Assembly (NCBI GenBank): GCA_017623675.1
Contig: JAGAOO010000055.1
Coordinates: 1-64,000, forward strand
Direction: 5' to 3'
Origin: Lachnospiraceae bacterium
GTDB taxonomy: Bacteria > Bacillota > Clostridia > Lachnospirales > Lachnospiraceae
Length of the DNA: 64,000 nucleotides
Shown in pieces: positions 1-64,000 of this stretch. How positions within the stretch are numbered: position 1 is the first letter of the stretch; every line of letters begins with the position of its first letter. The notes beneath the pieces are model-generated. The model was not told the origin of the DNA and made no database searches. It saw nothing but the letters and a program-made list of their open reading frames with translations. A program made the translations under genes and the position numbers.

Positions 1-14
1 AGGAGGTGCATAGA

Positions 15-257
15 ATGCCGGAAATTCAATACAAAGTTGATTTACCGGCTTTTACAGGAAGGAATGTTCCAATTAAGGAGATAGCGAAGGCTATGGGGAA
101 GGATGCTCAGTATGTAAGAGTTGGTATTCAGCAAGGGGTTCTCAAATTCGGTGTAGCAATAAAGATGGAAGATTCGAATGAATACAACTATTATTGCCCC
201 GATAAAAAAGTTTGGGAAGAGATAGGTTACTTCAGAAGCGTTTCTGAAGCAGTATAG
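15..257 (+). CDS. small putative DNA-binding accessory protein of the mobile element
   Basis: An 80-residue protein. The ATG at 15 is chosen because AGGAGG sits at 1-6, eight bases upstream; an in-frame GTG at 6 overlaps that site and is unlikely. Residues around 15-35 (VPIKEIAKAMGKDAQYVRVG) read as a helix-turn-helix, with a following short strand region ending in a Trp/Tyr-rich stretch. It resembles the small excisionase-like or HTH proteins that accompany relaxase genes in Firmicute integrative elements, and it lies just upstream of an oriT-like stem-loop cluster and a MobV relaxase. Its role (transcription control of mob, or accessory relaxosome protein) is inference. The gene is complete; its upstream context is cut by the window edge. 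Confidence 0.7.
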   Translation: MPEIQYKVDLPAFTGRNVPIKEIAKAMGKDAQYVRVGIQQGVLKFGVAIKMEDSNEYNYYCPDKKVWEEIGYFRSVSEAV

Positions 258-284
258 AAAGATTAGAGAAAGGATGTGATTACG

Positions 285-314
285 ATGGATTACTTAAATA
301 AGGGTAGCGGTTAA
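285..314 (+). CDS. possible 9-residue leader peptide upstream of the mob region
   Basis: A nine-codon frame (MDYLNKGSG, stop TAA) begins with ATG at 285, with GAAAGGA at 268-274 at a usable distance. It stops three bases before the first of three strong stem-loops. Short translated leaders of this kind can control readthrough into mobilisation genes. This is only a candidate: a frame this short can occur by chance. Confidence 0.3.
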   Translation: MDYLNKGSG

Positions 315-316
315 TA

Positions 317-428
317 TACACCGACCGGAGCTTGGCTCCCTGTCGGTGTAACCCTCGGAGAGCCCCCGCACTTTCGGCTTGACGAAAGTGCTAGGGGGTT
401 ATCATCTGTGGCAAAGCAAAGATGATAA
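317..428 (+). other. oriT: candidate oriT: three consecutive stem-loops before the MobV relaxase
   Basis: Three inverted repeats lie in tandem. First, TACACCGAC (317-325) pairs with GTCGGTGTA (342-350), with an inner GGAGC/GCTCC stem. Second, GCACTTTCG (368-376) pairs with CGAAAGTGC (383-391), extended by CCCCC/GGGGG around a TA bulge. Third, TTATCATCT (399-407) pairs with AGATGATAA (420-428). The stretch AGTGCTAGGGGGTTAT next to the second stem resembles the MobV nick region of pMV158 (AGTGTG/TTAT context) in layout. MobV oriTs normally lie immediately upstream of mob, as here. The first stem could instead act as a terminator, although no T-run follows it. Confidence 0.55.
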
Positions 429-466
429 GCAGCACTTCGTAGGGAAGACAGATAAGGAGGAAGTGT

Positions 467-1669
467 ATGGAAGGAATATCATTTACAGCTCATGTGAGCA
501 ATAAGAAAAGTGCGATAACATCTAAATCGAAACTCGCAGGAGTGGCAAGACACAACTTAAGGAAATACAAATCAGAAGAATATAGTGCAGATAATATTTT
601 TCTGATACACGGAACAGACAATCTTGTTCAGGATGTAAAAACTGTTTATCATCAGGAGTTTGATGATGCATTAAAAGTCTACAATAAAAATCAAAGTAGA
701 GCAGATCGAAAGATTGAAAACTATTTTGAACATGTAGCAAATAAGGAACAGGATATGGCGGTAGAGATTATCATTCAGGTGGGAGACAGAGCCTATTGGC
801 AGGAACATTGCGAGAATAAAGTTTTTATGAGGCGAATCTATAGGATGCTGTTAGAGGAGCTACAATATCAACTTCCACAGTTTGTGGTAGCCAATGCAGT
901 AGTCCATATGGATGAGGACAGTCCGCATATGCATGTGGTAGGCGTTCCGGTAGGAATAGGCTACAAGAAGGGAATGTCCAAGCAAGTATCCAAACGAAAG
1001 GTATTTACCAAGGAAGTGCTTTCGATAGTTCTTCAGGACAAATTAAGAGCGTTTGCCAATCAGAAAGCGGAAATTGTTCTTGGGGAACAGATAAGAGAAA
1101 AGTCCAAAGGTCGCAATCATGATTTAGCGGTTATGGAATACAAAGTGTTAAAAGAGGAAATTCGTTACGACGAATTGAAGGAGCAGGCTGATGAAAAGCA
1201 GCAGGAGAATGAACTGTTGGAGCGTGAAAAGACACAGCTTGAGCAGGAGTATGACACTTTATCCATGCGGGTAGCGGTTAAGCAGATGGATTATGAGGAA
1301 GCTGACGAACGGTTAAAAGAGGCAAATGAGCGAGCTGACAGAATCGAGGCTTATATCAAAACCCAAAGCGATACTCTGGTGGATTTAGAGGAGAAGGCAA
1401 CGAAGCTGGAGAGAAAAGCGGAGATTGCGGAGATGGTTTATGAAATGGCTAGAGGTTCCGGCGGCAATGAAGACTTGAGAGATAAACTTATAGATGTTAT
1501 GTATGAGAATGAGCAATTAAAAACTGAAAACTCTAAACTTCGGGAAACACTGAATAAAGCATACGATTTCATGAAACAGTTTGTGGTGGATGGAAGGAAT
1601 CTGCTGGAGAAGTTTCTGGAGAGTATTGGGCAGGTGGTTGAGAAGGTTAGGAGTGGGCTGAAAAGATAG
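467..1669 (+). CDS. mobV: MobV-family relaxase (plasmid recombination/mobilisation protein)
   Basis: A 400-residue protein with AAGGAGG at 454-460. The N-terminal domain carries a conserved relaxase signature: RHNLRK with His29 at the position of the nucleophilic His of MobM, and HMDEDSPHMH (147-156), the metal-binding HxDE...PHxH motif of the MobV/Pre family. Residues about 205-330 and 340-380 are long charged coiled coils, as usual in Mob proteins. It would nick oriT and pilot single-stranded DNA during conjugative mobilisation. No type IV secretion or coupling protein genes are visible, so the element is either mobilisable in trans or its transfer genes lie to the left. Its motifs are intact and the reading frame is complete. 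Confidence 0.9.
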   Translation: MEGISFTAHVSNKKSAITSKSKLAGVARHNLRKYKSEEYSADNIFLIHGTDNLVQDVKTVYHQEFDDALKVYNKNQSRADRKIENYFEHVANKEQDMAVEIIIQVGDRAYWQEHCENKVFMRRIYRMLLEELQYQLPQFVVANAVVHMDEDSPHMHVVGVPVGIGYKKGMSKQVSKRKVFTKEVLSIVLQDKLRAFANQKAEIVLGEQIREKSKGRNHDLAVMEYKVLKEEIRYDELKEQADEKQQENELLEREKTQLEQEYDTLSMRVAVKQMDYEEADERLKEANERADRIEAYIKTQSDTLVDLEEKATKLERKAEIAEMVYEMARGSGGNEDLRDKLIDVMYENEQLKTENSKLRETLNKAYDFMKQFVVDGRNLLEKFLESIGQVVEKVRSGLKR

Positions 1670-1674
1670 CATTG

Positions 1675-1700
1675 TTGAGGGCACAGAGATGTGCTCTCAA
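1675..1700 (+). terminator. stem-loop after the relaxase gene
   Basis: TTGAGGGCACA (1675-1685), loop GAGA, TGTGCTCTCAA (1690-1700): an 11-bp stem with one G-U pair, starting five bases after the mob stop. Only a weak T-rich stretch follows, so termination efficiency is uncertain. Confidence 0.5.
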
Positions 1701-1727
1701 GATTAATTTCATAAAAATATAACTAAT

Positions 1728-1757
1728 TTGATGTGGAGAAAATCTACAAAATATGAT
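1728..1757 (+). promoter_or_regulatory. putative sigma-A promoter of the defence cassette
   Basis: TTGATG (1728-1733), 18-bp spacer, TATGAT (1752-1757), about 60 bp before the first cassette gene at 1825. It follows the stem-loop behind mob, which suggests the cassette is transcribed separately from mob. Confidence 0.5.
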
Positions 1758-1824
1758 AGAATTATTTTGGGATTTTTTATTCATTTTCATAGAATGAAAT
1801 AGAAAATATGGAAGGAAATTTAGA

Positions 1825-2190
1825 ATGACAATTAACGAATTATTAGATAAATATAACATATATTATAAGAAATTAAAGGCAGAAAAGGGTATTAGCTTAT
1901 TTAGTGTAGGAAATACAAATGTTTTGTTTTGGATTAATGAAGGCAATGCCTTCAAAATGAAGCGAAGTTGGTTTGAACTTTTAGAGAAGAACTGCGAGAA
2001 ATATACGTTATTTCTTTATGACAAAAAGGGTAAACAGTATTATTACATCAAATTTTTGAATAAGAATAATTGGCTTAGTGGAAGTTTTAATAACTGTGAT
2101 AAGTCGGAGTTGTTCTTAGGAAAACAAGTACTAAATAGCTCAAGTACACTAGGCAATATACTTACAGACTTAAAGAAATGTAGTGTATAA
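1825..2190 (+). CDS. uncharacterised 121-residue protein, first gene of the methyltransferase cassette
   Basis: The start is ATG at 1825 with GGAAGGAAA at 1810-1818. The protein is Lys/Tyr/Phe-rich, with no signal peptide, no membrane helix and no recognisable helix-turn-helix. The centre (FLYDKKGKQYYYIKF) suggests antiparallel beta strands and the C-terminus is rich in Ser, Leu and Lys. I do not recognise the family. Its position at the head of a restriction-modification-like operon, behind its own promoter, is where controller proteins often sit, but no DNA-binding motif supports that here. The DNA is more AT-rich than the chromosome to the right, like the rest of the cassette. Confidence 0.65.
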   Translation: MTINELLDKYNIYYKKLKAEKGISLFSVGNTNVLFWINEGNAFKMKRSWFELLEKNCEKYTLFLYDKKGKQYYYIKFLNKNNWLSGSFNNCDKSELFLGKQVLNSSSTLGNILTDLKKCSV

Positions 2191-2317
2191 AGTAACATTT
2201 ATTACGGACGCATAAAGGGTAATGGAATGTTATGAGTACTGAATATTGGACAGATGCTTATATAAAATAAGAGCATCAGAAGATACTATGAAAAATAGAT
2301 TTGAAGGTGGAATTACT

Positions 2318-3400
2318 ATGAATAAAATCGCTGAATTTCGAATATTGGATTTGTTTTGTGGTGCTGGCGGTTTTTCTTATGGAATGCATAGAAACAAGCA
2401 TTTTAAGACTGCAGTTGCGTTGGACTTTAATGCAAAGGCAGCAGATACATTTAAAAAGAATATGCCGGAAACAATTGTTGTTATAGGTGATATAACAGAT
2501 GAAAAAATTAAGAAGGATATAATTGAAAAGTCAAAGGCAGAAAAGGTGAATATGATAATAGGCGGACCACCGTGCCAGGGATTTTCAATGAAGGGAAAGA
2601 AACTTGGATTGGATGATCCGAGAAATTTTCTTTTTAAAGAATACTTGCATATAGTTGAGGAGGTTCAACCGGAAGTGTTTGTCATAGAAAATGTAAAAAG
2701 TCTTTTGTCAACGGCTGGCGGTTGGTTTAAAGATGAAATTTTGGCTTACATAGAGCGGTTAGGCTATAATGTTTCGTATGGAATCTTGAATGCGAAAAGA
2801 TTTGGAGTTCCACAAGCGAGAGAAAGAGCAATATTTATTTGTTCTAAGAGTAAAAACATTCCTTTGCCAGTTGGAACAGATGATATTGTTACTGTTAGGG
2901 ATGCAATTTCAGATTTGGCATATCTTGCATCGGCAGAAGGTGATTTTGAACTTGATTATGTTACAGAGGCACAGACAGATTATCAGCGAATGATGCGAAG
3001 GAATAGCAAAAAATTGTATAATCATAAGGCATCTGCTCATTCAGATATTGCGTTACAAAAACTTGCTATGATACCACCGGAAAAGGGTAAAGAATATTTG
3101 CCTGAAGAAATGTGGGGTAAGCAAAAGTTCAATACAACTTGGGGAAGATTGGTATGGGATACAGTATCACCAACAATAGACACCAGATTTGATACACCTT
3201 CTAATGGAACCAATTCTCATCCGGAGTTAAATAGAGCAATAACACCGAGAGAAGCTGCTAGAATACAGAGTTTTGATGATAACTTTGTTTTTCATGGAAG
3301 TAAATTCTATATTAGAAGTCAGATTGGTAATGCAGTGCCACCATTGATGGCAGAGGCAATAGCAAATGAAATATGGGAGAATTATGATGAAGAAGAATAA
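2318..3400 (+). CDS. C5-cytosine DNA methyltransferase
   Basis: A 360-residue protein. The start is the ATG at 2318, eight bases after AGGTGG (2304-2309); upstream in-frame TTG 2246 and ATG 2288 lack a ribosome site. Motif I DLFCGAGG is at 11-18, motif IV GGPPCQGFS has the catalytic Cys at residue 86, motif VI is FVIENV, motif VIII is QARERAIFI, and motif X is IGNAVPP near the C-terminus. It transfers methyl from SAM to cytosine C5 within a target sequence fixed by the region between motifs VIII and IX. The next gene, an adenine methyltransferase, starts inside its 3' end, so the two are translationally coupled. This pairing is typical of restriction systems with asymmetric recognition sites. 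All catalytic motifs are present. Confidence 0.93.
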   Translation: MNKIAEFRILDLFCGAGGFSYGMHRNKHFKTAVALDFNAKAADTFKKNMPETIVVIGDITDEKIKKDIIEKSKAEKVNMIIGGPPCQGFSMKGKKLGLDDPRNFLFKEYLHIVEEVQPEVFVIENVKSLLSTAGGWFKDEILAYIERLGYNVSYGILNAKRFGVPQARERAIFICSKSKNIPLPVGTDDIVTVRDAISDLAYLASAEGDFELDYVTEAQTDYQRMMRRNSKKLYNHKASAHSDIALQKLAMIPPEKGKEYLPEEMWGKQKFNTTWGRLVWDTVSPTIDTRFDTPSNGTNSHPELNRAITPREAARIQSFDDNFVFHGSKFYIRSQIGNAVPPLMAEAIANEIWENYDEEE

Positions 3401-4787
3401 TTTATTTTCGGAAAATAGTTTATCATATGAGAATTCTTTGGATGAAGATTATAAGAAGAATAATGGTATATTCTATACTGATTTGGAGTTGGCAAATGCC
3501 ATTATAGATTTTCTTAATATCCCAAAGAATGCATCAATTATAGATCCTAGTTGTGGAACTGGGAGTTTTTTACACTGTTTGGAACAAAAAGGATACACAG
3601 ATATCACAGGATGCGATTTTGATTTAAAAACAGTTAGAAAATGTAAGGAATTGACAGGATTGGAACGCATTTACCGTATGGATACCTTGGGTAAATGTGG
3701 GCAGGAAGTTTTAAAGAAAGTTAAGAAAAAAGAATTTGATTATGTAATAGGTAATCCACCATATGCACCTTTGGGTAATGGGGTCGATATCGTTGCAACA
3801 CCAGAATTCATGAAGACTGTTAAAGATTCAGGAAGCAATTTGTTTGTTGCAGCTATATACAGAGCATTTGAAATTGCAAAAGAAGAAGGATATATTTCGT
3901 TTATAATTCCTAAAAATTTATTACATATATCATCATATAAAACACTTAGAGAAAAGCTTCTTCAAGAAAAGAGACTAGTATCTGTTATAGAGCTTGGAAT
4001 TCATTTTAAAACTGTTCGAGGAGAACAGATTGTTTTAACATTCCAAAATTGTTATGAAGAGAATAACAAAATCAAGTTTTATCAGTACAATAAGGGTAAG
4101 ATTGATTTTATGTCAGAAGTTGCACAAGATTATTACACAAACGAAATTATTGTGTTCACAGATAACGAAGAGGTGCCTATTTATGATAAGTTAAAGGGTT
4201 CTTATGGTCAGTTAGGTGAAGTGTGTGCAGAAAACATTCGTAGAGGTCGTGATAAATCAAAAGATGCTATTCGCGGAAAGCAAATTCGTAAGTTTGGTTT
4301 TAAAGATTTAGAAGTTCCTGAAGAAGGAAATCAAATTTTTATTCAAAATATATTCAGTGCAGAAGCAGGTATTACAGCGAGCTTTGGGGGAAATTTGAAA
4401 CCTTCCGAGACTGTAACTACAGTGAAGCTTGAAAATACCAAAATGTGTAAATATATTTTGGGATTGTTGCATTCACGAGTATGTAACTATTTCCTTATTC
4501 GTTTTGGTTTTAATAATTCACGATTAACGATTCATACAGATGCAAAGTATTTGAATGATATACCAATTGTTGTTGATGATGAAGCATTTGAGAAGGTTGT
4601 AGATATTGTCAACAAGATGGAAGAAGTGGAATATATGGATGCGGAATGGTTTAAGCTGAATGAAGAATTAAATGATATTGTTTACGAGATATATCAGCTT
4701 ACTGTAAACGATAAAGAACATATTGAGAAAGAAATGAGAAAAATTAGTGCTAGCAAATGGTATGGAGAAGATCGTCGCTATGCATAA
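3387..4787 (+). CDS. N6-adenine DNA methyltransferase (NPPY class)
   Basis: About 466 residues. ATG 3387 (or ATG 3384) follows GGGAGA at 3375-3380; an upstream in-frame ATG at 3366 lies before the ribosome site. The coding region overlaps the C5-methyltransferase gene by 14 bases. The N-terminal GIFYT (28-31) matches the substrate-loop region of M.TaqI/HsdM-like enzymes. SAM motif I is DPSCGTGSF (53-61) and catalytic motif IV is NPPY (123-126). The C-terminal half is probably the target recognition domain. It would methylate adenine N6 in one strand of the site while its partner methylates cytosine, as in systems such as HphI. Its length is ordinary for a stand-alone gamma-type enzyme without a fused nuclease, so cleavage must come from another protein. 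Confidence 0.92.
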   Translation: MKKNNLFSENSLSYENSLDEDYKKNNGIFYTDLELANAIIDFLNIPKNASIIDPSCGTGSFLHCLEQKGYTDITGCDFDLKTVRKCKELTGLERIYRMDTLGKCGQEVLKKVKKKEFDYVIGNPPYAPLGNGVDIVATPEFMKTVKDSGSNLFVAAIYRAFEIAKEEGYISFIIPKNLLHISSYKTLREKLLQEKRLVSVIELGIHFKTVRGEQIVLTFQNCYEENNKIKFYQYNKGKIDFMSEVAQDYYTNEIIVFTDNEEVPIYDKLKGSYGQLGEVCAENIRRGRDKSKDAIRGKQIRKFGFKDLEVPEEGNQIFIQNIFSAEAGITASFGGNLKPSETVTTVKLENTKMCKYILGLLHSRVCNYFLIRFGFNNSRLTIHTDAKYLNDIPIVVDDEAFEKVVDIVNKMEEVEYMDAEWFKLNEELNDIVYEIYQLTVNDKEHIEKEMRKISASKWYGEDRRYA

Positions 4788-4823
4788 GTAACAATAACTG
4801 TATTGGGGAAAGAGGTGTTTTTA

Positions 4824-5843
4824 TTGAGTAAGATTGAGTGGCCATCAGATGAGGATAAGTTTGAGGCAATAGGATATTTGGCAAAGCCGGGTGTGGTTGA
4901 TACAATAGAGGCAACTGTGCCGGCAGATAAGCTTAAAAAATTTAAAGATGAATATCATAATAAATATTCAATAGAATTTCCTTATGTGACCAAAGCAGGA
5001 AGTAAGTTTGGATATCAGTTTCGTATTTACTTGAGTGATACAGAGGGGTGTCCGGATTTCTTAGCATCACAGTTAGACGAAAAATATAAGAATCGAATTA
5101 ATGATACAAGCTTTATTGCTGAATTAGTTAATGAGTATGGTTTTAGATTCACTAAGAAAACACAGAATGAGGAACAGATACGAAATTTGGTTAGCGCAAA
5201 GGGTGCTAATCAGATTAGAAGTTTTGAAAAAGGGTTCAGAGTTTATTCGGACTTCCTATATGATCTTTCTGGTAAAATAATTGAGGGCGATTTGCCACAA
5301 CCGTGCATTGTACAACCTAAAGTGGCTGCTAAGGCGAAAGGAAGAAAGCCTAAGAATAGTGGTGAAATGAAGAGTTCATTTACAAGAGAACAGCTTTTTA
5401 AACTAGGATGGCTTGGAGAAACATATATTTATAAAATGCTTGTTATTAAGGATGAATCATTACTTCAGATGCTGGGTATCAACTCTTCAGAAAGCTATAA
5501 AATAGAGTGGTTTAATGAAGGTGTACAAATCGGAGAAGAATGGGAAGATAAATCTGTCGGACAAGGTTGTGACATTGTTGTTTCGTTGGAAGATATGGAT
5601 TTATATATTGAAGTGAAGGCAAGCAAAAGAAAAAATGGATTATTTACCATGACTTCGAAAGAGATGCAAAAAATGAGGGACGAAGCAGGAAAGTATTATT
5701 TGATAAAGATAGATTTTCTTGAAAGAATACTTAAAGGTGAAAGTCCTGAAGTGATGGTGTTTGATTCACCATATAATGTATTTTTCAAACCGGAAAAGAT
5801 GAAGGAAGCTACATTTAAGGTAGAAGGTGATACGAATGAATAA
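4824..5843 (+). CDS. DUF3883-type protein with a PD-(D/E)XK-like C-terminus, candidate restriction nuclease
   Basis: A 339-residue protein. TTG 4824 is preferred because AGAGGTG lies six bases upstream; an in-frame TTG at 4803 precedes that site. The N-terminal part (1-160) is unassigned, followed by a Lys-rich hinge (165-183). The C-terminus starts at LGWLGETYIYKML (194-206) and carries GQGCDIVV (Asp250) and YIEVKAS (Glu263-Val-Lys265), then FTMTSKE. This order matches DUF3883 domains, which have the D...ExK active-site layout of Mrr-like nucleases and are common in defence proteins. It is the best candidate for the cutting subunit together with the smaller nuclease gene downstream. Its stop overlaps the start of the next gene by 8 bases. 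Nuclease activity is inference from the motif. Confidence 0.75.
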   Translation: MSKIEWPSDEDKFEAIGYLAKPGVVDTIEATVPADKLKKFKDEYHNKYSIEFPYVTKAGSKFGYQFRIYLSDTEGCPDFLASQLDEKYKNRINDTSFIAELVNEYGFRFTKKTQNEEQIRNLVSAKGANQIRSFEKGFRVYSDFLYDLSGKIIEGDLPQPCIVQPKVAAKAKGRKPKNSGEMKSSFTREQLFKLGWLGETYIYKMLVIKDESLLQMLGINSSESYKIEWFNEGVQIGEEWEDKSVGQGCDIVVSLEDMDLYIEVKASKRKNGLFTMTSKEMQKMRDEAGKYYLIKIDFLERILKGESPEVMVFDSPYNVFFKPEKMKEATFKVEGDTNE

Positions 5844-6726
5844 TGAAATGGCATACTTATTGGGAATGATAACTGGTAACGGGGAAGTACAGCGTGGTGC
5901 TAATGAGACAACGATTGTTGTTGAAATACCACATAAAAAGCTGGAAACAGAGTTTCAAAAGGATGTAGGCATATATGTAAAGGCTAGTGTGACAGATATT
6001 AGAGAAATTTTGGAGCCATTGTTGGGAACAGGATTGACATTCACACAAAATGCAAATGTGTCATATGTTTCATTTAGAAAGCTGAATGAAGATTATCTCG
6101 TGCGTGAAATATTGAGATATATCGGCGCAGCTACATCACATGATAATGTTCGAATTTCGTCAGAGGTGTATGATTTTACACTTGATGAAAGAAAGCAATT
6201 TATAAAAGGTTTTGCAGATGTTACGGGATATATTAGAAGAAGTAACTATGCATATACAGAACCACAGTATAGAGTATACTTTGAAATTCCACAAAACTGG
6301 GGATTGGTCGTAGATTTCTGTAATTTGTTAAAGAGTGTGGATATCCCGGTTCAGAACATTGACTGGGGACATCCTAATATGAGAGATGGTAATTTGAAAA
6401 AATATAATGAAGGCAAGCCGGATTTCTGGAAAAAGGAGCATCAGGTCAAGGTATGGGCACTTGAATACAATCCAATTGGCTTTGCGGTATTACATAAGCA
6501 AGAGGCGTTAGATTACTTTGCTAATGAGCATAAGGTATTTATTGAGAGACAAGGCAAAGAGCCTTCGGATGTGACGCATAGATATTATTGGGAGATTGTT
6601 AAAAGAAACAAGGAAAAGCCGATACATCCGGGTGAAGATGATGAATTTATTCCGGAAGAAATCCGTGGAAATCATTATGATTCATGGAAAGAGATTGCAA
6701 AGGATTTAGGTTATAAAGAGGATTAA
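5836..6726 (+). CDS. LAGLIDADG-fold protein with substituted catalytic positions, candidate specificity subunit
   Basis: A 296-residue protein from ATG 5836, with GAAGGTG at 5823-5829. Two LAGLIDADG-like helices are visible: LLGMITGNG (8-16) and IKGFADVTG (123-131), about 115 residues apart, as in two-repeat homing endonucleases. The last acidic position, which binds catalytic metal, is Asn in the first motif and Thr in the second. Strand-like segments follow each motif (TTIVVEIP, YRVYFEIP). The protein therefore probably binds a specific DNA sequence without cutting it. It sits between two PD-(D/E)XK-like genes and behind two methyltransferases, overlapping its upstream neighbour. It could be the target-recognition part of a multi-subunit restriction enzyme. 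It is not a selfish homing gene inserted in a host, because it is embedded in an operon with tight junctions. Confidence 0.7.
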   Translation: MNNEMAYLLGMITGNGEVQRGANETTIVVEIPHKKLETEFQKDVGIYVKASVTDIREILEPLLGTGLTFTQNANVSYVSFRKLNEDYLVREILRYIGAATSHDNVRISSEVYDFTLDERKQFIKGFADVTGYIRRSNYAYTEPQYRVYFEIPQNWGLVVDFCNLLKSVDIPVQNIDWGHPNMRDGNLKKYNEGKPDFWKKEHQVKVWALEYNPIGFAVLHKQEALDYFANEHKVFIERQGKEPSDVTHRYYWEIVKRNKEKPIHPGEDDEFIPEEIRGNHYDSWKEIAKDLGYKED

Positions 6727-6727
6727 G

Positions 6728-7204
6728 ATGTTAGAAGAAGAATTATACGAGCCAATGAGAGCCTGGCTTGAACAGTATTTAACAGATAAATATAAAGGAC
6801 ATGAAATTATTGTTGTAGATACACATAGTGAGCGGTTGGACAGAGCATTGGCTAAATATGATATTGTCAATGAAATGGCGAATGGTGTGGATATACAGAT
6901 TGATGTTCTTGGAATTGCAAGAAAGCAGGGAAAGGCAAAGTTGTTCTTTATTGAAGCAAAGAAAACAAAGTTGACATTGCGTGATTTGGGGCAGTTATGG
7001 TCGTACTGTAAACTTGTGGATCCAGAGGAAGCATTTCTCCTAACATCAGCAGATTTGGGAAGTTTGCGTAAGCTGTTGGTATCGTTTAAAAGAGAAGATT
7101 TGCTTGATTTTGGAGATGGTAAAAGGATTAAGAAGATGCGAGTTGGTAAATGGGATGTGCTAAAGGAAAGACCTGATTTGGGTTCTCTTTTACCAAAGAT
7201 TTGA
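6728..7204 (+). CDS. small PD-(D/E)XK nuclease-like protein
   Basis: A 158-residue protein whose ATG lies one base after the stop of the LAGLIDADG-like gene, with AGAGGAT a few bases upstream. An N-terminal helix (LYEPMRAWLEQYL) is followed by IQIDVLGI (Asp59) and LFFIEAKKT (Glu76-Ala-Lys78), then a Gln-containing helix (LRDLGQLWSYCKL). That D-E-x-K plus downstream Gln/Tyr helix is the core of PD-(D/E)XK nucleases. At this size it could be the catalytic subunit working with the DNA-binding protein before it. No extra DNA-binding domain is seen. The following gene begins only 11 bases after its stop. The biochemical role is inferred from the fold and operon position. Confidence 0.72.
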   Translation: MLEEELYEPMRAWLEQYLTDKYKGHEIIVVDTHSERLDRALAKYDIVNEMANGVDIQIDVLGIARKQGKAKLFFIEAKKTKLTLRDLGQLWSYCKLVDPEEAFLLTSADLGSLRKLLVSFKREDLLDFGDGKRIKKMRVGKWDVLKERPDLGSLLPKI

Positions 7205-7215
7205 GGTGTATTGCA

Positions 7216-8154
7216 ATGAGAAAAAAGAGTAGTGGCTACACATTTCTGAACTTGATTAAAGATGTAATGGAGATTGAAAAAAAGCCATTAACTGTTTCGC
7301 AGATATGGAAATGTGGTGAAAAACACGGATTGATAGATAAAGTAGGTAGCAAGGGGAAAACACCTATTAATACTCTTCAAGCAAGATTGTATCTTGATAT
7401 TAGAGATAACGAAAATAGTATATTTGTACAAACATCAAAAAGACCATCGATGTTTTATCTAAAAGATATAGATGTGGAGAAAAGTGAATCTGAAGTGCAG
7501 GATGATGAGCCGAGCGGATATAATGAGCGAGATTTACATATTTTGTTATCTTCATATGTTTATGCGAGTCCGGATTTTCATTGTGTTACAAAAACGATAT
7601 TTCATGAAAAAACAGGAAAGGCAAAGAAAGGATATAATCAATGGCTTCATCCTGATATTGTGGGGATTCATTTTCCTTTTGATGATTATTCTGACGAAAC
7701 ATTGAAATTACAGAGAATGGTAGGGAGTCGTCAGTATAAACTATATTCTTTTGAGATGAAAACTATATTAAATTTTTCTAATTTAAGAGAATTTTATTTT
7801 CAAGCTGTTTCAAATTCGAGCTGGGCTCATGAAGGATATCTTGTTGCTTTAGAAATTGACGAAGACGAAAGTTTTCGAGCTGAGTTAAAACGATTGAATA
7901 ATGCTTTTGGAATAGGTGTCATAAAGCTGAACGCTGAGAATGTAAGTCAGAGTGAAGTCTTGCTGAATGCTAAACAAAATGTTAATTTAGATTGGGATAC
8001 AATAGACAGGTTGTCTGAAAATCCAGATTTTAAACAGTTTATAAGTGATATTAAGGATGATGCTGAAGTAGGAAAGATAAAAAGTCAGTATGATAAAGTA
8101 TATTACGATGATGAAACCGTAGCTGAATATGCAAAGAAAAAACATATTTATTAG
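7216..8154 (+). CDS. HrgA-like protein with HARE-HTH domain and PD...ExK motif
   Basis: A 312-residue protein; ATG 7216 lies seven bases after GAGGTG (7203-7208). Residues about 8-85 match a HARE-HTH domain (FLNLIKDVMEIEKKPLTVSQI, then KTPINTLQARLYLDI and SMFYLKD), a winged helix shared by chromatin factors and restriction proteins. The C-terminal part has LHPDIVG (Pro146-Asp147), YSFEMK (Glu180-Met-Lys182) and REFYFQAVSNSSWAHEGYLV, matching the HrgA/COG2958 family, whose founding member replaces a restriction gene in Helicobacter pylori. The PD...ExK pattern suggests a nuclease. It is the third nuclease-like protein in the cassette and probably the last gene of the operon, since a 78-bp gap with its own promoter follows. 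Confidence 0.8.
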   Translation: MRKKSSGYTFLNLIKDVMEIEKKPLTVSQIWKCGEKHGLIDKVGSKGKTPINTLQARLYLDIRDNENSIFVQTSKRPSMFYLKDIDVEKSESEVQDDEPSGYNERDLHILLSSYVYASPDFHCVTKTIFHEKTGKAKKGYNQWLHPDIVGIHFPFDDYSDETLKLQRMVGSRQYKLYSFEMKTILNFSNLREFYFQAVSNSSWAHEGYLVALEIDEDESFRAELKRLNNAFGIGVIKLNAENVSQSEVLLNAKQNVNLDWDTIDRLSENPDFKQFISDIKDDAEVGKIKSQYDKVYYDDETVAEYAKKKHIY

Positions 8155-8180
8155 ACTAATAGAGTTGGGGAGAAAGTGAA

Positions 8181-8210
8181 TTGAAAGTTTGTTCAGAAGT
8201 ATTATTATAA
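8181..8210 (+). promoter_or_regulatory. putative promoter of the membrane-protein pair
   Basis: TTGAAA (8181-8186), 18-bp spacer, TTATAA (8205-8210), in the 78-bp gap after the HrgA-like gene. It would let the next two genes be expressed independently of the methyltransferase operon. Confidence 0.4.
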
Positions 8211-8232
8211 GTTTAAAAAGGAGAATTTACAA

Positions 8233-9138
8233 ATGACAGATACATACAAGAGATTAGTAAGATTTCATTATTATCAAGCGCTTATTGAAAGGGTAAACGA
8301 AAAAGGTCAATGGATTAGAGAGAGCCATTTTAATGTAGCGGATTGGTTGGCGAAATTATCAGATGAAGGAGATATTCGTCGCAATGTTGAATTGAGTGAT
8401 TGTATTGCATATATTGAAAATGTCAAATTTGATAAGGAAAGTTTTTATTCGGTTAGATTTTTTAAATTGAGAGATATAAATATTCCATCTATAGTGAAAG
8501 AAGGGAAAAATTCAGAACCGATTCCATTAGAAGATGATGAATATATCGGAGAAGATATGAATATGTTGTATGATAAAAAACTTGGTGTATGTATGATACA
8601 AAGTAATCGTATGTCTTTGAGTGCAAGTAGGATTGGCGAGTGGATGTCAAAAAAATGCGAAAAGGGCTATAGAGTATCTTTGCTTCCAATTTATAATACT
8701 AAAAATCTGGCGAGTTTTAAAAAGAAAAAGATAAGTAATATCGATATTTCATTTGCTAATATTGAGGAAAATAATTCATTACAGAGTTTAGGTGATATAA
8801 TTAAGGGAATGCGAAAATTTAATGGATTAACAGGACATCTTACTATTAGTGTAGGAAAAAGGACAACACAACAATTGGATAATGATGGTACGTTAGAATT
8901 AATAACTGAGTTGAGAGAAAATCGAGAAGTTGTAAAATCAGCAAAGGTAAAGATGAAGGATGATGACAAATCAAGAACAGAAATAGTAGATTTGTTCGAT
9001 GATGTTTTACATGATTATATATCATTTGATGTAGAAGTGAAGAAAAATTTAGATTTTGATGAAGAGCGATTGGGCATGATACAAAGATACAAGGAAAGAG
9101 TTGATGAAATAACACAGGCATTAAATATGAAAGGATGA
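8233..9138 (+). CDS. uncharacterised 301-residue soluble protein, Kiwa KwaB-like position
   Basis: ATG 8233 follows AAAAAGGAG at 8215-8223. The protein is acidic and lysine-rich, soluble, with no signal peptide or obvious enzymatic motif. A central segment (YDKKLGVCMIQSNRMSLSAS) looks like a beta-strand/helix element, and it ends in a charged helical tail. It resembles DUF6731-type proteins of Firmicutes from memory of general features, but I cannot confirm that. It overlaps the next gene, a four-helix membrane protein, and the pair has its own promoter inside a defence region. Size and pairing match Kiwa (KwaB about 315 residues with a four-helix KwaA), although gene order is reversed. A defence role is inferred from context only. 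Confidence 0.6.
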   Translation: MTDTYKRLVRFHYYQALIERVNEKGQWIRESHFNVADWLAKLSDEGDIRRNVELSDCIAYIENVKFDKESFYSVRFFKLRDINIPSIVKEGKNSEPIPLEDDEYIGEDMNMLYDKKLGVCMIQSNRMSLSASRIGEWMSKKCEKGYRVSLLPIYNTKNLASFKKKKISNIDISFANIEENNSLQSLGDIIKGMRKFNGLTGHLTISVGKRTTQQLDNDGTLELITELRENREVVKSAKVKMKDDDKSRTEIVDLFDDVLHDYISFDVEVKKNLDFDEERLGMIQRYKERVDEITQALNMKG

Positions 9139-9143
9139 TTAAT

Positions 9144-9683
9144 GTGAACATAAGATATTATGTTGAAAGAATTTATCCATATGTAATTGCGCTAGTAGCG
9201 GTATGCTTTTTGATAAAATTTAAAATTAATTATGTTTCATCGGAAAATATGAATGATGCTATTGATGGTGTTATTACAATTACATCACTTATCATTGGAT
9301 TTATAGGGGCTGTTTTGCCAATTGTTATGAGTATGAAGAATGATTCGAAGTTTGTACAATATGTTTTTGAAAAGGATGAAAACAAACTTTTTTTAAAATA
9401 TATTAAGGTAACATTGTTTCATGGAATAGTACTCATACTTATATCCATAGTAATGTATTTTAAAGATGAATATATTGATACGATAATATATGGAAAAATT
9501 TTTTATGTATGGATTCTTTTTTTAATTTTATTCTTAATCTCAACATATAGGTGTACTTGTAATATGCTTAATTTGATATTTACGGATGGTAATAAAATTA
9601 TAAAGAATGTTAATAATATTGATTTAGCGGAAACAGATAGAGAGAAGAAGTTTAGAGAAAGACTTGAAAAAGAAGAAAAATGA
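9144..9683 (+). CDS. four-helix membrane protein, Kiwa KwaA-like position
   Basis: A 179-residue protein. GTG 9144 is favoured because AAGGA (9131-9135) lies eight bases upstream; the alternative ATG 9135 sits on that site. Four hydrophobic segments are seen: YPYVIALVAVCFLI, VITITSLIIGFIGAVLPIV, LFHGIVLILISIVMYF, and VWILFLILFLIST. A charged cytoplasmic tail of about 35 residues follows. It has no transporter signature. With the preceding soluble protein it makes a two-gene membrane-sensor-plus-partner unit, the arrangement of Kiwa and several other phage-defence systems. Very high A+T and abundant Ile/Phe codons mark it as accessory DNA. Confidence 0.65.
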   Translation: MNIRYYVERIYPYVIALVAVCFLIKFKINYVSSENMNDAIDGVITITSLIIGFIGAVLPIVMSMKNDSKFVQYVFEKDENKLFLKYIKVTLFHGIVLILISIVMYFKDEYIDTIIYGKIFYVWILFLILFLISTYRCTCNMLNLIFTDGNKIIKNVNNIDLAETDREKKFRERLEKEEK

Positions 9684-9712
9684 TGGGGAGCCCTTAATTA
9701 AACTCCCCCATC
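9682..9712. terminator. stem-loop between convergent genes
   Basis: GATGGGGAG (9682-9690) pairs with CTCCCCCATC (9703-9712) with one bulge and an AT loop. It overlaps the stop of the minus-strand gene, so it can serve both strands. No T-run follows on either side. Confidence 0.4.
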
Positions 9713-9936
9713 GCCTCAACATACCCTTGCAACCCACCATCTCTAGATGCCAATTTGGCATACAGCCATGGTTCTTCTCTGGCAAGCCTTGTAAGATAAG
9801 CAATGTCAGAAGGCTCGTTCAGACGAACGGAAGCATTGCATTTTTGACAGCTAAAAGAGATATGGATTTCATCGTTGAGGCTAACCTCGACGCAGTCGGT
9901 TTCAGGGTTATACATTGCAAAGATTATTTTAGTCAT
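9694..9936 (-). CDS. DUF6061-like small protein of mobile elements
   Basis: An 80-residue protein on the minus strand. On that strand AAAGGAG lies just before the ATG (plus coordinates 9943-9949), which strongly supports this frame over the overlapping plus-strand frame. The pattern (MTKIIFAMYNPETDCVEVSL at the start, then EEPWLYAKL near the end) resembles DUF6061, small proteins repeatedly found in Clostridial integrative elements, with an N-terminal beta hairpin and a C-terminal helix. Two cysteines (CQKC) sit in the middle. Function is unknown. It marks the right end of the accessory region and is convergent with the membrane-protein gene. Confidence 0.65.
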   Translation of the reverse strand: MTKIIFAMYNPETDCVEVSLNDEIHISFSCQKCNASVRLNEPSDIAYLTRLAREEPWLYAKLASRDGGLQGYVEAMGEFN

Positions 9937-10127
9937 AAGTAACTCCTTTCAATTAACGCTATACGCGAATTTGTAAGCACACAGAAGCCGTGGAACGTCC
10001 TGAGCAGTCTAACGTGTAAAACACGTATGCAACATTTGATGTAAGGAGTCCCTTGTTTTAGGGCTTTTCAAGCTATCAAAACGTTACCAAAGAGATAGTT
10101 TTGTTTTTCAGAGAGAGACGATTCATT

Positions 10128-10163
10128 ACTCCTCAGTATGTTACGATACTGAGGAGTTTTTTC
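10128..10163 (+). terminator. strong intrinsic terminator
   Basis: ACTCCTCAGTA (10128-10138), 8-base loop, TACTGAGGAGT (10147-10157), perfect 11-bp stem with TTTTTT directly after. It insulates the MutS-like gene from transcription entering from the left. Confidence 0.93.
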
Positions 10164-10196
10164 ATTCTCTTAACGTTCTTCTCTGAGTGCTTATCA

Positions 10197-10225
10197 TTGA
10201 CAAGTGGTTATACCTAATATATTCT
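10197..10225 (+). promoter_or_regulatory. sigma-A promoter of the MutS-like/HD-GYP operon
   Basis: TTGACA (10197-10202), 17-bp spacer, TATTCT (10220-10225), 40 bp before the start codon. Confidence 0.7.
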
Positions 10226-10265
10226 AATAGTAGCACGTTTTTGAATGAACTAGGGGGCATATAGC

Positions 10266-11816
10266 ATGAGTTTGTTATACAGGGAAGAAGACGAACCGGT
10301 CATTTCTGTTTCCGATGATACATATAAGGACTTGGCGTTGCACGAATTGTGTAATGCAATATCTACGGATTCTTCGAATCAAGAACTGATACAATCGGTA
10401 TTTTCAAAGATACCTACCGGATATGAGACAATTACATATCGACAGGCAATTTTGCAGGACTTTTTGGATAAGAAGGAAATGTGCGATGAACTGGAGATTA
10501 TTCTAGAGAAGCTAAATACCTTAAAGGAATTTAAGTCCCATCGCAGAATGGATGCAGATCGCAAATCAAGCATCTGGGAATTGTTGGACTACTTGCAGGA
10601 GCTGGAAGTCTATACGGAAACGGTAGAAGATATGGATCGTGTCCTACAACTGTATGCACCAAAATCTCAAGGACTGACTGAGATTGCACAACGGGTACAT
10701 AAGATCATTATTGATGGACAGCTGGAGGAGCTGCGGACAGCACTTTCCGGATTACGTGCAGATATATCAACGACGAAGAGTATGACCTTCGGCGTTAACT
10801 TTACACCGGATTTGTATCCGCAGGATGTCGTCATTATGGGATTTCATAATGCAAAGATTATGCCGAAAATGACACTCAAGGATCAGTATGATAACCGTTT
10901 TCTGAAAAATGGACAGTTTGGTATCAGAGATCCATTGCTTGATACGTTGACACGTGAAATTGAAGGGCATATGGCAAAGGAAATGCGGCGAATGAAGCGT
11001 GTATTTCGGGATTACATAAGTCTGGATGGATACTTCCTTGTAGAATTATGCTCAGAGCTTCAATACTACCTGTTAATGGCACGATTTGAACGCAAGTTAA
11101 AGGCAAGTGGCAATCCAATCTGCATGCCGGTATTATCGTATGATAGTCAGTCAGTGAATATGCAAGGCGTGTACAATATTCGACTTGCAATTGATGGTGA
11201 AGAACAAATTGTGCGAAATGATTTTGTATTTTCCAAGGAGGAGCGAATCTACATTCTGACCGGTCCGAATCGTGGTGGAAAGACGATGCTGACGCAGGGA
11301 ATCGGTATTGCGGCCTTCATGGCATCGCAAGGACTATTTGTTGCGGCAGAGAAATATGAAGGTTTTCCTTTTGACCGAATTCTAACTCATTTTCCGGCAG
11401 ACGAGAATGAAACAGTGAATTTTGGACGGTTGGGTGAGGAAGCCATTCGCATTCAGCAGATTGTGAAAGAAGCGGATGAGCATTCATTAGTATTGTTAAA
11501 CGAGACGTATTCAACTACATGTGCATCCGACGGATTGTATTTGGCAAAGGATTTGGTACATGTATTAAAGAACCGAAATATTCCATGCATATATAATACC
11601 CACATTCATGCGTTGGCGCGGATGACAGATGAAATGAATCGGTGGGAAGGCACAAGTGCAGTCATTAGCATTATAATGGAGATTGTGGATAATGAGAATA
11701 CATTCCGGGTATTGCGGAGTGAACCGGACACAAGCTCCTATGCCAGAAATGTTGCATTGGCGTATGGCATTACCTATGAGCAGATGATGGGCATAGAACA
11801 GCAGGGGGTAACATGA
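10266..11816 (+). CDS. MutS-family ATPase lacking the mismatch-recognition domain
   Basis: A 516-residue cytoplasmic protein with AGGGGG upstream. The N-terminal 330 residues are helical and resemble the MutS lever/clamp region. The C-terminal ATPase domain has Walker A GPNRGGKT, a Walker-B-like hydrophobic strand ending LLNETYSTT, and a conserved THIHAL. Canonical MutS1 has about 850 residues and an N-terminal mismatch-binding Phe-x-Glu motif, which is absent here, so this is not the main mismatch-repair protein. It fits the 'MutS-related' families of Clostridia with undefined roles. Walker B reads NE rather than DE. It overlaps the downstream HD-GYP gene by four bases (ATGA), indicating coupled translation. 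Confidence 0.85.
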   Translation: MSLLYREEDEPVISVSDDTYKDLALHELCNAISTDSSNQELIQSVFSKIPTGYETITYRQAILQDFLDKKEMCDELEIILEKLNTLKEFKSHRRMDADRKSSIWELLDYLQELEVYTETVEDMDRVLQLYAPKSQGLTEIAQRVHKIIIDGQLEELRTALSGLRADISTTKSMTFGVNFTPDLYPQDVVIMGFHNAKIMPKMTLKDQYDNRFLKNGQFGIRDPLLDTLTREIEGHMAKEMRRMKRVFRDYISLDGYFLVELCSELQYYLLMARFERKLKASGNPICMPVLSYDSQSVNMQGVYNIRLAIDGEEQIVRNDFVFSKEERIYILTGPNRGGKTMLTQGIGIAAFMASQGLFVAAEKYEGFPFDRILTHFPADENETVNFGRLGEEAIRIQQIVKEADEHSLVLLNETYSTTCASDGLYLAKDLVHVLKNRNIPCIYNTHIHALARMTDEMNRWEGTSAVISIIMEIVDNENTFRVLRSEPDTSSYARNVALAYGITYEQMMGIEQQGVT

Positions 11817-13834
11817 ACGCAAAGAAGAGGTTTTTATTTAATTTCATATTGGTAGTGATATGCACACTCATTAATGTATTGTTGTATTCTGTGCTGGTTC
11901 GGGTAGACCGGACTGTGTTTTTGTCGCAAGTGTTTTCCATGATTCCATTTGCTACAATCTGTGCAGCCTTGATTGGAAGCGATTTGGCAGCTGTGCTTGT
12001 GGCTACATTTTCCGGAATTGCTGCCTACTATATTGATACAGCCATTTTACGTCCTGGGAATAGATTCATTTACTTGTGTTTCGGTCTAGCAGTTGCATTG
12101 ATTTGTAGCCGAATGAAGAAAAATGGAATGCTTCGCAAGGTTGTACCGAACACTTTGCTTGCTATAATCATTAGTGCATTGGCTATACTTATGTATGGTT
12201 TGGCGGATAAAACATATTCCGGATATTGGTTTAAGAGCACCGAGGGAATATGGATTCGGATAGTGGTCGGAATTGTGGTTCCTCCAGTTCTTGTATTTGC
12301 CTGTTTTTTGATTACGCAGAAATATCGTGCTTCTTTTTTGAATGCGTTTTCTGATAAAGGAAATGAGTTACAGAATAGTTATCGTAAGAACTCTGTTAGT
12401 GCAAAAGTAACAGTAGCGATTGTATCTGTCGTTGTTTTGGTTATGCTAACGGTAGTAACCAGTAGTAGTATCACATATTTTAATCAGATTAAAGAAAGTA
12501 GTGAATCTTATCTTTGGAACATTGCTTATAGTGCTGACATGGATTCTTCTTTTGAACGAAATTGGAAGGAAGATGAGGAGAAAGCATTAGAACGTTTAGG
12601 AGACAGCTTAGCAAAGCTGGTACCTGCCGATAATAATATTTATGACGTAAAAAGCTTTTGCGTATATCTGGATTGTTCAGCAGAACAGGGAAATGTATAT
12701 AAGATTGCTGAGTATACGTTCGAGAAGCATTGGGATGCGGATGCGAATCATTATATCCTGAATGTTTCCTACGAGCGAATGGATGAGAGCGTCGACATTG
12801 AAGAACTGATTGGATATGATAGAGCGGATAGCGGTGAACGGATAGGTACAACATATTGGGTGGGGGATCAGATTTGGTTTGCAACCCAAATGAGTAGCAC
12901 GGCTATGAAATTGGTTCCGGCTTATGTATATCAACAGGTGATTCTTGGTGCGATTGTTGCTATGTTAATCGGATGTTTTGCAGTATGGTGGTTGGAACGA
13001 CAGATAGTTCTCCCTATGAACCGTATGGCAACAACGGCCAACCGATTTGTGAAGGTCAATGATGAAGGCCGGGAACGGGCAAAGGAGCAGTTCGCTGCCC
13101 TAAATATTCATACTGGTGATGAGGTTGAGAATCTGTATGAATCATTCACAACGGCAATGAAGGATATGACAGAATATGTTGAAAATATCAAGATACAGAC
13201 AGAGCATATTACACAGATTCAGCATAACGTAATTACGACCATGGCTGATATTGTTGAGAGCCGTGATGAGAATACCGGTGGACATATTAGACGGACGGCA
13301 AAGTATGTTGAAATTATTGCAAATGAATTGGTTCAGGAAGGAAAGTATCTGGATATACTGACCCCTCAATATATTTCGGATATGGTAGTGGCAGCACCAT
13401 TGCATGATATGGGAAAGATTCACGTATCAGATCAGATACTGAATAAGAAGGGACGCCTGACCGATGAAGAGTATGCTGTCATGAAAACACATGCGGCTGC
13501 AGGCAGAGAATTGTTAGAAAAGGCAACGGAGAATCTGGGTAATTTTGAGTACCTGGATATGGCAATTGATATGGCAGGCATGCACCATGAATGGTGGAAC
13601 GGAAAGGGATATCCGAATGGTTTGGCAGGTCAAGACATTCCGTTATGTGCAAGAATTATGGCAGTTGCAGATGTATTTGATGCCATTTTCTCGAAGCGCT
13701 GTTATAAAGAGGCAATGGAGTTTGAACAGGCCTTTGAAATGGTAGTAGGGGAGAGTGGTGAACATTTTGACCCTCAGATTATTGAGGCGTTTGTTGTAGC
13801 AAAAGAAAAAATAAGACAAGCAGCAACAGAGTAG
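11813..13834 (+). CDS. membrane-bound HD-GYP phosphodiesterase (putative c-di-GMP hydrolase)
   Basis: A 673-residue protein with AGGGGGT just before the ATG. The N-terminal 170 residues contain several hydrophobic helices (FLFNFILVVICTLINVLLYS onward). A further helix near 200-220, an extracytoplasmic segment with CVYLDC, and a helix near 380-400 (VILGAIVAMLIGCFAVWWL) follow, leading to a HAMP-like linker. The C-terminal domain carries HIRRTAKYVE, APLHDMGKIHV (HD pair), MAGMHHEWWNGKGYP (the GYP signature), and MAVADVFDAI. HD-GYP proteins hydrolyse c-di-GMP to GMP or pGpG. The periplasmic-side segment could sense a ligand. Coupling to a MutS-like ATPase is unusual. A GGDEF protein and a PilZ protein elsewhere in the window complete a c-di-GMP pathway. 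Confidence 0.9.
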   Translation: MNAKKRFLFNFILVVICTLINVLLYSVLVRVDRTVFLSQVFSMIPFATICAALIGSDLAAVLVATFSGIAAYYIDTAILRPGNRFIYLCFGLAVALICSRMKKNGMLRKVVPNTLLAIIISALAILMYGLADKTYSGYWFKSTEGIWIRIVVGIVVPPVLVFACFLITQKYRASFLNAFSDKGNELQNSYRKNSVSAKVTVAIVSVVVLVMLTVVTSSSITYFNQIKESSESYLWNIAYSADMDSSFERNWKEDEEKALERLGDSLAKLVPADNNIYDVKSFCVYLDCSAEQGNVYKIAEYTFEKHWDADANHYILNVSYERMDESVDIEELIGYDRADSGERIGTTYWVGDQIWFATQMSSTAMKLVPAYVYQQVILGAIVAMLIGCFAVWWLERQIVLPMNRMATTANRFVKVNDEGRERAKEQFAALNIHTGDEVENLYESFTTAMKDMTEYVENIKIQTEHITQIQHNVITTMADIVESRDENTGGHIRRTAKYVEIIANELVQEGKYLDILTPQYISDMVVAAPLHDMGKIHVSDQILNKKGRLTDEEYAVMKTHAAAGRELLEKATENLGNFEYLDMAIDMAGMHHEWWNGKGYPNGLAGQDIPLCARIMAVADVFDAIFSKRCYKEAMEFEQAFEMVVGESGEHFDPQIIEAFVVAKEKIRQAATE

Positions 13835-13907
13835 TCTTTTTTTAATCAGTGGAATGTGGTATTATAAATCTGTATAAGCAATCATATAGTATAGGAGGAT
13901 GGTATTG

Positions 13908-14711
13908 ATGGAAAGATTAAAAGACAAAGTGGCAATTGTTACTGGCTCTACCAGTGGAATCGGTGTTGGTATTGCTAAATTATTTGCAGCAGAGGGCGCC
14001 AAGGTGGTTATCTGTGGGCGCCGGGAAGCAAAGGGACAGTCTGTAGTAGACAGTATTGCAGCAGAAGGCGGAGAAGCATGGTATCATTTTATGGATATTA
14101 CAGCTACGGAGAGTATTGAACAGTTATTTGCTGACACAGTAGAGAAATTCGGGAAAATTGATATCTTAGTGAACAATGCTGCCAATGTAGGATTAAAGGA
14201 TGGTCGTGTAGATGAATTGTCGTTAGAGATGTGGGATGCTGTATTCCAAAGCGATGTTCGCGGAACCTTCTATGCGACAAAGTGCGTACTTCCTTATATG
14301 CAGAAGAATGAGACGGGTGGTTCTATTATTAACATTGGTTCCATGGCATCTTGTGGTGGTGACTTAGGTTCTACAGCGTATGCTTGTGCAAAAGCCGGTG
14401 TAGATATGCTGACACAGTCCACTGCATTGCAGTATGGAAAGGATAATATCCGTTGCAACTGTGTGCGTCCGGGCCTGATTGTTACACCGGAAAATGAAGC
14501 ATATGTGCCACAGGTATTGAAGGACATTTTCTTAAGTAATATCATGGTCAATCGGTATGGATGTCCGGCAGATATTGGACATATGTGTGTATATCTGGCT
14601 TCAGATGAAAGTGCTTATGTAACCGGACAGATTGTGAATGTAGATGGTGGTTTGAATTCTCATGTATCTACGGTTGCCCAGTTTAAAGAGTTGAATTCTC
14701 GTACATGGTAG
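13908..14711 (+). CDS. short-chain dehydrogenase/reductase (SDR)
   Basis: A 267-residue protein. ATG 13908 is nine bases after AGGAGG (13893-13898); the in-frame ATG at 13899 directly abuts that site. The N-terminus has TGSTSGIG (cofactor-binding TGxxxGIG), CGRR at the end of the second strand (arginines favouring NADP), NNAA, the catalytic Ser in NIGSMAS, and YACAK (YxxxK). The C-terminus ends GQIVNVDGGLNS, typical of classical SDRs. Members of this group act on hydroxysteroids, sugars and 3-oxoacyl substrates, and the sequence does not decide among them. A sodium-dependent transporter gene follows after 50 bases, so the two may share a substrate pathway. Confidence 0.88.
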   Translation: MERLKDKVAIVTGSTSGIGVGIAKLFAAEGAKVVICGRREAKGQSVVDSIAAEGGEAWYHFMDITATESIEQLFADTVEKFGKIDILVNNAANVGLKDGRVDELSLEMWDAVFQSDVRGTFYATKCVLPYMQKNETGGSIINIGSMASCGGDLGSTAYACAKAGVDMLTQSTALQYGKDNIRCNCVRPGLIVTPENEAYVPQVLKDIFLSNIMVNRYGCPADIGHMCVYLASDESAYVTGQIVNVDGGLNSHVSTVAQFKELNSRTW

Positions 14712-14730
14712 AATTAAAGTGGAAATATTA

Positions 14731-14751
14731 AAGGAGAGGGGAGTCCTCCCC
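14731..14751 (+). promoter_or_regulatory. ribosome site followed by a hairpin before the NSS transporter start
   Basis: AAGGAG (14731-14736) lies 25 bases before the ATG at 14762, too far for normal use. A hairpin, GGGGA (14738-14742) with TCCCC (14747-14751) around loop GTCC, fills the gap; folding it leaves about 11 bases between site and start. No other purine-rich site is closer. No T-run follows, so it is not a normal terminator. Confidence 0.45.
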
Positions 14752-14761
14752 GAATTAAAAA

Positions 14762-16168
14762 ATGGAAAAGAATAAAAGTAGAAATTCATTTACAGGCTCA
14801 CTAGGGTTTGTATTGGCGGCAGCAGGTAGTGCGGTTGGCTTGGGTAATATTTGGCGATTTCCTTATCTTGCGGCTAAAGATGGTGGCGGATTGTTTCTGG
14901 TGATTTATGTAATATTGGCGTTGACATTTGGTTTTACGCTTCTTACTACTGAAATCGCAATTGGAAGAAAGACAAAGCAAAGTCCCTTGACTGCATATAG
15001 CAAGGTCAAGAAAGGCTGGGGATTTTTAGGTGTCATTGCCTGTCTGGTTCCGGTCATCATTATGCCGTATTATTGTGTCATAGGTGGCTGGGTAGTAAAG
15101 TATTTGATTGCCTTTCTTATTGGGGAAGGTGGAGCAGCAGCTCAGGATGGTTATTTTGAGGGCTTCATCACCAGTGATGTTCAACCCATTTTGTTGACCA
15201 TAATTTTCCTTGGAATTGTTGCCTTTATCATCTTCCGAGGAGTAGAAAAGGGAATTGAATCTTCATCTAAGATTATTATGCCGATTTTGCTATTGCTGGT
15301 CGTTGGAATTGCTATATTTTCAATCACGATTCATCATACAGATGCGGATGGCATTACCAGAACCGGGTTAGAGGGGTTAAAGGTTTACTTAATTCCTAAT
15401 TTGGAGGGCTTAACTGTGAAGGGCTTCTTTACAGTACTGTTAGATGCCATGGGTCAGTTGTTCTTCAGCCTAAGTGTTGCCATGGGTATTATGATTGCAT
15501 ATGGTTCGTACGTAAAAGATGATGCCAATCTGGTAAAATCTATCAACCAGATTGAGATTTTTGATACTCTGGTTGCATTTCTGGCAGGAGTAATGATTAT
15601 TCCGGCAGTCTTTACCTTTATGGGTACAGAAGGCATGCAGGCATCCGGACCGAGTCTGATGTTCGTCTCATTGCCAAAGGTGTTTGCGGCTATGGGAAAG
15701 GTCGGAAATATCGTGGGTTGTTTATTCTTTGCAATGGTATTGTTTGCAGCAATTACCAGTGCGGTATCTGTTATGGAAGCGGTGGTATCCAGTCTGATGG
15801 ATAAATTCCATATATCCAGATTGAAAGCGACTGTAATAGAAACGACTATTGCTTTGCTTGGTGGCATTGTTGTATGTCTTGGTTATAGTAAGCCATATCT
15901 TGAAATTACGTTACCGAGTGGATCCGGTGCAACGATTTTGGATATCATGGATTTTACCAGCAATAATATTATGATGCCGTTGGTTGCAATTGGAACCTGT
16001 ATTCTGATTGGTTGGGTTGTTAAGCCAAAAGAAGTGATTGACGAGGTAGAAAAGACCGGATGTAAATTCGGAAGAAAGGCACTTTACATTGTCATGATTA
16101 AGGTAATTGCACCTCTGCTTTTGATTATTTTGTTTCTGAAGTCGATAGGTATTTTAACATTTATTTAA
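14762..16168 (+). CDS. neurotransmitter:sodium symporter family transporter
   Basis: A 468-residue membrane protein with about 11-12 helices. The N-terminus contains GFVLAAAGSAVGLGNIWRFP, the TM1 signature of NSS/SNF transporters with the sodium and substrate-binding unwound segment, followed by GGGLFLVIY. These carriers take up amino acids or related compounds with sodium. The protein is of usual length for bacterial 11-helix members. It follows the SDR gene and may form an operon with it, though the hairpin in its leader suggests separate translational control. Substrate cannot be read from the sequence. A convergent terminator lies downstream. Confidence 0.92.
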   Translation: MEKNKSRNSFTGSLGFVLAAAGSAVGLGNIWRFPYLAAKDGGGLFLVIYVILALTFGFTLLTTEIAIGRKTKQSPLTAYSKVKKGWGFLGVIACLVPVIIMPYYCVIGGWVVKYLIAFLIGEGGAAAQDGYFEGFITSDVQPILLTIIFLGIVAFIIFRGVEKGIESSSKIIMPILLLLVVGIAIFSITIHHTDADGITRTGLEGLKVYLIPNLEGLTVKGFFTVLLDAMGQLFFSLSVAMGIMIAYGSYVKDDANLVKSINQIEIFDTLVAFLAGVMIIPAVFTFMGTEGMQASGPSLMFVSLPKVFAAMGKVGNIVGCLFFAMVLFAAITSAVSVMEAVVSSLMDKFHISRLKATVIETTIALLGGIVVCLGYSKPYLEITLPSGSGATILDIMDFTSNNIMMPLVAIGTCILIGWVVKPKEVIDEVEKTGCKFGRKALYIVMIKVIAPLLLIILFLKSIGILTFI

Positions 16169-16234
16169 GTGGTAATGATGCAATAATATGAAAAGAAATA
16201 ATTAGATACGATTCATTAACTGGAAAAGTTAATT

Positions 16235-16290
16235 AGAAAAGAGCCATGTAGCTGATTTCCTTATAGGAAACTGCCTCATGACTCTTTTCT
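16235..16290. terminator. bidirectional terminator between convergent operons
   Basis: AGAAAAGAG-CCATG (16235-16247) pairs with CATG-ACTCTTTTCT (16277-16290), and an inner TTTCC-TTATA-GGAAA stem (16256-16270) is nested inside. T-rich arms occur on both strands. Confidence 0.7.
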
Positions 16291-16333
16291 TATGAAAGCT
16301 ATTTTTCTATGAACGATAATTCTCTGTGAAAGC

Positions 16334-17569
16334 TTACATTCTCCGTAAAGCTTCAATCGGACTGAGCTTTGCAGCTTTTCTGGCAGGATAGATTCCGAAG
16401 AATATACCAACTGCAGAAGAGAAGAGAGTGGTTATCAGGACGGCACCAACTCCGATAGAAGGTGTAAAGGCATAGGTCGGAGCTACCAGGCTGACAATCT
16501 GGGATATCAGGAAAGCTCCCACATAACCGCCGAGAATTCCAAGAATACCACCAACCATTGTTAAAAATGCCGATTCCGACAGGAATTGAAGCATGATGGA
16601 ACTGGTTTTAGCACCTAGTGCCTTTCGAATACCAATTTCTCTGGTCCGCTCTGTTACGGATACCAACATAATGTTCATAACACCAACACCACCAACCAGA
16701 AGAGATATAGCAGCAACTAAGGAGATAAATAAGGTAATCATGTTAATAACCATATTAATAGTTGCCATATAATCGCTGAAGCTTTGAATCTGGAAGGTAT
16801 CGGTTCCTTTACAATTGTGTCGGGATTCTAATATATTAATGACTTCATCACAAGTGCTTTTGGAATCAGCACCATCTGCCAGCATCAGGTTGGCAGCGTA
16901 GGTATCTTCCGGTAAGGAAAGCCCCAGAGCTGATTCAAAGGTAGTAAGCGGAACATTTAAGTAAATCGGTGCATTTTCATAGCTGTAGGAAACCAGAGAA
17001 GCATTGTCGGCAAAGGTAGTCAGTCCAATGATCCGATATTCTACAATTCTTCCCTGAATATTGATATCTACAGTCATTCCAATGACATCTGTATTGCCGA
17101 AGAGCTTAATTGCATCATCTTCACTGATGTAGCAGACCATTTTGCCATTTTCATAATCATCTTCTGAGAAATAAGCACCTTTGCTTAAAACACTATACTG
17201 TTCAAAAAGATAATTGTCAGCGTTGCAGCCGTATGCATAGGCATCAAAATCGCCCTTTGGAGTGGAAATTGTACCCTGTCTGCTGTCAGTAAATAAATAT
17301 GACTGTATGCCTTCCACATTTTCTTTAATATACTCTAAATCGTCCAGTGTGATAAGATCTGTATCACTCATGGACATGATTGCAATCTGTCCGGTTCCGA
17401 TACTATCCAACTGGGAGGTAATCATATTCTTAAAACCGTTTCCCAGTGACATAATCAGAATAACGGAAGAAATACCAATAATAATACCAAGCATGGTCAG
17501 CAGAGAACGAATTTTATTAGAGAGTATATTGAAAAATGCCATTTTTATATATTCTTTTAATTGTGACAT
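16334..17569 (-). CDS. MacB-like ABC transporter permease (FtsX family)
   Basis: A 411-residue protein, last gene of a three-gene minus-strand operon. The N-terminal helix begins with IKMAFFNILSNKIRSLLTMLGI, the hallmark of MacB/FtsX permeases. A large extracytoplasmic domain (about 45-275) follows, then three helices near the C-terminus with GIRKALGAKTSSIMLQFLSES and a terminal helix ending YPARKAAKLSPIEALR. It pairs with the ATPase and adaptor encoded upstream to export peptides, lipids or antimicrobial compounds across the membrane. Separation of ATPase and permease into two genes is the usual Firmicute form. Substrate unknown. Confidence 0.92.
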   Translation of the reverse strand: MSQLKEYIKMAFFNILSNKIRSLLTMLGIIIGISSVILIMSLGNGFKNMITSQLDSIGTGQIAIMSMSDTDLITLDDLEYIKENVEGIQSYLFTDSRQGTISTPKGDFDAYAYGCNADNYLFEQYSVLSKGAYFSEDDYENGKMVCYISEDDAIKLFGNTDVIGMTVDINIQGRIVEYRIIGLTTFADNASLVSYSYENAPIYLNVPLTTFESALGLSLPEDTYAANLMLADGADSKSTCDEVINILESRHNCKGTDTFQIQSFSDYMATINMVINMITLFISLVAAISLLVGGVGVMNIMLVSVTERTREIGIRKALGAKTSSIMLQFLSESAFLTMVGGILGILGGYVGAFLISQIVSLVAPTYAFTPSIGVGAVLITTLFSSAVGIFFGIYPARKAAKLSPIEALRRM

Positions 17570-17584
17570 TTGTATTCCCCCTAA

Positions 17585-19144
17585 CTAGTTCTGTTTGGAT
17601 TCGCTATCCTGCTGTTCATCTGATTCCGAGGTACCGGTTGCATCTTCCGGTAAATTTGGATTTACTGGTAATCCTTCTGTAATCATGGCTGTTACATTGG
17701 TGATAACCATGGTATCTGCATCAATGCCGGACAGGATTTCGCAGTTATCTACGTCACTGACACCGGTTTCTACATATTTCTTAACAACAAGATTATCTTC
17801 TACGGCATAGACAAATGTGCCCTCTGTATCTACATTAATCGCAAGATTTGGAACAGTCATAACATCTTCAACAGAAGCAGTATGAATGACAACCTTTGCA
17901 TCCAGACCCAGAATAATATTTGCATCCGGATTCAGAATGGTGATCTCGGCCTCAATGTTAGTAGAACCGGTAGCAGTAGCTGTGGCGATTTTACTGATAT
18001 AAGTAACTTCTCCATCATATTCGTGTCCAAGAAGAGTAACGGTTGCTGTCTGTCCAAGAGAAACGGTTTCCATATCCTTCTTTGACAATGGAACGGTTAC
18101 TTTAATACTGTCTGCACTGGCAATGGTAAAGAGCTGCATGCCGGGAGCAGTAGTATAACCCTTGATGGCTTCAACGGACATAATGATACCGTTCTTATCA
18201 GCAACAATACCTGCCTTGCCTTCTTCTAAAGAAGTGGCAGCAGCTTCCTTTTGCAGATTGGCTAATTGATTCGAAATATTTATTTGTTCTCTCTGGGTAG
18301 AAGTCAGAATTCCTGCTTCTGCACTGTCAATCTGAGCTTGTTTCTGAACTAATTGGCTTTGTAAATCAGCTAATTGACTGGATTTAATAGAAATAGCTTC
18401 TGCAATTGTATTGCTTTCTGTTGGCATACTGTTCAGGATGTTTTCCAGGTTGGTAATAGAAGCATTCAAGGTATCCCGTTCACTGCATTTATTAATATAA
18501 TCAGGATTGCTTTGTAATGGAGTACTTGCCGGATTGTTGTCGATTATGACTTGGATTTCATCCAGTACTGCCGCTAAGCGTGTACGTTTTTCTGCAATTG
18601 TGACTGCCAGGTCAAGATTAGGGTCTTCTGAAGTGCTGCTGTTTTGCAACTGGGTAATTTCATTTTCCAGAGCTGCAATCTGAGACTTTAATGAATCAGC
18701 GTCTTTTTTTGCCTGTGCCAAGTCAGAACTAATCTGATTGGATTGCTCAATGCTGGCCTGGTTCGACAATTGGTTGGAACGTGCGGTTAAAGATGCTTGA
18801 TTATACTGATCCTCCAAGCTGGCAGTATCAAAGGTAATAAGAGTATCTCCCTTTTGAACGGTCTGACCGGCCCGAATATGTATTTCATCTATGGTAGCAG
18901 ATACAGATGTTGTGTAGCTGGTAATGTCACCACTGGAAATAGTGCCACTTGTTGTGATAGAAGAAGATATATCGTTTTGTTCCGGTTGTGTAACTTCCAC
19001 TGGTGTGCCAAAGTTGCTTGCCAGTTTAGATATTGCAATTCCACCGGCAATAATGACAATTGCCAAAAGTGCAACAACGGCAATAACAACAATAATTATG
19101 ACCTTTTTGTTTGATTTCTTTTTTGTAGTTGTATTTTCAGACAT
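17585..19144 (-). CDS. HlyD/MacA-type efflux adaptor protein
   Basis: A 519-residue protein with a single N-terminal membrane anchor (KVIIIVVIAVVALLAIVIIAGG). A lipoyl-like half (SATIDEIHIRAGQTVQKGDTL) is followed by a long coiled-coil hairpin (about 115-295, rich in Gln, Ser, Asn and Leu) and the second lipoyl half plus beta-barrel. The C-terminus is a Ser/Glu/Asp-rich tail. The order matches membrane fusion proteins of MacAB-type pumps in Gram-positives, where it links permease and cell wall. It lies 15 bases before the permease gene and 23 after the ATPase gene on the same strand. The coiled coil is long for a monoderm adaptor. Confidence 0.9.
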   Translation of the reverse strand: MSENTTTKKKSNKKVIIIVVIAVVALLAIVIIAGGIAISKLASNFGTPVEVTQPEQNDISSSITTSGTISSGDITSYTTSVSATIDEIHIRAGQTVQKGDTLITFDTASLEDQYNQASLTARSNQLSNQASIEQSNQISSDLAQAKKDADSLKSQIAALENEITQLQNSSTSEDPNLDLAVTIAEKRTRLAAVLDEIQVIIDNNPASTPLQSNPDYINKCSERDTLNASITNLENILNSMPTESNTIAEAISIKSSQLADLQSQLVQKQAQIDSAEAGILTSTQREQINISNQLANLQKEAAATSLEEGKAGIVADKNGIIMSVEAIKGYTTAPGMQLFTIASADSIKVTVPLSKKDMETVSLGQTATVTLLGHEYDGEVTYISKIATATATGSTNIEAEITILNPDANIILGLDAKVVIHTASVEDVMTVPNLAINVDTEGTFVYAVEDNLVVKKYVETGVSDVDNCEILSGIDADTMVITNVTAMITEGLPVNPNLPEDATGTSESDEQQDSESKQN

Positions 19145-19167
19145 TTTAATACCTCCATAAAATATAT

Positions 19168-19857
19168 TTATTGTTCTTTGGTAAAATCAGATTCAATTTT
19201 ACCATCCATAATCCGCACGACTCGTTTGGCATTTGCAGCAATTTCATCGTCATGGGTAATCAGAATAACGGTTCGTCCACTGTCATGGAGCTCATGTAGA
19301 ATCTTCATAATTTCTTTGGTGGAACCGGAATCCAAGTTACCCGTTGGTTCATCTGCCAGAATGACCGGGGGTTTGGCGGCTATGGCACGTGCTATGGCAA
19401 CTCTTTGCTGTTGACCGCCACTCATCTCTGACGGTTTATGATGGACTCGATGTTCCAGACCAACAATTTTAAGAGCTTCCAGAGAACATTCCCGCCGTTC
19501 TTTTGCAGGCATACCTCGATAAATTAATGGTAGTTCTACATTTTCTAATGCGGTAAGGTTAGAAATCAAATTAAAACCCTGAAAGATAAAACCGATTTGT
19601 TTGTTTCGAATATCAGATAATTGATTGTCTGATAAATGGGATACATCCTCTCCCGACAGAATATACTGACCGGAGGTAGGGGTATCCAGACATCCGAGCA
19701 TATTCATAAGTGTTGACTTGCCGGAACCGGATTGCCCGATAATGGCAACGAACTCACCAGACTGTATGTCAAGTGATACATCGTCTAAAGCACGTACTTC
19801 ATTTTCGCCCGGATTATAGATTTTCATAATATGTTCAATATGTATGAGTGAATCCAT
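19168..19857 (-). CDS. ABC transporter ATP-binding protein (MacB/LolD type)
   Basis: A 229-residue ATPase, first gene of the minus-strand efflux operon. Walker A GQSGSGKST, Q-loop FQGFNL, signature MSGGQQQRVAIARA and Walker B VILADEPTGNLDSGS are all intact, and the length matches LolD/MacB-type ATPases. A GGAG ribosome site precedes the ATG. It energises the adjacent FtsX-like permease. The promoter upstream carries a perfect 15-base palindrome, suggesting regulated expression, perhaps induced by a toxic compound. Confidence 0.95.
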   Translation of the reverse strand: MDSLIHIEHIMKIYNPGENEVRALDDVSLDIQSGEFVAIIGQSGSGKSTLMNMLGCLDTPTSGQYILSGEDVSHLSDNQLSDIRNKQIGFIFQGFNLISNLTALENVELPLIYRGMPAKERRECSLEALKIVGLEHRVHHKPSEMSGGQQQRVAIARAIAAKPPVILADEPTGNLDSGSTKEIMKILHELHDSGRTVILITHDDEIAANAKRVVRIMDGKIESDFTKEQ

Positions 19858-19883
19858 GTTTAACTCCCTTCTGTTAGTGTTAC

Positions 19884-19911
19884 TTATGCGTTGGAAAAAT
19901 TTAACGCATAA
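19884..19911 (-). promoter_or_regulatory. hairpin in the 5' leader of the efflux operon
   Basis: TTATGCGTT (19884-19892) and AACGCATAA (19903-19911) form a 9-bp inverted repeat at the predicted 5' end of the efflux mRNA. It could stabilise the transcript or bind a regulator. Confidence 0.45.
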
Positions 19912-19922
19912 AAGCTTTTGTT

Positions 19923-19951
19923 ATTATATAATGGGCGGATAGTATCCGCAA
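19923..19951 (-). promoter_or_regulatory. promoter with palindromic operator for the efflux operon
   Basis: Read on the minus strand: TTGCGG (plus 19946-19951), 17-bp spacer, TATAAT (plus 19923-19928). The perfect palindrome GCGGATA-G-TATCCGC (19935-19949) fills the spacer and touches the -35 box, a typical repressor or MerR-like site. The rest of this 320-bp divergent gap holds AT-rich sequence and the AAAGAATTATTCTTT palindrome. Confidence 0.65.
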
Positions 19952-20031
19952 CATTTAACACTGAATTGTTAATTTTTTGTAATAATACATAAAATAATTA
20001 CTTAAATACCAGCCTAATTGTAAAGAATCTG

Positions 20032-20046
20032 AAAGAATTATTCTTT
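20032..20046. repeat. perfect 15-base palindrome upstream of the LytTR gene
   Basis: AAAGAAT-T-ATTCTTT in the divergent gap, about 130 bp before the LytTR gene. It may be a regulator site, and nothing in the sequence identifies the protein. Confidence 0.35.
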
Positions 20047-20177
20047 ATTCTCAATTGCAAACCGAGATGAGTAGCCTTTGATAGTTACCGATTATAATCA
20101 AATAGAACCACTTATCGTAAATCAGATGACAGAGTGCTGTATTTTTTATATAGTGATACATGCAAGGAGGTGGTAAG

Positions 20178-20618
20178 GTGAAAATTGAAATTCAGTTAGA
20201 CCCAAATCAGCAGGAAACAAAGGTAATTATCGTTACGGATGAAATTACGGAAAATGTAAAGGAGTTGATGAATAGATTATCTCAAGAGTATTCTCAAGTC
20301 ATTGCGGGATTTATGCAGGAACGATTAGAAATTTTGGAGCCGCAATCCATTTACCGCATCTATGCTGCCAACCAAAAAGTGTTTGCAGTTACGGATAAGG
20401 GAGAATATGTATTACGTTCCAGATTATATGAGCTGGAGGAACAATTAGTACGGGAGAAGTTTATTCGTATATCCAATTCAGAGATTGTGAATCTCACACG
20501 AATTAAGAATTTTGATTTGAGTTATGCCGGAACCATAGGCGTAACCTTAACAAACGGAGAAACCACATTTGTATCCAGGCGGTATGTACCCAAAATCAAG
20601 CAGGCATTAGGTATTTGA
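20178..20618 (+). CDS. LytTR-domain transcriptional regulator
   Basis: A 146-residue protein. GTG 20178 is seven bases after AAGGAGG (20164-20170); an in-frame ATG at 20160 lies before that site. The N-terminal 45 residues are a short non-receiver region. The C-terminal LytTR DNA-binding domain spans about 55-145, with IYRIYAANQKVFAVTDKGEYVLRS split over strands, FIRISNSEIVNLTRI and YVPKIKQAL. This is the stand-alone form found next to DUF3021 membrane proteins, not a two-component response regulator, and it has no receiver domain. It is likely co-transcribed with the DUF3021 gene that starts 15 bases later, and the pair probably regulates itself and transport genes. Confidence 0.9.
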   Translation: MKIEIQLDPNQQETKVIIVTDEITENVKELMNRLSQEYSQVIAGFMQERLEILEPQSIYRIYAANQKVFAVTDKGEYVLRSRLYELEEQLVREKFIRISNSEIVNLTRIKNFDLSYAGTIGVTLTNGETTFVSRRYVPKIKQALGI

Positions 20619-20632
20619 AAAGGAGGTAGTAG

Positions 20633-21085
20633 ATGATGAAAAAACAGATTTTATTTCGGAGTATGATAGGAATTTTTGTAGGAATCAGTATTAGTTATAT
20701 GATTACGATTTTGATTTCCCTGTGCATGGGAGCCAATGAATATTATCCATGTGTACCAAGTCTGACCGAACAGTTTGGCACGGAAACTTATGCGGTAGGT
20801 GTTCAGGTGGTATTAAGTGCTTTGCTGGGAGCTGTTTTCGGAGGTATATCCGTTATATGGGAAATGGAAAACTGGAGTCTGGTAAAGCAGAGCTTGATTT
20901 ACTTTTTGATTGCGTCAATAGCAATGCTGCCTATCGCTTATCTGGCACATTGGATGGAACATAGTTTGAAAGGTTTTTTAATGTATTTTGGAATCTATTT
21001 AGGTATATTTGTGGTTACATGGCTGACTCAATATATAATATGGAAGATAAAAATCAAAAAAATGAATCAAAAATTGAATGAATAA
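20633..21085 (+). CDS. DUF3021 family membrane protein
   Basis: About 150 residues; ATG 20633 or 20636 follows AGGAGG at 20621-20626. Four hydrophobic helices are visible (MIGIFVGISISYMITILISLC, VQVVLSALLGAVFGGISV, LIYFLIASIAMLPIAYLA, FLMYFGIYLGIFVVTWLTQYI), ending in a Lys-rich tail. DUF3021 genes regularly follow a LytTR gene in Firmicutes and are thought to modulate that regulator from the membrane, an inference from gene pairing. Nothing unusual is seen in length or composition. Confidence 0.88.
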   Translation: MMKKQILFRSMIGIFVGISISYMITILISLCMGANEYYPCVPSLTEQFGTETYAVGVQVVLSALLGAVFGGISVIWEMENWSLVKQSLIYFLIASIAMLPIAYLAHWMEHSLKGFLMYFGIYLGIFVVTWLTQYIIWKIKIKKMNQKLNE

Positions 21086-21100
21086 GCACGAATTGGTTTC

Positions 21101-21117
21101 TTGTCAAATCTTGACAA
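21101..21117. promoter_or_regulatory. TTGTCAA-ATC-TTGACAA inverted repeat
   Basis: A perfect 7-bp inverted repeat 15 bases after the DUF3021 stop. Its right arm includes a TTGACA that could be a -35 box for the AGCS symporter gene, although a good -10 at the right distance is missing. It may be an operator. Confidence 0.35.
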
Positions 21118-21149
21118 TTGATAGCTGATATGCTAGCCTATTCTTTGCT

Positions 21150-21191
21150 TGAACCGTTTTCAGAAGGTAGTTTTAGATTGAAAACGGTTCA
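21150..21191. repeat. 13-bp inverted repeat before the AGCS gene
   Basis: TGAACCGTTTTCA (21150-21162) and TGAAAACGGTTCA (21179-21191), perfect arms with a 16-base spacer. There is no T-run, so it is not a standard terminator. It may be an operator or an mRNA leader structure. Confidence 0.5.
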
Positions 21192-21223
21192 TTATATGTA
21201 AGGAAGAAATAGGAGAGGGCGTT

Positions 21224-22699
21224 ATGTGGTTGTCAATTGGTACATGGGTGAGTGAGTTAAGTGCGAAGTATGAAGCAGAGAGTGTACTGGAATTGATATG
21301 GATTTTGTTTAATCAATTCTTAGTTAAGGTAGATGATCTGGTCTGGGGAATTCCTTTGATTGTATTGATTTTAGTGGGTGGAATCTATTTGACCAGCCGA
21401 TTAGGTCTGATTCAGATTCGAAAGCTTCCACTGGCACTAAAGTGGATGGTACAGAATGAAGAGGATGGAACGGGAGAGATATCTTCCTTCGGAGCACTAT
21501 GTACTGCATTATCAGCGACTATTGGTACCGGTAATATTGTAGGTGTGGCAACTGCTATTGCGGCTGGTGGTCCGGGAGCCTTATTATGGATGGAGGTTGC
21601 AGCATTTTTTGGTATGGCAACTAAGTATGCAGAAGGTTTGTTGGCAGTGAAATACCGTGTGGTAGATGAAGACAATCATGCATTAGGCGGTCCGTTCTAT
21701 TATATTGAACGGGGAATGGGTCAGAAATGGAAATGGCTGGCAAAGATGTTTGCTTTCTTTGGTGTATGTGTCGGTTTATTTGGTATCGGTACATTTTCAC
21801 AGGTAAATGGTATCTCATCTGCTGTGAATAATTTCTTTGATCCGAATATGAATTGGACGGTTGAGATTCCGGGGCTTGGTACATATTCCTGGACTGTTAT
21901 TATTGCATCGTTATTATTAAGTATCTGTGTGGCATTGGTATTAATTGGCGGTGTAAAGCGTATTTCTAAGGTTTCACAGGCAGTAGTGCCTTTTATGGCT
22001 ATTATATATGTTGTTTTCTGTGTGGTTTTGTTAGTATGTAATATTAAGGCAATCCCGGCAGCTGTGGTAACAATTGTACAGGGTGCGTTTAATCCGAAGG
22101 CAGTAACCGGTGGTATTGTTGGTACAATGCTGATTGCTATGCAAAAGGGTATTGCAAGAGGTATCTTTTCAAATGAAGCAGGTCTGGGTTCTGCTCCAAT
22201 TGCAGCAGCGGCAGCAAAGACGAAGGAACCGGTTCGCCAGGGACTTGTGTCTATGACAGGTACTTTTATTGATACGATTGTTATCTGTACGATGACTGGT
22301 TTGGCAATCGTTATTACCGGTGCATGGCAGGTGGAAGGCTTACAGGGAGTGCAGATTACGACTTATGCATTTAATAATGGTCTTCCAATTCCTGCTGTAG
22401 TTTCTTCATGTATATTGATGCTGTGTCTGGTGTTCTTTGCATTTACGACCATATTAGGTTGGGATTATTATTCTGAACGCTGTCTGGAGTATTTGTTTGG
22501 CGGCAAGCATAAGCTCATTATGGTGTATCGCTGGTTGTATATTTTTGCGGTATTCATCGGACCATATATGACAGTAGCAGCAGTATGGACAATTGCAGAT
22601 ATCTTTAATGGTTTGATGGCCCTTCCGAATATGATTGCATTGTTTGCCTTAGGTGGTGTGGTTGCCAAAGAAACCAGGGACTTTTTTAAACGGATATAA
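21224..22699 (+). CDS. alanine/glycine:cation symporter (AGCS family)
   Basis: A 491-residue membrane protein with about 11 helices and AGGAG upstream. The signature ALSATIGTGNIVGVATAIAA plus GGPGALLWM is diagnostic of AGCS transporters, and a second hallmark, RGIFSNEAGLGSAP, appears in the middle. These carriers import alanine or glycine with sodium. The length is usual, with a slightly extended N-terminus (about 50 residues before the first core helix). The next gene, a methyltransferase, starts three bases after the stop, so they probably share an mRNA, though no functional link is obvious. Confidence 0.94.
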   Translation: MWLSIGTWVSELSAKYEAESVLELIWILFNQFLVKVDDLVWGIPLIVLILVGGIYLTSRLGLIQIRKLPLALKWMVQNEEDGTGEISSFGALCTALSATIGTGNIVGVATAIAAGGPGALLWMEVAAFFGMATKYAEGLLAVKYRVVDEDNHALGGPFYYIERGMGQKWKWLAKMFAFFGVCVGLFGIGTFSQVNGISSAVNNFFDPNMNWTVEIPGLGTYSWTVIIASLLLSICVALVLIGGVKRISKVSQAVVPFMAIIYVVFCVVLLVCNIKAIPAAVVTIVQGAFNPKAVTGGIVGTMLIAMQKGIARGIFSNEAGLGSAPIAAAAAKTKEPVRQGLVSMTGTFIDTIVICTMTGLAIVITGAWQVEGLQGVQITTYAFNNGLPIPAVVSSCILMLCLVFFAFTTILGWDYYSERCLEYLFGGKHKLIMVYRWLYIFAVFIGPYMTVAAVWTIADIFNGLMALPNMIALFALGGVVAKETRDFFKRI

Positions 22700-22702
22700 A
22701 CT

Positions 22703-23494
22703 ATGACAGAATTAGAAGAATATTATAATAAATTTAATGAAGAGAAAAGATTAAATTCCCGTTATGGACAGGTAGAGTTTCGAACCTCTATGAAATATAT
22801 TCATAAGTATTTGGATAGCGTTGAAGCAGCAGGTAAAACCAAAGATGAGATTCGTATTTTAGATATTGGTGCGGGAACCGGTAAATACTCCGTTGCTTTG
22901 GCACAGGAGGGTTATGATGTAACGGCGGTAGAGCTGGTACGCTATAATCTTGGGATTCTAAAGCAAAAGGACAGTAGGGTAAAGGCAATGCAGGGCAATG
23001 CACTGAATCTGAAAAAGCTGGCTGATAATCAGTTTGATGTAACCCTGTTATTTGGACCAATGTATCATTTGTTTTCTTTTGAAGATAAGGTGAGAGCATT
23101 ACAGGAAGCAAAACGGGTGACGAAGACTGGCGGAACGATTCTGGTGGCTTACTGTATGAATGAGTATTGTGTGCTGACGTACGCATTTAAGGAAAAGCAT
23201 TTACAGGAATGTGTGGAGCAAAAGCGGTTGACAGAGGATTTTCACAGTGTTTCGGAAGCAAAAAATCTATATGATTATGTACGGATAGAAGATATTGATG
23301 CGTTAAATGAGGCAGCAGGCTTACGTCGTCTGCAGATTATTTCACCGGACGGACCGGCGAATTATATCCGTCCGACATTGAATGAAATGGATGATGAAAC
23401 CTTTGAATGGTTTATGCGATATCATCTGGCAACCTGCGAGCGGCAGGATCTGATTGGTGCCGGTGCACATACGGTAGATATAGTTACGAAGTAG
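22703..23494 (+). CDS. class I SAM-dependent methyltransferase
   Basis: A 263-residue protein starting three bases after the symporter stop, with only a weak ribosome site, so probably translationally coupled. Motif I is ILDIGAGTGKYSVALA, followed by the acidic end of strand two (VTAVELV) and motif IV-like VTLLFGPMYHLF. No transmembrane or nucleic-acid-binding domain is present. It belongs to the Methyltransf_11/25 type small-molecule enzymes; the acceptor cannot be told from sequence. A hairpin with a GAAA tetraloop follows immediately after the stop. Confidence 0.85.
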   Translation: MTELEEYYNKFNEEKRLNSRYGQVEFRTSMKYIHKYLDSVEAAGKTKDEIRILDIGAGTGKYSVALAQEGYDVTAVELVRYNLGILKQKDSRVKAMQGNALNLKKLADNQFDVTLLFGPMYHLFSFEDKVRALQEAKRVTKTGGTILVAYCMNEYCVLTYAFKEKHLQECVEQKRLTEDFHSVSEAKNLYDYVRIEDIDALNEAAGLRRLQIISPDGPANYIRPTLNEMDDETFEWFMRYHLATCERQDLIGAGAHTVDIVTK

Positions 23495-23496
23495 TA

Positions 23497-23518
23497 AGAA
23501 GGAGCGAAAGCTCCTTCT
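23497..23518 (+). terminator. GAAA-tetraloop hairpin after the methyltransferase gene
   Basis: AGAAGGAGC (23497-23505), GAAA, GCTCCTTCT (23510-23518): perfect 9-bp stem. There is no T-run, so it may be an mRNA-stabilising or partial terminator structure. Confidence 0.5.
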
Positions 23519-23572
23519 ATGCATGTAGTAAAGGATAGTAGTATGAAACAGCAAGAAGAAGGAGAGATAAAT

Positions 23573-24253
23573 ATGCAGGATTCTGAAGGACAGGTGAAGC
23601 CGGCAGGAAAGCAATGGTTCATTCGGTGGTTGATTTATCTGGCAGGTATGGTGGTTCTGGCATTTGGTATCACCTTGAATACAAAAACCGGACTGGGTGT
23701 ATCACCTATTATTTCCATTGCATATAGTGTGTCACAGATATGGGAGTTGAATTTTGGTAACACCACACTTGCTCTATACTGTCTGCTGGTGGTGGCACAA
23801 TTTGTCATACGGAGAAAGAATCGCCGATGGACGGATTTGCTGCAGGTTCCGGTGGCACTGCTGGTTAGCCAATTGTTGAATTTGTTCGACTATTTGCTAG
23901 ATATTCAGTTGGCGTCCTTTTGGTGGAATCTGTTATTGTTAATCGCTGCAATCTTACTGACTGGGTTAGGTGTTGTACTATCCGTAAATATGAGATTGGT
24001 ACCCAATCCGGGAGACGGTATTGTACAGGCAATATCAGATGAAACCGGTAAAGGCTTGGGTTTAACCAAGAATCTGTTTGATGTTGGCTGTATTCTCTGC
24101 TCCGTTGCCATTGGACTCATATTTGCCGGAAAGCTGGTGGGGATTGGTCTTGGAACCATTCTTGCAGTACTCGGTGTAGGGAGGGCAGTTGCTTTATTTA
24201 ATCGATTATTGAAAGAAAATATGCTGCGGGCAGCAGGATTGGAGAAAAAATGA
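23573..24253 (+). CDS. YczE/YyaS/YitT-type membrane protein
   Basis: A 226-residue protein. ATG 23573 is eight bases after AAGGAG; upstream in-frame ATGs at 23519 and 23543 overlap the hairpin or lack a site. Five to six hydrophobic helices are seen, starting WLIYLAGMVVLAFGITLNTKTGLGVSP, with the conserved NTKTGLGVSP loop and PNPGDGIVQAI. This pattern is the YczE-like/DUF6198 family, of unknown function. The stop overlaps the next gene's ATG by four bases, suggesting coupled translation with a tRNA-modifying enzyme, probably without functional meaning. Confidence 0.85.
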   Translation: MQDSEGQVKPAGKQWFIRWLIYLAGMVVLAFGITLNTKTGLGVSPIISIAYSVSQIWELNFGNTTLALYCLLVVAQFVIRRKNRRWTDLLQVPVALLVSQLLNLFDYLLDIQLASFWWNLLLLIAAILLTGLGVVLSVNMRLVPNPGDGIVQAISDETGKGLGLTKNLFDVGCILCSVAIGLIFAGKLVGIGLGTILAVLGVGRAVALFNRLLKENMLRAAGLEKK

Positions 24254-25260
24254 ACATTTACTTTGCCCCAATGGAGGGGATTACAGGTTATATATTTCGA
24301 AATGCCGTGCAACGTCATTTCCCTTATATAGATAAATACTATGCTCCGTTTATTCAACCGAATCCCAAACGGGTATTTGTGCCAAAGGAAGAACGGGACA
24401 TTTTACCGGAGCATAATGAGGGTATACCATTAGTACCTCAGGTATTAACTTGTAGTGCAGATGGTTTTATACGGGCAGGACATGCGTTAGAAGACTATGG
24501 ATATCAGGAAGTGAATCTGAATCTGGGCTGTCCTTCCGGCACTGTGGTTTCCAAAGGAAAAGGTGCGGGAATGTTGGCAGATAGTGAAAGGTTGAAAGCG
24601 TTCTTTGAGGAAGTGTTTTCAGCAGATTGGAAAGCAAAAATCACCGTAAAGACCAGGTTAGGCTTGACGGAGAAAGATGATTTTACTGAATTAATGGAGG
24701 TATTTCAATCCTTTCCCATTGATGAATTGACCATTCATGCCAGATATCGAACGGACTTTTATAAGGGTCAGCCCCGAATGGAAGAATTTAAATCTGCACT
24801 AGCGGTAGTGGAAGGTCGAAAGACAAACCCGGCATTAGAGAAAATGGTTTCATCCACAATGGGAATCTGTTACAATGGTAATATATTTACGAAAGCAGAT
24901 TATAATCGGTTGATAGCTGATTATCAGAGTCCGGTATTCAAAAGCGTAATGCTGGGACGCGGTTTGCTGGCAAATCCCGCATTGGCACGGGAAATCAAGG
25001 GCGGTGCTGTATTGGAGAAAGAAGAGCTTCGTAGTTTTCATGATGATATCCTGGACAGTTACTGTCAATTGAACTTTGGGGAGAAAAATACAATTTTTAA
25101 AATGAAGGAATTATGGAATTATTGGGGAACTGTCTTTATGAATGTTCCGAAAGAATTAAAGAAAATTCGAAAAGCGGAACGGTTTTCAGAGTATATTCCG
25201 GCAGTTGATGCCTTGTTTCGGGATGGAGAATTAACAGAATCTCGAAGTTATCAGCCATGA
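24250..25260 (+). CDS. tRNA-dihydrouridine synthase family protein
   Basis: A 336-residue flavoenzyme of the Dus superfamily (COG0042). The N-terminus FAPMEGITGYIFRNAV is the conserved FMN-binding start, followed by EVNLNLGCPSGTVVSKGKGAGM with the catalytic Cys in GCPS, and KITVKTRLGL. It reduces uridines to dihydrouridine in tRNA with NADPH. It is distinct from the DusB-like enzyme at 49523-50518, so the genome has at least two Dus proteins. This one has a longer, more divergent C-terminus. It overlaps the membrane-protein gene upstream by four bases. Confidence 0.9.
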   Translation: MNIYFAPMEGITGYIFRNAVQRHFPYIDKYYAPFIQPNPKRVFVPKEERDILPEHNEGIPLVPQVLTCSADGFIRAGHALEDYGYQEVNLNLGCPSGTVVSKGKGAGMLADSERLKAFFEEVFSADWKAKITVKTRLGLTEKDDFTELMEVFQSFPIDELTIHARYRTDFYKGQPRMEEFKSALAVVEGRKTNPALEKMVSSTMGICYNGNIFTKADYNRLIADYQSPVFKSVMLGRGLLANPALAREIKGGAVLEKEELRSFHDDILDSYCQLNFGEKNTIFKMKELWNYWGTVFMNVPKELKKIRKAERFSEYIPAVDALFRDGELTESRSYQP

Positions 25261-25282
25261 GAAGAAGGAGAGGAAAGAACAA

Positions 25283-26953
25283 ATGGTAAGTAATGAAAAG
25301 TTGAAGCCGAAGCTGTTTTCGGTAATGAAGAATTATTCCAAAGAACAATTTGGAAAAGATGTTGTAGCAGGAATCATAGTTGCGATTATAGCGCTACCGC
25401 TATCCATTGCACTGGCATTGGCATCCGGTGTTGGACCGGAGCAGGGTATTTATACCGCTATCATTGCCGGATTTCTGATTTCATTGCTGGGAGGCAGCCG
25501 GGTACAGATTGCCGGACCAACAGCGGCATTCGCAACCATTGTAGCAGGAATTGTTGCAAAAAATGGTATGGATGGACTGATACTGGCGACCATACTGGCT
25601 GGTGTAATGTTGATTATCATGGGACTTTGCCGGTTTGGTTCATTGATTAAGTATATTCCATATACCATTACGACAGGATTTACGGCAGGTATTGCAGTTA
25701 CCATAGTGATTGGCCAGTTGAAGGATTTCTTTGGGGTAACCTATCCGGCGGATGTAAAACCAATCGAGACCATGGAGAAATTAGAAGCGTTATTTGAGAA
25801 TTTCAGTACATGGAACTGGCAGGCAGTGGTAGTAGGTGTTGTTTGTCTGGCTATTCTGATTCTATGGCCATTTGTGACGGAAAAGATTCCCGGCTCTCTG
25901 ATAGCCGTTTTAGTGGGAATTGGTATGGTGAAGCTGTTACATATGGATGTAAATACCATAGGTGACTTATATACCATTAGCAACAAATTGCCAAGCTTGC
26001 ATATACCGAGCTTTACCTTTGCCAGTATAAAGGCGGTTTGGTCAGATGCCTTTACGATAGCTATTTTGGCAGCAATTGAATCCCTGTTATCTTGTGTCGT
26101 AGCAGACAGTATGGTGAATTCCAGACATCGTTCCAATATGGAATTGATTGCACAGGGGGTTGGTAATATAGGCTCCGCCTTGTTTGGTGGTATTCCTGCA
26201 ACAGGAGCCATTGCAAGAACGGCAGCAAATGTAAAAAATGGTGGACGTACTCCCGTTTCAGGTATGGTTCATGCAATCGTACTGTTATTAATTCTGGTGA
26301 TTTTAATGCCATATGCAGCATTAATTCCAATGCCGACCATTGCAGCGATTTTGTTTATGGTAGCTTATAATATGTGTCAGTGGAAACCATTCACCCATCT
26401 GTTAAAAACGGCACCAAAGAGTGATATCATTGTATTGGTACTTACCTTTGTTCTTACCATTGTATTTGACCTTGTAGTTGCCATTGAAGTAGGCATGTTG
26501 TTAGCTTGCGTTCTGTTCCTGAAACGGATGAGTGAAGAAGGAAATATAAAGAGCTGGAAATATGAAGATGAAGATGATGACCCGGACCGTTTGGAATTAA
26601 GACAAGTACCAAAGCAGGTACGGGTGTATGAAATCACAGGACCATTATTCTTCGGTGTGGCTGACCGCCTGACTGAATTGGTGGTACATCCTGACACGAA
26701 ATGTCTGGTGCTTCGAATGAGAAGTGTTCCTGCTCTAGATGCTACGGCAATGCATACCATTGAGGATTTGTACGAAACATATCATAAGAAGGGTATTACA
26801 ATGGTATTTTCTCATGTAAATGAACAGCCAATGCGTACCATGGAAAAAGCTAAGTTTGTAGAACGGGTGGGAAGGGAAAACTTCTGTGACCATATAGATT
26901 CCGCCTTGGAAAGAGCCAATGAAATCATTACGGAAAAGGCGGAGGATAATTAA
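25283..26953 (+). CDS. SulP family anion transporter with STAS domain
   Basis: A 556-residue protein with AGGAGAGG upstream. The membrane part (about 25-420) begins DVVAGIIVAIIALPLSIALALASG and contains GLYTA-like QGIYTAIIAGFLISLLGGSR and IAGPTAAFATIVAGI, the SulP signature. The cytoplasmic C-terminus (about 440-545) is a STAS domain (VRVYEITGPLFFGVADRL, then SVPALDATAMHTI). These carriers exchange sulfate, bicarbonate or dicarboxylates. It is of normal length and complete. The last codons lie in a perfect palindrome shared with the convergent phosphatidyltransferase gene. Confidence 0.94.
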   Translation: MVSNEKLKPKLFSVMKNYSKEQFGKDVVAGIIVAIIALPLSIALALASGVGPEQGIYTAIIAGFLISLLGGSRVQIAGPTAAFATIVAGIVAKNGMDGLILATILAGVMLIIMGLCRFGSLIKYIPYTITTGFTAGIAVTIVIGQLKDFFGVTYPADVKPIETMEKLEALFENFSTWNWQAVVVGVVCLAILILWPFVTEKIPGSLIAVLVGIGMVKLLHMDVNTIGDLYTISNKLPSLHIPSFTFASIKAVWSDAFTIAILAAIESLLSCVVADSMVNSRHRSNMELIAQGVGNIGSALFGGIPATGAIARTAANVKNGGRTPVSGMVHAIVLLLILVILMPYAALIPMPTIAAILFMVAYNMCQWKPFTHLLKTAPKSDIIVLVLTFVLTIVFDLVVAIEVGMLLACVLFLKRMSEEGNIKSWKYEDEDDDPDRLELRQVPKQVRVYEITGPLFFGVADRLTELVVHPDTKCLVLRMRSVPALDATAMHTIEDLYETYHKKGITMVFSHVNEQPMRTMEKAKFVERVGRENFCDHIDSALERANEIITEKAEDN

Positions 26954-26963
26954 TTATCCTCCG
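26940..26963. terminator. 24-base perfect palindrome spanning two convergent stop codons
   Basis: Half-site CGGAGGATAATT (26940-26951) followed by its exact reverse complement to 26963. The stop codons of the SulP gene (26951-26953) and the minus-strand phosphatidyltransferase (26950-26952) both lie in its centre, and T-rich DNA follows. It probably terminates both transcripts. Confidence 0.7.
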
Positions 26964-27567
26964 TCTCCTTATTATCTGTGTCCGAAAACCGTTTGGAATT
27001 TAGATGCCAGAACATTCTTACATACATAAACAAGCTGCCCAGCAGACCTACACCACAAATAATCAATAAGATATTGATGGCAATAACCGGCATATTGGGG
27101 AATAGTACCAATGCAATGAAAACAACAAATACTATAGTTGTACAGACCTTGCCATACCATTGGGCAGAATCCCATATCTTTTTGTTTTTACGAAAGGTCC
27201 CGTATAAGGCCATGAACATCATACAGAGTTCTTTTACAACCAAAATCGCAAACACATATATCATTTGTGGTATTTTCCAACAAAGACAGAAACCAATGGT
27301 AATATGGGTCAGCTTGTCTGCTACCGGATCCAGTGCTTTTCCGAAATCAGAAATCATGTTGAACTTCCGGGCAATTTTGCCGTCAATTAAATCGGTAAGT
27401 GCAGAGACAGCCAGAACAAGCGTGGCTCTTAAATATTCCCAGTTTGAATCAGCATTTAAGTAAAGGATGACAAATGCTGGTAATAGTACGATTCGGAATA
27501 TACTAAGTATATTGGGAATGGTTATAATTTTGTCTTTATATGGAGAATCCATATTGTCGTTATTCAT
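26950..27567 (-). CDS. pgsA: CDP-alcohol phosphatidyltransferase (phosphatidylglycerophosphate synthase-like)
   Basis: A 205-residue membrane protein with about five helices. The catalytic motif D-x2-DG-x2-AR-x8-G-x3-D-x3-D is complete: Asp59, Asp62-Gly63, Ala66-Arg67, Gly76, Asp80 and Asp84. It moves a phosphatidyl group from CDP-diacylglycerol to an alcohol, most often glycerol-3-phosphate in phosphatidylglycerol synthesis. The family also includes cardiolipin and inositol enzymes, so the exact acceptor is probable, not proven. It lies just downstream of trpS on the same strand, 17 bases apart, and may share its transcript. Confidence 0.85.
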   Translation of the reverse strand: MNNDNMDSPYKDKIITIPNILSIFRIVLLPAFVILYLNADSNWEYLRATLVLAVSALTDLIDGKIARKFNMISDFGKALDPVADKLTHITIGFCLCWKIPQMIYVFAILVVKELCMMFMALYGTFRKNKKIWDSAQWYGKVCTTIVFVVFIALVLFPNMPVIAINILLIICGVGLLGSLFMYVRMFWHLNSKRFSDTDNKETEDN

Positions 27568-27584
27568 ATGCCCTCACGAATCCT

Positions 27585-28670
27585 TTATGAGTTATATTTC
27601 AACTGTTGTGCTTGAATTAATTCAGTATCATCAAAGTAATTAATGCGCATAGAAGCTTTTACCTCACTTAGTGTCTTGGCAGCTTCTTTTTGAGCAACAA
27701 TACTGCCCTGACAAAGAATTTCATAGATAGCAGGAATATCCTGTTCTAATTCCTTTCTTCTTGCACGAATTGGTGCCAGTTCCTGTTGCAAAACAGCGTT
27801 CAGGAACCGTTTTACCTTCATATCGCCCAGACCACCACGTTGATAGTGGGCTTTTAATTCATCTAGGTTTTTATATTCCGGCAGAAATTCTGCGAAATGT
27901 TCATCAGTTGCAAAAGCATCCAGATAAATAAATACAGTATTTCCTTCTAAATTGCCGGGATCACTGACCTTAATATGATTTGGGTCTGTATACATGCTAA
28001 ACACCTTCTGGCGTACATCTTCTTCAGAGTCAGACAAATAAATACAGTTTCCTAAAGACTTGCTCATTTTTGCCTTGCCATCGGTACCCGGCAGACGGGA
28101 ACAAATGGTGTTTTCCGGAATTAAAGCTTCCGGTTCAACAAGAGTTTCACCATAAACAGAATTGAATTTACGGACGATTTCCCGTGTCTGCTCCAGCATT
28201 GGAAGCTGATCCTCTCCAACGGGAACAGTTGTTGCCTTAAAAGCGGTAATATCCGCTGCCTGGCTGATCGGATAGGTGAAGAAACCAACAGGAATACTGG
28301 TTTCAAAATTTCTCATTTGAATCTCAGATTTCACAGTTGGATTACGCTGTAAGCGGGATACGGTTACCAGATTCATATAATAAAAGGATAATTCTGTTAA
28401 TTCCGGTACTTGTGACTGAATGAACAGATGAGACTTGGCAGGGTCTAAGCCGCAGGATAAATAATCCAGAGCAACCTCGATAATGTTTTCCCGAACCTTA
28501 TCCGGATTATCTGCATTATCAGTCAATGCCTGTGCATCTGCAATCATAATAAAAATTTTATCATATTCGCCGGAGTTTTGTAATTCCACCCGTCGTTTTA
28601 AAGAACCCACATAATGTCCTAAGTGTAATTTGCCGGTTGGACGGTCGCCGGTCAGAATAATTTTATCCAT
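27585..28670 (-). CDS. trpS: tryptophanyl-tRNA synthetase
   Basis: A 361-residue class I aminoacyl-tRNA synthetase. The HIGH-type motif is [11 protein letters not shown] and the KMSKS loop is [22 protein letters not shown] at the N-terminus and the conserved [14 protein letters not shown] are typical of TrpS. It attaches tryptophan to tRNA-Trp in the cytoplasm. The start is supported by GAGAGGA on the minus strand. No T-box leader could be found upstream, although many Firmicute trpS genes have one. It is slightly longer than the 330-residue B. subtilis type. Confidence 0.97.
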
Positions 28671-28757
28671 AATTGAATAATTCCTCTCTTATCTTCATAA
28701 TCTAACCTCGATTATAAAAGGTATCCCTTGGTATGTCAAGGAAAAGGGGTGGAAGAT

Positions 28758-28772
28758 ATTCCCTGTGGGAAT
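28758..28772. repeat. ATTCCC-TGT-GGGAAT palindrome in the trpS divergent gap
   Basis: A perfect 6-bp inverted repeat about 90 bp upstream of trpS. It could be an operator for either divergent gene; function unknown. Confidence 0.3.
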
Positions 28773-28850
28773 GGGATACAGTTTCCTATATGATAGAAAA
28801 GAAAAGGAGTAAAAATAAAAAAAATATACATGATTTTTACAAAAAAATGA

Positions 28851-28879
28851 TAGACATTTGTTTATAAAAAATTTATACT
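28851..28879 (+). promoter_or_regulatory. promoter of the phospholipase-like gene
   Basis: TAGACA (28851-28856), 17-bp spacer, TATACT (28874-28879), 52 bp before the start codon in an AT-rich tract. Confidence 0.6.
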
Positions 28880-28931
28880 TACAGAAGAGGATAGAGAGAC
28901 AGGCTTAAATTAGTTACATGGAGGAAATGAC

Positions 28932-29501
28932 ATGAGAAAGAAAAGCCATTGGAGATTAGCGGATTATTTAATGGGTGATAATGAAAAGCCGGCAATTGAA
29001 TTGATGTTTAAGGTAGGAAGTGTGGCACCGGATTTTATGCTCCGTTCCATGATACAGGGTCACAGCTATGATACGACCAGTCATAGAGTGCATCGAAGAA
29101 TTATAAAACTGGAGGAGCGAGGTCGGTGGAACCTGATTTCTGCCTATCGACTGGGATATGTAACTCATTATCTGGCAGATTATTTTACAGCACCACATAA
29201 TATGCATGGGGAGTTTGGATTCAAAGCACACTGCTCCTTTGAAAAGCAGCAATCGCACATGCTGCGTGGACAATTAAGCCGACAAAGGGAATTAGCCAAG
29301 GAATATAATGAAGAATTGGATATAATGGAATATCTGGATGCCCTGCATGAGGAATATATGACACAGAGCCCGGAGGTGGAACGGGATTGTGATTATATTG
29401 TAAATGTTACAGAACAGGTGGTATATCATATGTTTACGCTGTTTAATGAGCGGCAACAGGAGCCGGAAGCTAAGTCATGGCTTCATCGTCTTACTGCTTA
29501 G
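28932..29501 (+). CDS. zinc-dependent phospholipase C-like protein
   Basis: A 189-residue protein with TGGAGG at the ribosome site. The pattern matches the zinc-dependent phospholipase C/S1-P1 nuclease fold: KVGSVAPDFM, GHSYDTTSHRVHRRI and RLGYVTHYLADYFTAPHN provide Asp/His ligands expected for a three-zinc site. Unlike secreted clostridial PLC it lacks a signal peptide and the C-terminal membrane-binding domain, so it is probably cytoplasmic and its substrate may not be phospholipid. Such short versions are common in Lachnospiraceae. It is transcribed alone between trpS (divergent) and a surface adhesin. Confidence 0.8.
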   Translation: MRKKSHWRLADYLMGDNEKPAIELMFKVGSVAPDFMLRSMIQGHSYDTTSHRVHRRIIKLEERGRWNLISAYRLGYVTHYLADYFTAPHNMHGEFGFKAHCSFEKQQSHMLRGQLSRQRELAKEYNEELDIMEYLDALHEEYMTQSPEVERDCDYIVNVTEQVVYHMFTLFNERQQEPEAKSWLHRLTA

Positions 29502-29835
29502 ATTTTATAATAAAAATATTTACAAATAATGTAAAGATGTGTATAATAAATGTACATGGATGAATTTCCAAAGTTTCAAGAAATCATTTTGTGCATTTAT
29601 TATCACATCTTTTATTGTTTATACGATTATTCAAAGACTTTTTCCCAATTAACGATTAATATCTTTGTTTTCTGATGTAACAATGAAAAGTTTCATTCTT
29701 TTTCGGATATCCCGAATGATTCCCGGTACAGATAGTAGGCAGAATGATTTCAGAAGGAGTGATGCCTATGTTTGGTGATTAGCGGAGTGGAGAGTAAGGA
29801 TAGAGAAATACAACGAAGAAGAAAGGAAATGAGAT
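29502..29835 (+). other. 334-base intergenic region: promoter and long leader of the thioester adhesin
   Basis: The stretch holds one near-consensus promoter (29519-29547) and about 280 bases of AT-rich leader before the adhesin start at 29836. A very short frame, ATG 29768 to TAG 29782 (MFGD) with AAGGAG eight bases before it, sits near the leader's 3' end. No other gene or strong hairpin was found. Confidence 0.5.
29519..29547 (+). promoter_or_regulatory. strong sigma-A promoter
   Basis: TTTACA (29519-29524), 17-bp spacer, TATAAT (29542-29547). It leaves a leader of roughly 280 bases before the adhesin gene, long enough for post-transcriptional control. Confidence 0.75.
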
Positions 29836-31428
29836 ATGAGAAAAACAGAATTGTGGAAACAAGGAATGATTATGCTTGTAGGAATTTTGGTAATTATTTT
29901 TACTGCATTTGTATGTATGGTGCAAGTGTATGGGAAAGTGCCGGTAAAGACAGAAGGAGAGAAGCCAAGCCATCGGGTGGCTACGGGAGAACGGATTTCC
30001 TGCTTAAATATGTGGGCGGCAGATGGTACAGCTTCCTCTGCACCTATGCGGATTTATTATAGTGAGACAGATGGAGGAATCGAAGCACCACAGGTCATTT
30101 ATGTAAGAGATTCCAATGTGAATACTGTCTTTTGTATCCGATATGGGTCGCAATTGTCAAGTGGTAACGGAATAGAAGCCTGTTCGGAAGCTGCATATCA
30201 GGGCTTAAACGATATGCAGAAAAAGGGAATTTCACAAGTACTTGGATGTGCAACCATGCGTTATGCTCCCAGAGATGGAGAAGGTGGGTATAATGTGATA
30301 AATACAGGAGCGTGTACCATGCAGAACTTCCGATTATATAATTCCACACAATTAATGATTTGGTATTACATTGACTTATATTCCGGTAATGTCGGTGGCG
30401 GTAATACAGGAGGAATTACGTGGGAAGGCGTGGTTCGTACCTGTCAGGCTGGCTGGGGAGACTTACAGGAATGTGAACGGATACGTGCTTCCATTGAAGG
30501 GCAGAAGGTCATCCCTTCTTTCTGTAGCGGGAATCAGGAAAATGCTTCTGCAATTGAATTAACTTATCATTCGGATACAGATACATATGAAATAGTGTTA
30601 ACGGATATAAATGGAGTTTTGAATGGCTATAATAATATAGAAGGAAATGGTATAGAATGTATTCCTTGCAATGCGGATGGTACTTATAATCCATCGGGTA
30701 ATTCTGTACTGCTTCGTACAGCCGGTGAGGTATCGGAAGAGGAAGCCGTAACAATGCATTGGCAACGAAGTTTCAACGGTGGCAGTGTACTATATCTTCG
30801 AAATCAATCAGAGCCACAGGACCTAGCATTTTTTCAGGGAACGGTTGAAGAAGAAGTTCATGGGTATTTGAAGGTTTTTACAGAGCATCGGCCAACTGTT
30901 GAGATAGTGAAACAGGATGGAGATACACAGGAACTATTGTCGGGAGTAGATTTGCAATTATGGGAGGAAGATACCTTGGTGGCAGAGTGGACAACAACCG
31001 CCGAGGCTTATAGCCTGCAACTACAAGTCGGACATACCTATCGCTTACATGAAGTAAGACCCGGGGAAGGCTATGAACAGGCAGAGGACATCATCTTCGC
31101 TGTTGCAGATTCAACCCGGGTTCAAAGCATCATTATGGAGAATTATAAGATTGAAATTCCGCCAACGACGGAAACACCGCCTACAACAGAGGAAGTCCCA
31201 CCTACAACGGAGGAGGTGCCAACGACAGAAACGACAACAACGGAAGCACGTTTGAAAGAGGATGATTCTACAGAGATAACCACTGAAAGAGCCACAGCGG
31301 TAGCAGGTGCTTATATGGAAAGAGAAATGCAGACTCCGATAACCGGAGATTCGGCACTTCCATCTCTATGCTTTGCTGGTTTTCTTATCAGTGGAGTCTT
31401 ATTTTCAACAATATGGAAAAAGAAATAA
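29836..31428 (+). CDS. thioester-domain surface adhesin, sortase-anchored
   Basis: A 530-residue wall protein. Residues 10-32 form a signal/anchor helix. The thioester domain has VFCIRYG (Cys100) and STQLMIWYYI (Gln172); these two residues form the internal Cys-Gln thioester that lets TED adhesins bind host surfaces covalently. A SpaA/Cna-B-like domain follows (about 350-430, VEIVKQDGDTQELLSGVDL). A Pro/Thr/Glu stalk with short repeats (PPTTEEV) comes next, and the C-terminus has TPITGD (500-505), a hydrophobic segment and KKK, an LPxTG-like sorting signal of the PxTGD kind seen in Clostridia. It is transcribed alone behind a long leader. Extra cysteines near 116, 138 and 160 may form disulfides. 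Host target unknown. Confidence 0.88.
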   Translation: MRKTELWKQGMIMLVGILVIIFTAFVCMVQVYGKVPVKTEGEKPSHRVATGERISCLNMWAADGTASSAPMRIYYSETDGGIEAPQVIYVRDSNVNTVFCIRYGSQLSSGNGIEACSEAAYQGLNDMQKKGISQVLGCATMRYAPRDGEGGYNVINTGACTMQNFRLYNSTQLMIWYYIDLYSGNVGGGNTGGITWEGVVRTCQAGWGDLQECERIRASIEGQKVIPSFCSGNQENASAIELTYHSDTDTYEIVLTDINGVLNGYNNIEGNGIECIPCNADGTYNPSGNSVLLRTAGEVSEEEAVTMHWQRSFNGGSVLYLRNQSEPQDLAFFQGTVEEEVHGYLKVFTEHRPTVEIVKQDGDTQELLSGVDLQLWEEDTLVAEWTTTAEAYSLQLQVGHTYRLHEVRPGEGYEQAEDIIFAVADSTRVQSIIMENYKIEIPPTTETPPTTEEVPPTTEEVPTTETTTTEARLKEDDSTEITTERATAVAGAYMEREMQTPITGDSALPSLCFAGFLISGVLFSTIWKKK

Positions 31429-31477
31429 AAGAACAGATAAAAAATGAATAAAATCCGTAAGAAAAGAGTTGTGAGAC

Positions 31478-31507
31478 TTGACAGACTTTACCATTGCGTG
31501 ATAGCAT
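31478..31507 (+). promoter_or_regulatory. putative promoter of the DUF368 gene
   Basis: TTGACA (31478-31483), 18-bp spacer, TAGCAT (31502-31507), about 47 bases before the start codon. Confidence 0.5.
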
Positions 31508-31553
31508 TTCACACAGTTAATATTGTTTCAAGAATGAGAAAGGAAATTAGGCA

Positions 31554-32474
31554 ATGATAATGAAAATTTTAGGTGGATTCCTGATGGCATTGGCGGATAG
31601 CGTGCCTGGGGTATCCGGGGGAACAATCGCATTTATATTAGGTTTATATGATGATTTTATTAATTCGCTGAATAATATTATCAGTAAAGATAAGGAAAAG
31701 CGAAAGAAAGCGTTTTTCTTTTTAGTAAAGCTTGGTATCGGATGGGTTGCTGGTATGGCACTGGCAGCAATTGTAATTACCAGTTTATTTGAACGGTATA
31801 TTTATCAGATTAGTTCCTTATTTATTGGATTTATCCTGTTTGCCATTCCGTTAATTATTATGCAGGAAAAAGATTCCTTTAAGGGAAAATACATAAATAG
31901 TGTATTTTCCCTTTTGGGGATTGCTTTAGTAGTAGCGATTACTTATTTTTCCAAGCACGCATTTATGAAAGGAACTGTTGATCTTCGCATGTCAAACTTA
32001 ACGGTTGGTTTGTGTATTTACTTGTTTGTAGCTGCCATGTGTGCGATTTCGGCTATGGTATTGCCGGGAATTTCCGGTTCAACATTGATGCTGGTTTTTG
32101 GAATTTATCAGCCGATTATGTTTGCAATTAAAGGATTTTTAACTATGGATTTTGCATATATACCGGCATTATGTATCTTTGGATGTGGTATCCTGGCAGG
32201 AATTTTTACGGTGGTAAAGGGCTTGCGATATGGTCTGGAAAAGCATCGTAGTGCCATGATGTATTTTATCGTAGGAATGATGATTGGTTCCTTCTATGCG
32301 ATTATTATGGGACCAACTGCAATCAGTAATCCGGTAGAACCGCTGTCGTGGAAAACTTTTGGGTTTGTATTTTTTGTTGCAGGTGGTATTATTATTCTAG
32401 GTTTACAGGCATTACAGAATGTATTTGAAAAGAAAGAAAAGAAGGAAGTTACAAAGAAGGAAGAGTCAAAGTAA
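31554..32474 (+). CDS. DUF368 (PopT-type) polyprenyl-phosphate transporter
   Basis: A 306-residue membrane protein with AAAGGAAA upstream. It starts [21 protein letters not shown] and has a second PGISGST repeat near residue 180, the inverted-repeat signature of DUF368. About 8 helices and a Lys/Glu-rich tail are present. DUF368 proteins (PopT) return undecaprenyl phosphate from the outer to the inner leaflet, supplying cell-wall synthesis, together with or instead of DedA-type UptA. The gatCAB operon follows after 29 bases, probably on the same or a nearby transcript. Length and motifs are ordinary. Confidence 0.9.
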
Positions 32475-32503
32475 CATTCCGGCAGTATAAGGAGGCGGAT
32501 TTG

Positions 32504-32791
32504 ATGACGATAACAGATGAAACAATTGAGTATGTTGGTATTCTTGCGAAGCTGGAGCTTTCGGATGAGGAGAAAGAGCAGGCTAAAAAGGATATGAGCG
32601 ATATGCTGGCTTATGTAGGAAAGTTAAATGAATTAGATACAGATGGTGTTGAACCAATGAGTCATACCTTTGATGTTCACAATGTATTTCGAGAAGATGT
32701 AGTAACCAATGGGGATGACCGGGAGAATATGATTTTGAATGCACCGGAGAAGAAAGACGGATGCTACAAGGTTCCGAAGACATTTGACTAA
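32504..32791 (+). CDS. gatC: aspartyl/glutamyl-tRNA amidotransferase subunit C
   Basis: A 95-residue protein; ATG 32504 is eight bases after GGAGG (32491-32495), and an in-frame TTG at 32501 is less likely. The sequence [13 protein letters not shown], then [12 protein letters not shown] and a C-terminal [19 protein letters not shown], is the GatC pattern. It stabilises the GatA-GatB interface of the complex that amidates Glu-tRNA(Gln) and Asp-tRNA(Asn). First gene of gatCAB. Confidence 0.96.
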
Positions 32792-32803
32792 GGAGGGAAA
32801 AGA

Positions 32804-34276
32804 ATGGATTTAATGAGTTTAACTGCGGTAGAGCTGGGGAAAAAGATTGCAGCAGGCGAAGTGTCTGTTATGGAAGCAACTCAGGCAGCCCTTGACCGGA
32901 TAGAAAAATTAGAGTCTGATTACAATTGTTTTGTGACAGTGGACAAAGAAGGAGCTTTGGCACAGGCAGAAGCGATTCAAAAAAAGATAGATAATGGAGA
33001 ACTTACAGGCCCTTTGGCAGGTGTTCCGGTTGCCATTAAGGATAATATGTGTATAGATGGAATGTTAACCACCTGCAGCTCTAAGATATTGAGTAATTTT
33101 AAACCAACTTATACAGCAGAAGCAGTCCTTCAACTGCAAAAGGCAGGAGCAGTGATAATCGGCAAGACTAATATGGATGAGTTTGCTATGGGCTCAACAA
33201 CAGAGACATCCTATTACGGTGAAACCAAGAATCCTTGGGATGTGACTCGGGTACCGGGCGGTTCTTCCGGTGGTTCCGCGGCAGCAGTTGCAGCAGAAGA
33301 GGTTCCATATGCCTTAGGTTCGGATACCGGTGGCTCTATTCGTCAGCCGGCAGCGTTCTGTGGTGTAACAGGTATTAAGCCGACATATGGAAGAGTATCC
33401 CGTTATGGTTTGATTGCTTATGGTTCTTCTTTAGACCAGATTGGACCTTTGGCAAAGGATGTGACGGATTGTGCAACGGTGTTAGAAATCATCAGTACCC
33501 ATGACAGTAAGGATTCTACTTCTGTTGACAGACAGGATACAGATTTTACTTCTGCACTGGTAGATGACGTAAAGGGTATGAAGATTGGTATCCCAAGAGA
33601 CTATTTTGGTGAGGGAATTGACCCGGATGTCAAGGAACAGGTGTTGGCAGCCGCAAAGGTACTTGAAGCCAAGGGAGCTGTGGTGGAAGAGTTTGATTTA
33701 AGTCTGGTGGAATATGCGATTCCGGCTTATTACATTATTGCTTCCGCAGAAGCCAGTTCCAATCTGGAACGGTTCGATGGTGTAAAATACGGCTATCGCA
33801 CAGAGTCCTTTACGGACTTGCATAATATGTACAAAAAGACCCGTTCGGAAGGCTTTGGAGCAGAGGTGAAACGTAGAATTATGCTGGGTTCCTTTGTATT
33901 GAGCTCCGGTTATTTTGATGCATATTATATGAAAGCATTACGAACCAAGGCATTGATTAAGCAGGCATTTGATAAGGCATTTGAAAGCTATGATGTAATT
34001 CTGGGACCGGTAGCACCGACAACAGCATTGAAGCTGGGAGAAAGCTTATCGGACCCTTTGAAAATGTATTTAGGTGATATTTATACGGTATCTGTCAATC
34101 TGGCAGGCTTACCGGGTATTTCCCTGCCATGTGGCTATGATAAAGATGGAATGCCGGTAGGAATGCAGTTGTTAGGAAAAGCATTTGATGAAAAGACCAT
34201 ACTTCGGGCTGCGTATACCTTTGAACAGACAAAGAGTTATAAACGTCCGACTGCATTAACGGAAAGGGGGTTATAA
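32804..34276 (+). CDS. gatA: aspartyl/glutamyl-tRNA amidotransferase subunit A
   Basis: A 490-residue amidase-signature protein with AAGGAGGG upstream. The catalytic Lys79 (PVAIKDN), cis-Ser154 (GGSSGGS) and nucleophile Ser178 (GSDTGGSIRQ) are at the same numbers as in S. aureus GatA. It hydrolyses glutamine and feeds ammonia through a tunnel to GatB for tRNA amidation. It lies 12 bases after gatC and one base before gatB. Complete and canonical. Confidence 0.98.
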   Translation: MDLMSLTAVELGKKIAAGEVSVMEATQAALDRIEKLESDYNCFVTVDKEGALAQAEAIQKKIDNGELTGPLAGVPVAIKDNMCIDGMLTTCSSKILSNFKPTYTAEAVLQLQKAGAVIIGKTNMDEFAMGSTTETSYYGETKNPWDVTRVPGGSSGGSAAAVAAEEVPYALGSDTGGSIRQPAAFCGVTGIKPTYGRVSRYGLIAYGSSLDQIGPLAKDVTDCATVLEIISTHDSKDSTSVDRQDTDFTSALVDDVKGMKIGIPRDYFGEGIDPDVKEQVLAAAKVLEAKGAVVEEFDLSLVEYAIPAYYIIASAEASSNLERFDGVKYGYRTESFTDLHNMYKKTRSEGFGAEVKRRIMLGSFVLSSGYFDAYYMKALRTKALIKQAFDKAFESYDVILGPVAPTTALKLGESLSDPLKMYLGDIYTVSVNLAGLPGISLPCGYDKDGMPVGMQLLGKAFDEKTILRAAYTFEQTKSYKRPTALTERGL

Positions 34277-34277
34277 T

Positions 34278-35708
34278 ATGAGTAAAGCATATGAAACAGT
34301 CATTGGATTGGAAGTCCATGTGGAATTAGCTACAAAAACGAAGATTTTCTGTGGCTGTAGTACCGCCTTTGGTGGAGCACCCAATACTCATACTTGTCCG
34401 GTTTGCACCGGTATGCCAGGTTCCCTTCCGGTATTGAATAAAGGTGTTGTAGAAAAAGCCATTGCAGTAGGACTGGCTACGAATTGTACCATTACCAAGA
34501 ATTGTAAGTTTGACCGTAAGAATTATTTCTATCCGGATAACCCACAGAATTATCAGATTTCACAATTGTATTACCCAATCTGTAGAGATGGTAAAGTCGA
34601 GATAGAGGTAGATGGTAAGAAAAAGTTTGTAGGGATTCATGAGATTCATATGGAAGAGGATGCCGGGAAACTGGTACATGACCCTTATGATGATTCTTCG
34701 CTGGTTGACTTTAACCGTTCCGGTGTACCGTTAATTGAAATTGTGTCAGAGCCGGATATGCGTTCTGCCGAGGAGGTAATTGCTTATCTGGATAAGCTTC
34801 GTCTGATTATTCAGTATCTTGGAGCATCCGATTGTAAGTTGAATGAAGGTTCTATGCGTGCAGATGTGAATCTGTCCATTCGGGAAGTGGGTACGGAGGA
34901 ATTCGGTACCCGTACGGAAATGAAGAACCTGAACTCTTTTAAGGCAATTGCAAGAGCCATTGAGAATGAACGGGAACGTCAGATAGATTTGTTAGAGGAA
35001 GGTAAGCAGGTAATTCAGGAAACCCGACGCTGGGATGATACCAAGGGATATTCTTATGCAATGCGTTCCAAGGAGGATGCACAGGATTATCGTTATTTCC
35101 CTGACCCGGATTTGGTTCCGATTATTATTAGTGATGAATGGTTAGAAGAAATTCGTGCAAAACAGCCGGAATTACGGGCAGAGAAGCAGGCACGTTATAA
35201 AGAGGAATATGATATTCCGGAATATGATATTGATATTTTGACATCATCTAAGAAAATGGCAGACATATTCGAGGAAACCATTGCCTTAGGCGCCGCACCA
35301 AAGAAGGTATCCAACTGGTTAATGGTGGAAACCATGCGTTTACTGAAGGAGCATGAAATGGAGGCAGATGAACTTGCTTTTTCTGCCGCTAATCTTGCTA
35401 AGTTGATTCAACTGGTAGAAACCAAGGCAATTAATGGTACTGTTGCAAAGGAAGTGTTTGAAAAGGTATTTGCTGAGGACATTGATCCGGAACAGTATGT
35501 AGAGGAACATGGCTTGAAGTCTGTTAATGACGAAGGTGCCTTAAGGAAGGTAGTGGAGGAAGTGATTGCCGCCAATCCACAGTCGGTAGCAGATTATCGC
35601 AATGGAAAAGAAAAAGCCATTGGGTTCTTGGTAGGACAGACCATGAAAGCAATGAAGGGAAAGGCTGACCCTGGTACGGTCAATCAGATGTTAAAGGAAT
35701 TGTTATAG
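34278..35708 (+). CDS. gatB: aspartyl/glutamyl-tRNA amidotransferase subunit B
   Basis: A 476-residue protein with its ATG one base after the gatA stop. The cradle domain begins ETVIGLEVHVELATKTKIFC and has the zinc ligands CGCS and CPVC. YPDNPQNYQISQ, RADVNLSIR and the C-terminal YqeY-like helical tail (NQMLKELL) are standard. It phosphorylates the mischarged Glu- or Asp-tRNA and uses ammonia from GatA to make Gln- or Asn-tRNA. Last gene of gatCAB; the next gene, a GH3 lipoprotein, follows closely but is probably unrelated. Confidence 0.98.
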   Translation: MSKAYETVIGLEVHVELATKTKIFCGCSTAFGGAPNTHTCPVCTGMPGSLPVLNKGVVEKAIAVGLATNCTITKNCKFDRKNYFYPDNPQNYQISQLYYPICRDGKVEIEVDGKKKFVGIHEIHMEEDAGKLVHDPYDDSSLVDFNRSGVPLIEIVSEPDMRSAEEVIAYLDKLRLIIQYLGASDCKLNEGSMRADVNLSIREVGTEEFGTRTEMKNLNSFKAIARAIENERERQIDLLEEGKQVIQETRRWDDTKGYSYAMRSKEDAQDYRYFPDPDLVPIIISDEWLEEIRAKQPELRAEKQARYKEEYDIPEYDIDILTSSKKMADIFEETIALGAAPKKVSNWLMVETMRLLKEHEMEADELAFSAANLAKLIQLVETKAINGTVAKEVFEKVFAEDIDPEQYVEEHGLKSVNDEGALRKVVEEVIAANPQSVADYRNGKEKAIGFLVGQTMKAMKGKADPGTVNQMLKELL

Positions 35709-35740
35709 TCAGTAGTAAGAAAATGGATAGGAATCATACT

Positions 35741-36955
35741 ATGCGAAAGCTTCAACGAAATATAATTGCTTCTTTCTTATGTGGACTCATGTTGTTGACA
35801 GGATGTATGAAACAGGAGGAGACGATTGTTACGTTTACTAAAACGGAAGATATGAAACTGTTGCCAGAGGAATATGTGATTCCTACACAGGAGAAATTGT
35901 TACAGGATTATCTGGCATCCATGACCTTAGAAGAAAAGGTGGGACAGATGTTTTATGTTACCATTGGTAATTTGTCTCAGCCGGACTTGGAAATATCCAA
36001 TAGTATTTTGAATCTGACGGAAACAGAGATTGGAGTATTACAGGAATATCATCCCGGAGGAGTCATTCTGATGGGCGGTAATATTCAAACGGATGCACAG
36101 GTATTGGAATTGACAACTGCATTACAGCAGAATACTGAGACCCCTTTATTCATTGGCGTGGATGAAGAAGGTGGCATGGTAAGCCGACTGGGAAGTGCAG
36201 AAGGTATTACTATGGCAGATGTGGGAACCATGCAAAGCATTGGCAGCCAAGGAGATGTTCAGGAGGCTTATGCGGTTGGAACGACCTTGGCAGGTGGTCT
36301 GTCAACACTTGGGTTTAATATGGATTTTGCACCGGTAGCGGATGTGCTTACCAATCCGTATAATTATGAAATTGGTTCCCGTTCCTTTGGTTCGGATGCC
36401 AATCAGGTGTCTGGTATGGTGTCTTCAGAGATTCAAGGGCTGCAGGAACATGGGGTAAGTGCGGTGACCAAGCATTTTCCGGGACATGGTGGTGTGATAG
36501 GAAACAGTCATATGAATCTGCAATATGTGGATACGCCACTGGAAGCATTAAGACAGCAGGAATTCTTACCGTTTCAATCGGCAATTGAGACAAAGACAGA
36601 TGCGATATTAGTTTCTCATCTGGTATTGCAATCGGTGGATGCTGAAACTCCCTCTACATTATCGAAGCCGGTTGTGACCGGATTACTGAGGGAAGAGTTA
36701 GGATATGATGGTATTATAATGACAGATTCTTTTCAGATGGGTTCTATTACAGAAAACTATGAACAATCAGAGGCAGCAGTGTCGGCAGTACAGGCAGGCT
36801 GTGATATGATATTAATGCCATTGGAATATGAAGCCTGTTATCGTGGCGTATTAGAAGCGGTACGGGATGGAAGAATTTCAGAAGAGCAGATTGATGCTGC
36901 ATGCATGCGGATATTGAAAGCGAAAGCAGAACGAGGAATCCTTACGTTGGAGTAG
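35741..36955 (+). CDS. GH3-family lipoprotein (beta-N-acetylhexosaminidase-like) with altered catalytic dyad
   Basis: A 404-residue protein from ATG 35741 (AGGA nine bases upstream). A lipoprotein signal ends LLTGC with Cys22. The domain matches GH3/NagZ: VGQMF, FIGVDEEGG, GFNMDFAPVAD, the long KHFPGHG loop and the nucleophile Asp329 in IIMTDSF. In GH3 hexosaminidases the loop ends D-S-H, where Asp assists the acid/base His. Here it reads NSH (Asn255, His257), and the preceding Asp is also missing (GGVIG). The enzyme would act outside the membrane on peptidoglycan or glycans, but activity may be reduced or altered. The gene ends inside a strong terminator. Confidence 0.85.
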   Translation: MRKLQRNIIASFLCGLMLLTGCMKQEETIVTFTKTEDMKLLPEEYVIPTQEKLLQDYLASMTLEEKVGQMFYVTIGNLSQPDLEISNSILNLTETEIGVLQEYHPGGVILMGGNIQTDAQVLELTTALQQNTETPLFIGVDEEGGMVSRLGSAEGITMADVGTMQSIGSQGDVQEAYAVGTTLAGGLSTLGFNMDFAPVADVLTNPYNYEIGSRSFGSDANQVSGMVSSEIQGLQEHGVSAVTKHFPGHGGVIGNSHMNLQYVDTPLEALRQQEFLPFQSAIETKTDAILVSHLVLQSVDAETPSTLSKPVVTGLLREELGYDGIIMTDSFQMGSITENYEQSEAAVSAVQAGCDMILMPLEYEACYRGVLEAVRDGRISEEQIDAACMRILKAKAERGILTLE

Positions 36956-36970
36956 GATTCCTCGTTTTTT
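36932..36970 (+). terminator. intrinsic terminator overlapping the end of the GH3 gene
   Basis: CGAGGAATCCT (36932-36942) pairs with AGGATTCCTCG (36954-36964), followed by TTTTTT. The left arm is inside the coding sequence and the stop codon is in the right arm. Confidence 0.92.
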
Positions 36971-37003
36971 CATGAATAAAACTATATTGGATGAAATATG
37001 GAG

Positions 37004-37357
37004 CTATTCTTCTGTCTGGAGCGTTGTTTCATACTGGTCAAATAAATAGTCATAGATGCTGGCAAAGCCAACGAACTCACATCCATACAGGTATTCACCA
37101 TTTTCTAAAACTTCAGTACGAATGACCTTGACTACATATTTTAAGCAGTCGCCGGAATCATCAAAATGGATAGTGGCATTGAAGTAATACTCCAACGGGA
37201 TTTTAGTGGTTGTGGTAAATCCGATTCCTACTTTCGATATATCGAATACATTAAATTCTGCATTTCCAATACTGACCTCTTCATTCTGGTTGAACAGGGA
37301 TGAAACCTCAAGAGTAAGGGTAATTGGAAGACGTTGAAATCTTCTTTTCTCAGACAT
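37004..37357 (-). CDS. PilZ domain protein (c-di-GMP receptor)
   Basis: A 117-residue single-domain protein. The N-terminal RFQRLP gives the RxxxR c-di-GMP clamp and the strand DISKVGIGF gives the DxSxxG motif, so nucleotide binding is expected. AAGGAGG precedes the minus-strand ATG. It has no fused partner domain, so it acts as a small adaptor, possibly on motility or surface polysaccharide. It lies divergent from purF, and no obvious target neighbours it. Confidence 0.9.
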   Translation of the reverse strand: MSEKRRFQRLPITLTLEVSSLFNQNEEVSIGNAEFNVFDISKVGIGFTTTTKIPLEYYFNATIHFDDSGDCLKYVVKVIRTEVLENGEYLYGCEFVGFASIYDYLFDQYETTLQTEE

Positions 37358-37457
37358 TGTAACTCCTCCTTAACATAAGCATTTTCATTATTATAACAAA
37401 TAAGAAAATGATATGCTAGGGCAAATTGTATAAATGCGACACATCTTGTCAGAACCA

Positions 37458-37487
37458 TTGACATAGAAAATAAAAAAAGCACATAAT
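37458..37487 (+). promoter_or_regulatory. purF promoter
   Basis: TTGACA (37458-37463), 18-bp spacer, CATAAT (37482-37487), 46 bp before the start codon. No purine riboswitch or clear PurR box is seen. Confidence 0.65.
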
Positions 37488-37533
37488 AGTCATGTATATA
37501 CAATGAATATCAAGGAAGACAAGGAGAACGGAC

Positions 37534-39000
37534 ATGTCGGAACAGGTAATGGATTCTACATATGACGAGGAGGAACTACACGAAGAATGTGGAGTGTTCG
37601 GCGCATATGATTTTGACGGGGAGGATGTAGCACCTTCTATTTATTATGGTTTGTTTGCACTGCAACACCGGGGACAGGAAAGCTGCGGTATTGCTGTATC
37701 GGATACCCAAGGGCCGAAGGGCAAGGTGTTGTCCTATAAGGGTATGGGTCTGGTAAATGAAGTGTTTGAACCGGAAGATTTGGAAAAACTAAAGGGGAAT
37801 ATTGGTGTGGGACACGTACGGTATTCTACAGCCGGTGCCAGTACCAGAGAAAATGCACAGCCTTTAGTATTGAATTATGTGAAAGGAACCCTTGCTCTGG
37901 CACATAATGGAAACCTGACTAATGCACCACAGCTTCGACGGGAACTGGAATATACAGGTGCTATCTTTCAGACAACCATTGATTCAGAGGTCATTGCCTA
38001 TCATATAGCAAGAGAACGTTTGAATAGTGAAAGTGTAGAGGAAGCAGTTGGACGGGCAATGAAAAAGCTGGAAGGTGCCTACTCCTTAGTGATTATGAGT
38101 CCCAGAAAACTGATTGGAGCCAGAGATCCTTTTGGATTCCGTCCGTTATGCATTGGAAAACGTGGGAATACGTATTTTCTGGCATCTGAAAGCTGTGCGT
38201 TAGATACAGTAGGAGCAGAATTTGTCCGAGATGTGGAACCGGGCGAAATTGTTACCATTTCGCCGGAACAGGGAATACAATCCTATAAAAATATGTGTCA
38301 GGAAAAACATGCCCGTTGCATTTTTGAATATATTTATTTTGCCAGACCGGACAGCCGGATTGACCAAATGGGTGTTTATGAGTCCAGAATTATTGCGGGA
38401 CGCTGTCTGGCGAAGGATCATCCGGTAGAAGCAGATTTAGTGGTTGGTGTACCGGAATCCGGCAATGCAGCAGCTTTGGGATTTGCTATGGAATCCGGGA
38501 TTCCATATGGAACTGCATTTATTAAGAATACCTATGTGGGAAGAACCTTTATTAAACCAAAACAGAGCCAGAGAGAATCCAGTGTAAATGTGAAGCTGAA
38601 TGTGTTGAAGGAAGTTGTAAAGGGAAAGCGGGTAGTTATGATAGACGATTCCATTGTGCGGGGAACCACCAGTGACCGAATCGTAGGTATGCTAAAGGAT
38701 GCCGGGGCAACAGAGGTGCACGTGAGAATCAGTTCTCCCCCATTTTTACATCCTTGTTATTTTGGAACCGATATTCCGGATGAAGACCAATTGATTGCAC
38801 ATAATAAGACGGTAGATGAAATATGCAAGATTATCGGTGCAGATTCCTTAGGATATCTGGAATTGAACCGTCTGCCGGAGCTGATTCATGGAAGCTGTGG
38901 ATACTGTGATGCCTGCTTTAGTGGTAATTATCCGATTCAGCCACCAACAGAAGATATTCGTGGGGAACATGAAACATTTGAACGAGGCAGAAAAATGTAG
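37534..39000 (+). CDS. purF: amidophosphoribosyltransferase
   Basis: A 488-residue enzyme catalysing the first step of purine synthesis (PRPP plus glutamine to phosphoribosylamine). An 18-residue propeptide precedes Cys19 (HEECGVFG), the Ntn nucleophile exposed after cleavage, as in B. subtilis-type PurF. RGQESCG and HNGNLTN define the glutaminase site, and VVMIDDSIVRGTT is the PRPP-binding loop. Cysteine-rich ends (HGSCGYCDAC) fit the iron-sulfur form. AAGGAGA lies before the ATG. It is upstream of purB with a hairpin between them. Confidence 0.98.
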   Translation: MSEQVMDSTYDEEELHEECGVFGAYDFDGEDVAPSIYYGLFALQHRGQESCGIAVSDTQGPKGKVLSYKGMGLVNEVFEPEDLEKLKGNIGVGHVRYSTAGASTRENAQPLVLNYVKGTLALAHNGNLTNAPQLRRELEYTGAIFQTTIDSEVIAYHIARERLNSESVEEAVGRAMKKLEGAYSLVIMSPRKLIGARDPFGFRPLCIGKRGNTYFLASESCALDTVGAEFVRDVEPGEIVTISPEQGIQSYKNMCQEKHARCIFEYIYFARPDSRIDQMGVYESRIIAGRCLAKDHPVEADLVVGVPESGNAAALGFAMESGIPYGTAFIKNTYVGRTFIKPKQSQRESSVNVKLNVLKEVVKGKRVVMIDDSIVRGTTSDRIVGMLKDAGATEVHVRISSPPFLHPCYFGTDIPDEDQLIAHNKTVDEICKIIGADSLGYLELNRLPELIHGSCGYCDACFSGNYPIQPPTEDIRGEHETFERGRKM

Positions 39001-39019
39001 TATAATCGAAAATGGAATG

Positions 39020-39055
39020 AAAAGCTGTTTTGGCTTGGAGGCCGAAACAGCTTTT
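39020..39055 (+). terminator. hairpin between purF and purB
   Basis: AAAAGCTGTTT-GGC (39020-39034) pairs with GCC-AAACAGCTTTT (39041-39055), with a mismatch near the loop and only a short T-run. It may attenuate readthrough into purB. Confidence 0.6.
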
Positions 39056-39075
39056 GTAATACAAGGAGGAAAATC

Positions 39076-40530
39076 ATGAGTAACAACAATATTTACCAGA
39101 GTCCATTGTCAGCAAGATATGCAAGCAAAGAAATGCAGTACATTTTTTCGCCGGATATGAAGTTCAAAACATGGAGAAAATTGTGGATTGCATTGGCAGA
39201 AACGGAATTGGAGTTAGGCTTAAGTGAGAATGGAAAGCCGGTAATCACCCAGGAGCAGATTGATGAATTAAAAGCGCATGCAGATGATATCAACTATGAA
39301 GTGGCACAGGAACGGGAAAAATTAGTTCGGCATGATGTTATGAGTCATGTATATGCATATGGACAACAGTGCCCAAATGCGGCAGGTATTATTCATTTAG
39401 GTGCTACCAGCTGCTATGTAGGGGATAATACCGATGTGATTGTAATGACAGAAGCTATGAAGCTGGTACGGAAGAAGTTGATTAATGTAATCAATGAATT
39501 AGCCAAGTTTGCAGATACTTATAAGGATTTGCCAACACTGGCATTTACCCATTTCCAGCCGGCACAGCCAACTACAGTTGGAAAGCGGGCTACACTTTGG
39601 ATGCAGGAATTATTGTTGGATTTGAATGATTTGGAATATATGATTAGCCAGCAGAAGCTGTTGGGGTCAAAGGGAACCACCGGTACGCAGGCAAGCTTTT
39701 TGGAATTGTTTAATGGTGACCATGAAAAGGTACGTCAGATTGATAAGAAGATTGCAGAGAAGATGGGATTCGCAGAATGTTATCCGGTATCCGGACAAAC
39801 TTATTCCCGTAAAGTGGATTCCAGAATACTAAATGTATTATCCGGTATCGCTCAGAGTGCACATAAGTTCTCTAACGATATTCGATTGTTACAGCATTTA
39901 AAAGAAATTGAAGAACCGTTTGAAAAGAATCAGATTGGTTCCTCTGCTATGGCATATAAGCGGAATCCGATGCGGAGTGAACGAATTGCATCATTGGCAA
40001 ATTATGTGATTGCAGATGCAGTCAATCCGGCTATCACAGCAGCAACCCAGTGGTTTGAAAGAACCTTGGATGATTCGGCAAACAAGCGGATTTCTATACC
40101 GGAAGCCTTTCTTGCCATCGATGGAATTCTGGATTTGTATCTGAATGTAGTAGATGGTCTTGTGGTATACGATAAAGTAATTTATCAGAGATTCATGAAG
40201 GAGATTCCGTTTATGGCAACGGAAAATATCATGATGGATGCAGTGAAACGTGGAGGAAACCGTCAGGATCTGCATGAGAAGATTCGGGAACACTCTATGG
40301 CAGCAGGAGCAGTGGTTAAGAAGGAAGGCAAAGAGAATGACTTGGTTGACCGAATTGCGGCAGACCCTGCCTTCGGTATGACGAAGGAAGAAATCGAAGC
40401 CTTGTTAGAACCAAAGAACTTCGTTGGACGGGCACCGGAGCAGACCGCCGAATTCTTAGCAGAAGTAGTACAGCCGATTCTGGATGCAAACAAAGATATT
40501 CTTGGTTTGACAGCAGAGATTAATGTATAA
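39076..40530 (+). CDS. purB: adenylosuccinate lyase
   Basis: A 484-residue member of the fumarase/aspartase superfamily with AAGGAGG upstream. The signature GSSAMAYKRNPMRSE (catalytic Ser loop) and HFQPAQPTTVGKRA are present. It cleaves SAICAR and adenylosuccinate to release fumarate, acting in both IMP and AMP synthesis. Its length matches the longer eukaryote-like PurB form found in Lachnospiraceae and not the 430-residue B. subtilis type. It sits behind purF; a LysR gene follows after 24 bases. Confidence 0.97.
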   Translation: MSNNNIYQSPLSARYASKEMQYIFSPDMKFKTWRKLWIALAETELELGLSENGKPVITQEQIDELKAHADDINYEVAQEREKLVRHDVMSHVYAYGQQCPNAAGIIHLGATSCYVGDNTDVIVMTEAMKLVRKKLINVINELAKFADTYKDLPTLAFTHFQPAQPTTVGKRATLWMQELLLDLNDLEYMISQQKLLGSKGTTGTQASFLELFNGDHEKVRQIDKKIAEKMGFAECYPVSGQTYSRKVDSRILNVLSGIAQSAHKFSNDIRLLQHLKEIEEPFEKNQIGSSAMAYKRNPMRSERIASLANYVIADAVNPAITAATQWFERTLDDSANKRISIPEAFLAIDGILDLYLNVVDGLVVYDKVIYQRFMKEIPFMATENIMMDAVKRGGNRQDLHEKIREHSMAAGAVVKKEGKENDLVDRIAADPAFGMTKEEIEALLEPKNFVGRAPEQTAEFLAEVVQPILDANKDILGLTAEINV

Positions 40531-40554
40531 TTTAGAATCATAGAACGAATCAAA

Positions 40555-41436
40555 ATGAATGTAAATCTGGAATATTATAAAATCTTTTATCATGTGGCAC
40601 AATGTCAAAGTATTACTGGAGCGGCTGGGGAATTATGTATTTCCCAGCCTGCAGTCAGTCAGGCATTAAAGCAATTGGAGCAGAGCCTTGGAGCAAAACT
40701 GTTCATGCGGACAGCAAAAGGTGTAACCCTTACTAATGAAGGTCAGACCTTGTTCTCTTATGTGAAAAATGGGTATGAACAGATTCAGCTTGGAGAGCAG
40801 AAGCTGCAGGAAATGCTGGATATGAAGCGGGGGGAAATCCGAATTGGTGCCAGTGATATGACTCTGCAATTCTATTTGCTTCCATATCTTCGAAAATATC
40901 ATCATTTATATCCGGACATTAAGGTGACCGTAACCAATGCACCTACTCCTCAGACCATTGAACATCTACGGGCCGGGCGGATTGATTTTGGTATTGTAAG
41001 TCAGCCGTTTCCGGAAGAAGCACATTTGCGTATTCTTCCGGTGAGGGAGATTCAGGATGTATTTGTTGCAGGTGCTAAGTTTTGGAATTATAAGAAGCAG
41101 ATGCTCCGCTATGAGGAATTGATGAAGATGCCTATCATTTGTCTGGAATCCGATACCAGTACTCGAACATATGTGGATACGTTCCTTGCGGAAAACGGGG
41201 TGCGGCTGGAACCGGAATTCGAATTGGCAACCAGTGATATTATTGTACAATTTGTTTTGCAGAACCTTGGAATCGGTTGTGTGGTGCAGGACTTTGCACA
41301 GCGCTACATTGATACAGATGAGTTGTTTGTATTGCAGTTTGATAAGCAGATTCCAAAGCGACAGATTTGTGTTGTGAATGACGAACGTCTGCCTTTATCC
41401 GTTGCAGCAGGTAAATTAATGGAATTACTGAAATGA
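40555..41436 (+). CDS. LysR-family transcriptional regulator
   Basis: A 293-residue protein. The N-terminal winged helix reads YYKIFYHVAQCQSITGAAGELCISQPAVSQALKQLE in pieces, with the usual recognition helix. The effector domain (about 90-290) starts GEIRIGASDMTLQFYLLP, close to the CysB/CbbR-type pattern. It is located between purB and purA, so it could regulate purA or the purine genes, but no LysR box was verified. The ribosome site is weak, suggesting translation linked to purB mRNA. The effector is unknown. Confidence 0.93.
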   Translation: MNVNLEYYKIFYHVAQCQSITGAAGELCISQPAVSQALKQLEQSLGAKLFMRTAKGVTLTNEGQTLFSYVKNGYEQIQLGEQKLQEMLDMKRGEIRIGASDMTLQFYLLPYLRKYHHLYPDIKVTVTNAPTPQTIEHLRAGRIDFGIVSQPFPEEAHLRILPVREIQDVFVAGAKFWNYKKQMLRYEELMKMPIICLESDTSTRTYVDTFLAENGVRLEPEFELATSDIIVQFVLQNLGIGCVVQDFAQRYIDTDELFVLQFDKQIPKRQICVVNDERLPLSVAAGKLMELLK

Positions 41437-41506
41437 ATTTCAATGGAATTACCTTCAACAAAATTTATATAATTATAAGCTATTCTTATGTCTAGCATAA
41501 ACAATA

Positions 41507-41535
41507 TTGATTTTACTTATAATGCATAGTAATAT
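41507..41535 (+). promoter_or_regulatory. purA promoter
   Basis: TTGATT (41507-41512), 17-bp spacer, TAATAT (41530-41535). An AAGCAC-T-GTGCTT palindrome (41545-41557) lies at the expected transcript start and may be an operator or leader hairpin. Confidence 0.55.
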
Positions 41536-41610
41536 ATACTAAAAAAGCACTGTGCTTCAATGGAACATAGTGTAATAAATGATTCCAAGTGGAATTTTAG
41601 GAGGATTACA

Positions 41611-42885
41611 ATGGTTAAAGCAATCGTGGGAGCCAATTGGGGCGACGAAGGAAAAGGAAAAATAACAGATACATTAGCAAAGGAATCGGATATCATTGTG
41701 CGGTTTCAGGGTGGTGCCAATGCAGGACATACAATTGTAAATGATTATGGTAAATTTGCATTGCATACATTACCTTCCGGTGTGTTTTATAATCATACCA
41801 CCAGCATTATTGGCAATGGTGTAGCTTTGGATATTCCCAAATTAGTAGGAGAAATTAATGAAATTGTTTCAAGAGGAGTTCCAAAGCCAAAGATTTTAGT
41901 ATCGAACCGGGCACAGATAGTAATGCCATATCATATTTTATTTGATACGTATGAAGAGGCACGTTTGGCAGGAAAATCATTTGGTTCCACCAAATCCGGT
42001 ATTGCACCGTTTTATTCTGATAAATATGCCAAGATTGGTTTTCAGGTAAGTGAACTGTTTGATGAAGAAGCATTAAAAGAGAAGATTGAACGGGTTCTGG
42101 TACAAAAGAATGTACTGCTGGAGCATTTATATCATCAGCCGTTGTTAAAGGCAGAAGAAGTGTTTGCTACATTAATGGAATATAAGGAAATGATAGAACC
42201 ATATGTCTGTGATACATCTGCCTATCTGTATCAGGCAATTCAGGATGGCAAGAATATCCTGTTGGAGGGACAGCTGGGTTCCTTAAAAGACCCGGATCAT
42301 GGTATTTATCCAATGGTTACATCTTCCTCTACCTTAGCAGGTTATGGAGCCATCGGAGCCGGTATTCCACCATATGAGATTAAGAAGGTTATTACCGTAT
42401 GTAAGGCTTACTCAAGTGCAGTTGGTGCAGGTGCTTTTGTTAGTGAAATCTTCGGAGACGAAGCGGATGAGTTAAGAAGACGTGGCGGTGACGGTGGAGA
42501 ATATGGTGCGACTACAGGTCGTCCAAGACGTATGGGCTGGTTTGACTGTGTAGCCTCTAAGTATGGCTGCCGGATTCAGGGAACTACGGATGTAGCATTT
42601 ACCGTATTAGATGTATTAGGATATCTGGATGAGATACCCGTATGTACCGGATATGAAATTGACGGTAAGGTGACTACAGATTTCCCAACCACCACTTTAC
42701 TGGAAAAGGCAAAACCGGTGTTGGAAGTATTACCGGGCTGGAAAACAGATATTCGTGGAATAAAGAAATTTGAAGACTTACCGGAAAATTGCCGGAAGTA
42801 TATTGAATTCGTAGAGGAGCATATTGGATTCCCGATTACAATGATTTCTAATGGACCGGGTCGAGAGGATATCATTTATCGATAA
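41611..42885 (+). CDS. purA: adenylosuccinate synthetase
   Basis: A 424-residue enzyme. ATG 41611 follows AGGAGG (41599-41604); the reading frame extends upstream to 41560 without a site. The GTP-binding N-terminus VGANWGDEGKGK, GGANAGHT and LEGQLGS are present, as is SSSTLAGYGAIGAG. It makes adenylosuccinate from IMP, GTP and aspartate, the step before PurB. The first residue of the usual 'QWGDEGKGK' is Asn here, a tolerated variant. It is transcribed from its own promoter. Confidence 0.97.
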   Translation: MVKAIVGANWGDEGKGKITDTLAKESDIIVRFQGGANAGHTIVNDYGKFALHTLPSGVFYNHTTSIIGNGVALDIPKLVGEINEIVSRGVPKPKILVSNRAQIVMPYHILFDTYEEARLAGKSFGSTKSGIAPFYSDKYAKIGFQVSELFDEEALKEKIERVLVQKNVLLEHLYHQPLLKAEEVFATLMEYKEMIEPYVCDTSAYLYQAIQDGKNILLEGQLGSLKDPDHGIYPMVTSSSTLAGYGAIGAGIPPYEIKKVITVCKAYSSAVGAGAFVSEIFGDEADELRRRGGDGGEYGATTGRPRRMGWFDCVASKYGCRIQGTTDVAFTVLDVLGYLDEIPVCTGYEIDGKVTTDFPTTTLLEKAKPVLEVLPGWKTDIRGIKKFEDLPENCRKYIEFVEEHIGFPITMISNGPGREDIIYR

Positions 42886-42909
42886 GGGACAGCCGAAAAG
42901 AGGTATTAT

Positions 42910-43359
42910 ATGGGCTTAACATATACGGTTAAAAAAAGTAAAGCAGGAAGATTGGGATATCGGATTACCGGAATTGTTTTTTTAATCTTAGGAATACTGG
43001 GTATGATTCTGGTTTGGAAGATACCATCTATGCAATTTCTGGTAATTGCAGTTGCATTGGTGGCTGCCTTTTATGGCATTTATCTGATTCGGGCATCCCT
43101 ACGGCAGCAGGCATATGATATCACCTATGAATTTACGGAAGAGCATATTAAACTGAAACTTCATAACGGAGAACGAATCCTGCCCTATGACGAGGTGACC
43201 GGGGTACAATGGATTGAACCAAGTCCGGATATTGATTATTTCATGATTCAGATTCGAACCGCAAAAAAGCAGTACGTATTGCATTTCACGCAGAAACGGG
43301 CATACGGAGAGAAGATATATGCATATCTGAATGAACGGATATCCCAGGATAATGCATAA
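42910..43359 (+). CDS. YcxB-like membrane protein
   Basis: A 149-residue protein. Two helices at about 20-60 (ITGIVFLILGILGMILVW and FLVIAVALVAAFYGIYLI) are followed by a PH-like domain (YEFTEEHIKLKLHNGERILPYDEV then VQWIEP) typical of YcxB-family C-termini. Function is unknown; related proteins are small membrane proteins with a cytoplasmic domain. It starts 24 bases after purA with a moderate AGAGG site and is probably co-transcribed. Confidence 0.7.
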   Translation: MGLTYTVKKSKAGRLGYRITGIVFLILGILGMILVWKIPSMQFLVIAVALVAAFYGIYLIRASLRQQAYDITYEFTEEHIKLKLHNGERILPYDEVTGVQWIEPSPDIDYFMIQIRTAKKQYVLHFTQKRAYGEKIYAYLNERISQDNA

Positions 43360-43384
43360 TTATGCATAGAAAGTGATTTTTTCG

Positions 43385-43413
43385 TTGAAATGCAGTGAAA
43401 AATATAATATAAT
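43385..43413 (+). promoter_or_regulatory. gdhA promoter
   Basis: TTGAAA (43385-43390), 17-bp spacer, perfect TATAAT (43408-43413). The predicted start near 43420 lies only about 20 bases before a terminator hairpin. Confidence 0.75.
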
Positions 43414-43440
43414 AGTACGCAGGACAAAGGCGTCTAATAA

Positions 43441-43471
43441 TCCCTGAAACGTTGTTTGTTTCAGGGATTTT
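43441..43471 (+). terminator. terminator in the gdhA leader (candidate attenuator)
   Basis: TCCCTGAAAC (43441-43450) pairs with GTTTCAGGGA (43458-43467), followed by TTTTATT. It lies between the promoter and gdhA, leaving about 120 bases of leader after it, and so would stop most transcripts unless bypassed. Confidence 0.75.
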
Positions 43472-43544
43472 ATTGCTTATTAGGAAATTGGTAGAAAATG
43501 TGAACCGCGACCTCATGATTTTACTGCCAATAAAGTAACAGTAA

Positions 43545-44927
<1,383 letters not shown>

Positions 44928-44964
44928 CGAGGAACAAAAACAAAACTAAAATTGCATAGATTTA

Positions 44965-45148
44965 TATAATCTGGGTGTGCTGACACCTTAAAAAACTGAC
45001 ATTTTAGCCGGTTCGTAGGCTGGCAAGTTGAGGAGCAACAGAAAAACTCCACAGTTAAACCGTGTGTAGAAGAACGGTTAGTTGGCAGACAACAGAAAAA
45101 TCAGCGTTAAAGAAAATGGAGAAGGTTGTCCGAAAGGGCAACCTTTTT
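44965..45148 (+). ncRNA. structured RNA candidate downstream of gdhA, ending in an intrinsic terminator
   Basis: A -10-like TATAAT (44965-44970) has no good -35, so this could be a processed 3' region of gdhA mRNA or a separate RNA. Visible elements: GGTGT-GCTG-ACACC hairpin; a three-way arrangement with AACTG/CAGTT (44994-44998/45052-45056), AGCC/GGCT (45006/45018) and GGAG/CTCC (45032/45047); AACCGT/ACGGTT hairpin (45058-45079); the 11-base repeat CAACAGAAAAA at 45036 and 45090; and the terminator AGGTTGTCC-GAAA-GGGCAACCT plus T-run (45123-45148). GACAAC (45088-45093) is complementary to GTTGTC in the terminator arm. It does not match a riboswitch, 6S or SRP pattern I know. The rest of this 500-base gap holds the small ORF and AT-rich DNA. 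Confidence 0.6.
45123..45148 (+). terminator. intrinsic terminator with GAAA loop
   Basis: AGGTTGTCC (45123-45131), GAAA, GGGCAACCT (45136-45144), nine pairs with one G-U, then TTTTT. It ends the structured RNA and precedes the small ORF's ribosome site by seven bases. Confidence 0.9.
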
Positions 45149-45165
45149 GTGGCTAAGGAGAATGA

Positions 45166-45231
45166 ATGGCAAAATACAATAAGAAATCTGCATTGCAAAT
45201 TCTACATATGACAGGAGTTGACTCGAAATAG
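45166..45231 (+). CDS. possible 21-residue peptide after the structured RNA
   Basis: ATG 45166 follows AAGGAG (45155-45160) by five bases. The frame encodes a basic peptide beginning MAKYNKKSALQILHMTG and stops with TAG at 45229. Its ribosome site lies directly behind a terminator, as expected of a gene controlled by the upstream leader. It could also be a decayed fragment or chance; I recognise no family. Confidence 0.4.
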   Translation: MAKYNKKSALQILHMTGVDSK

Positions 45232-45427
45232 TGCTTCCCTACCTTTCAGAATTATTATACAATAATTATATGATTGGAAATTTTATTAATAGTGGTGATT
45301 CATAAATTATCAGTATCGGAAGATATGAAAAAACTGATACAGGTAGAACAAAATATGTAAATTTGAGTCTATAAACTTTGATAGAATTTTCAATATAGAA
45401 TGTCATGAAATGAAAAGGATGAAAGTT

Positions 45428-46390
45428 ATGAACCTTGCAGTGATTTTTACCGGTGGTACCATTGGTAGCCGAACAGGAACGGATGGATGGATTGCTCCCA
45501 ATAAGGAACAACCCTATGCTATATTGGAGCAGTACCGAAAAGAATATGAGAATAAAGCAAAAGAGATTGGGTTCGACTGCGTCATGCCGTATCAAATCTT
45601 AAGTGAGAATTTGAATGCCGAGCACTTGATGCTGTTGATTGATACCATACAGGAAAAGGTGCAAAAGAATAGGTATGACGGCATAATCGTCTGCCATGGA
45701 ACAGATACCCTTCAGTATACGGCGGCAATTCTGGATTATGTATTCGCAGATATTACGATTCCGTTGTTTTTGGTATCCAGCAATTATCCCTTAGAAGATA
45801 CCCGTGCCAATGGTCTGGCAAATTTCTATTATGCGGTTGAAAGTGTTCCCAAGAAGCTGCGGGGAGTGTTTGCGGTTTATCAGAATTCGGATGGAAAGAC
45901 CTATATTCATAGAGGAAGCAGGATGTTGGCACACCAGACATTTGAAGATAATTTGTTTAGTATTCATCATAGGTTTGCTGGCTGTTATGATGAACATGGA
46001 ACTTGGATAGAGGGTGAAGGTCTGGCAGAAAAGCCGGAAAAAGTACCGTATCATGGATTGGCTTCCGTTACAGATTCCATTTTGTGGCTTCGGGCATATC
46101 CGGGAATGGCATATCCGGAATTATCTTCAGCAGTAAAAGCAATCGTGTTGGAAAGCTATCATTCCGGTACCATAGCAATTAATTCCGAATTAGAGAGATT
46201 GGCAGAGATGGCGAAAAGGCAAGAAACTCCAATCTATCTGGTGGGTGCAGTTAGTAGTAGCAGTGGTTATGAAACGAAACAAAATTATGCGAGATTAGGA
46301 ATTCATGTATTAGAAAATCAGACCCCTATTGGTGTGTATTGCCGATTATGGTTGGAAATGAGTGCGTGGGAAACGGAAAGTCAGGAGTAA
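45428..46390 (+). CDS. ansA: type I L-asparaginase
   Basis: A 320-residue enzyme. ATG 45428 begins MNLAVIFTGGTIGS, eight to nine bases after AAAAGGAT; in-frame ATGs at 45410 and 45419 lie before or on that site. The first catalytic Thr is in FTGGTIGS and the second triad in VCHGTDTL (Thr, Asp), followed by the conserved Lys/Tyr-containing C-terminal half. It hydrolyses asparagine to aspartate and ammonia in the cytoplasm (no signal peptide). It lies behind gdhA and the structured RNA, a nitrogen-related grouping. The frame overlaps nothing, and the next gene starts one base after the stop. Confidence 0.92.
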   Translation: MNLAVIFTGGTIGSRTGTDGWIAPNKEQPYAILEQYRKEYENKAKEIGFDCVMPYQILSENLNAEHLMLLIDTIQEKVQKNRYDGIIVCHGTDTLQYTAAILDYVFADITIPLFLVSSNYPLEDTRANGLANFYYAVESVPKKLRGVFAVYQNSDGKTYIHRGSRMLAHQTFEDNLFSIHHRFAGCYDEHGTWIEGEGLAEKPEKVPYHGLASVTDSILWLRAYPGMAYPELSSAVKAIVLESYHSGTIAINSELERLAEMAKRQETPIYLVGAVSSSSGYETKQNYARLGIHVLENQTPIGVYCRLWLEMSAWETESQE

Positions 46391-46391
46391 G

Positions 46392-47288
46392 ATGGTAAAA
46401 GGAAATGAACGGATTTCAGGAGCAGAAAAACGTTGGAGTCAATACCGCCAGGAAATTACCGATTATATACAAAAAGAATGTCAAAGTGACGGCAGGCTAT
46501 TGATTCTTGGAGCCGGTGCCTGTGATGATATCGATTTGGAAGAATTATCAGACAACAAAAGAGAAATATGGCTGGCGGATATTAATCAGGAAGCACTGGA
46601 AGCGGCGGTAAGTAAAATTGAAAAGAAACAGCCCGAGGCTGTATCCTGTCTGCGTATTGTGGAGACTGACTTGGTGTGCATTGCGGAACAGGATTATGAA
46701 GAGTATGAAAAAGCATTGCATCAGGGAATGAAAGCAATCCATCAGTGGTGGGAGGATTATTTTAAAAGGCTTCAGGAATCTTACGGTTTTTTACGGGATA
46801 TTCGTAACGCCATGAGACAGGAAGAGATAGAACGGATAGATAGTGCCGTCTGTCTGGGACTGCATAGTCAGCTTTATATGGAGTTGGTACTGCGAACCAG
46901 AAAGCTTCAAACACAACTGGCTTCTGACGTCTATGCCGAAGCTCTTCGATTAATTCAAGAAGCAAACTGTAAAATGGCAGAAGGGTTCATAGAGGAAATT
47001 CGAGGGATTACGAAAAAACTAATCTTGGGATTGGAATACACAACGATTTTTCGAGAAGAAACGGCACTGGAGGAAGCAATATTGCAAACTTTGATGACAA
47101 CGGGAACTTCAGGTTTACAGGCCATGCAGTTATCCAGAGTAGAAGGTGCTTTTCAATTGGAACAGGAATTGGGAAGCTGTTGTCAGCAGAATAAAGTAAG
47201 GCTTATGGACTTTCAGTATTTTTGGTGGCCATTTTTAGAAGAAAAGAGCTATCTTATGGTTATTTTTTCTATTCTGTGTTATAATTAG
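46392..47288 (+). CDS. uncharacterised protein with a SAM-binding-like N-terminus
   Basis: A 298-residue protein. ATG 46392 follows AGGAG (46383-46387). Residues about 30-60 contain LLILGAGACDDIDL and then IWLADINQEALEAA, the motif I and acidic strand-2 features of class I methyltransferases. The rest is helical and Glu/Gln-rich with no clear motif IV, so catalysis is uncertain. The N-terminus is charged (ERISGAEKRWSQYRQEI). It sits between asparaginase and signal peptidase genes, with tight spacing on the left. I cannot assign a function. Confidence 0.6.
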   Translation: MVKGNERISGAEKRWSQYRQEITDYIQKECQSDGRLLILGAGACDDIDLEELSDNKREIWLADINQEALEAAVSKIEKKQPEAVSCLRIVETDLVCIAEQDYEEYEKALHQGMKAIHQWWEDYFKRLQESYGFLRDIRNAMRQEEIERIDSAVCLGLHSQLYMELVLRTRKLQTQLASDVYAEALRLIQEANCKMAEGFIEEIRGITKKLILGLEYTTIFREETALEEAILQTLMTTGTSGLQAMQLSRVEGAFQLEQELGSCCQQNKVRLMDFQYFWWPFLEEKSYLMVIFSILCYN

Positions 47289-47326
47289 AAAACATTAGGA
47301 AGAAAATATCGGAGATTACGGAAGAA

Positions 47327-47995
47327 ATGATAGAAGATAATGAAATCAAGCAAGTGCTGGAGGACGCGAATCAAAAAATCAGTCAGGATTATGAACCGGA
47401 TTCCGGTATTGACGAGGCGGAACACAAAGAGGACAGACTTCAGGAAATAATAAAATCATACGTTTTGCCGGTGCTGTGGGGGATTTTGGCTGCCTTGATT
47501 CTGACCCAGGTAATGTTCTTTCTTGCAGTCGTTCCTACCGGTTCTATGGAAACCACCATTTTGACCGGAGACCGGATTGTGGGAAACCGCATGGTTTACT
47601 GGTTTCAAGAACCAACTTATGGTGAGATTGTTGTATTTTGGAGTGCGGAATACAATGAATTCATGGTGAAACGTGTGATAGGATGCCCGGGAGATACAGT
47701 GGAAATCATGGCAGACGGAGTTTATGTAAATGGCAGAAAAATATCCGATGCATATACACAGGGAAGAACCACCGAGCTGCATATAGGACAGTCTGTGTGG
47801 CAGGTGCCCGAAGATTCGTATTTCTTACTGGGTGATAATCGGGAGAATTCTGCCGATTCCCGCTACTGGAATCAGCCGTATGTGCCGGATGAAGAAATCT
47901 ACGCCCGATACATGTTCCGATATTCGTTAGGAAAAAATGGCTGGTATCTGGATTGGAATGACCCGATTTCATTCTGGGAAGAGAGTGAAGAATAA
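47327..47995 (+). CDS. lepB: signal peptidase I
   Basis: A 222-residue membrane protease. A charged N-terminal extension (1-45) is followed by a single helix (YVLPVLWGILAALILTQVMFF). The catalytic Ser73 is in VPTGSMETT and the general base Lys115 in FMVKRVIGCPGD; box E reads DNRENSADSRYW. It cleaves signal peptides on the outer face of the membrane. Many Lachnospiraceae carry several copies, and this one is of ordinary length. It is followed after 21 bases by an unknown small gene. Confidence 0.96.
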   Translation: MIEDNEIKQVLEDANQKISQDYEPDSGIDEAEHKEDRLQEIIKSYVLPVLWGILAALILTQVMFFLAVVPTGSMETTILTGDRIVGNRMVYWFQEPTYGEIVVFWSAEYNEFMVKRVIGCPGDTVEIMADGVYVNGRKISDAYTQGRTTELHIGQSVWQVPEDSYFLLGDNRENSADSRYWNQPYVPDEEIYARYMFRYSLGKNGWYLDWNDPISFWEESEE

Positions 47996-48016
47996 ACCGA
48001 AAGGGAAGGAAAGACG

Positions 48017-48355
48017 ATGTATCAGGAAAATGTTATATTGTGTGTGTCCTCAAAGTATGAGGAAAAATATTATTTAAATGAAGATTTTGAAAATCTTCCA
48101 TCTTCAATCCAACGGGAATTGCAAATCATGTGTGTATTGTACACGGAGGATATCGGAGGAATTCTGACGTTGGAATTTGATTCGAAAGGAAATTTGAATT
48201 TTATTACCGCCGCAAATGAAGGTGATTTATTATATGATGAAATCGGTAGTGCATTGATGATTAAGAAAATGCGGGAAGAACGAAAGGAATTATTGGAAGC
48301 ACTGGAAATGTACTATAAAGTATTCTTTTTAGGGCAGACCATGGAAGAAGAATAA
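48017..48355 (+). CDS. DUF6145-like small protein
   Basis: A 112-residue soluble protein with AAGGAAAG upstream. The conserved-looking core is CVLYTEDIGGILTLEFD, EGDLLYDEIGSALMIKK and a C-terminal helix with LLEALEMYYKVFF. From memory this resembles a Lachnospiraceae-restricted family (DUF6145), function unknown; the assignment is tentative. It has no signal peptide or helices. Neighbours are lepB and a Dabb-domain gene on the same strand, likely one operon. Confidence 0.65.
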   Translation: MYQENVILCVSSKYEEKYYLNEDFENLPSSIQRELQIMCVLYTEDIGGILTLEFDSKGNLNFITAANEGDLLYDEIGSALMIKKMREERKELLEALEMYYKVFFLGQTMEEE

Positions 48356-48383
48356 ATAATTTAGAAATGAAAGGAGAATGAGT

Positions 48384-48686
48384 ATGATACGTCATGCTGT
48401 TACGTTTGGAATTCAAGGAACAGGAGAATTAACACCAACCCAGGAGGCAGAGAGACTAGGGGAATTACTGAAGGCTTTACCGGAACAGATACCATTTTTA
48501 AAGAAAATGGAGGTAGGTGTAAACTGTGAGAGTGCACCGGAGGACAATGCTCAGCTTATTCTGATTGCTGACTTTGATACAATAGAGGATTGTGCTATGT
48601 ATACCATCCATCCGGCACATGTTGCAGTGGCACAGGAAATCGGAAAAGTTAAGACAAGCCGGTGCTGTGTAGATTATGAAATTTGA
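48384..48686 (+). CDS. Dabb (stress-responsive A/B barrel) family protein
   Basis: A 100-residue protein. ATG 48384 is seven bases after AAGGAG; ATG 48378 is only one base from it. The sequence MIRHAVTFGI, then a helix, KKMEVGVNC and YTIHPAHVAVAQEI is the dimeric alpha/beta-barrel (Dabb) pattern. Some members are stress-induced or act in small-molecule cyclisation; the function here is unknown. It lies in a lepB-coaX gene run. Confidence 0.85.
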   Translation: MIRHAVTFGIQGTGELTPTQEAERLGELLKALPEQIPFLKKMEVGVNCESAPEDNAQLILIADFDTIEDCAMYTIHPAHVAVAQEIGKVKTSRCCVDYEI

Positions 48687-48749
48687 TAATCTGTCTTTCA
48701 TGAAGCATAAGAAGACAAAATGACCGCGATATAAGGAGATTAGTAATAG

Positions 48750-49520
48750 ATGTTAGTAACAATAGATGTAGGAAATTCCAATATTACCATTGGCTTGTTT
48801 AAGGGAGATTCCATTAAAGGAACCTTTCGTATGACGACTAAGATACCCCGTACATCAGATGAATATGGTATTTTCTTTACAGACTTATTGACGGCAAGGA
48901 ATATTCAGGTGAAAGAAGTTCAGGCAGTTATCATTGCATCCGTAGTGCCGGATGTAATGCATTCTTTGACCAGTGGCATCTGGAAGTATTTGCATGTAAA
49001 GCCGATTATTGTCGGGCCGGGAATCAAGACCGGTATCAAACTGGCAACTGAGAACCCTCGAGAGATGGGTGCAGACCGTATTGTAGATGCAGTTGCAGCT
49101 TATGAGTTGTACGGTGGTCCGGTGCTGGTCATCGATTTTGGTACGGCAACGACCCACGATTTGGTGTTGGGCGACGGAAGTCTGGTGGCAGGAGTAACCT
49201 CACCGGGTATTCGTATTTCGGCAAATGCTCTGTGGAATAATGCTGCTAAGCTTCCTGAAATTGAAATCCGCAAGCCGGATAGTATTCTGGCAAAGAACAC
49301 AGTAACCAGTATGCAGGCTGGTTTAATCTATGGCTGCATCGGACAGACAGAATATATTATCCGAAAGATGCAGGAGGAAGCCGGATTAGAGGAAATGAAG
49401 GTTGTAGCAACGGGAGGTCTTGGTAAAATTATTTCGAAAGAAACAACTGCCATCCATGAATATGATCCGGATTTGACATTAAAAGGCTTAAAGCTGATTT
49501 ATGAAAAACAGGGGAAATAG
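48750..49520 (+). CDS. coaX: type III pantothenate kinase
   Basis: A 256-residue CoaX. The phosphate-binding N-terminus [17 protein letters not shown] and the Asp-containing [12 protein letters not shown] and [11 protein letters not shown] are diagnostic of the ASKHA-fold type III enzyme. It phosphorylates pantothenate in CoA synthesis, needs a monovalent cation and is not feedback-inhibited. AAGGAG precedes the ATG. It is followed two bases later by dusB, forming a small operon often seen in Clostridia. Confidence 0.96.
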
Positions 49521-49522
49521 AT

Positions 49523-50518
49523 ATGGAAGCCAGAATGGGAACCATTGATATTCAGGATAAATTAATATTGGCACCAATGGCAGGCATTACGGATTTACCA
49601 TTTCGACTGCTTTGTAAGGAACAGGGGTGTGACATTCTGTATACGGAAATGGTAAGTGCAAAGGCGATGTTTTATAAGAATAAGAATACCATTCCTTTGC
49701 TGGCATTAGATAAAAGAGAACAACCCATAGGGTTACAGTTGTTTGGCTCCGAACCTCAGCTAATGGCAGAAATGGCAAAACAAGTGGAAGCAATTGGATT
49801 TGATTTTATTGATGTGAATATGGGTTGCCCCGTGCCAAAGGTGTTTAACAATGGAGAAGGTTCGGCATTGATGAAGAACCCGAAGCTGGTAGGAGAAATT
49901 GTTTCGGCAATGAGCCGGGCAGTATCGGTGCCGGTCACCATTAAAATCCGTAAGGGCATTGATGAAGAACATGTAAATGCAGTGGAAATTGCAAGAATCG
50001 CTGAAGAAAATGGTGCGGCAGCAGTTGCAGTACACGGAAGAACACGTACCCAATATTATGCAGGAGAAGCAGATTGGAATATTATCCGACAGGTGAAGGA
50101 GGCAGTTTCTATACCGGTAATCGGGAATGGGGATATCCTGACAGCAGAAGATGCTTTGCGGATGAAAAAAGAAACCGGTTGCGATGCATTTATGATAGGC
50201 AGGGGAGCCAAAGGGAATCCGTGGATATTTCATCAGATTAAGCAGGCATTGAAGACAGGGGTTGTAGAAGAAAAACCTCCGGTTTCGGAAGTGGTAGCCA
50301 TGATTCTTCAACATTTGGATATGATGATTGCATTTAAAGGAGAATATACCGGTGTGCATGAGATGAGAAAACATGTGTCCTGGTATACAACCGGATATCC
50401 TAACTCTACTAAAATCCGTGGAAAAGTAAATGAAATCGAAACCAGAGAAGAACTGGAAGCTGTTCTGATGCAATGGCAGGAGCAAAGCAAAAACGAAAGG
50501 GAAGAAAGGGGAAGATAG
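49523..50518 (+). CDS. dusB: tRNA-dihydrouridine synthase B
   Basis: A 331-residue flavoenzyme. Conserved features are [24 protein letters not shown] with the catalytic Cys, [17 protein letters not shown] and [11 protein letters not shown], the DusB profile. It makes dihydrouridine in tRNA using NADPH and FMN. It is more canonical than the second Dus at 24250-25260. The start at 49523 has no strong ribosome site and probably depends on coupling with coaX two bases upstream. A nitroreductase gene starts two bases after its stop. Confidence 0.95.
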
Positions 50519-50519
50519 C

Positions 50520-51062
50520 ATGGAAGCAATCGAATGTATTAAGACAAGAAGAAGCTGTAGAAAGTTTAAGGAGGAAGCAGTTCCTCATGAGATTTTAGAG
50601 GAAGTGGTAGGTACAGCCACCTATGCACCTTCCTGGAAGAATACACAGATTACCCGTTATATTGTGGTTGAGGATAAAGAAAAATTACAGAAGATTGCCT
50701 CTGATTGTGTATTGAACTTTGAATATAATATGAAAACCATCAGCCGGTGTCCTGTTTTAGTAGTGGTTACTATGGTGAAGAATCGGTCTGGATTTGAAAA
50801 GGATGGTTCCTATACCACATCTAAGGAAGATCGTTGGGAGATGTTTGATGCCGGAATTGCAACCCAAACCTTCTGCCTTGCAGCACATGAAAAAGGTCTG
50901 GGTTCTGTCATTATGGGAATCTTTGATGAAGCAAAGATTGCAGAAGTTGTGAATATTCCGGAAGGACAGCAGGTTGCTGCATTGGTAGCAATTGGTTATC
51001 CGATATTCCAGCCGGAAGCACCAAAGCGGAAAGAAGTATCCGAATTATTATCCTTTCAATAA
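50520..51062 (+). CDS. nitroreductase family protein
   Basis: A 180-residue FMN-dependent oxidoreductase. The N-terminus IECIKTRRSCRKFKEEAV and the conserved ATYAPSWKNTQ (FMN contacts) are typical, as is GIATQTFCLAAHEKGLGS. Such enzymes reduce nitroaromatics, flavins or quinones with NAD(P)H. The sequence has no fused domain, and substrate cannot be stated. It follows dusB closely and is convergent with the superoxide dismutase gene. Confidence 0.9.
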   Translation: MEAIECIKTRRSCRKFKEEAVPHEILEEVVGTATYAPSWKNTQITRYIVVEDKEKLQKIASDCVLNFEYNMKTISRCPVLVVVTMVKNRSGFEKDGSYTTSKEDRWEMFDAGIATQTFCLAAHEKGLGSVIMGIFDEAKIAEVVNIPEGQQVAALVAIGYPIFQPEAPKRKEVSELLSFQ

Positions 51063-51068
51063 TGAAAG
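51053..51068. terminator. short stem-loop between convergent genes
   Basis: CTTTCA (51053-51058), ATAA, TGAAAG (51063-51068), extended by TTAT/ATAA across a bulge. It overlaps the nitroreductase stop and is a weak bidirectional terminator candidate. Confidence 0.45.
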
Positions 51069-51073
51069 ATAAC

Positions 51074-51700
51074 TTATTGCTGACTGGCAAGTTGGAACAG
51101 AGTGTCCACATACTCCCAGTTAATTAACTGAAACCAGTTTGCAACGTAGTCAGCTCTACGATTTTGATATTGCAGATAATAAGCATGTTCCCAGACATCA
51201 ATGCATAGAATTGGTTTCTGGGAATTTGTAATTGGGGTATCCTGATTAGCAGTGGTGACTACGGAAAGCTTTCCACCCTTCCATACCAGCCAGGCATAAC
51301 CGGAGCCGAATAACTTGATGGCTGCATTGGTCAGAACCCGGTTAAAATTATCAAAGGATTCAAAATCCCGATGGATGGCATTGGCTAATTCTCCATCCGG
51401 CATGGAAAAACCGTTTCCCTGCATACAGCGAAAATACAATTGGTGATTGTAAACACCACCACCATTGTTCCGAATTCCGGTTTGGATGGTTTCCGGCAAA
51501 TCTTCGATATGAGTCAAAAGATCTTCTAGAGTTTTGTCTTGTAATTTGGGGAAATCCGCCAGAATTCCATTTAAATTATCAACATAGGTTTTATAATGCT
51601 TATCGTGATGGAATTCCAGGATTTCTCTGCATAATTCCGGTTCTAACGCATCATATGGATAGGGTAGAGGTTCTACCTGAAAGGGAAATGTTTCATTCAT
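51074..51700 (-). CDS. sod: iron/manganese superoxide dismutase
   Basis: A 208-residue enzyme, with a GAGG ribosome site before the minus-strand ATG. Metal ligands are visible: His31 in EFHHDKHYKTYVDNLN, His in VYNHQLYF, and Asp and His in CIDVWEHAYYLQY. LFGSGYAWLVW and TTANQDTPI are standard. It converts superoxide to oxygen and peroxide. In an anaerobe it would serve oxygen tolerance. Whether it uses Fe or Mn cannot be told from these motifs. It is convergent with the nitroreductase, another redox gene. Confidence 0.93.
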   Translation of the reverse strand: MNETFPFQVEPLPYPYDALEPELCREILEFHHDKHYKTYVDNLNGILADFPKLQDKTLEDLLTHIEDLPETIQTGIRNNGGGVYNHQLYFRCMQGNGFSMPDGELANAIHRDFESFDNFNRVLTNAAIKLFGSGYAWLVWKGGKLSVVTTANQDTPITNSQKPILCIDVWEHAYYLQYQNRRADYVANWFQLINWEYVDTLFQLASQQ

Positions 51701-51835
51701 TAACAATGTCCTCGCTTTCTGTGAAATATCTTTGCTGGTATTATATGCATTTTAGATTTGAATATACCAATGGGATTTGGTATACTGAAACGGTAACTAT
51801 GATTTTATAAAAACAAATGTAATTGAGATAGGGAT

Positions 51836-52933
51836 ATGAACATTATGAGAAGAGAGATGTCAATGAAAAAACAGGAATTAATAAAGGCATTTATTATGGT
51901 TGCTGTTGGAAGCGTAATTGTATTGATTTGTTCTATTTTGCTATCGAAACAGGTTGGGGCTTCCAAACGATATAACAGCAGTGCTGTTGCCGGCATCGCC
52001 TATGATGTAGACAATTATATAGAGAATTTATCCGATGATGAGCTGGGAATTACAGTTGATACTTCTCAGATATTAGGAGAAGCTGTACCGGAAGCAGGAA
52101 GCTATCCGGAATATGCCGGTAAATGTATGGCAGTTGTGGATAATGCGTTGAATGTCCGGGAGATACCAAGTACAGACGGCGCAATTGTTGGTAAAATGGT
52201 GGTTGGTTCTTTGGCAGATGTTGTGGAACGTGGAGAAGGATGGTCAAAGATACATTCCGGCAATGTAGATGGATATGTCAGCAATGATTATTTGGTGTTT
52301 GATGATGAAGCCGGTGCTTATGCCCAACAGGTTTGCACGACAGTTGCAACTGTTAATGCAGATGTGTTGATGGTGCGGGAAACTCCTTCAACGGAATCGT
52401 CTATCTTGGAACGAGTGGTACAGAATCAGGATTTGACGGTTTTAGAAGAATTAGAGGGCTGGGTGAAGATATCCTTAGAGGATGGTACGGAAGGATATGT
52501 TTCTGCGGATTATGTAACGGTTCATTTTGGAACCAAGACAGCATATACCATAGATGAACTGGCATCCACAAAACGTATGCAGATTGTAAATTATGGATTG
52601 CAGTTTGTAGGAAATTCCTATGTATGGGGAGGAACCAGTTTGACAAATGGTACAGACTGCTCCGGTTTTACCATGCGGGTATATGAACATTTCGGGTATA
52701 CGATTAATCGTTCCTCCAGAGCACAGTTCAGCAATGGTGTGCCGGTGGAAATCAGTAATTTACAGCCGGGTGATTTGGTGTTTTATGCATATAGCAACGG
52801 AACTATACACCATGTGGCACTTTATATTGGAAATGGACAGATTGTACATGCCTGTGATTCCAGAACCGGAATCATAGTGTCAAGTGTTTATTACGATACC
52901 CCTTATGGTGCAAGACGTATTATTACAGATTAA
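51836..52933 (+). CDS. SH3-domain NlpC/P60 peptidoglycan hydrolase
   Basis: A 365-residue secreted or membrane-anchored enzyme. A hydrophobic N-terminal segment (IKAFIMVAVGSVIVLICSILL) is a signal or anchor. Two SH3_3 repeats follow (about 97-155 and 170-230, with ALNVREIPS and VLMVRETPS starts), then the NlpC/P60 domain with Cys275 (NGTDCSGF), His326 (THHVALYIG region) and His338. It cleaves peptide stems of peptidoglycan, usually between gamma-D-Glu and the third residue. The start codon is uncertain (ATG 51836, 51857 or 51863). It is upstream of dgt by 18 bases. Confidence 0.92.
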   Translation: MNIMRREMSMKKQELIKAFIMVAVGSVIVLICSILLSKQVGASKRYNSSAVAGIAYDVDNYIENLSDDELGITVDTSQILGEAVPEAGSYPEYAGKCMAVVDNALNVREIPSTDGAIVGKMVVGSLADVVERGEGWSKIHSGNVDGYVSNDYLVFDDEAGAYAQQVCTTVATVNADVLMVRETPSTESSILERVVQNQDLTVLEELEGWVKISLEDGTEGYVSADYVTVHFGTKTAYTIDELASTKRMQIVNYGLQFVGNSYVWGGTSLTNGTDCSGFTMRVYEHFGYTINRSSRAQFSNGVPVEISNLQPGDLVFYAYSNGTIHHVALYIGNGQIVHACDSRTGIIVSSVYYDTPYGARRIITD

Positions 52934-52950
52934 AAGCAGGAGAAGCAGAC

Positions 52951-54366
52951 ATGGAATGGAATCAATTGCTCTGCCCAAGAAGAAGGATGACATATACGGT
53001 GAATTCTACCGGAGGGCGGGACTTGAGAACTGAATACGAAAAGGACTATCAGAAGATTATCGGAAGTGCATCTTTTCGAAGACTACAGGATAAGACACAG
53101 GTGTTTCCATTGGATAAAAGTGATTTTATTCGAACAAGGCTTACACATTCCTTAGAGGTTTCATCCTTTGCACGTTCTTTGGGACAAAATATTGGCAAGA
53201 ATCTGATTGCATCCAAGAAAGACCCGAATTTTAATTGGCGGATTGCAGAGGATATGTGCATCGTGCTTCAATGTGCCGGTCTGATACATGATATAGGGAA
53301 TCCACCCTTTGGACATTTTGGCGAAACTGCCATCAGACAGTGGTTTGTAGAACGTTTACCGGAATTGAAGTATTATGACCGTAAAATAGAAGATATGCTA
53401 ACGGAACAGATGAAGCAGGATTTTTATCAATTTGAAGGTAATGCTCAGGCATTGCGCCTAGTGAGTAAACTTCATTTCTTTTCTGACGAGTATGGTATGA
53501 ATCTGACATATGCACTGTTGAGTACGATTATTAAGTATCCGAATTCCTCTTTGGAATCGAATCCGGAATCGGAGGATATTAAGTATAAAAAAATGGGATA
53601 CTTTTATGCGGATAGAGATGTATTTTCAGAGATTCAGGAAGCAGCCGGAACCAATGGGTGTCGTAATCCTATGACATTTATCTTAGAGGCAGCAGATGAT
53701 ATTGCATATAAGACAGCAGATATTGAAGATGCTGTGAAAAAAGGCTGTATTACTTATGGAATGCTGGAGAGGGAATTGATGCAACTGAATAAGAATACAC
53801 CTGTGTGGGCAACGAATTATTTTAATCCACTGGAGGAATTGCGGTATCAATACCAAAAAGCATTGAATCGGGAGTATGGCAATCCTGAGTTTTATGCAGT
53901 ACAGAATTGGGCAGTGAATGTACAGAACTATCTGATTAAGTGTGCAACTCATGGTTTTATTTCTAATTACGAAGCGATTATGAATGGAACCTATGGGCAT
54001 GATTTATTCTATGGAACTTATGCAGAAGGATTAATGGAAGCGATGGGTGCCATTGCTTATCGTAATGCATTTATCTCAGAACCGATTTACAAACTGGAAA
54101 TAGCGGCAGGTCATATGTTGGAATTCCTGCTGGATAAATTCGTTAAGGCAGCAATCTACTTTGATACAGATAAACAGTTAGGAACCATTGATGAAAAAGT
54201 GGTTACATTAATATCTGACAATTATATGGAACGGTATTACGTAGATTCTGTGGGAAAGAGCGAAGAAGAAAAGCTGTATCTGCGTCTCCTCTTGGTGACA
54301 GACCTGGTATGTGGTATGACAGATAGTTATGCCAGAAGCTTATATCAGGAATTAAATGGCATTTAG
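52951..54366 (+). CDS. dgt: deoxyguanosinetriphosphate triphosphohydrolase
   Basis: A 471-residue HD-domain enzyme. Conserved features are RRLQDKTQVFPL, RTRLTHSLEVSS (first His), CAGLIHDIGNPPFGHFGE (HD pair), and ADDIAYKTADIEDA. It hydrolyses dGTP or other dNTPs to nucleoside and triphosphate and helps balance dNTP pools; some members limit phages. Length is usual. It starts behind the NlpC/P60 gene, probably in one transcript, and its stop overlaps that of the convergent GGDEF gene. Confidence 0.94.
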   Translation: MEWNQLLCPRRRMTYTVNSTGGRDLRTEYEKDYQKIIGSASFRRLQDKTQVFPLDKSDFIRTRLTHSLEVSSFARSLGQNIGKNLIASKKDPNFNWRIAEDMCIVLQCAGLIHDIGNPPFGHFGETAIRQWFVERLPELKYYDRKIEDMLTEQMKQDFYQFEGNAQALRLVSKLHFFSDEYGMNLTYALLSTIIKYPNSSLESNPESEDIKYKKMGYFYADRDVFSEIQEAAGTNGCRNPMTFILEAADDIAYKTADIEDAVKKGCITYGMLERELMQLNKNTPVWATNYFNPLEELRYQYQKALNREYGNPEFYAVQNWAVNVQNYLIKCATHGFISNYEAIMNGTYGHDLFYGTYAEGLMEAMGAIAYRNAFISEPIYKLEIAAGHMLEFLLDKFVKAAIYFDTDKQLGTIDEKVVTLISDNYMERYYVDSVGKSEEEKLYLRLLLVTDLVCGMTDSYARSLYQELNGI

Positions 54367-55790
54367 CTTTCCTTTAAGACAGAACGACGCTTGTGAGATT
54401 TGTTCTCATATAAAGCGTCATCTGCTTTCTTTATAAGCGATTGAATATCCAAGGTTTCTTCACATACAAAATCTACAATACCAATACTCGCTTCAATGTA
54501 ATATGGTTTGTCACAGTTTCGATTCATGATTTCTAATTTGTTGCGAATTCGGTTGGAAAGGGTATCAGCTGATTGCTGACTACCCAGGATGGCAAATGCA
54601 ACAAATTCGTCACCACCAATACGCCCGATAATATCATTGCCACGCAAACTGGTTTTCAAGGCAGTTGCAATTGTGCGTAAGGCAAAGTCTCCATCCTCAT
54701 GTCCAAACATATCATTTACCATTTTCAAATTATCCATATCGGCAAAAAGCAGGATTGCATGTTGTCCCTTATTGATAGAAGAGGAAATGACAGTCTGTGT
54801 CTCGGTTAAAAATCCTCTCCGGTTTTTCAATCCGGTTAATTCATCAATGGTAGATATCTTACTGAGCTGTCGATTCTTTTCATGCAGTACAGATAAGGTA
54901 TATTCCAATTGCTGGTTGGTCTGCTGTTGTTCATCGTACATTTTCAAGAACTTTAAGGTGGTTCCAAGCTCTAAGCTGATAGAATAAATGTGGTGGAAAT
55001 ACGCAATATCCACTTCACAAACGAACAGCCCATGATGAACCTCACTGGTGAAAATTGGCGTTACTACCATGGTATACCGTCTCTTCTGTGGCATATAAGG
55101 ATTACGGAATAAATCCTTAACGGAAACCAGATATTCTGCCTTAGTGAGGGGTACAGTCACTTGGTCCTTGTTATATACCTGTAATTGAAGTTGCTCCGGT
55201 ATATGCCAGGTTCCGTCTGAATCCAGATGCACAGCATCCGATGGCATGGTGTAAATGTAAGAACTAATCATATCCAAGCGTTGCATCTTATCGCCCATTT
55301 GATTATAGACTAATTCGACATTATTACTATTGGTCATAGTGTCCCGTATAATATAGCTGGAAGTCCAGATGTTCAGTTTATATTCATGCTTTTCGTTATA
55401 ACGGAAGCTGGACTCAGCACTTAACAGCTGCATGGATACCGCATTAGAGGCAATGCAGAAAGCGACCTTCTTACTCTCGTCAGTAATTAAGGATAATACC
55501 AGCTTTTCAATGGTATGGAAACAGTAATTTAATTGCACAATGGAGTAATACAATGGAATATCCGATTTAATATATTCCTTGGCAATATCCTTTAATGTTT
55601 CTATCGGGAAATCATTAGCATCCGGGTCTAATACAACATTCAAAATAAGCGAAACATACTTGGTAATTAAGGCGGATATTCGATTATAGATAAAGGTTTC
55701 TTTATCGTTGATAAATACGGTATCAATAATAAAATCAAGTAAGTCCTGTTTTCGTCTTTCCGGTAATGCCATCTTCTTTGGATGAATCAA
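54363..55790 (-). CDS. GGDEF diguanylate cyclase
   Basis: Up to 475 residues; TTG at 55790 or ATG at 55772 are possible starts, and neither has a clear ribosome site. The N-terminal 310 residues are a helical sensor-like region, then a coiled linker, and the C-terminal catalytic domain has RIGGDEFVAF preceded by RGND, an RxxD inhibitory site exactly five residues before GGDEF. It should make c-di-GMP and be product-inhibited. The gene overlaps the upstream binding-protein-like gene by 56 bases in another frame. Related Lachnospiraceae proteins are, to my knowledge, often a single fusion of these two parts. Confidence 0.85.
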   Translation of the reverse strand: MIHPKKMALPERRKQDLLDFIIDTVFINDKETFIYNRISALITKYVSLILNVVLDPDANDFPIETLKDIAKEYIKSDIPLYYSIVQLNYCFHTIEKLVLSLITDESKKVAFCIASNAVSMQLLSAESSFRYNEKHEYKLNIWTSSYIIRDTMTNSNNVELVYNQMGDKMQRLDMISSYIYTMPSDAVHLDSDGTWHIPEQLQLQVYNKDQVTVPLTKAEYLVSVKDLFRNPYMPQKRRYTMVVTPIFTSEVHHGLFVCEVDIAYFHHIYSISLELGTTLKFLKMYDEQQQTNQQLEYTLSVLHEKNRQLSKISTIDELTGLKNRRGFLTETQTVISSSINKGQHAILLFADMDNLKMVNDMFGHEDGDFALRTIATALKTSLRGNDIIGRIGGDEFVAFAILGSQQSADTLSNRIRNKLEIMNRNCDKPYYIEASIGIVDFVCEETLDIQSLIKKADDALYENKSHKRRSVLKES

Positions 55791-56682
55791 AAGAATTCAT
55801 AACATTGGAACAGCCACAGGATTCCCGAATAATCATTGCAGAATTTAAACGGGAAGTAGTGGTTTTTCCGGTTTTAATCAGTGAAATAGTTTCATAAACC
55901 GAACGGTAACCAAGCTCACAGGCATTTGCACGTACGGTTGTCAATGCCGGTTCCAATGCCATGGCGAGGGGTACATCATCGAAACCGGTGACAGCGATAT
56001 CCTTGCCAATTTCAATCCCCCTGCGTTTTAAAACATTATATCCGCCAAGTGCCATCTGGTCATTTGCAAAACAAAGAGCATCTATTTCCGGATGGGAGTC
56101 TAATAAAGCTTCAACCAAATCCTCGCAGTACTCTGAGAAATTACCATATACAATTAAATCCTCCTGAACCGGAAGACCGGCTTCTTCCAGGGTTGATTTA
56201 TAGACCTCTAAACGTTCCTCTGCATCTGAGTTACCTTGGCGTCCACTGATAAAGCCGATATGCTTTTTATGATGTTCATATATCAGGTGGTTAATTACAT
56301 CTTTTAATCCCCGGGTACTGTCAATGATTAGGGAAGGGTAGCCGGGATATTCGGATTCCAGGGTTAGAATTGGTATGTCCTTAAAACGGTCAAGAAATGC
56401 AATGGTGTCGGCATCATCTAAGAAGGTACCAATGGTACCGATAGAAATGATTAACGCATCAATAGACTCTGGCTTTGCGTAATAAAAGACAGAGTTATAC
56501 TGATAGTCATATTTTGCATTTGCCGGATCGTTGTATGCTGCGTCGATATACATTCCGGGAAAAATCACCAGATTAACATCTAATTCCTTTGCAGCGTAGT
56601 CAACACCTTTACAGATGTCATAGGCATAATCATTATCTAAGTGACAGATAAATAAACCGATTGTAAAACGCTTGTCTGACAT
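55735..56682 (-). CDS. LacI/periplasmic-binding-like domain protein without a DNA-binding domain
   Basis: A 315-residue protein: FTIGLFICHLDNDYAYDICKG starts a Peripla_BP_3 fold, with LDALCFANDQMALG-like DALCFANDQMALGG and VTGFDDVPLAMALEPALTTVR typical of LacI-family sensor domains, and a C-terminal RESCGC. The usual N-terminal HTH is missing and there is no signal peptide, so it is a cytoplasmic sensor. It overlaps the GGDEF gene by 56 bases and probably delivers a sugar or other ligand signal to c-di-GMP synthesis. The minus-strand start has GGAGGTGG upstream. It could be one half of a split or frameshifted fusion gene. Confidence 0.82.
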   Translation of the reverse strand: MSDKRFTIGLFICHLDNDYAYDICKGVDYAAKELDVNLVIFPGMYIDAAYNDPANAKYDYQYNSVFYYAKPESIDALIISIGTIGTFLDDADTIAFLDRFKDIPILTLESEYPGYPSLIIDSTRGLKDVINHLIYEHHKKHIGFISGRQGNSDAEERLEVYKSTLEEAGLPVQEDLIVYGNFSEYCEDLVEALLDSHPEIDALCFANDQMALGGYNVLKRRGIEIGKDIAVTGFDDVPLAMALEPALTTVRANACELGYRSVYETISLIKTGKTTTSRLNSAMIIRESCGCSNVMNSFDSSKEDGITGKTKTGLT

Positions 56683-56845
56683 TTAGCCACCTCCCCAAGT
56701 ATCTCCAAGTAATAACTATTCCTATTTTATCATAACTTTGTAAAGAAATATACATTATTTTATGAAAAAACCTAAAATTCACAAAAAAGTTACAAAATAG
56801 AACAGAAAGCATAAAAAACATTCATATGAGGATAAAGTCTTATTC

Positions 56846-56874
56846 TTTACAAATGAGAATTCATAATCTATAAT
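56846..56874 (+). promoter_or_regulatory. purMND promoter
   Basis: TTTACA (56846-56851), 17-bp spacer, perfect TATAAT (56869-56874). The 70-base leader holds no recognisable purine riboswitch. Confidence 0.75.
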
Positions 56875-56952
56875 AAACGAGGAATCGACATATCAGTAAG
56901 GTCGGAACATAAGAATGTAAAAGTATAATGAGAGTTGCAGGAGGAACAAAAC

Positions 56953-57978
56953 ATGGATTATAAAAAGGCTGGCGTTGATATTGAGGCAGGTTATAAATCA
57001 GTAGAATTGATGAAGAAATATGTTAAGGAAACAGTAAGACCGGAAGTAATGGGTGGCCTTGGCGGTTTCTCAGGTGCGTTTTCCTTAAAGGCAATCAAAG
57101 ATATGGAGAATCCTGTTTTGTTATCCGGCACGGATGGTTGTGGAACAAAGGTAAAACTGGCTTTCATTATGGATAAGCATGATACCATTGGTATTGATTG
57201 TGTGGCTATGTGTGTCAATGATATTGTTTGTGCAGGTGCAGAACCTTTATTTTTCCTGGACTATATTGCCTGTGGTAAGAATTATCCGGAAAAAATTGCA
57301 ACCATTGTTTCCGGTGTTGCAGAAGGTTGTAAGCAGTCTGGCGCAGCTTTGATTGGCGGTGAAACTGCAGAGCATCCGGGACTTATGCCGGAGGATGAAT
57401 ATGATCTTGCAGGCTTTGCTGTTGGTGTTGCAGATGAGAAGGATTTAATTACCGGAGCTAATATTAAAGCCGGCGATACATTAATTGGTATCGCTTCCAG
57501 TGGTGTACATAGTAACGGCTTTTCACTGGTACGTAAGATTTTTGAAATGACAGAGGAATCTCTGAATACCTACTATGATGAATTGGGTAAGACATTAGGA
57601 GAAGCCTTATTGGCTCCAACGAAGATATATGTAAAGGCACTTCGCTCCGTAAAGGAAGCAGGGGTTACAGTTAAGGGCTGCAGCCACATCACCGGAGGCG
57701 GTTTCTATGAGAATATTCCAAGAATGTTACCGGAAGGTGTACGGGCTGTTGTTAAGAAGGATTCTTATCCGGTTCTGCCTATTTTCACTTTGATGCAGAA
57801 GGTAGGTAATGTAGAAGAAAAGATGATGTATAATACTTACAACATGGGTCTTGGAATGATACTTGCTGTTGACCCTGCAGATGCAGATAAGACCCTGGAG
57901 GCATTAAAGGCAGCCGGAGAAGATGCGTATGTTGTAGGTCAGATTGAAGCAGGAGAAAAAGGAGTAACCTTATGCTAA
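56953..57978 (+). CDS. purM: phosphoribosylformylglycinamidine cyclo-ligase
   Basis: A 341-residue AIR synthetase. ATG 56953 follows AGGAGG (56939-56944). Conserved features are [55 protein letters not shown], and [14 protein letters not shown]. It closes FGAM to aminoimidazole ribotide with ATP. Its stop overlaps the purN start by seven bases, so the two are translated together. Length is normal. Confidence 0.97.
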
Positions 57979-58598
57979 GAGTTGCAGTTATGGTATCCGG
58001 TGGAGGAACCAATTTGCAGGCAATTATTGACCGTGTTGCAGATGGAACCATTACCAATACTGAAATAGCGGTTGTCATCAGTAACAATTATGGAGTAAAG
58101 GCATTAGAGCGGGCTGAAAAAGCTGGAATACCGGGAATATGTGTATCCCCAAAGGACTATTCTGACCGGGAAGCATTTAACCAGGCGTTGCTGGATACGG
58201 TTAATTCTTACAATGTAGATTTAATTGTTTTGGCAGGTTTTTTGGTGGTGATTCCGGAACAAATGATAGACGAATACGAGAATCGTATTATTAATATTCA
58301 CCCATCCTTGATACCGGCATTTTGCGGAACCGGTTATTATGGCTTGAAGGTACATGAAGCAGCATTGGAACGGGGAGTAAAGGTGGTAGGAGCAACCGTT
58401 CATTTTGTTGATAAAGGTACGGACACAGGTCCTATTATTCTGCAAAAGGCAGTAGAAGTGCAACAGGGAGATACGCCTAAGGTATTGCAGCAACGAGTGA
58501 TGGAACAGGCAGAATGGAAGCTGCTTCCTCAGGCGATTGATATGATTGCAAATGGGAAAGTATGCGTTGTAGATGGAAAAACTGTAATTCAGGAATAG
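57972..58598 (+). CDS. purN: phosphoribosylglycinamide formyltransferase
   Basis: A 208-residue folate-dependent enzyme. The N-terminus [19 protein letters not shown], the active-site region [10 protein letters not shown], and [15 protein letters not shown] are characteristic. It adds a formyl group from 10-formyl-THF to GAR. Translational overlap with purM and 25 bases to purD place it in the purMND operon. Complete. Confidence 0.97.
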
Positions 58599-58623
58599 AA
58601 ATAAAATCCAAGGAGGAAATAAC

Positions 58624-59898
58624 ATGAAGGTCTTAATCGTTGGTAGCGGTGGAAGAGAGCATGCAATTGCACAGAAGGTAAGTGAAAGCCCAAAGGTAGA
58701 TAAGATATATTGTGCACCTGGAAATGCAGGCATTTCTCAATTGGCAGAGTGTGTAGATATTAAGGCAATGGAATTCGATAAGTTAGTTGCTTTTGCGAAG
58801 GAGCAGGCAATTGATTTGACAATTATTGGTATGGATGACCCATTGGTAGGTGGAATTGTAGACGAGTTTGAAAAGGAAGGTCTACGGGTATTCGGACCGA
58901 GAAAGAATGCCGCCATTATTGAAGGTTCCAAAGCATTTTCCAAGGATTTGATGAAAAAGTACCAGATTCCAACAGCAGCTTATGAGACATTTGAGGATGC
59001 GGATGCAGCGATCCAGTATTTGGAAACAAAAGCAGATTTTCCAATCGTATTAAAAGCAGATGGGCTTGCGTTGGGAAAAGGTGTATTAATCTGTAATACA
59101 TTAGAAGAAGCAAAAGCCGGAGTAAAGTCTATCATGCTGGATAAACAGTTTGGCAGTGCCGGAAATAAGATGGTAATTGAAGAGTTTATGACCGGACGGG
59201 AAGTGTCTGTACTGGCATTTTGTGATGGTACCCATATTAAAACTATGACCTCGGCACAGGACCACAAACGTGCAAAAGACGGGGATCAGGGTTTGAATAC
59301 CGGTGGAATGGGGACCTTTTCTCCAAGCCCATTTTATACAGAGGAAATCGATGCATTTTGCCAGAAGGAAGTATATGAAAAGACTATGGCTGCCATGAAA
59401 GCAGAGGGCAGAGATTTTGTTGGTATTCTATTCTGTGGTTTAATGATTACACCAAAGGGAACCAAGGTGTTGGAATACAATGCCCGGTTTGGTGACCCGG
59501 AGGCACAGGTGGTTCTTCCTAGAATGAAGAATGACATTATCGAAGTTATGGAAGCTTGTATTGATGGAACCTTAGATCAGATTGATTTGCAATTTGAAGA
59601 CAATGCAGCAGTTTGTGTTGTGTTGGCATCTGACGGTTATCCGGTATCATATGAAAAAGGCTTTGAAATGAAAGGCTTGGATGCTTTCAAAGATAAAGAC
59701 GGATACTATGCGTTTCATGCAGGAACCGCATGGAAGGATGGTAAGATTGTAACCAATGGCGGACGTGTAATAGGAATTACCGCAAAGGGAGCGAATCTGA
59801 AGGAAGCCAGAGCCAATGCTTATAAGGCGACAGAATGGGTGGAATTCGACAATAAGTATATGCGTCATGATATTGGAAAAGCAATTGATGAAGCATAG
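58624..59898 (+). CDS. purD: phosphoribosylamine-glycine ligase
   Basis: A 424-residue ATP-grasp enzyme with AAGGAGG upstream. MKVLIVGSGGREHAIAQKV, APGNAGI, the ATP-grasp loop KADGLALGKGV, and EYNARFGDPEAQ are all present. It joins glycine to phosphoribosylamine, directly after PurF in the pathway. Last gene of purMND, followed by a strong terminator. Length is as expected. Confidence 0.97.
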   Translation: MKVLIVGSGGREHAIAQKVSESPKVDKIYCAPGNAGISQLAECVDIKAMEFDKLVAFAKEQAIDLTIIGMDDPLVGGIVDEFEKEGLRVFGPRKNAAIIEGSKAFSKDLMKKYQIPTAAYETFEDADAAIQYLETKADFPIVLKADGLALGKGVLICNTLEEAKAGVKSIMLDKQFGSAGNKMVIEEFMTGREVSVLAFCDGTHIKTMTSAQDHKRAKDGDQGLNTGGMGTFSPSPFYTEEIDAFCQKEVYEKTMAAMKAEGRDFVGILFCGLMITPKGTKVLEYNARFGDPEAQVVLPRMKNDIIEVMEACIDGTLDQIDLQFEDNAAVCVVLASDGYPVSYEKGFEMKGLDAFKDKDGYYAFHAGTAWKDGKIVTNGGRVIGITAKGANLKEARANAYKATEWVEFDNKYMRHDIGKAIDEA

Positions 59899-59923
59899 AA
59901 TTTCCAGAAATTAGAAAAAATAT

Positions 59924-59973
59924 GAAGTTTTTGTGAAAGATTATCGTATCTTGAAACAAAAACTTCTTTTTTT
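59924..59973 (+). terminator. intrinsic terminator after purD
   Basis: GAAGTTTTTGT (59924-59934) pairs with ACAAAAACTTC (59956-59966), with an inner AAGAT/ATCTT stem, followed by seven T residues. Confidence 0.92.
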
Positions 59974-59977
59974 GATT

Positions 59978-60019
59978 ATATTGTGGTAAAATTAGATTGA
60001 CTATGGAATATATTGTGGT
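59978..60019 (+). repeat. direct repeat ATATTGTGGT before the dockerin glucosaminidase
   Basis: Two exact copies of ATATTGTGGT (59978-59987 and 60010-60019), 32 bases apart start to start, about three helical turns. They lie upstream of the secreted glucosaminidase gene and may bind an activator. Confidence 0.4.
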
Positions 60020-60047
60020 TTACATAAGAATGGAGTGAATACCAATT

Positions 60048-62093
60048 ATGACGATAAAGAAAAGAGGGAAGAAATGGCTGGCAGTCTTGCTGAGTGTGGT
60101 CATTGCTGTTTCCTTTACTCAACTGGGAAATTTTTCAGGTGATGCCAATGTTGTTATGGCGGCAACACTTGCCCAGGTGATACCCGGAACAACGAATTTG
60201 AATGTGCGTGAAGCGGCAAGTACGAGCTCGAACAGAGTTACACAGATTCAGGGCGGGCAGATGATGACCGTTTTGGATCAGCCAAACAGTCAGTGGTATC
60301 ATGTATCTTTTACGAAGGATGGTACCGGTGAAACCTATACCGGATATGTTCATGCAGACTTTGTCAGGATTGTGAATAGCGAAGCTTCGAATCCAACGGA
60401 TACAGACTTTGAAGCATATATGACTGCGCAAGGCTTCCCGGAAAGCTATAAGCCGTATCTTCGAGAACTTCATGCTCTTCATCCGAATTGGAAATTTACT
60501 GCCGTACAGACCGGACTGGATTGGAATACGGTAATTGAAAATGAACGAAACAAGCAAGGGCAGATTAAGAATTTGATTCAGGGTACCAGTTCGGCTCCCC
60601 ATTATAATTGGCGGGAAACAGAAGTTGGATATAACTGGGCAACAGATACTTGGTCCCCTTATGATGGCACTACATGGTTCGCGGCATCAGAGGAAATTGT
60701 TGCATATTACATAGACCCACGAACCTATATGGATGAAATGTACATATTTGCATTTGAACAATTGTCTTATGATAGCAGTATTCATGGAGTTTCCGGTGTG
60801 GAAGCAATTCTGGTGGGTACATTTATGTATAATAGCTGCCCGGCAGGAGAAACTCGTAAATTTTCAGATGAGATTATGGAAGCGGCAGCAACCTATAATG
60901 TAAGTCCGTATCATCTGGCATCCCGAATGCGACAGGAAATGGGAACCACTGCCGGTGTAAATGCCACCGGACAAAGTCCTAATTATCCGGGCATTTTTAA
61001 CTTTTTTAATGTGGGTTCCGTAGATTCTGCCGGTGGCGGAGCAGTGAATAAAGGATTGGCATGGGCATCCTTAACCGGTTCCTATGGAAGACCATGGAAC
61101 AGTGCTTACAAAGCGATTATGGGTGGTGCCCAATTTATTGGAGCTTCCTATATAAATCGGGGACAGGATACCCTCTATACACAGAAGTTTAATGTTACAT
61201 ATAGAGATAATTTGTACGGACATCAGTATATGAGTAATGTGCAGGCTCCGGCATCGGAAGCACGTACTATTTACAATGCATATCGCAGCAATGGATTAAT
61301 TAATGCAGCTTTGGTTTTTAAGATTCCGGTTTATAACAATATGCCGGCACAGGCAGTTACAAAGCCTGCTGATTCCGGAAGTCCGAATCATTGGTTAAGT
61401 AGTCTTACAGTATCCGGATGTACTCTGACCCCATCCTTTAGTGGTGGAACAACGGAATACTCAATTATTGTAGGAAATGAAATTAGTAGTGTTACTGTTT
61501 CGGCGACAACTGTGAATAGTAAGGCAGGTATTTCCGGTACAGGAACAGTGAACCTGTCGGTAGGAACGAATACTGTACCAATTACGGTAACAGCGCAGAA
61601 TGGAGATAAGAGGACATATACCATCACAATCGTTCGGAAGGATAATAATGGGAATATGTCGGGAGGAACAGAGAACACCCCGACAATCAGTACGAATTAT
61701 AAAGTTGATAATAATCAAATATCCGGTATTACAGTAGGAACAGATGTCCAGACCTTATTAAGTAGCATTACAACAAATGGCGGAACTGTGTCTGTTTATC
61801 AGGCAGATGGAGTGACAGCGAAGACGGGAACGGTTGGTACCGGTGATATTGTCAGAGTCACAAATGATTCTGCAACAATAAACTTTACAGTGATTATCTA
61901 TGGTGATGTTTCCGGTGATGGTATAATCAATGCACTGGATTTGCTAAAAGTTCAGAAACATTTAATTGGAGCAAGTCCGTTGTCAGGTGCTTATCTGGAG
62001 GCAGCAAATGTAAAAAAGAGTGGTTCGGTGTCAGCCTTAGATTTGCTAAAAATACAAAAGCAGATAATTGGATCCGCACCAATACAGCAATAG
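60048..62093 (+). CDS. secreted SH3/glucosaminidase protein with a dockerin
   Basis: A 681-residue exported protein. A signal peptide (WLAVLLSVVIAVSF, cleavage near VMAA) is followed by an SH3_3 domain (TNLNVREAAST), a glucosaminidase-type lysozyme-like domain (about 120-430, with HPNWKFTAVQTGLDW and RMRQEMGTTAGVN), and a cadherin-like beta sandwich (about 447-540). A dockerin type I module ends the protein (619-675). The first dockerin calcium loop is complete (GDVSGDGIINALD), the second has lost most acidic ligands (NVKKSGSVSALD). It should cleave the glycan backbone of the cell wall while attached through a cohesin. The cohesin gene is next, 18 bases away. AATGGAG is the ribosome site. Confidence 0.9.
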   Translation: MTIKKRGKKWLAVLLSVVIAVSFTQLGNFSGDANVVMAATLAQVIPGTTNLNVREAASTSSNRVTQIQGGQMMTVLDQPNSQWYHVSFTKDGTGETYTGYVHADFVRIVNSEASNPTDTDFEAYMTAQGFPESYKPYLRELHALHPNWKFTAVQTGLDWNTVIENERNKQGQIKNLIQGTSSAPHYNWRETEVGYNWATDTWSPYDGTTWFAASEEIVAYYIDPRTYMDEMYIFAFEQLSYDSSIHGVSGVEAILVGTFMYNSCPAGETRKFSDEIMEAAATYNVSPYHLASRMRQEMGTTAGVNATGQSPNYPGIFNFFNVGSVDSAGGGAVNKGLAWASLTGSYGRPWNSAYKAIMGGAQFIGASYINRGQDTLYTQKFNVTYRDNLYGHQYMSNVQAPASEARTIYNAYRSNGLINAALVFKIPVYNNMPAQAVTKPADSGSPNHWLSSLTVSGCTLTPSFSGGTTEYSIIVGNEISSVTVSATTVNSKAGISGTGTVNLSVGTNTVPITVTAQNGDKRTYTITIVRKDNNGNMSGGTENTPTISTNYKVDNNQISGITVGTDVQTLLSSITTNGGTVSVYQADGVTAKTGTVGTGDIVRVTNDSATINFTVIIYGDVSGDGIINALDLLKVQKHLIGASPLSGAYLEAANVKKSGSVSALDLLKIQKQIIGSAPIQQ

Positions 62094-62111
62094 CTATCTG
62101 GAGGAAATAAA

Positions 62112-63548
62112 ATGAAAAAACTTATGAAAAATGTTGGGATTGTATTATTGGCATTTCTGATGTGTGTTTTGAGTATTCAGGAACCGGCATATGCAGCCGG
62201 CGCAAGTGTTACAATTGCAGTTTCAAACAGTAATCTTAAGATTGGCGATACTATATCAGTGACAGTGAATGTTTCTACGGAAGGAGCGATTGGCTCTTAT
62301 TCAATGGCCGTTACTTATGATTCATCCGTTTTAGAATATACGGGTGGAAGTGGAAATGGTGGTGGTGGAACTGTTATGATTGCCGGGTATGGGGATGGTT
62401 CTCAGAGTCGGTTATCTGCCACTTTGAATTTCAAGGCAGTTGGTAATGGAAGTACAGCAATTTCCACCAGTGGTGGGGAAGCTTATGCTTGGGACGAAAG
62501 TGTATTACCAATTTCCCATGCCGGAGCAACCGTAACCGTGTCGGCACCTCAAGCACCTAGTGGTGGAGGCGGAAACGGTGGCAATAATGGGAACAATGGC
62601 GGTAATGGTGAAGCACCATTAACCGGTTCAGATGACAATTACTTAAAGAGTCTGGAAATTTCACCGGGGACCTTGAATCCGGCATTCCAGTCCGGAACTA
62701 CTTCTTATACTGTAGAACTGCCGGAGGATACAACCTCGATAGTTGTAAGTGCTGTTCCAAGAGATAGCAAAGCGAAAGTGGCTGTATCCCATAATAATGA
62801 TTTGGAGCCGGGAGCAAACAAAACATATATTGTAGTTACTGCAGAAAATGGAACCCAGAGAACCTATGTTTTAAATATTAATTGTGGAGAGGTAGAAGAC
62901 GAAAAGGAATTACCGCCTGTCACGATAGATGGGGCGGAGTATACATTTGCCACAGCAGAGCAAATGGAAGGTGTTACGGTTCCGGAGGGATTTCAAACAG
63001 CAGAGGAAACCTATGATGAGCAGTCGATTACTGTATATAATAGCCCGAATCAGTTGATTCAGATTGTGTATTTGTTAAATCCAGAAGGAAACGGGCAATG
63101 GTTTATATATAATAAGGAGAATTCTTCCTTTGTTCCATATATTGAGTTTCAGGCAAATGTGAACCGTTACCTGATTCTGACGGCGGATGCTTCTGTTGCA
63201 ATTCCTGCCGGATATGAAGCAACAGAAATTGAAATTCAAGGACAGAAGGTAACAGGATATATAAAAGATGGAAATGATGAATTTGTTTTGGTGTATGCTA
63301 TGAATATTCAAGGAGAAACCGGATTTTATCTCTATGATACGAAAGAGGGAACTTATCAGAGATATGTTGAACCGGAAATGATAGAGGAACCGGCATCCAC
63401 AGAGGAACCATCTACAGAATCTGTTATTGTGACGGAGGATGAAAAAGTACAAAATCTGCAAGTGATACTTTATGTATTGTCAGGTGTTTCAGTCATTTTA
63501 TTGGGTGGTATCATTGGAATCGTAATATATTTCAAAAAGAAGGCATAA
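62112..63548 (+). CDS. membrane-anchored cohesin-domain surface protein
   Basis: A 478-residue protein with GGAGG upstream. A signal peptide ends AYAAGA near residue 29. The cohesin-like domain spans about 31-150 (VTIAVSNSNLKIGDTISVTVNV, YSMAVTYDSSVLEY, ATLNFKAVG). A Gly/Asn linker leads to a cadherin-like beta sandwich (about 175-260), then a 150-residue unassigned domain, an acidic Glu/Ser/Thr stalk and a C-terminal helix (VILYVLSGVSVILLGGIIGIVIYF) with Lys-rich stop transfer, which anchors it in the membrane. The preceding gene ends in a dockerin, so the two are probably partners. A two-protein cohesin-dockerin wall system outside cellulosomes is unusual. Confidence 0.88.
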   Translation: MKKLMKNVGIVLLAFLMCVLSIQEPAYAAGASVTIAVSNSNLKIGDTISVTVNVSTEGAIGSYSMAVTYDSSVLEYTGGSGNGGGGTVMIAGYGDGSQSRLSATLNFKAVGNGSTAISTSGGEAYAWDESVLPISHAGATVTVSAPQAPSGGGGNGGNNGNNGGNGEAPLTGSDDNYLKSLEISPGTLNPAFQSGTTSYTVELPEDTTSIVVSAVPRDSKAKVAVSHNNDLEPGANKTYIVVTAENGTQRTYVLNINCGEVEDEKELPPVTIDGAEYTFATAEQMEGVTVPEGFQTAEETYDEQSITVYNSPNQLIQIVYLLNPEGNGQWFIYNKENSSFVPYIEFQANVNRYLILTADASVAIPAGYEATEIEIQGQKVTGYIKDGNDEFVLVYAMNIQGETGFYLYDTKEGTYQRYVEPEMIEEPASTEEPSTESVIVTEDEKVQNLQVILYVLSGVSVILLGGIIGIVIYFKKKA

Positions 63549-63551
63549 GGC

Positions 63552-63582
63552 GAAGAGGCTCTGTATAAAGCAGGGCTTCTTC
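63552..63582 (+). terminator. stem-loop after the cohesin gene
   Basis: GAAGAGGCTCTG (63552-63563) pairs with CAGGGCTTCTTC (63571-63582) apart from G-U/mismatch positions, followed by weak T content. Probable terminator of the dockerin-cohesin pair. Confidence 0.5.
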
Positions 63583-63615
63583 TGTGTATAAACGAATTTT
63601 GCAGTTAGTTCGACC

Positions 63616-63658
63616 TTGACATAACATACCTTCTGTTATAGCATAGATATAACAGAAG
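63616..63658 (+). promoter_or_regulatory. promoter and palindromic operator of the GntR gene
   Basis: TTGACA (63616-63621), 17-bp spacer, TAGCAT (63639-63644). An 11-bp palindrome CTTCTGTTATA (63630-63640) / TATAACAGAAG (63648-63658) covers the -10 box, as expected for autorepression by a GntR-family protein. Confidence 0.65.
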
Positions 63659-63675
63659 ATAAATGAGGTGGTACT

Positions 63676-64000
63676 ATGTTGATAGAAATAGATTTTAATA
63701 GTAATGAAGCCTTATACATACAACTACGAAACCAGATTATTCTGGGAATTGCGAAAGATATGTTGAGGGATGGAGACTCATTACCATCGGTTCGGCAGAT
63801 GGCAAATGAACTGGGTGTGAATATGCATACAGTAAATAAAGCGTATGCATTATTACGTCAGGATGGATATGTGAAACTGGACCGCAGAAATGGTGCAGTG
63901 ATTTCTGTTAGTATGGAAAATAAGAGTCATCACGTAGAGAATATACATTCTAATATGGAAATGATAGTTGCACAGGCAGTCTGTAAGAATATTACGCTGG
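63676..64000 (+). CDS. GntR-family (YtrA-type) transcriptional regulator, truncated by the window end
   Basis: The frame opens at ATG 63676 with GAGGTGG just upstream and runs off the right edge (at least 108 residues). It reads MLIEIDFNSNEALYIQLRNQ, then LPSVRQMANELGVNMHTVNK and YALLRQDGYVKL, the winged-helix DNA-binding domain of GntR. The short form with YtrA-like spacing usually controls ABC transporters. The palindrome over its promoter is probably its own operator. Its target genes and effector region lie beyond the window. Confidence 0.9.
   Translation, partial: MLIEIDFNSNEALYIQLRNQIILGIAKDMLRDGDSLPSVRQMANELGVNMHTVNKAYALLRQDGYVKLDRRNGAVISVSMENKSHHVENIHSNMEMIVAQAVCKNITL

Follow-up and report, generated by a model that had tools for sequence, protein, structure and literature searches.

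This locus raises the question of how many of its seven open reading frames, arranged head to tail on the + strand between positions 1825 and 8154, act together, and how recognition and cutting of DNA might be divided among their products. The window is the whole 64,000-nucleotide stretch analyzed, from Lachnospiraceae bacterium contig JAGAOO010000055.1. In order, the frames encode a 121-residue protein, a C5 methyltransferase, an N6 methyltransferase, a DUF3883/NOV_C protein, a LAGLIDADG-like protein, a small PD-(D/E)XK protein, and a HARE-HTH/HrgA-like protein (Table 1). The first, fifth, and sixth of these have no Pfam match over threshold. A preliminary description emphasized tight packing with overlaps at 3387 and 5836, and both are real: the C5 gene ends at 3400, past the opening of the N6 frame (3366) and its ATG (3387), and the DUF3883 gene ends at 5843, past the family-conserved ATG of the LAGLIDADG gene at 5836. 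The PD-(D/E)XK and HrgA-like genes also overlap (7201/7204). Because the terminator-like hairpins flanking the unit lie at 1675–1700 and 10128–10157, with weaker ones found inside genes, the transcription unit may extend through the DUF6731 gene and one more gene, to 9683; the same duo is found in locus L016.

Table 1. Features of the locus, in window coordinates
Feature	Position	Strand	Evidence
Terminator-like hairpin preceding the unit	1675..1700	+	
Gene 1, 121 aa, occasional neighbor	1825..2190	+	no family over threshold
C5-cytosine DNA methyltransferase	2318..3400 (ATG 2318; ORF from TTG 2246)	+	PF00145 DNA_methylase, E 3.7e-72
N6-adenine DNA methyltransferase, Eco57I/Alw26I-like, NPPY	3387..4787 (frame opens 3366)	+	PF07669, PF02384
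DUF3883/NOV_C protein, optional accessory	4803..5843	+	PF13020 (NOV_C), E 1e-9
LAGLIDADG-like protein, 296 aa, proposed recognition subunit	5836..6726	+	hhalign 86.9%; N15, T130
Small PD-(D/E)XK protein, 158 aa, proposed cutting subunit	6728..7204	+	D59, E76-A-K78, Q89xxxY93
HARE-HTH/HrgA-like protein, 317 aa, separate neighbor	7201..8154	+	PF05066 (HARE-HTH), E 1.2e-11
DUF6731 gene, cargo neighbor	8233..9138	+	PF20505, E 1.5e-56
Hydrophobic, probably membrane, protein gene, cargo neighbor	9135..9683	+	
Terminator-like hairpin past the unit	10128..10157	+	

Comparison of 88 loci, window included, separates a constant core from its surroundings. In every locus the LAGLIDADG gene is followed by the PD-(D/E)XK gene, always as two adjacent unlike genes, and no fused LAGLIDADG–PD-(D/E)XK frame is present among the ORFs called in the surveyed loci. 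Where the ORF caller overlooked a gene (PD-(D/E)XK in L010, L035, and L061; LAGLIDADG in L031; SPPY methyltransferase in L031, L048, L050, L061, and L064), the counts come from tblastn, which recovers each of these without an internal stop. At least one methyltransferase lies beside the pair in all 88 loci and two do in 84, counts that express linkage and not cognate specificity; in the other four, a contig end lies only 0.7–1.9 kb upstream. The smallest version, on two Lactobacillus plantarum plasmids, consists of fused methyltransferases and the pair and has neither a DUF3883 nor an HrgA gene. Searches seeded with the PD-(D/E)XK gene returned the same four viral contigs and two plasmids and nothing further. 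A controller-like HTH_26 gene lies upstream in 11 of 87 loci (one of the 11 checked against Pfam). Orphan methyltransferases beside unrelated genes were also considered as an explanation and rejected.

The remaining genes are not regular companions of this core. Four of the 88 loci, counting the window, have the HrgA-like gene, always in this position, and gene 1 is likewise present in four, in varying positions: its homologues in L006 and L088, which are near-identical, and in L042 lie downstream of the nuclease gene. Both are occasional neighbors. The DUF3883 gene is an optional accessory, present whole in nine loci and as its N-domain alone in 42. A single system of seven genes is thus rejected. 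The expectation that the four non-methylase genes would stay with the methyltransferases held for the LAGLIDADG and PD-(D/E)XK genes and failed for the HrgA-like gene. The earlier interpretation is partly supported: its core was right, including two different methyltransferases with recognition and cutting divided among separate small proteins, and its edges were drawn too wide.

These counts also bear on two wider readings. One is a larger endonuclease, in which the DUF3883/NOV_C protein would contribute another PD-(D/E)XK-like active site, and the HrgA-like protein an additional part. The DUF3883 protein combines an N-domain without a recognized fold with a C-terminal D...ExK domain; the D...ExK is retained by eye in all nine whole copies, and 51 of 88 loci have a member of the N-domain family close to the core. 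However, a search within 5.5 kb turned up no DUF3883-family gene in 37 loci and no NOV_C form in 79 (some loci being cut short), and HrgA genes are rare here and occur elsewhere without the core, so that we consider this arrangement very improbable. The other reading divides the locus into two adjoining systems, the C5 methyltransferase with the LAGLIDADG and PD-(D/E)XK proteins, and the N6 methyltransferase with HrgA (or DUF3883). HrgA genes are indeed found apart from the core: 25 plasmid records carry one, and the two plasmids with the LAGLIDADG gene are not among these. Nevertheless, 84 of the 88 loci have an N6 methyltransferase, the exceptions being the four cut by a contig end, and N6–C5 fusions exist in the loci checked. 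We give this division almost no credence.

The two methyltransferase positions are constant in number and variable in kind. Relatives of the window's C5 enzyme that adjoin a LAGLIDADG gene are 64–79% identical to it, excluding a 24% partial match in L035, and the window's N6 enzyme matches PF07669 (Eco57I; E 3.5e-17) and PF02384 (E 7.4e-15). Three pairings occur: an Eco57I-type N6 enzyme with an SPPY (N6_N4) enzyme in 40 loci, an EcoRI-type N6 enzyme with a C5 enzyme in 35, and an Eco57I-type N6 enzyme with a C5 enzyme, the window's type, in nine. A C5 enzyme together with an SPPY enzyme, or an Eco57I-type with an EcoRI-type N6 enzyme, was never seen in the 88 loci. On a quick tree of the LAGLIDADG protein, the pairing changes at least five times. 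Frames long enough for a methyltransferase fusion number 15, of which 14 are in EcoRI-type plus C5 loci and one is in an Eco57I-type plus C5 locus (L065); the fused domains were verified in L003, L005, and L006, and in L065 by both matches on one ORF. The nearest PDB relatives of the methyltransferases (DNMT1, HaeIII, and HhaI; BrxX and TaqI; MboIIA and others) yielded no specificity from which to derive a recognition sequence, and the EcoRI-type enzyme had no PDB relative. The accessible portions of the Streptococcus suis methylome literature link nothing to a LAGLIDADG/PD-(D/E)XK system.

The LAGLIDADG identity first proposed for the 296-residue protein is supported. It carries two motifs, LLGMITGNG and IKGFADVTG, and aligns with a profile of six intein LAGLIDADG proteins at an hhalign probability of 86.9% (score 51.2), with DVTG of the second motif paired with DSDG. 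None of 200 column shuffles did as well (maximum score 29.8), and the reversed control gave 0.06%. Two motifs and profile similarity together point to membership of the LAGLIDADG superfamily. Active LAGLIDADG homing endonucleases have an acidic residue close to the end of each motif. In this family the corresponding positions are Asn (Asn15) and Thr (Thr130), each in 87 of 87 sequences, and the protein thus lacks the mark of an active homing endonuclease.

Beyond the motifs, a polar block at residues 176–205 (HPNxRD...WKKEHQxK) is conserved, with Asp176, His179, Asn181, Arg183, Asp184, Lys189, Lys199, Lys200, Glu201, His202, Gln203, and Lys205 each present in 87 of 87 sequences. This block could be an active site of a kind not yet recognized. 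In one alternative, the locus would encode a genuine Type IIT enzyme carrying an active site in each subunit: the LAGLIDADG-like protein would recognize the site and cut one strand through an altered center, for example in this block, while the PD-(D/E)XK protein cuts the other, as in BtsI and BspD6I, whose large subunit is described in the consulted parts of PMC2909958 and PMC4081073 as both recognizing and nicking. Against this stand the invariant Asn and Thr at the acid positions and the lack of a consistent match between the LAGLIDADG protein and any other nuclease family in Pfam, PHROGs, or PADLOC models; moreover, the block may merely hold DNA or the partner. We regard a second active site as unlikely, though it is the alternative that we take most seriously.

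The small protein retains the residues expected of a nuclease, as the preliminary description had proposed. D, ExK, and QxxxY, the last being a mark of the RecB-like branch of PD-(D/E)XK nucleases, are invariant in 42 of 42 aligned members, and the pattern is found in 83 of 84 sequences by pattern and in the remaining one by eye.

We consider it likely that the core (the C5 and N6 methyltransferases, the LAGLIDADG protein, and the PD-(D/E)XK protein) is a split two-subunit Type II restriction-modification system, with a nuclease-dead LAGLIDADG reader, a PD-(D/E)XK cutter, and two methyltransferases; it is probably an anti-virus DNA-cutting system of bacteria. The LAGLIDADG protein, its own nuclease center lost, would read the sequence, and its two motif-bearing halves would fit a site that is probably asymmetric. 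The small PD-(D/E)XK protein, predicted to be incapable of choosing a site alone, would be held by the LAGLIDADG protein and would cut. Each methyltransferase would guard its own strand, one by marking an adenine and the other by marking a cytosine, and an unrelated enzyme with matching specificity could take over either slot. In evolutionary terms, we lean toward a disarmed LAGLIDADG protein having become a restriction-enzyme reader that gives specificity to a separate PD-(D/E)XK nuclease, a natural modular combination of meganuclease-type reader and nuclease found in several phyla and in phages, while the guarding methyltransferases were swapped between unrelated families with the site constant.

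Several observations weigh against the split reader–cutter reading. It provides a single recognized active site, that of the PD-(D/E)XK protein, for two strands, with none recognized in the large subunit, where the 176–205 block is conserved. Pfam support is below threshold for both subunits: Hom_end matches 11 of 45 LAGLIDADG-protein members (best E 0.034), YhcG_C matches 12 of 42 small-protein members (best E 0.011) in an alignment that is in register and weak (score 25.62 versus a shuffle maximum of 25.58), and PF05204 matches none of 116 relatives. PDB searches with single sequences and profiles gave nothing useful for either protein, the profiles matching no chain at E up to 10, and PHROGs gave nothing convincing. 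No match was obtained when the two halves of the LAGLIDADG protein were compared with each other (hhalign 0.9%) or with WhiA as template (0.6%). The two subunits do not co-evolve beyond other pairs, as the distances of all testable partners correlate (r 0.59–0.86). Finally, all loci were gathered via the LAGLIDADG gene, and 59 of its 139 genome relatives were left out.

If the split reading is correct, homing endonucleases and restriction enzymes would be joined through recognition, not cutting, and the family would offer nickase and enzyme design a naturally occurring example in which reader and cutter can be separated. The three methyltransferase pairings (m6A/m5C versus m6A/perhaps m4C) would make the guarding of one site by different chemistries testable. 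No PADLOC model is consistent for either subunit family (best 2/42 and 1/45 members), and such systems are therefore likely overlooked, or labelled orphan methyltransferases, in such scans. The individual PADLOC matches, which are few and weak (among them Cas4d, 2/42; REase_II, 1/42, E 0.0013; PtuA, 1/45, E 0.0007), were not counted as homology.

Among known systems, intein-type LAGLIDADG homing endonucleases share the two motifs and the profile match with the window's protein, which differs in its Asn/Thr acid positions and in being its own gene adjoining methyltransferases rather than embedded in an intein. WhiA, a DNA binder of LAGLIDADG fold, is similar in concept only, as a LAGLIDADG-related protein serving in binding, and differs in showing no profile match. 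It appears as a LAGLIDADG-related regulator in the consulted part of PMC3781837.

Parallels also exist for the methyltransferases. Alw26I, Eco31I, and Esp3I have methyltransferase pairs for asymmetric sites, and in these systems, as in MhoVII, two enzymes, separate or fused, cover both strands; the window's N6 enzyme, however, matches the Alw26I model (TIGR02987, E 5e-16) far under its curated cut-off. MhoVII of Mycoplasma hominis marks GATG/CATC with YhdJ and MTaseD12 class enzymes, according to sections of PMC12898733, whereas the window pairs C5 with Eco57I-type N6.

The nearest counterparts of the proposed architecture, compared by description, are the Type IIT enzymes BtsI, BsrDI, and BspD6I/BstNBI, with a large recognizing subunit, a small catalytic subunit, and two methyltransferases. 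The sections consulted of PMC2909958 and PMC4081073 describe BtsI, BsrDI, and BspD6I as split into two subunits, which corrects the earlier view that the known partners of such methyltransferases are one endonuclease, and Type IIT systems generally as having two methyltransferases, separate or joined; BtsI has one for each strand (PMC2909958). In a 2014 review, Type II enzymes are sorted chiefly according to their PD-D/EXK, HNH, and GIY-YIG centers, and the word LAGLIDADG is absent from the part of its text consulted (PMC4081073). No LAGLIDADG reader in a split restriction enzyme was found in the literature searched. As far as that literature goes, split enzymes with two methyltransferases are already known, and the new element is the LAGLIDADG reader: the large subunit of the Type IIT enzymes carries a catalytic site, which in BtsIB comprises Pro57, Asp58, and Glu72 (PMC2909958, in part), whereas the putative large subunit of the window is LAGLIDADG-like without a recognized active center.

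In all 88 loci compared by tblastn, the window included, the match to the small PD-(D/E)XK gene starts 859–923 bases past the start of the LAGLIDADG match. The loci were collected with the LAGLIDADG protein as query against plasmids, phages, viral contigs, and 84,980 species genomes. The mobile and viral carriers found were 2 plasmid records (both L. plantarum; 6.5 and 8.8 kb), 2 phage records, and 4 viral contigs; the species genomes gave 139 relatives, of which the best 80 were used. Three numbered loci were left out as duplicates: L001, which is the window, L004, whose genes are those of L003, and L090, which shares a contig with L007. A reverse search from the PD-(D/E)XK gene returned the same 4 viral contigs and 2 plasmids, and searches started from this gene gave no further viral contigs or plasmids beyond those carrying the LAGLIDADG gene.

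Two methyltransferases (MTases) accompany the pair in 84/88 loci (tblastn); the remaining four (L027, L057, L074, and L085) have just 0.7–1.9 kb of contig upstream. An Eco57I-type N6 enzyme is paired with an SPPY-bearing N6_N4 enzyme in 40 loci (Pfam domain tested on L007), an EcoRI-type N6 enzyme (PF13651) with a C5 enzyme in 35, and an Eco57I-type N6 enzyme with a C5 enzyme in 9, including the window. C5 and SPPY enzymes share none of the 88 loci, nor do the two N6 types. Fifteen ORFs of >560 aa near the core were counted as MTase fusions. EcoRI-type + C5 loci hold 14 of them, and the fifteenth, of 907 aa, belongs to L065, where the pairing is Eco57I-type + C5; both domains were verified in L003, L005, L006, and L065, and the other 11 were assigned by length and tblastn matches. 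If the C5 and SPPY enzymes are interchangeable in one slot, the base they protect would most simply be cytosine (m5C or m4C), SPPY being no proof of m4C. In the one SPPY MTase tested, from L007, it is the N-terminal part that aligns with the PF01555 C-terminal half, a pattern suggestive of permuted motif order.

On a quick tree of 87 LAGLIDADG proteins (L031, without a called ORF, was left out), the MTase pairings require at least 5 changes, against a theoretical minimum of 2 and an average of 33.5 with shuffled labels; on well-supported branches, only 1–2 changes are forced per class. Evolutionary distances correlate among all testable partners, and therefore the unit appears mostly to descend as a whole, with its MTases occasionally replaced.

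The proposed reader carries the motifs LLGMITGNG (8–16) and IKGFADVTG (123–131), spaced 115 residues apart. By hhalign it matches a profile of 6 intein proteins with 86.9% probability (score 51.2), compared with scores of at most 29.8 for 200 column shuffles and 0.06% for the reversed alignment; the first 4 of these inteins give 63.5%. When the N-terminal half is compared by itself, its motif 1 falls on intein motif 1 (29%). Unrelated profiles reach at most 1.6% and WhiA 0.6%, the two halves of the protein do not match each other (0.9%), and a profile search of the PDB with the family gave no match. Pfam matches are weak (Hom_end in 11/45 members, best E 0.034). N15 and T130, invariant across 87 proteins, occupy what we take to be the catalytic acid positions of the LAGLIDADG family. 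At motif 2 the family has T (DVTG) opposite a D in the inteins (DSDG), and at motif 1 it has N where four intein proteins have D in two cases and N in two.

In the proposed cutter, D59, E76, K78, Q89, and Y93 are invariant in 42/42 aligned members and 84/84 called ORFs (83 scored by pattern, L051 by eye). Its commonest Pfam match, YhcG_C (12/42 members, best E 0.011), has the ExK...Q...Y stretch in register, and the profile score is barely above shuffles (25.62 versus a maximum of 25.58 in 150). In the window, this protein, the LAGLIDADG-like protein, and the 121-aa protein all stay below the Pfam and NCBIfam cut-offs, and PADLOC gives no match to any of them at E <= 1.

The preliminary description of seven same-direction ORFs with short overlaps at 1825–8154 holds. 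Because the contig starts at window base 1, the mobile element with the upstream MobV-like relaxase may be cut. Terminator-like hairpins at 1675 and 10128 bracket the whole region. GC is 0.31–0.35 between 2 and 10 kb versus 0.38–0.43 in the remaining window, and the LAGLIDADG gene was found in none of 194 other related genomes searched; the unit is therefore probably acquired cargo. The downstream hydrophobic protein is probably a membrane protein, and it could form a second small defense unit with the DUF6731 protein. The DUF6731 gene and the hydrophobic-protein gene also lie, in this order, downstream of the nuclease gene in locus L016 (61% and 49% identical, respectively, to those of the window).

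Features of the window and of compared loci
Feature	Coordinates	Location	Assignment
MobV-like relaxase gene	467-1669	just upstream of seven-gene unit	Mob_Pre, E 9.7e-16
C5 MTase		seven-gene unit	PF00145
N6 MTase		seven-gene unit	Eco57I-type
NOV_C/DUF3883 protein		seven-gene unit	family
HARE-HTH protein		seven-gene unit	family
DUF6731 gene, then hydrophobic protein gene	8233-9683	downstream of seven-gene unit	
OLD-TOPRIM + UvrD (Gabija-like)		slot after nuclease gene; L008, L032, L033	family tested on L008 only
SfsA		slot after nuclease gene; L023, L042, L059	family tested on L023 only
GIY-YIG + DUF4357		slot after nuclease gene; L006, L029, L088	family tested on L006 only
862-aa AAA protein		slot after nuclease gene; L009, L079, L080	family tested on L009 only
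SPPY MTase	L007:7231-7998	L007	
93-aa open stretch	G000:C40:24089-24328	window's genome	

The accessory genes vary. DUF3883 is whole in 9/88 loci, with D...ExK of the C-terminal domain retained in all nine (by eye), and is represented by its N-domain only in 42/88; no DUF3883-family gene was found in 37/88. The N-domain also occurs as stand-alone proteins of ~110–165 aa, before or after the pair and sometimes two per locus. Two different small N-domain proteins are adjacent, between the MTases and the LAGLIDADG gene, in L023, L025–L030, L033, L037, L049, and L051. HrgA follows the nuclease gene in 4/88 loci; since SfsA, GIY-YIG/DUF4357, OLD-TOPRIM + UvrD, and AAA genes fill this slot elsewhere, HrgA is read as a neighbor out of a defense cluster. 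Twenty-five plasmid records carry HrgA without the LAGLIDADG/PD-(D/E)XK core; of three such contexts, one is beside an annotated type I restriction-modification system and two have no annotated MTase within 3–5 kb. The HARE-HTH end of the HrgA-like gene has a second counterpart in the window's genome, a 93-aa open stretch with 40% identity. A small controller-like HTH gene lies upstream in 11/87 loci (HTH_26 in the one member tested).

The 87 loci in which a LAGLIDADG ORF was called fall in Bacillota (52), Bacteroidota (8), Elusimicrobiota (4), Spirochaetota (3), and six further phyla with 1–2 each, 12 having no phylum, the window included; many loci come from metagenome bins, so that part of this labeling may be in error. 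The smallest form, on plasmids, is a fused MTase with the proposed reader and cutter. L006, from a Lachnospiraceae phage, and L088, from the Ruminococcus torques ATCC 27756 genome, are near-identical with common neighbors, and L088 is therefore probably a prophage.

No LAGLIDADG-type restriction-modification system was found in the literature searched, which was mostly abstracts, with subscription papers, patents, and REBASE outside its scope. The excerpted text of a 2014 review of Type II enzymes (PMC4081073) does not mention LAGLIDADG, and the BsaXI paper has it twice, once where BsaXI is compared with I-SceI and I-AniI and once in the reference cited for this. BtsI, BsrDI, and BspD6I are described as Type IIT enzymes with unequal subunits, the large one recognizing and nicking and the small one catalytic, and Type IIT systems in general as having two MTases, separate or joined (PMC4081073, PMC2909958); BtsIB itself bears PD-EXK residues (PMC2909958). 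By analogy, our system appears to work like Type IIT; it would count as a member if it had another catalytic site besides the recognized one and if the two subunits formed a complex. It shows the same plan of large and small subunit genes with two MTases, but its large subunit apparently has another fold and is apparently non-cutting.
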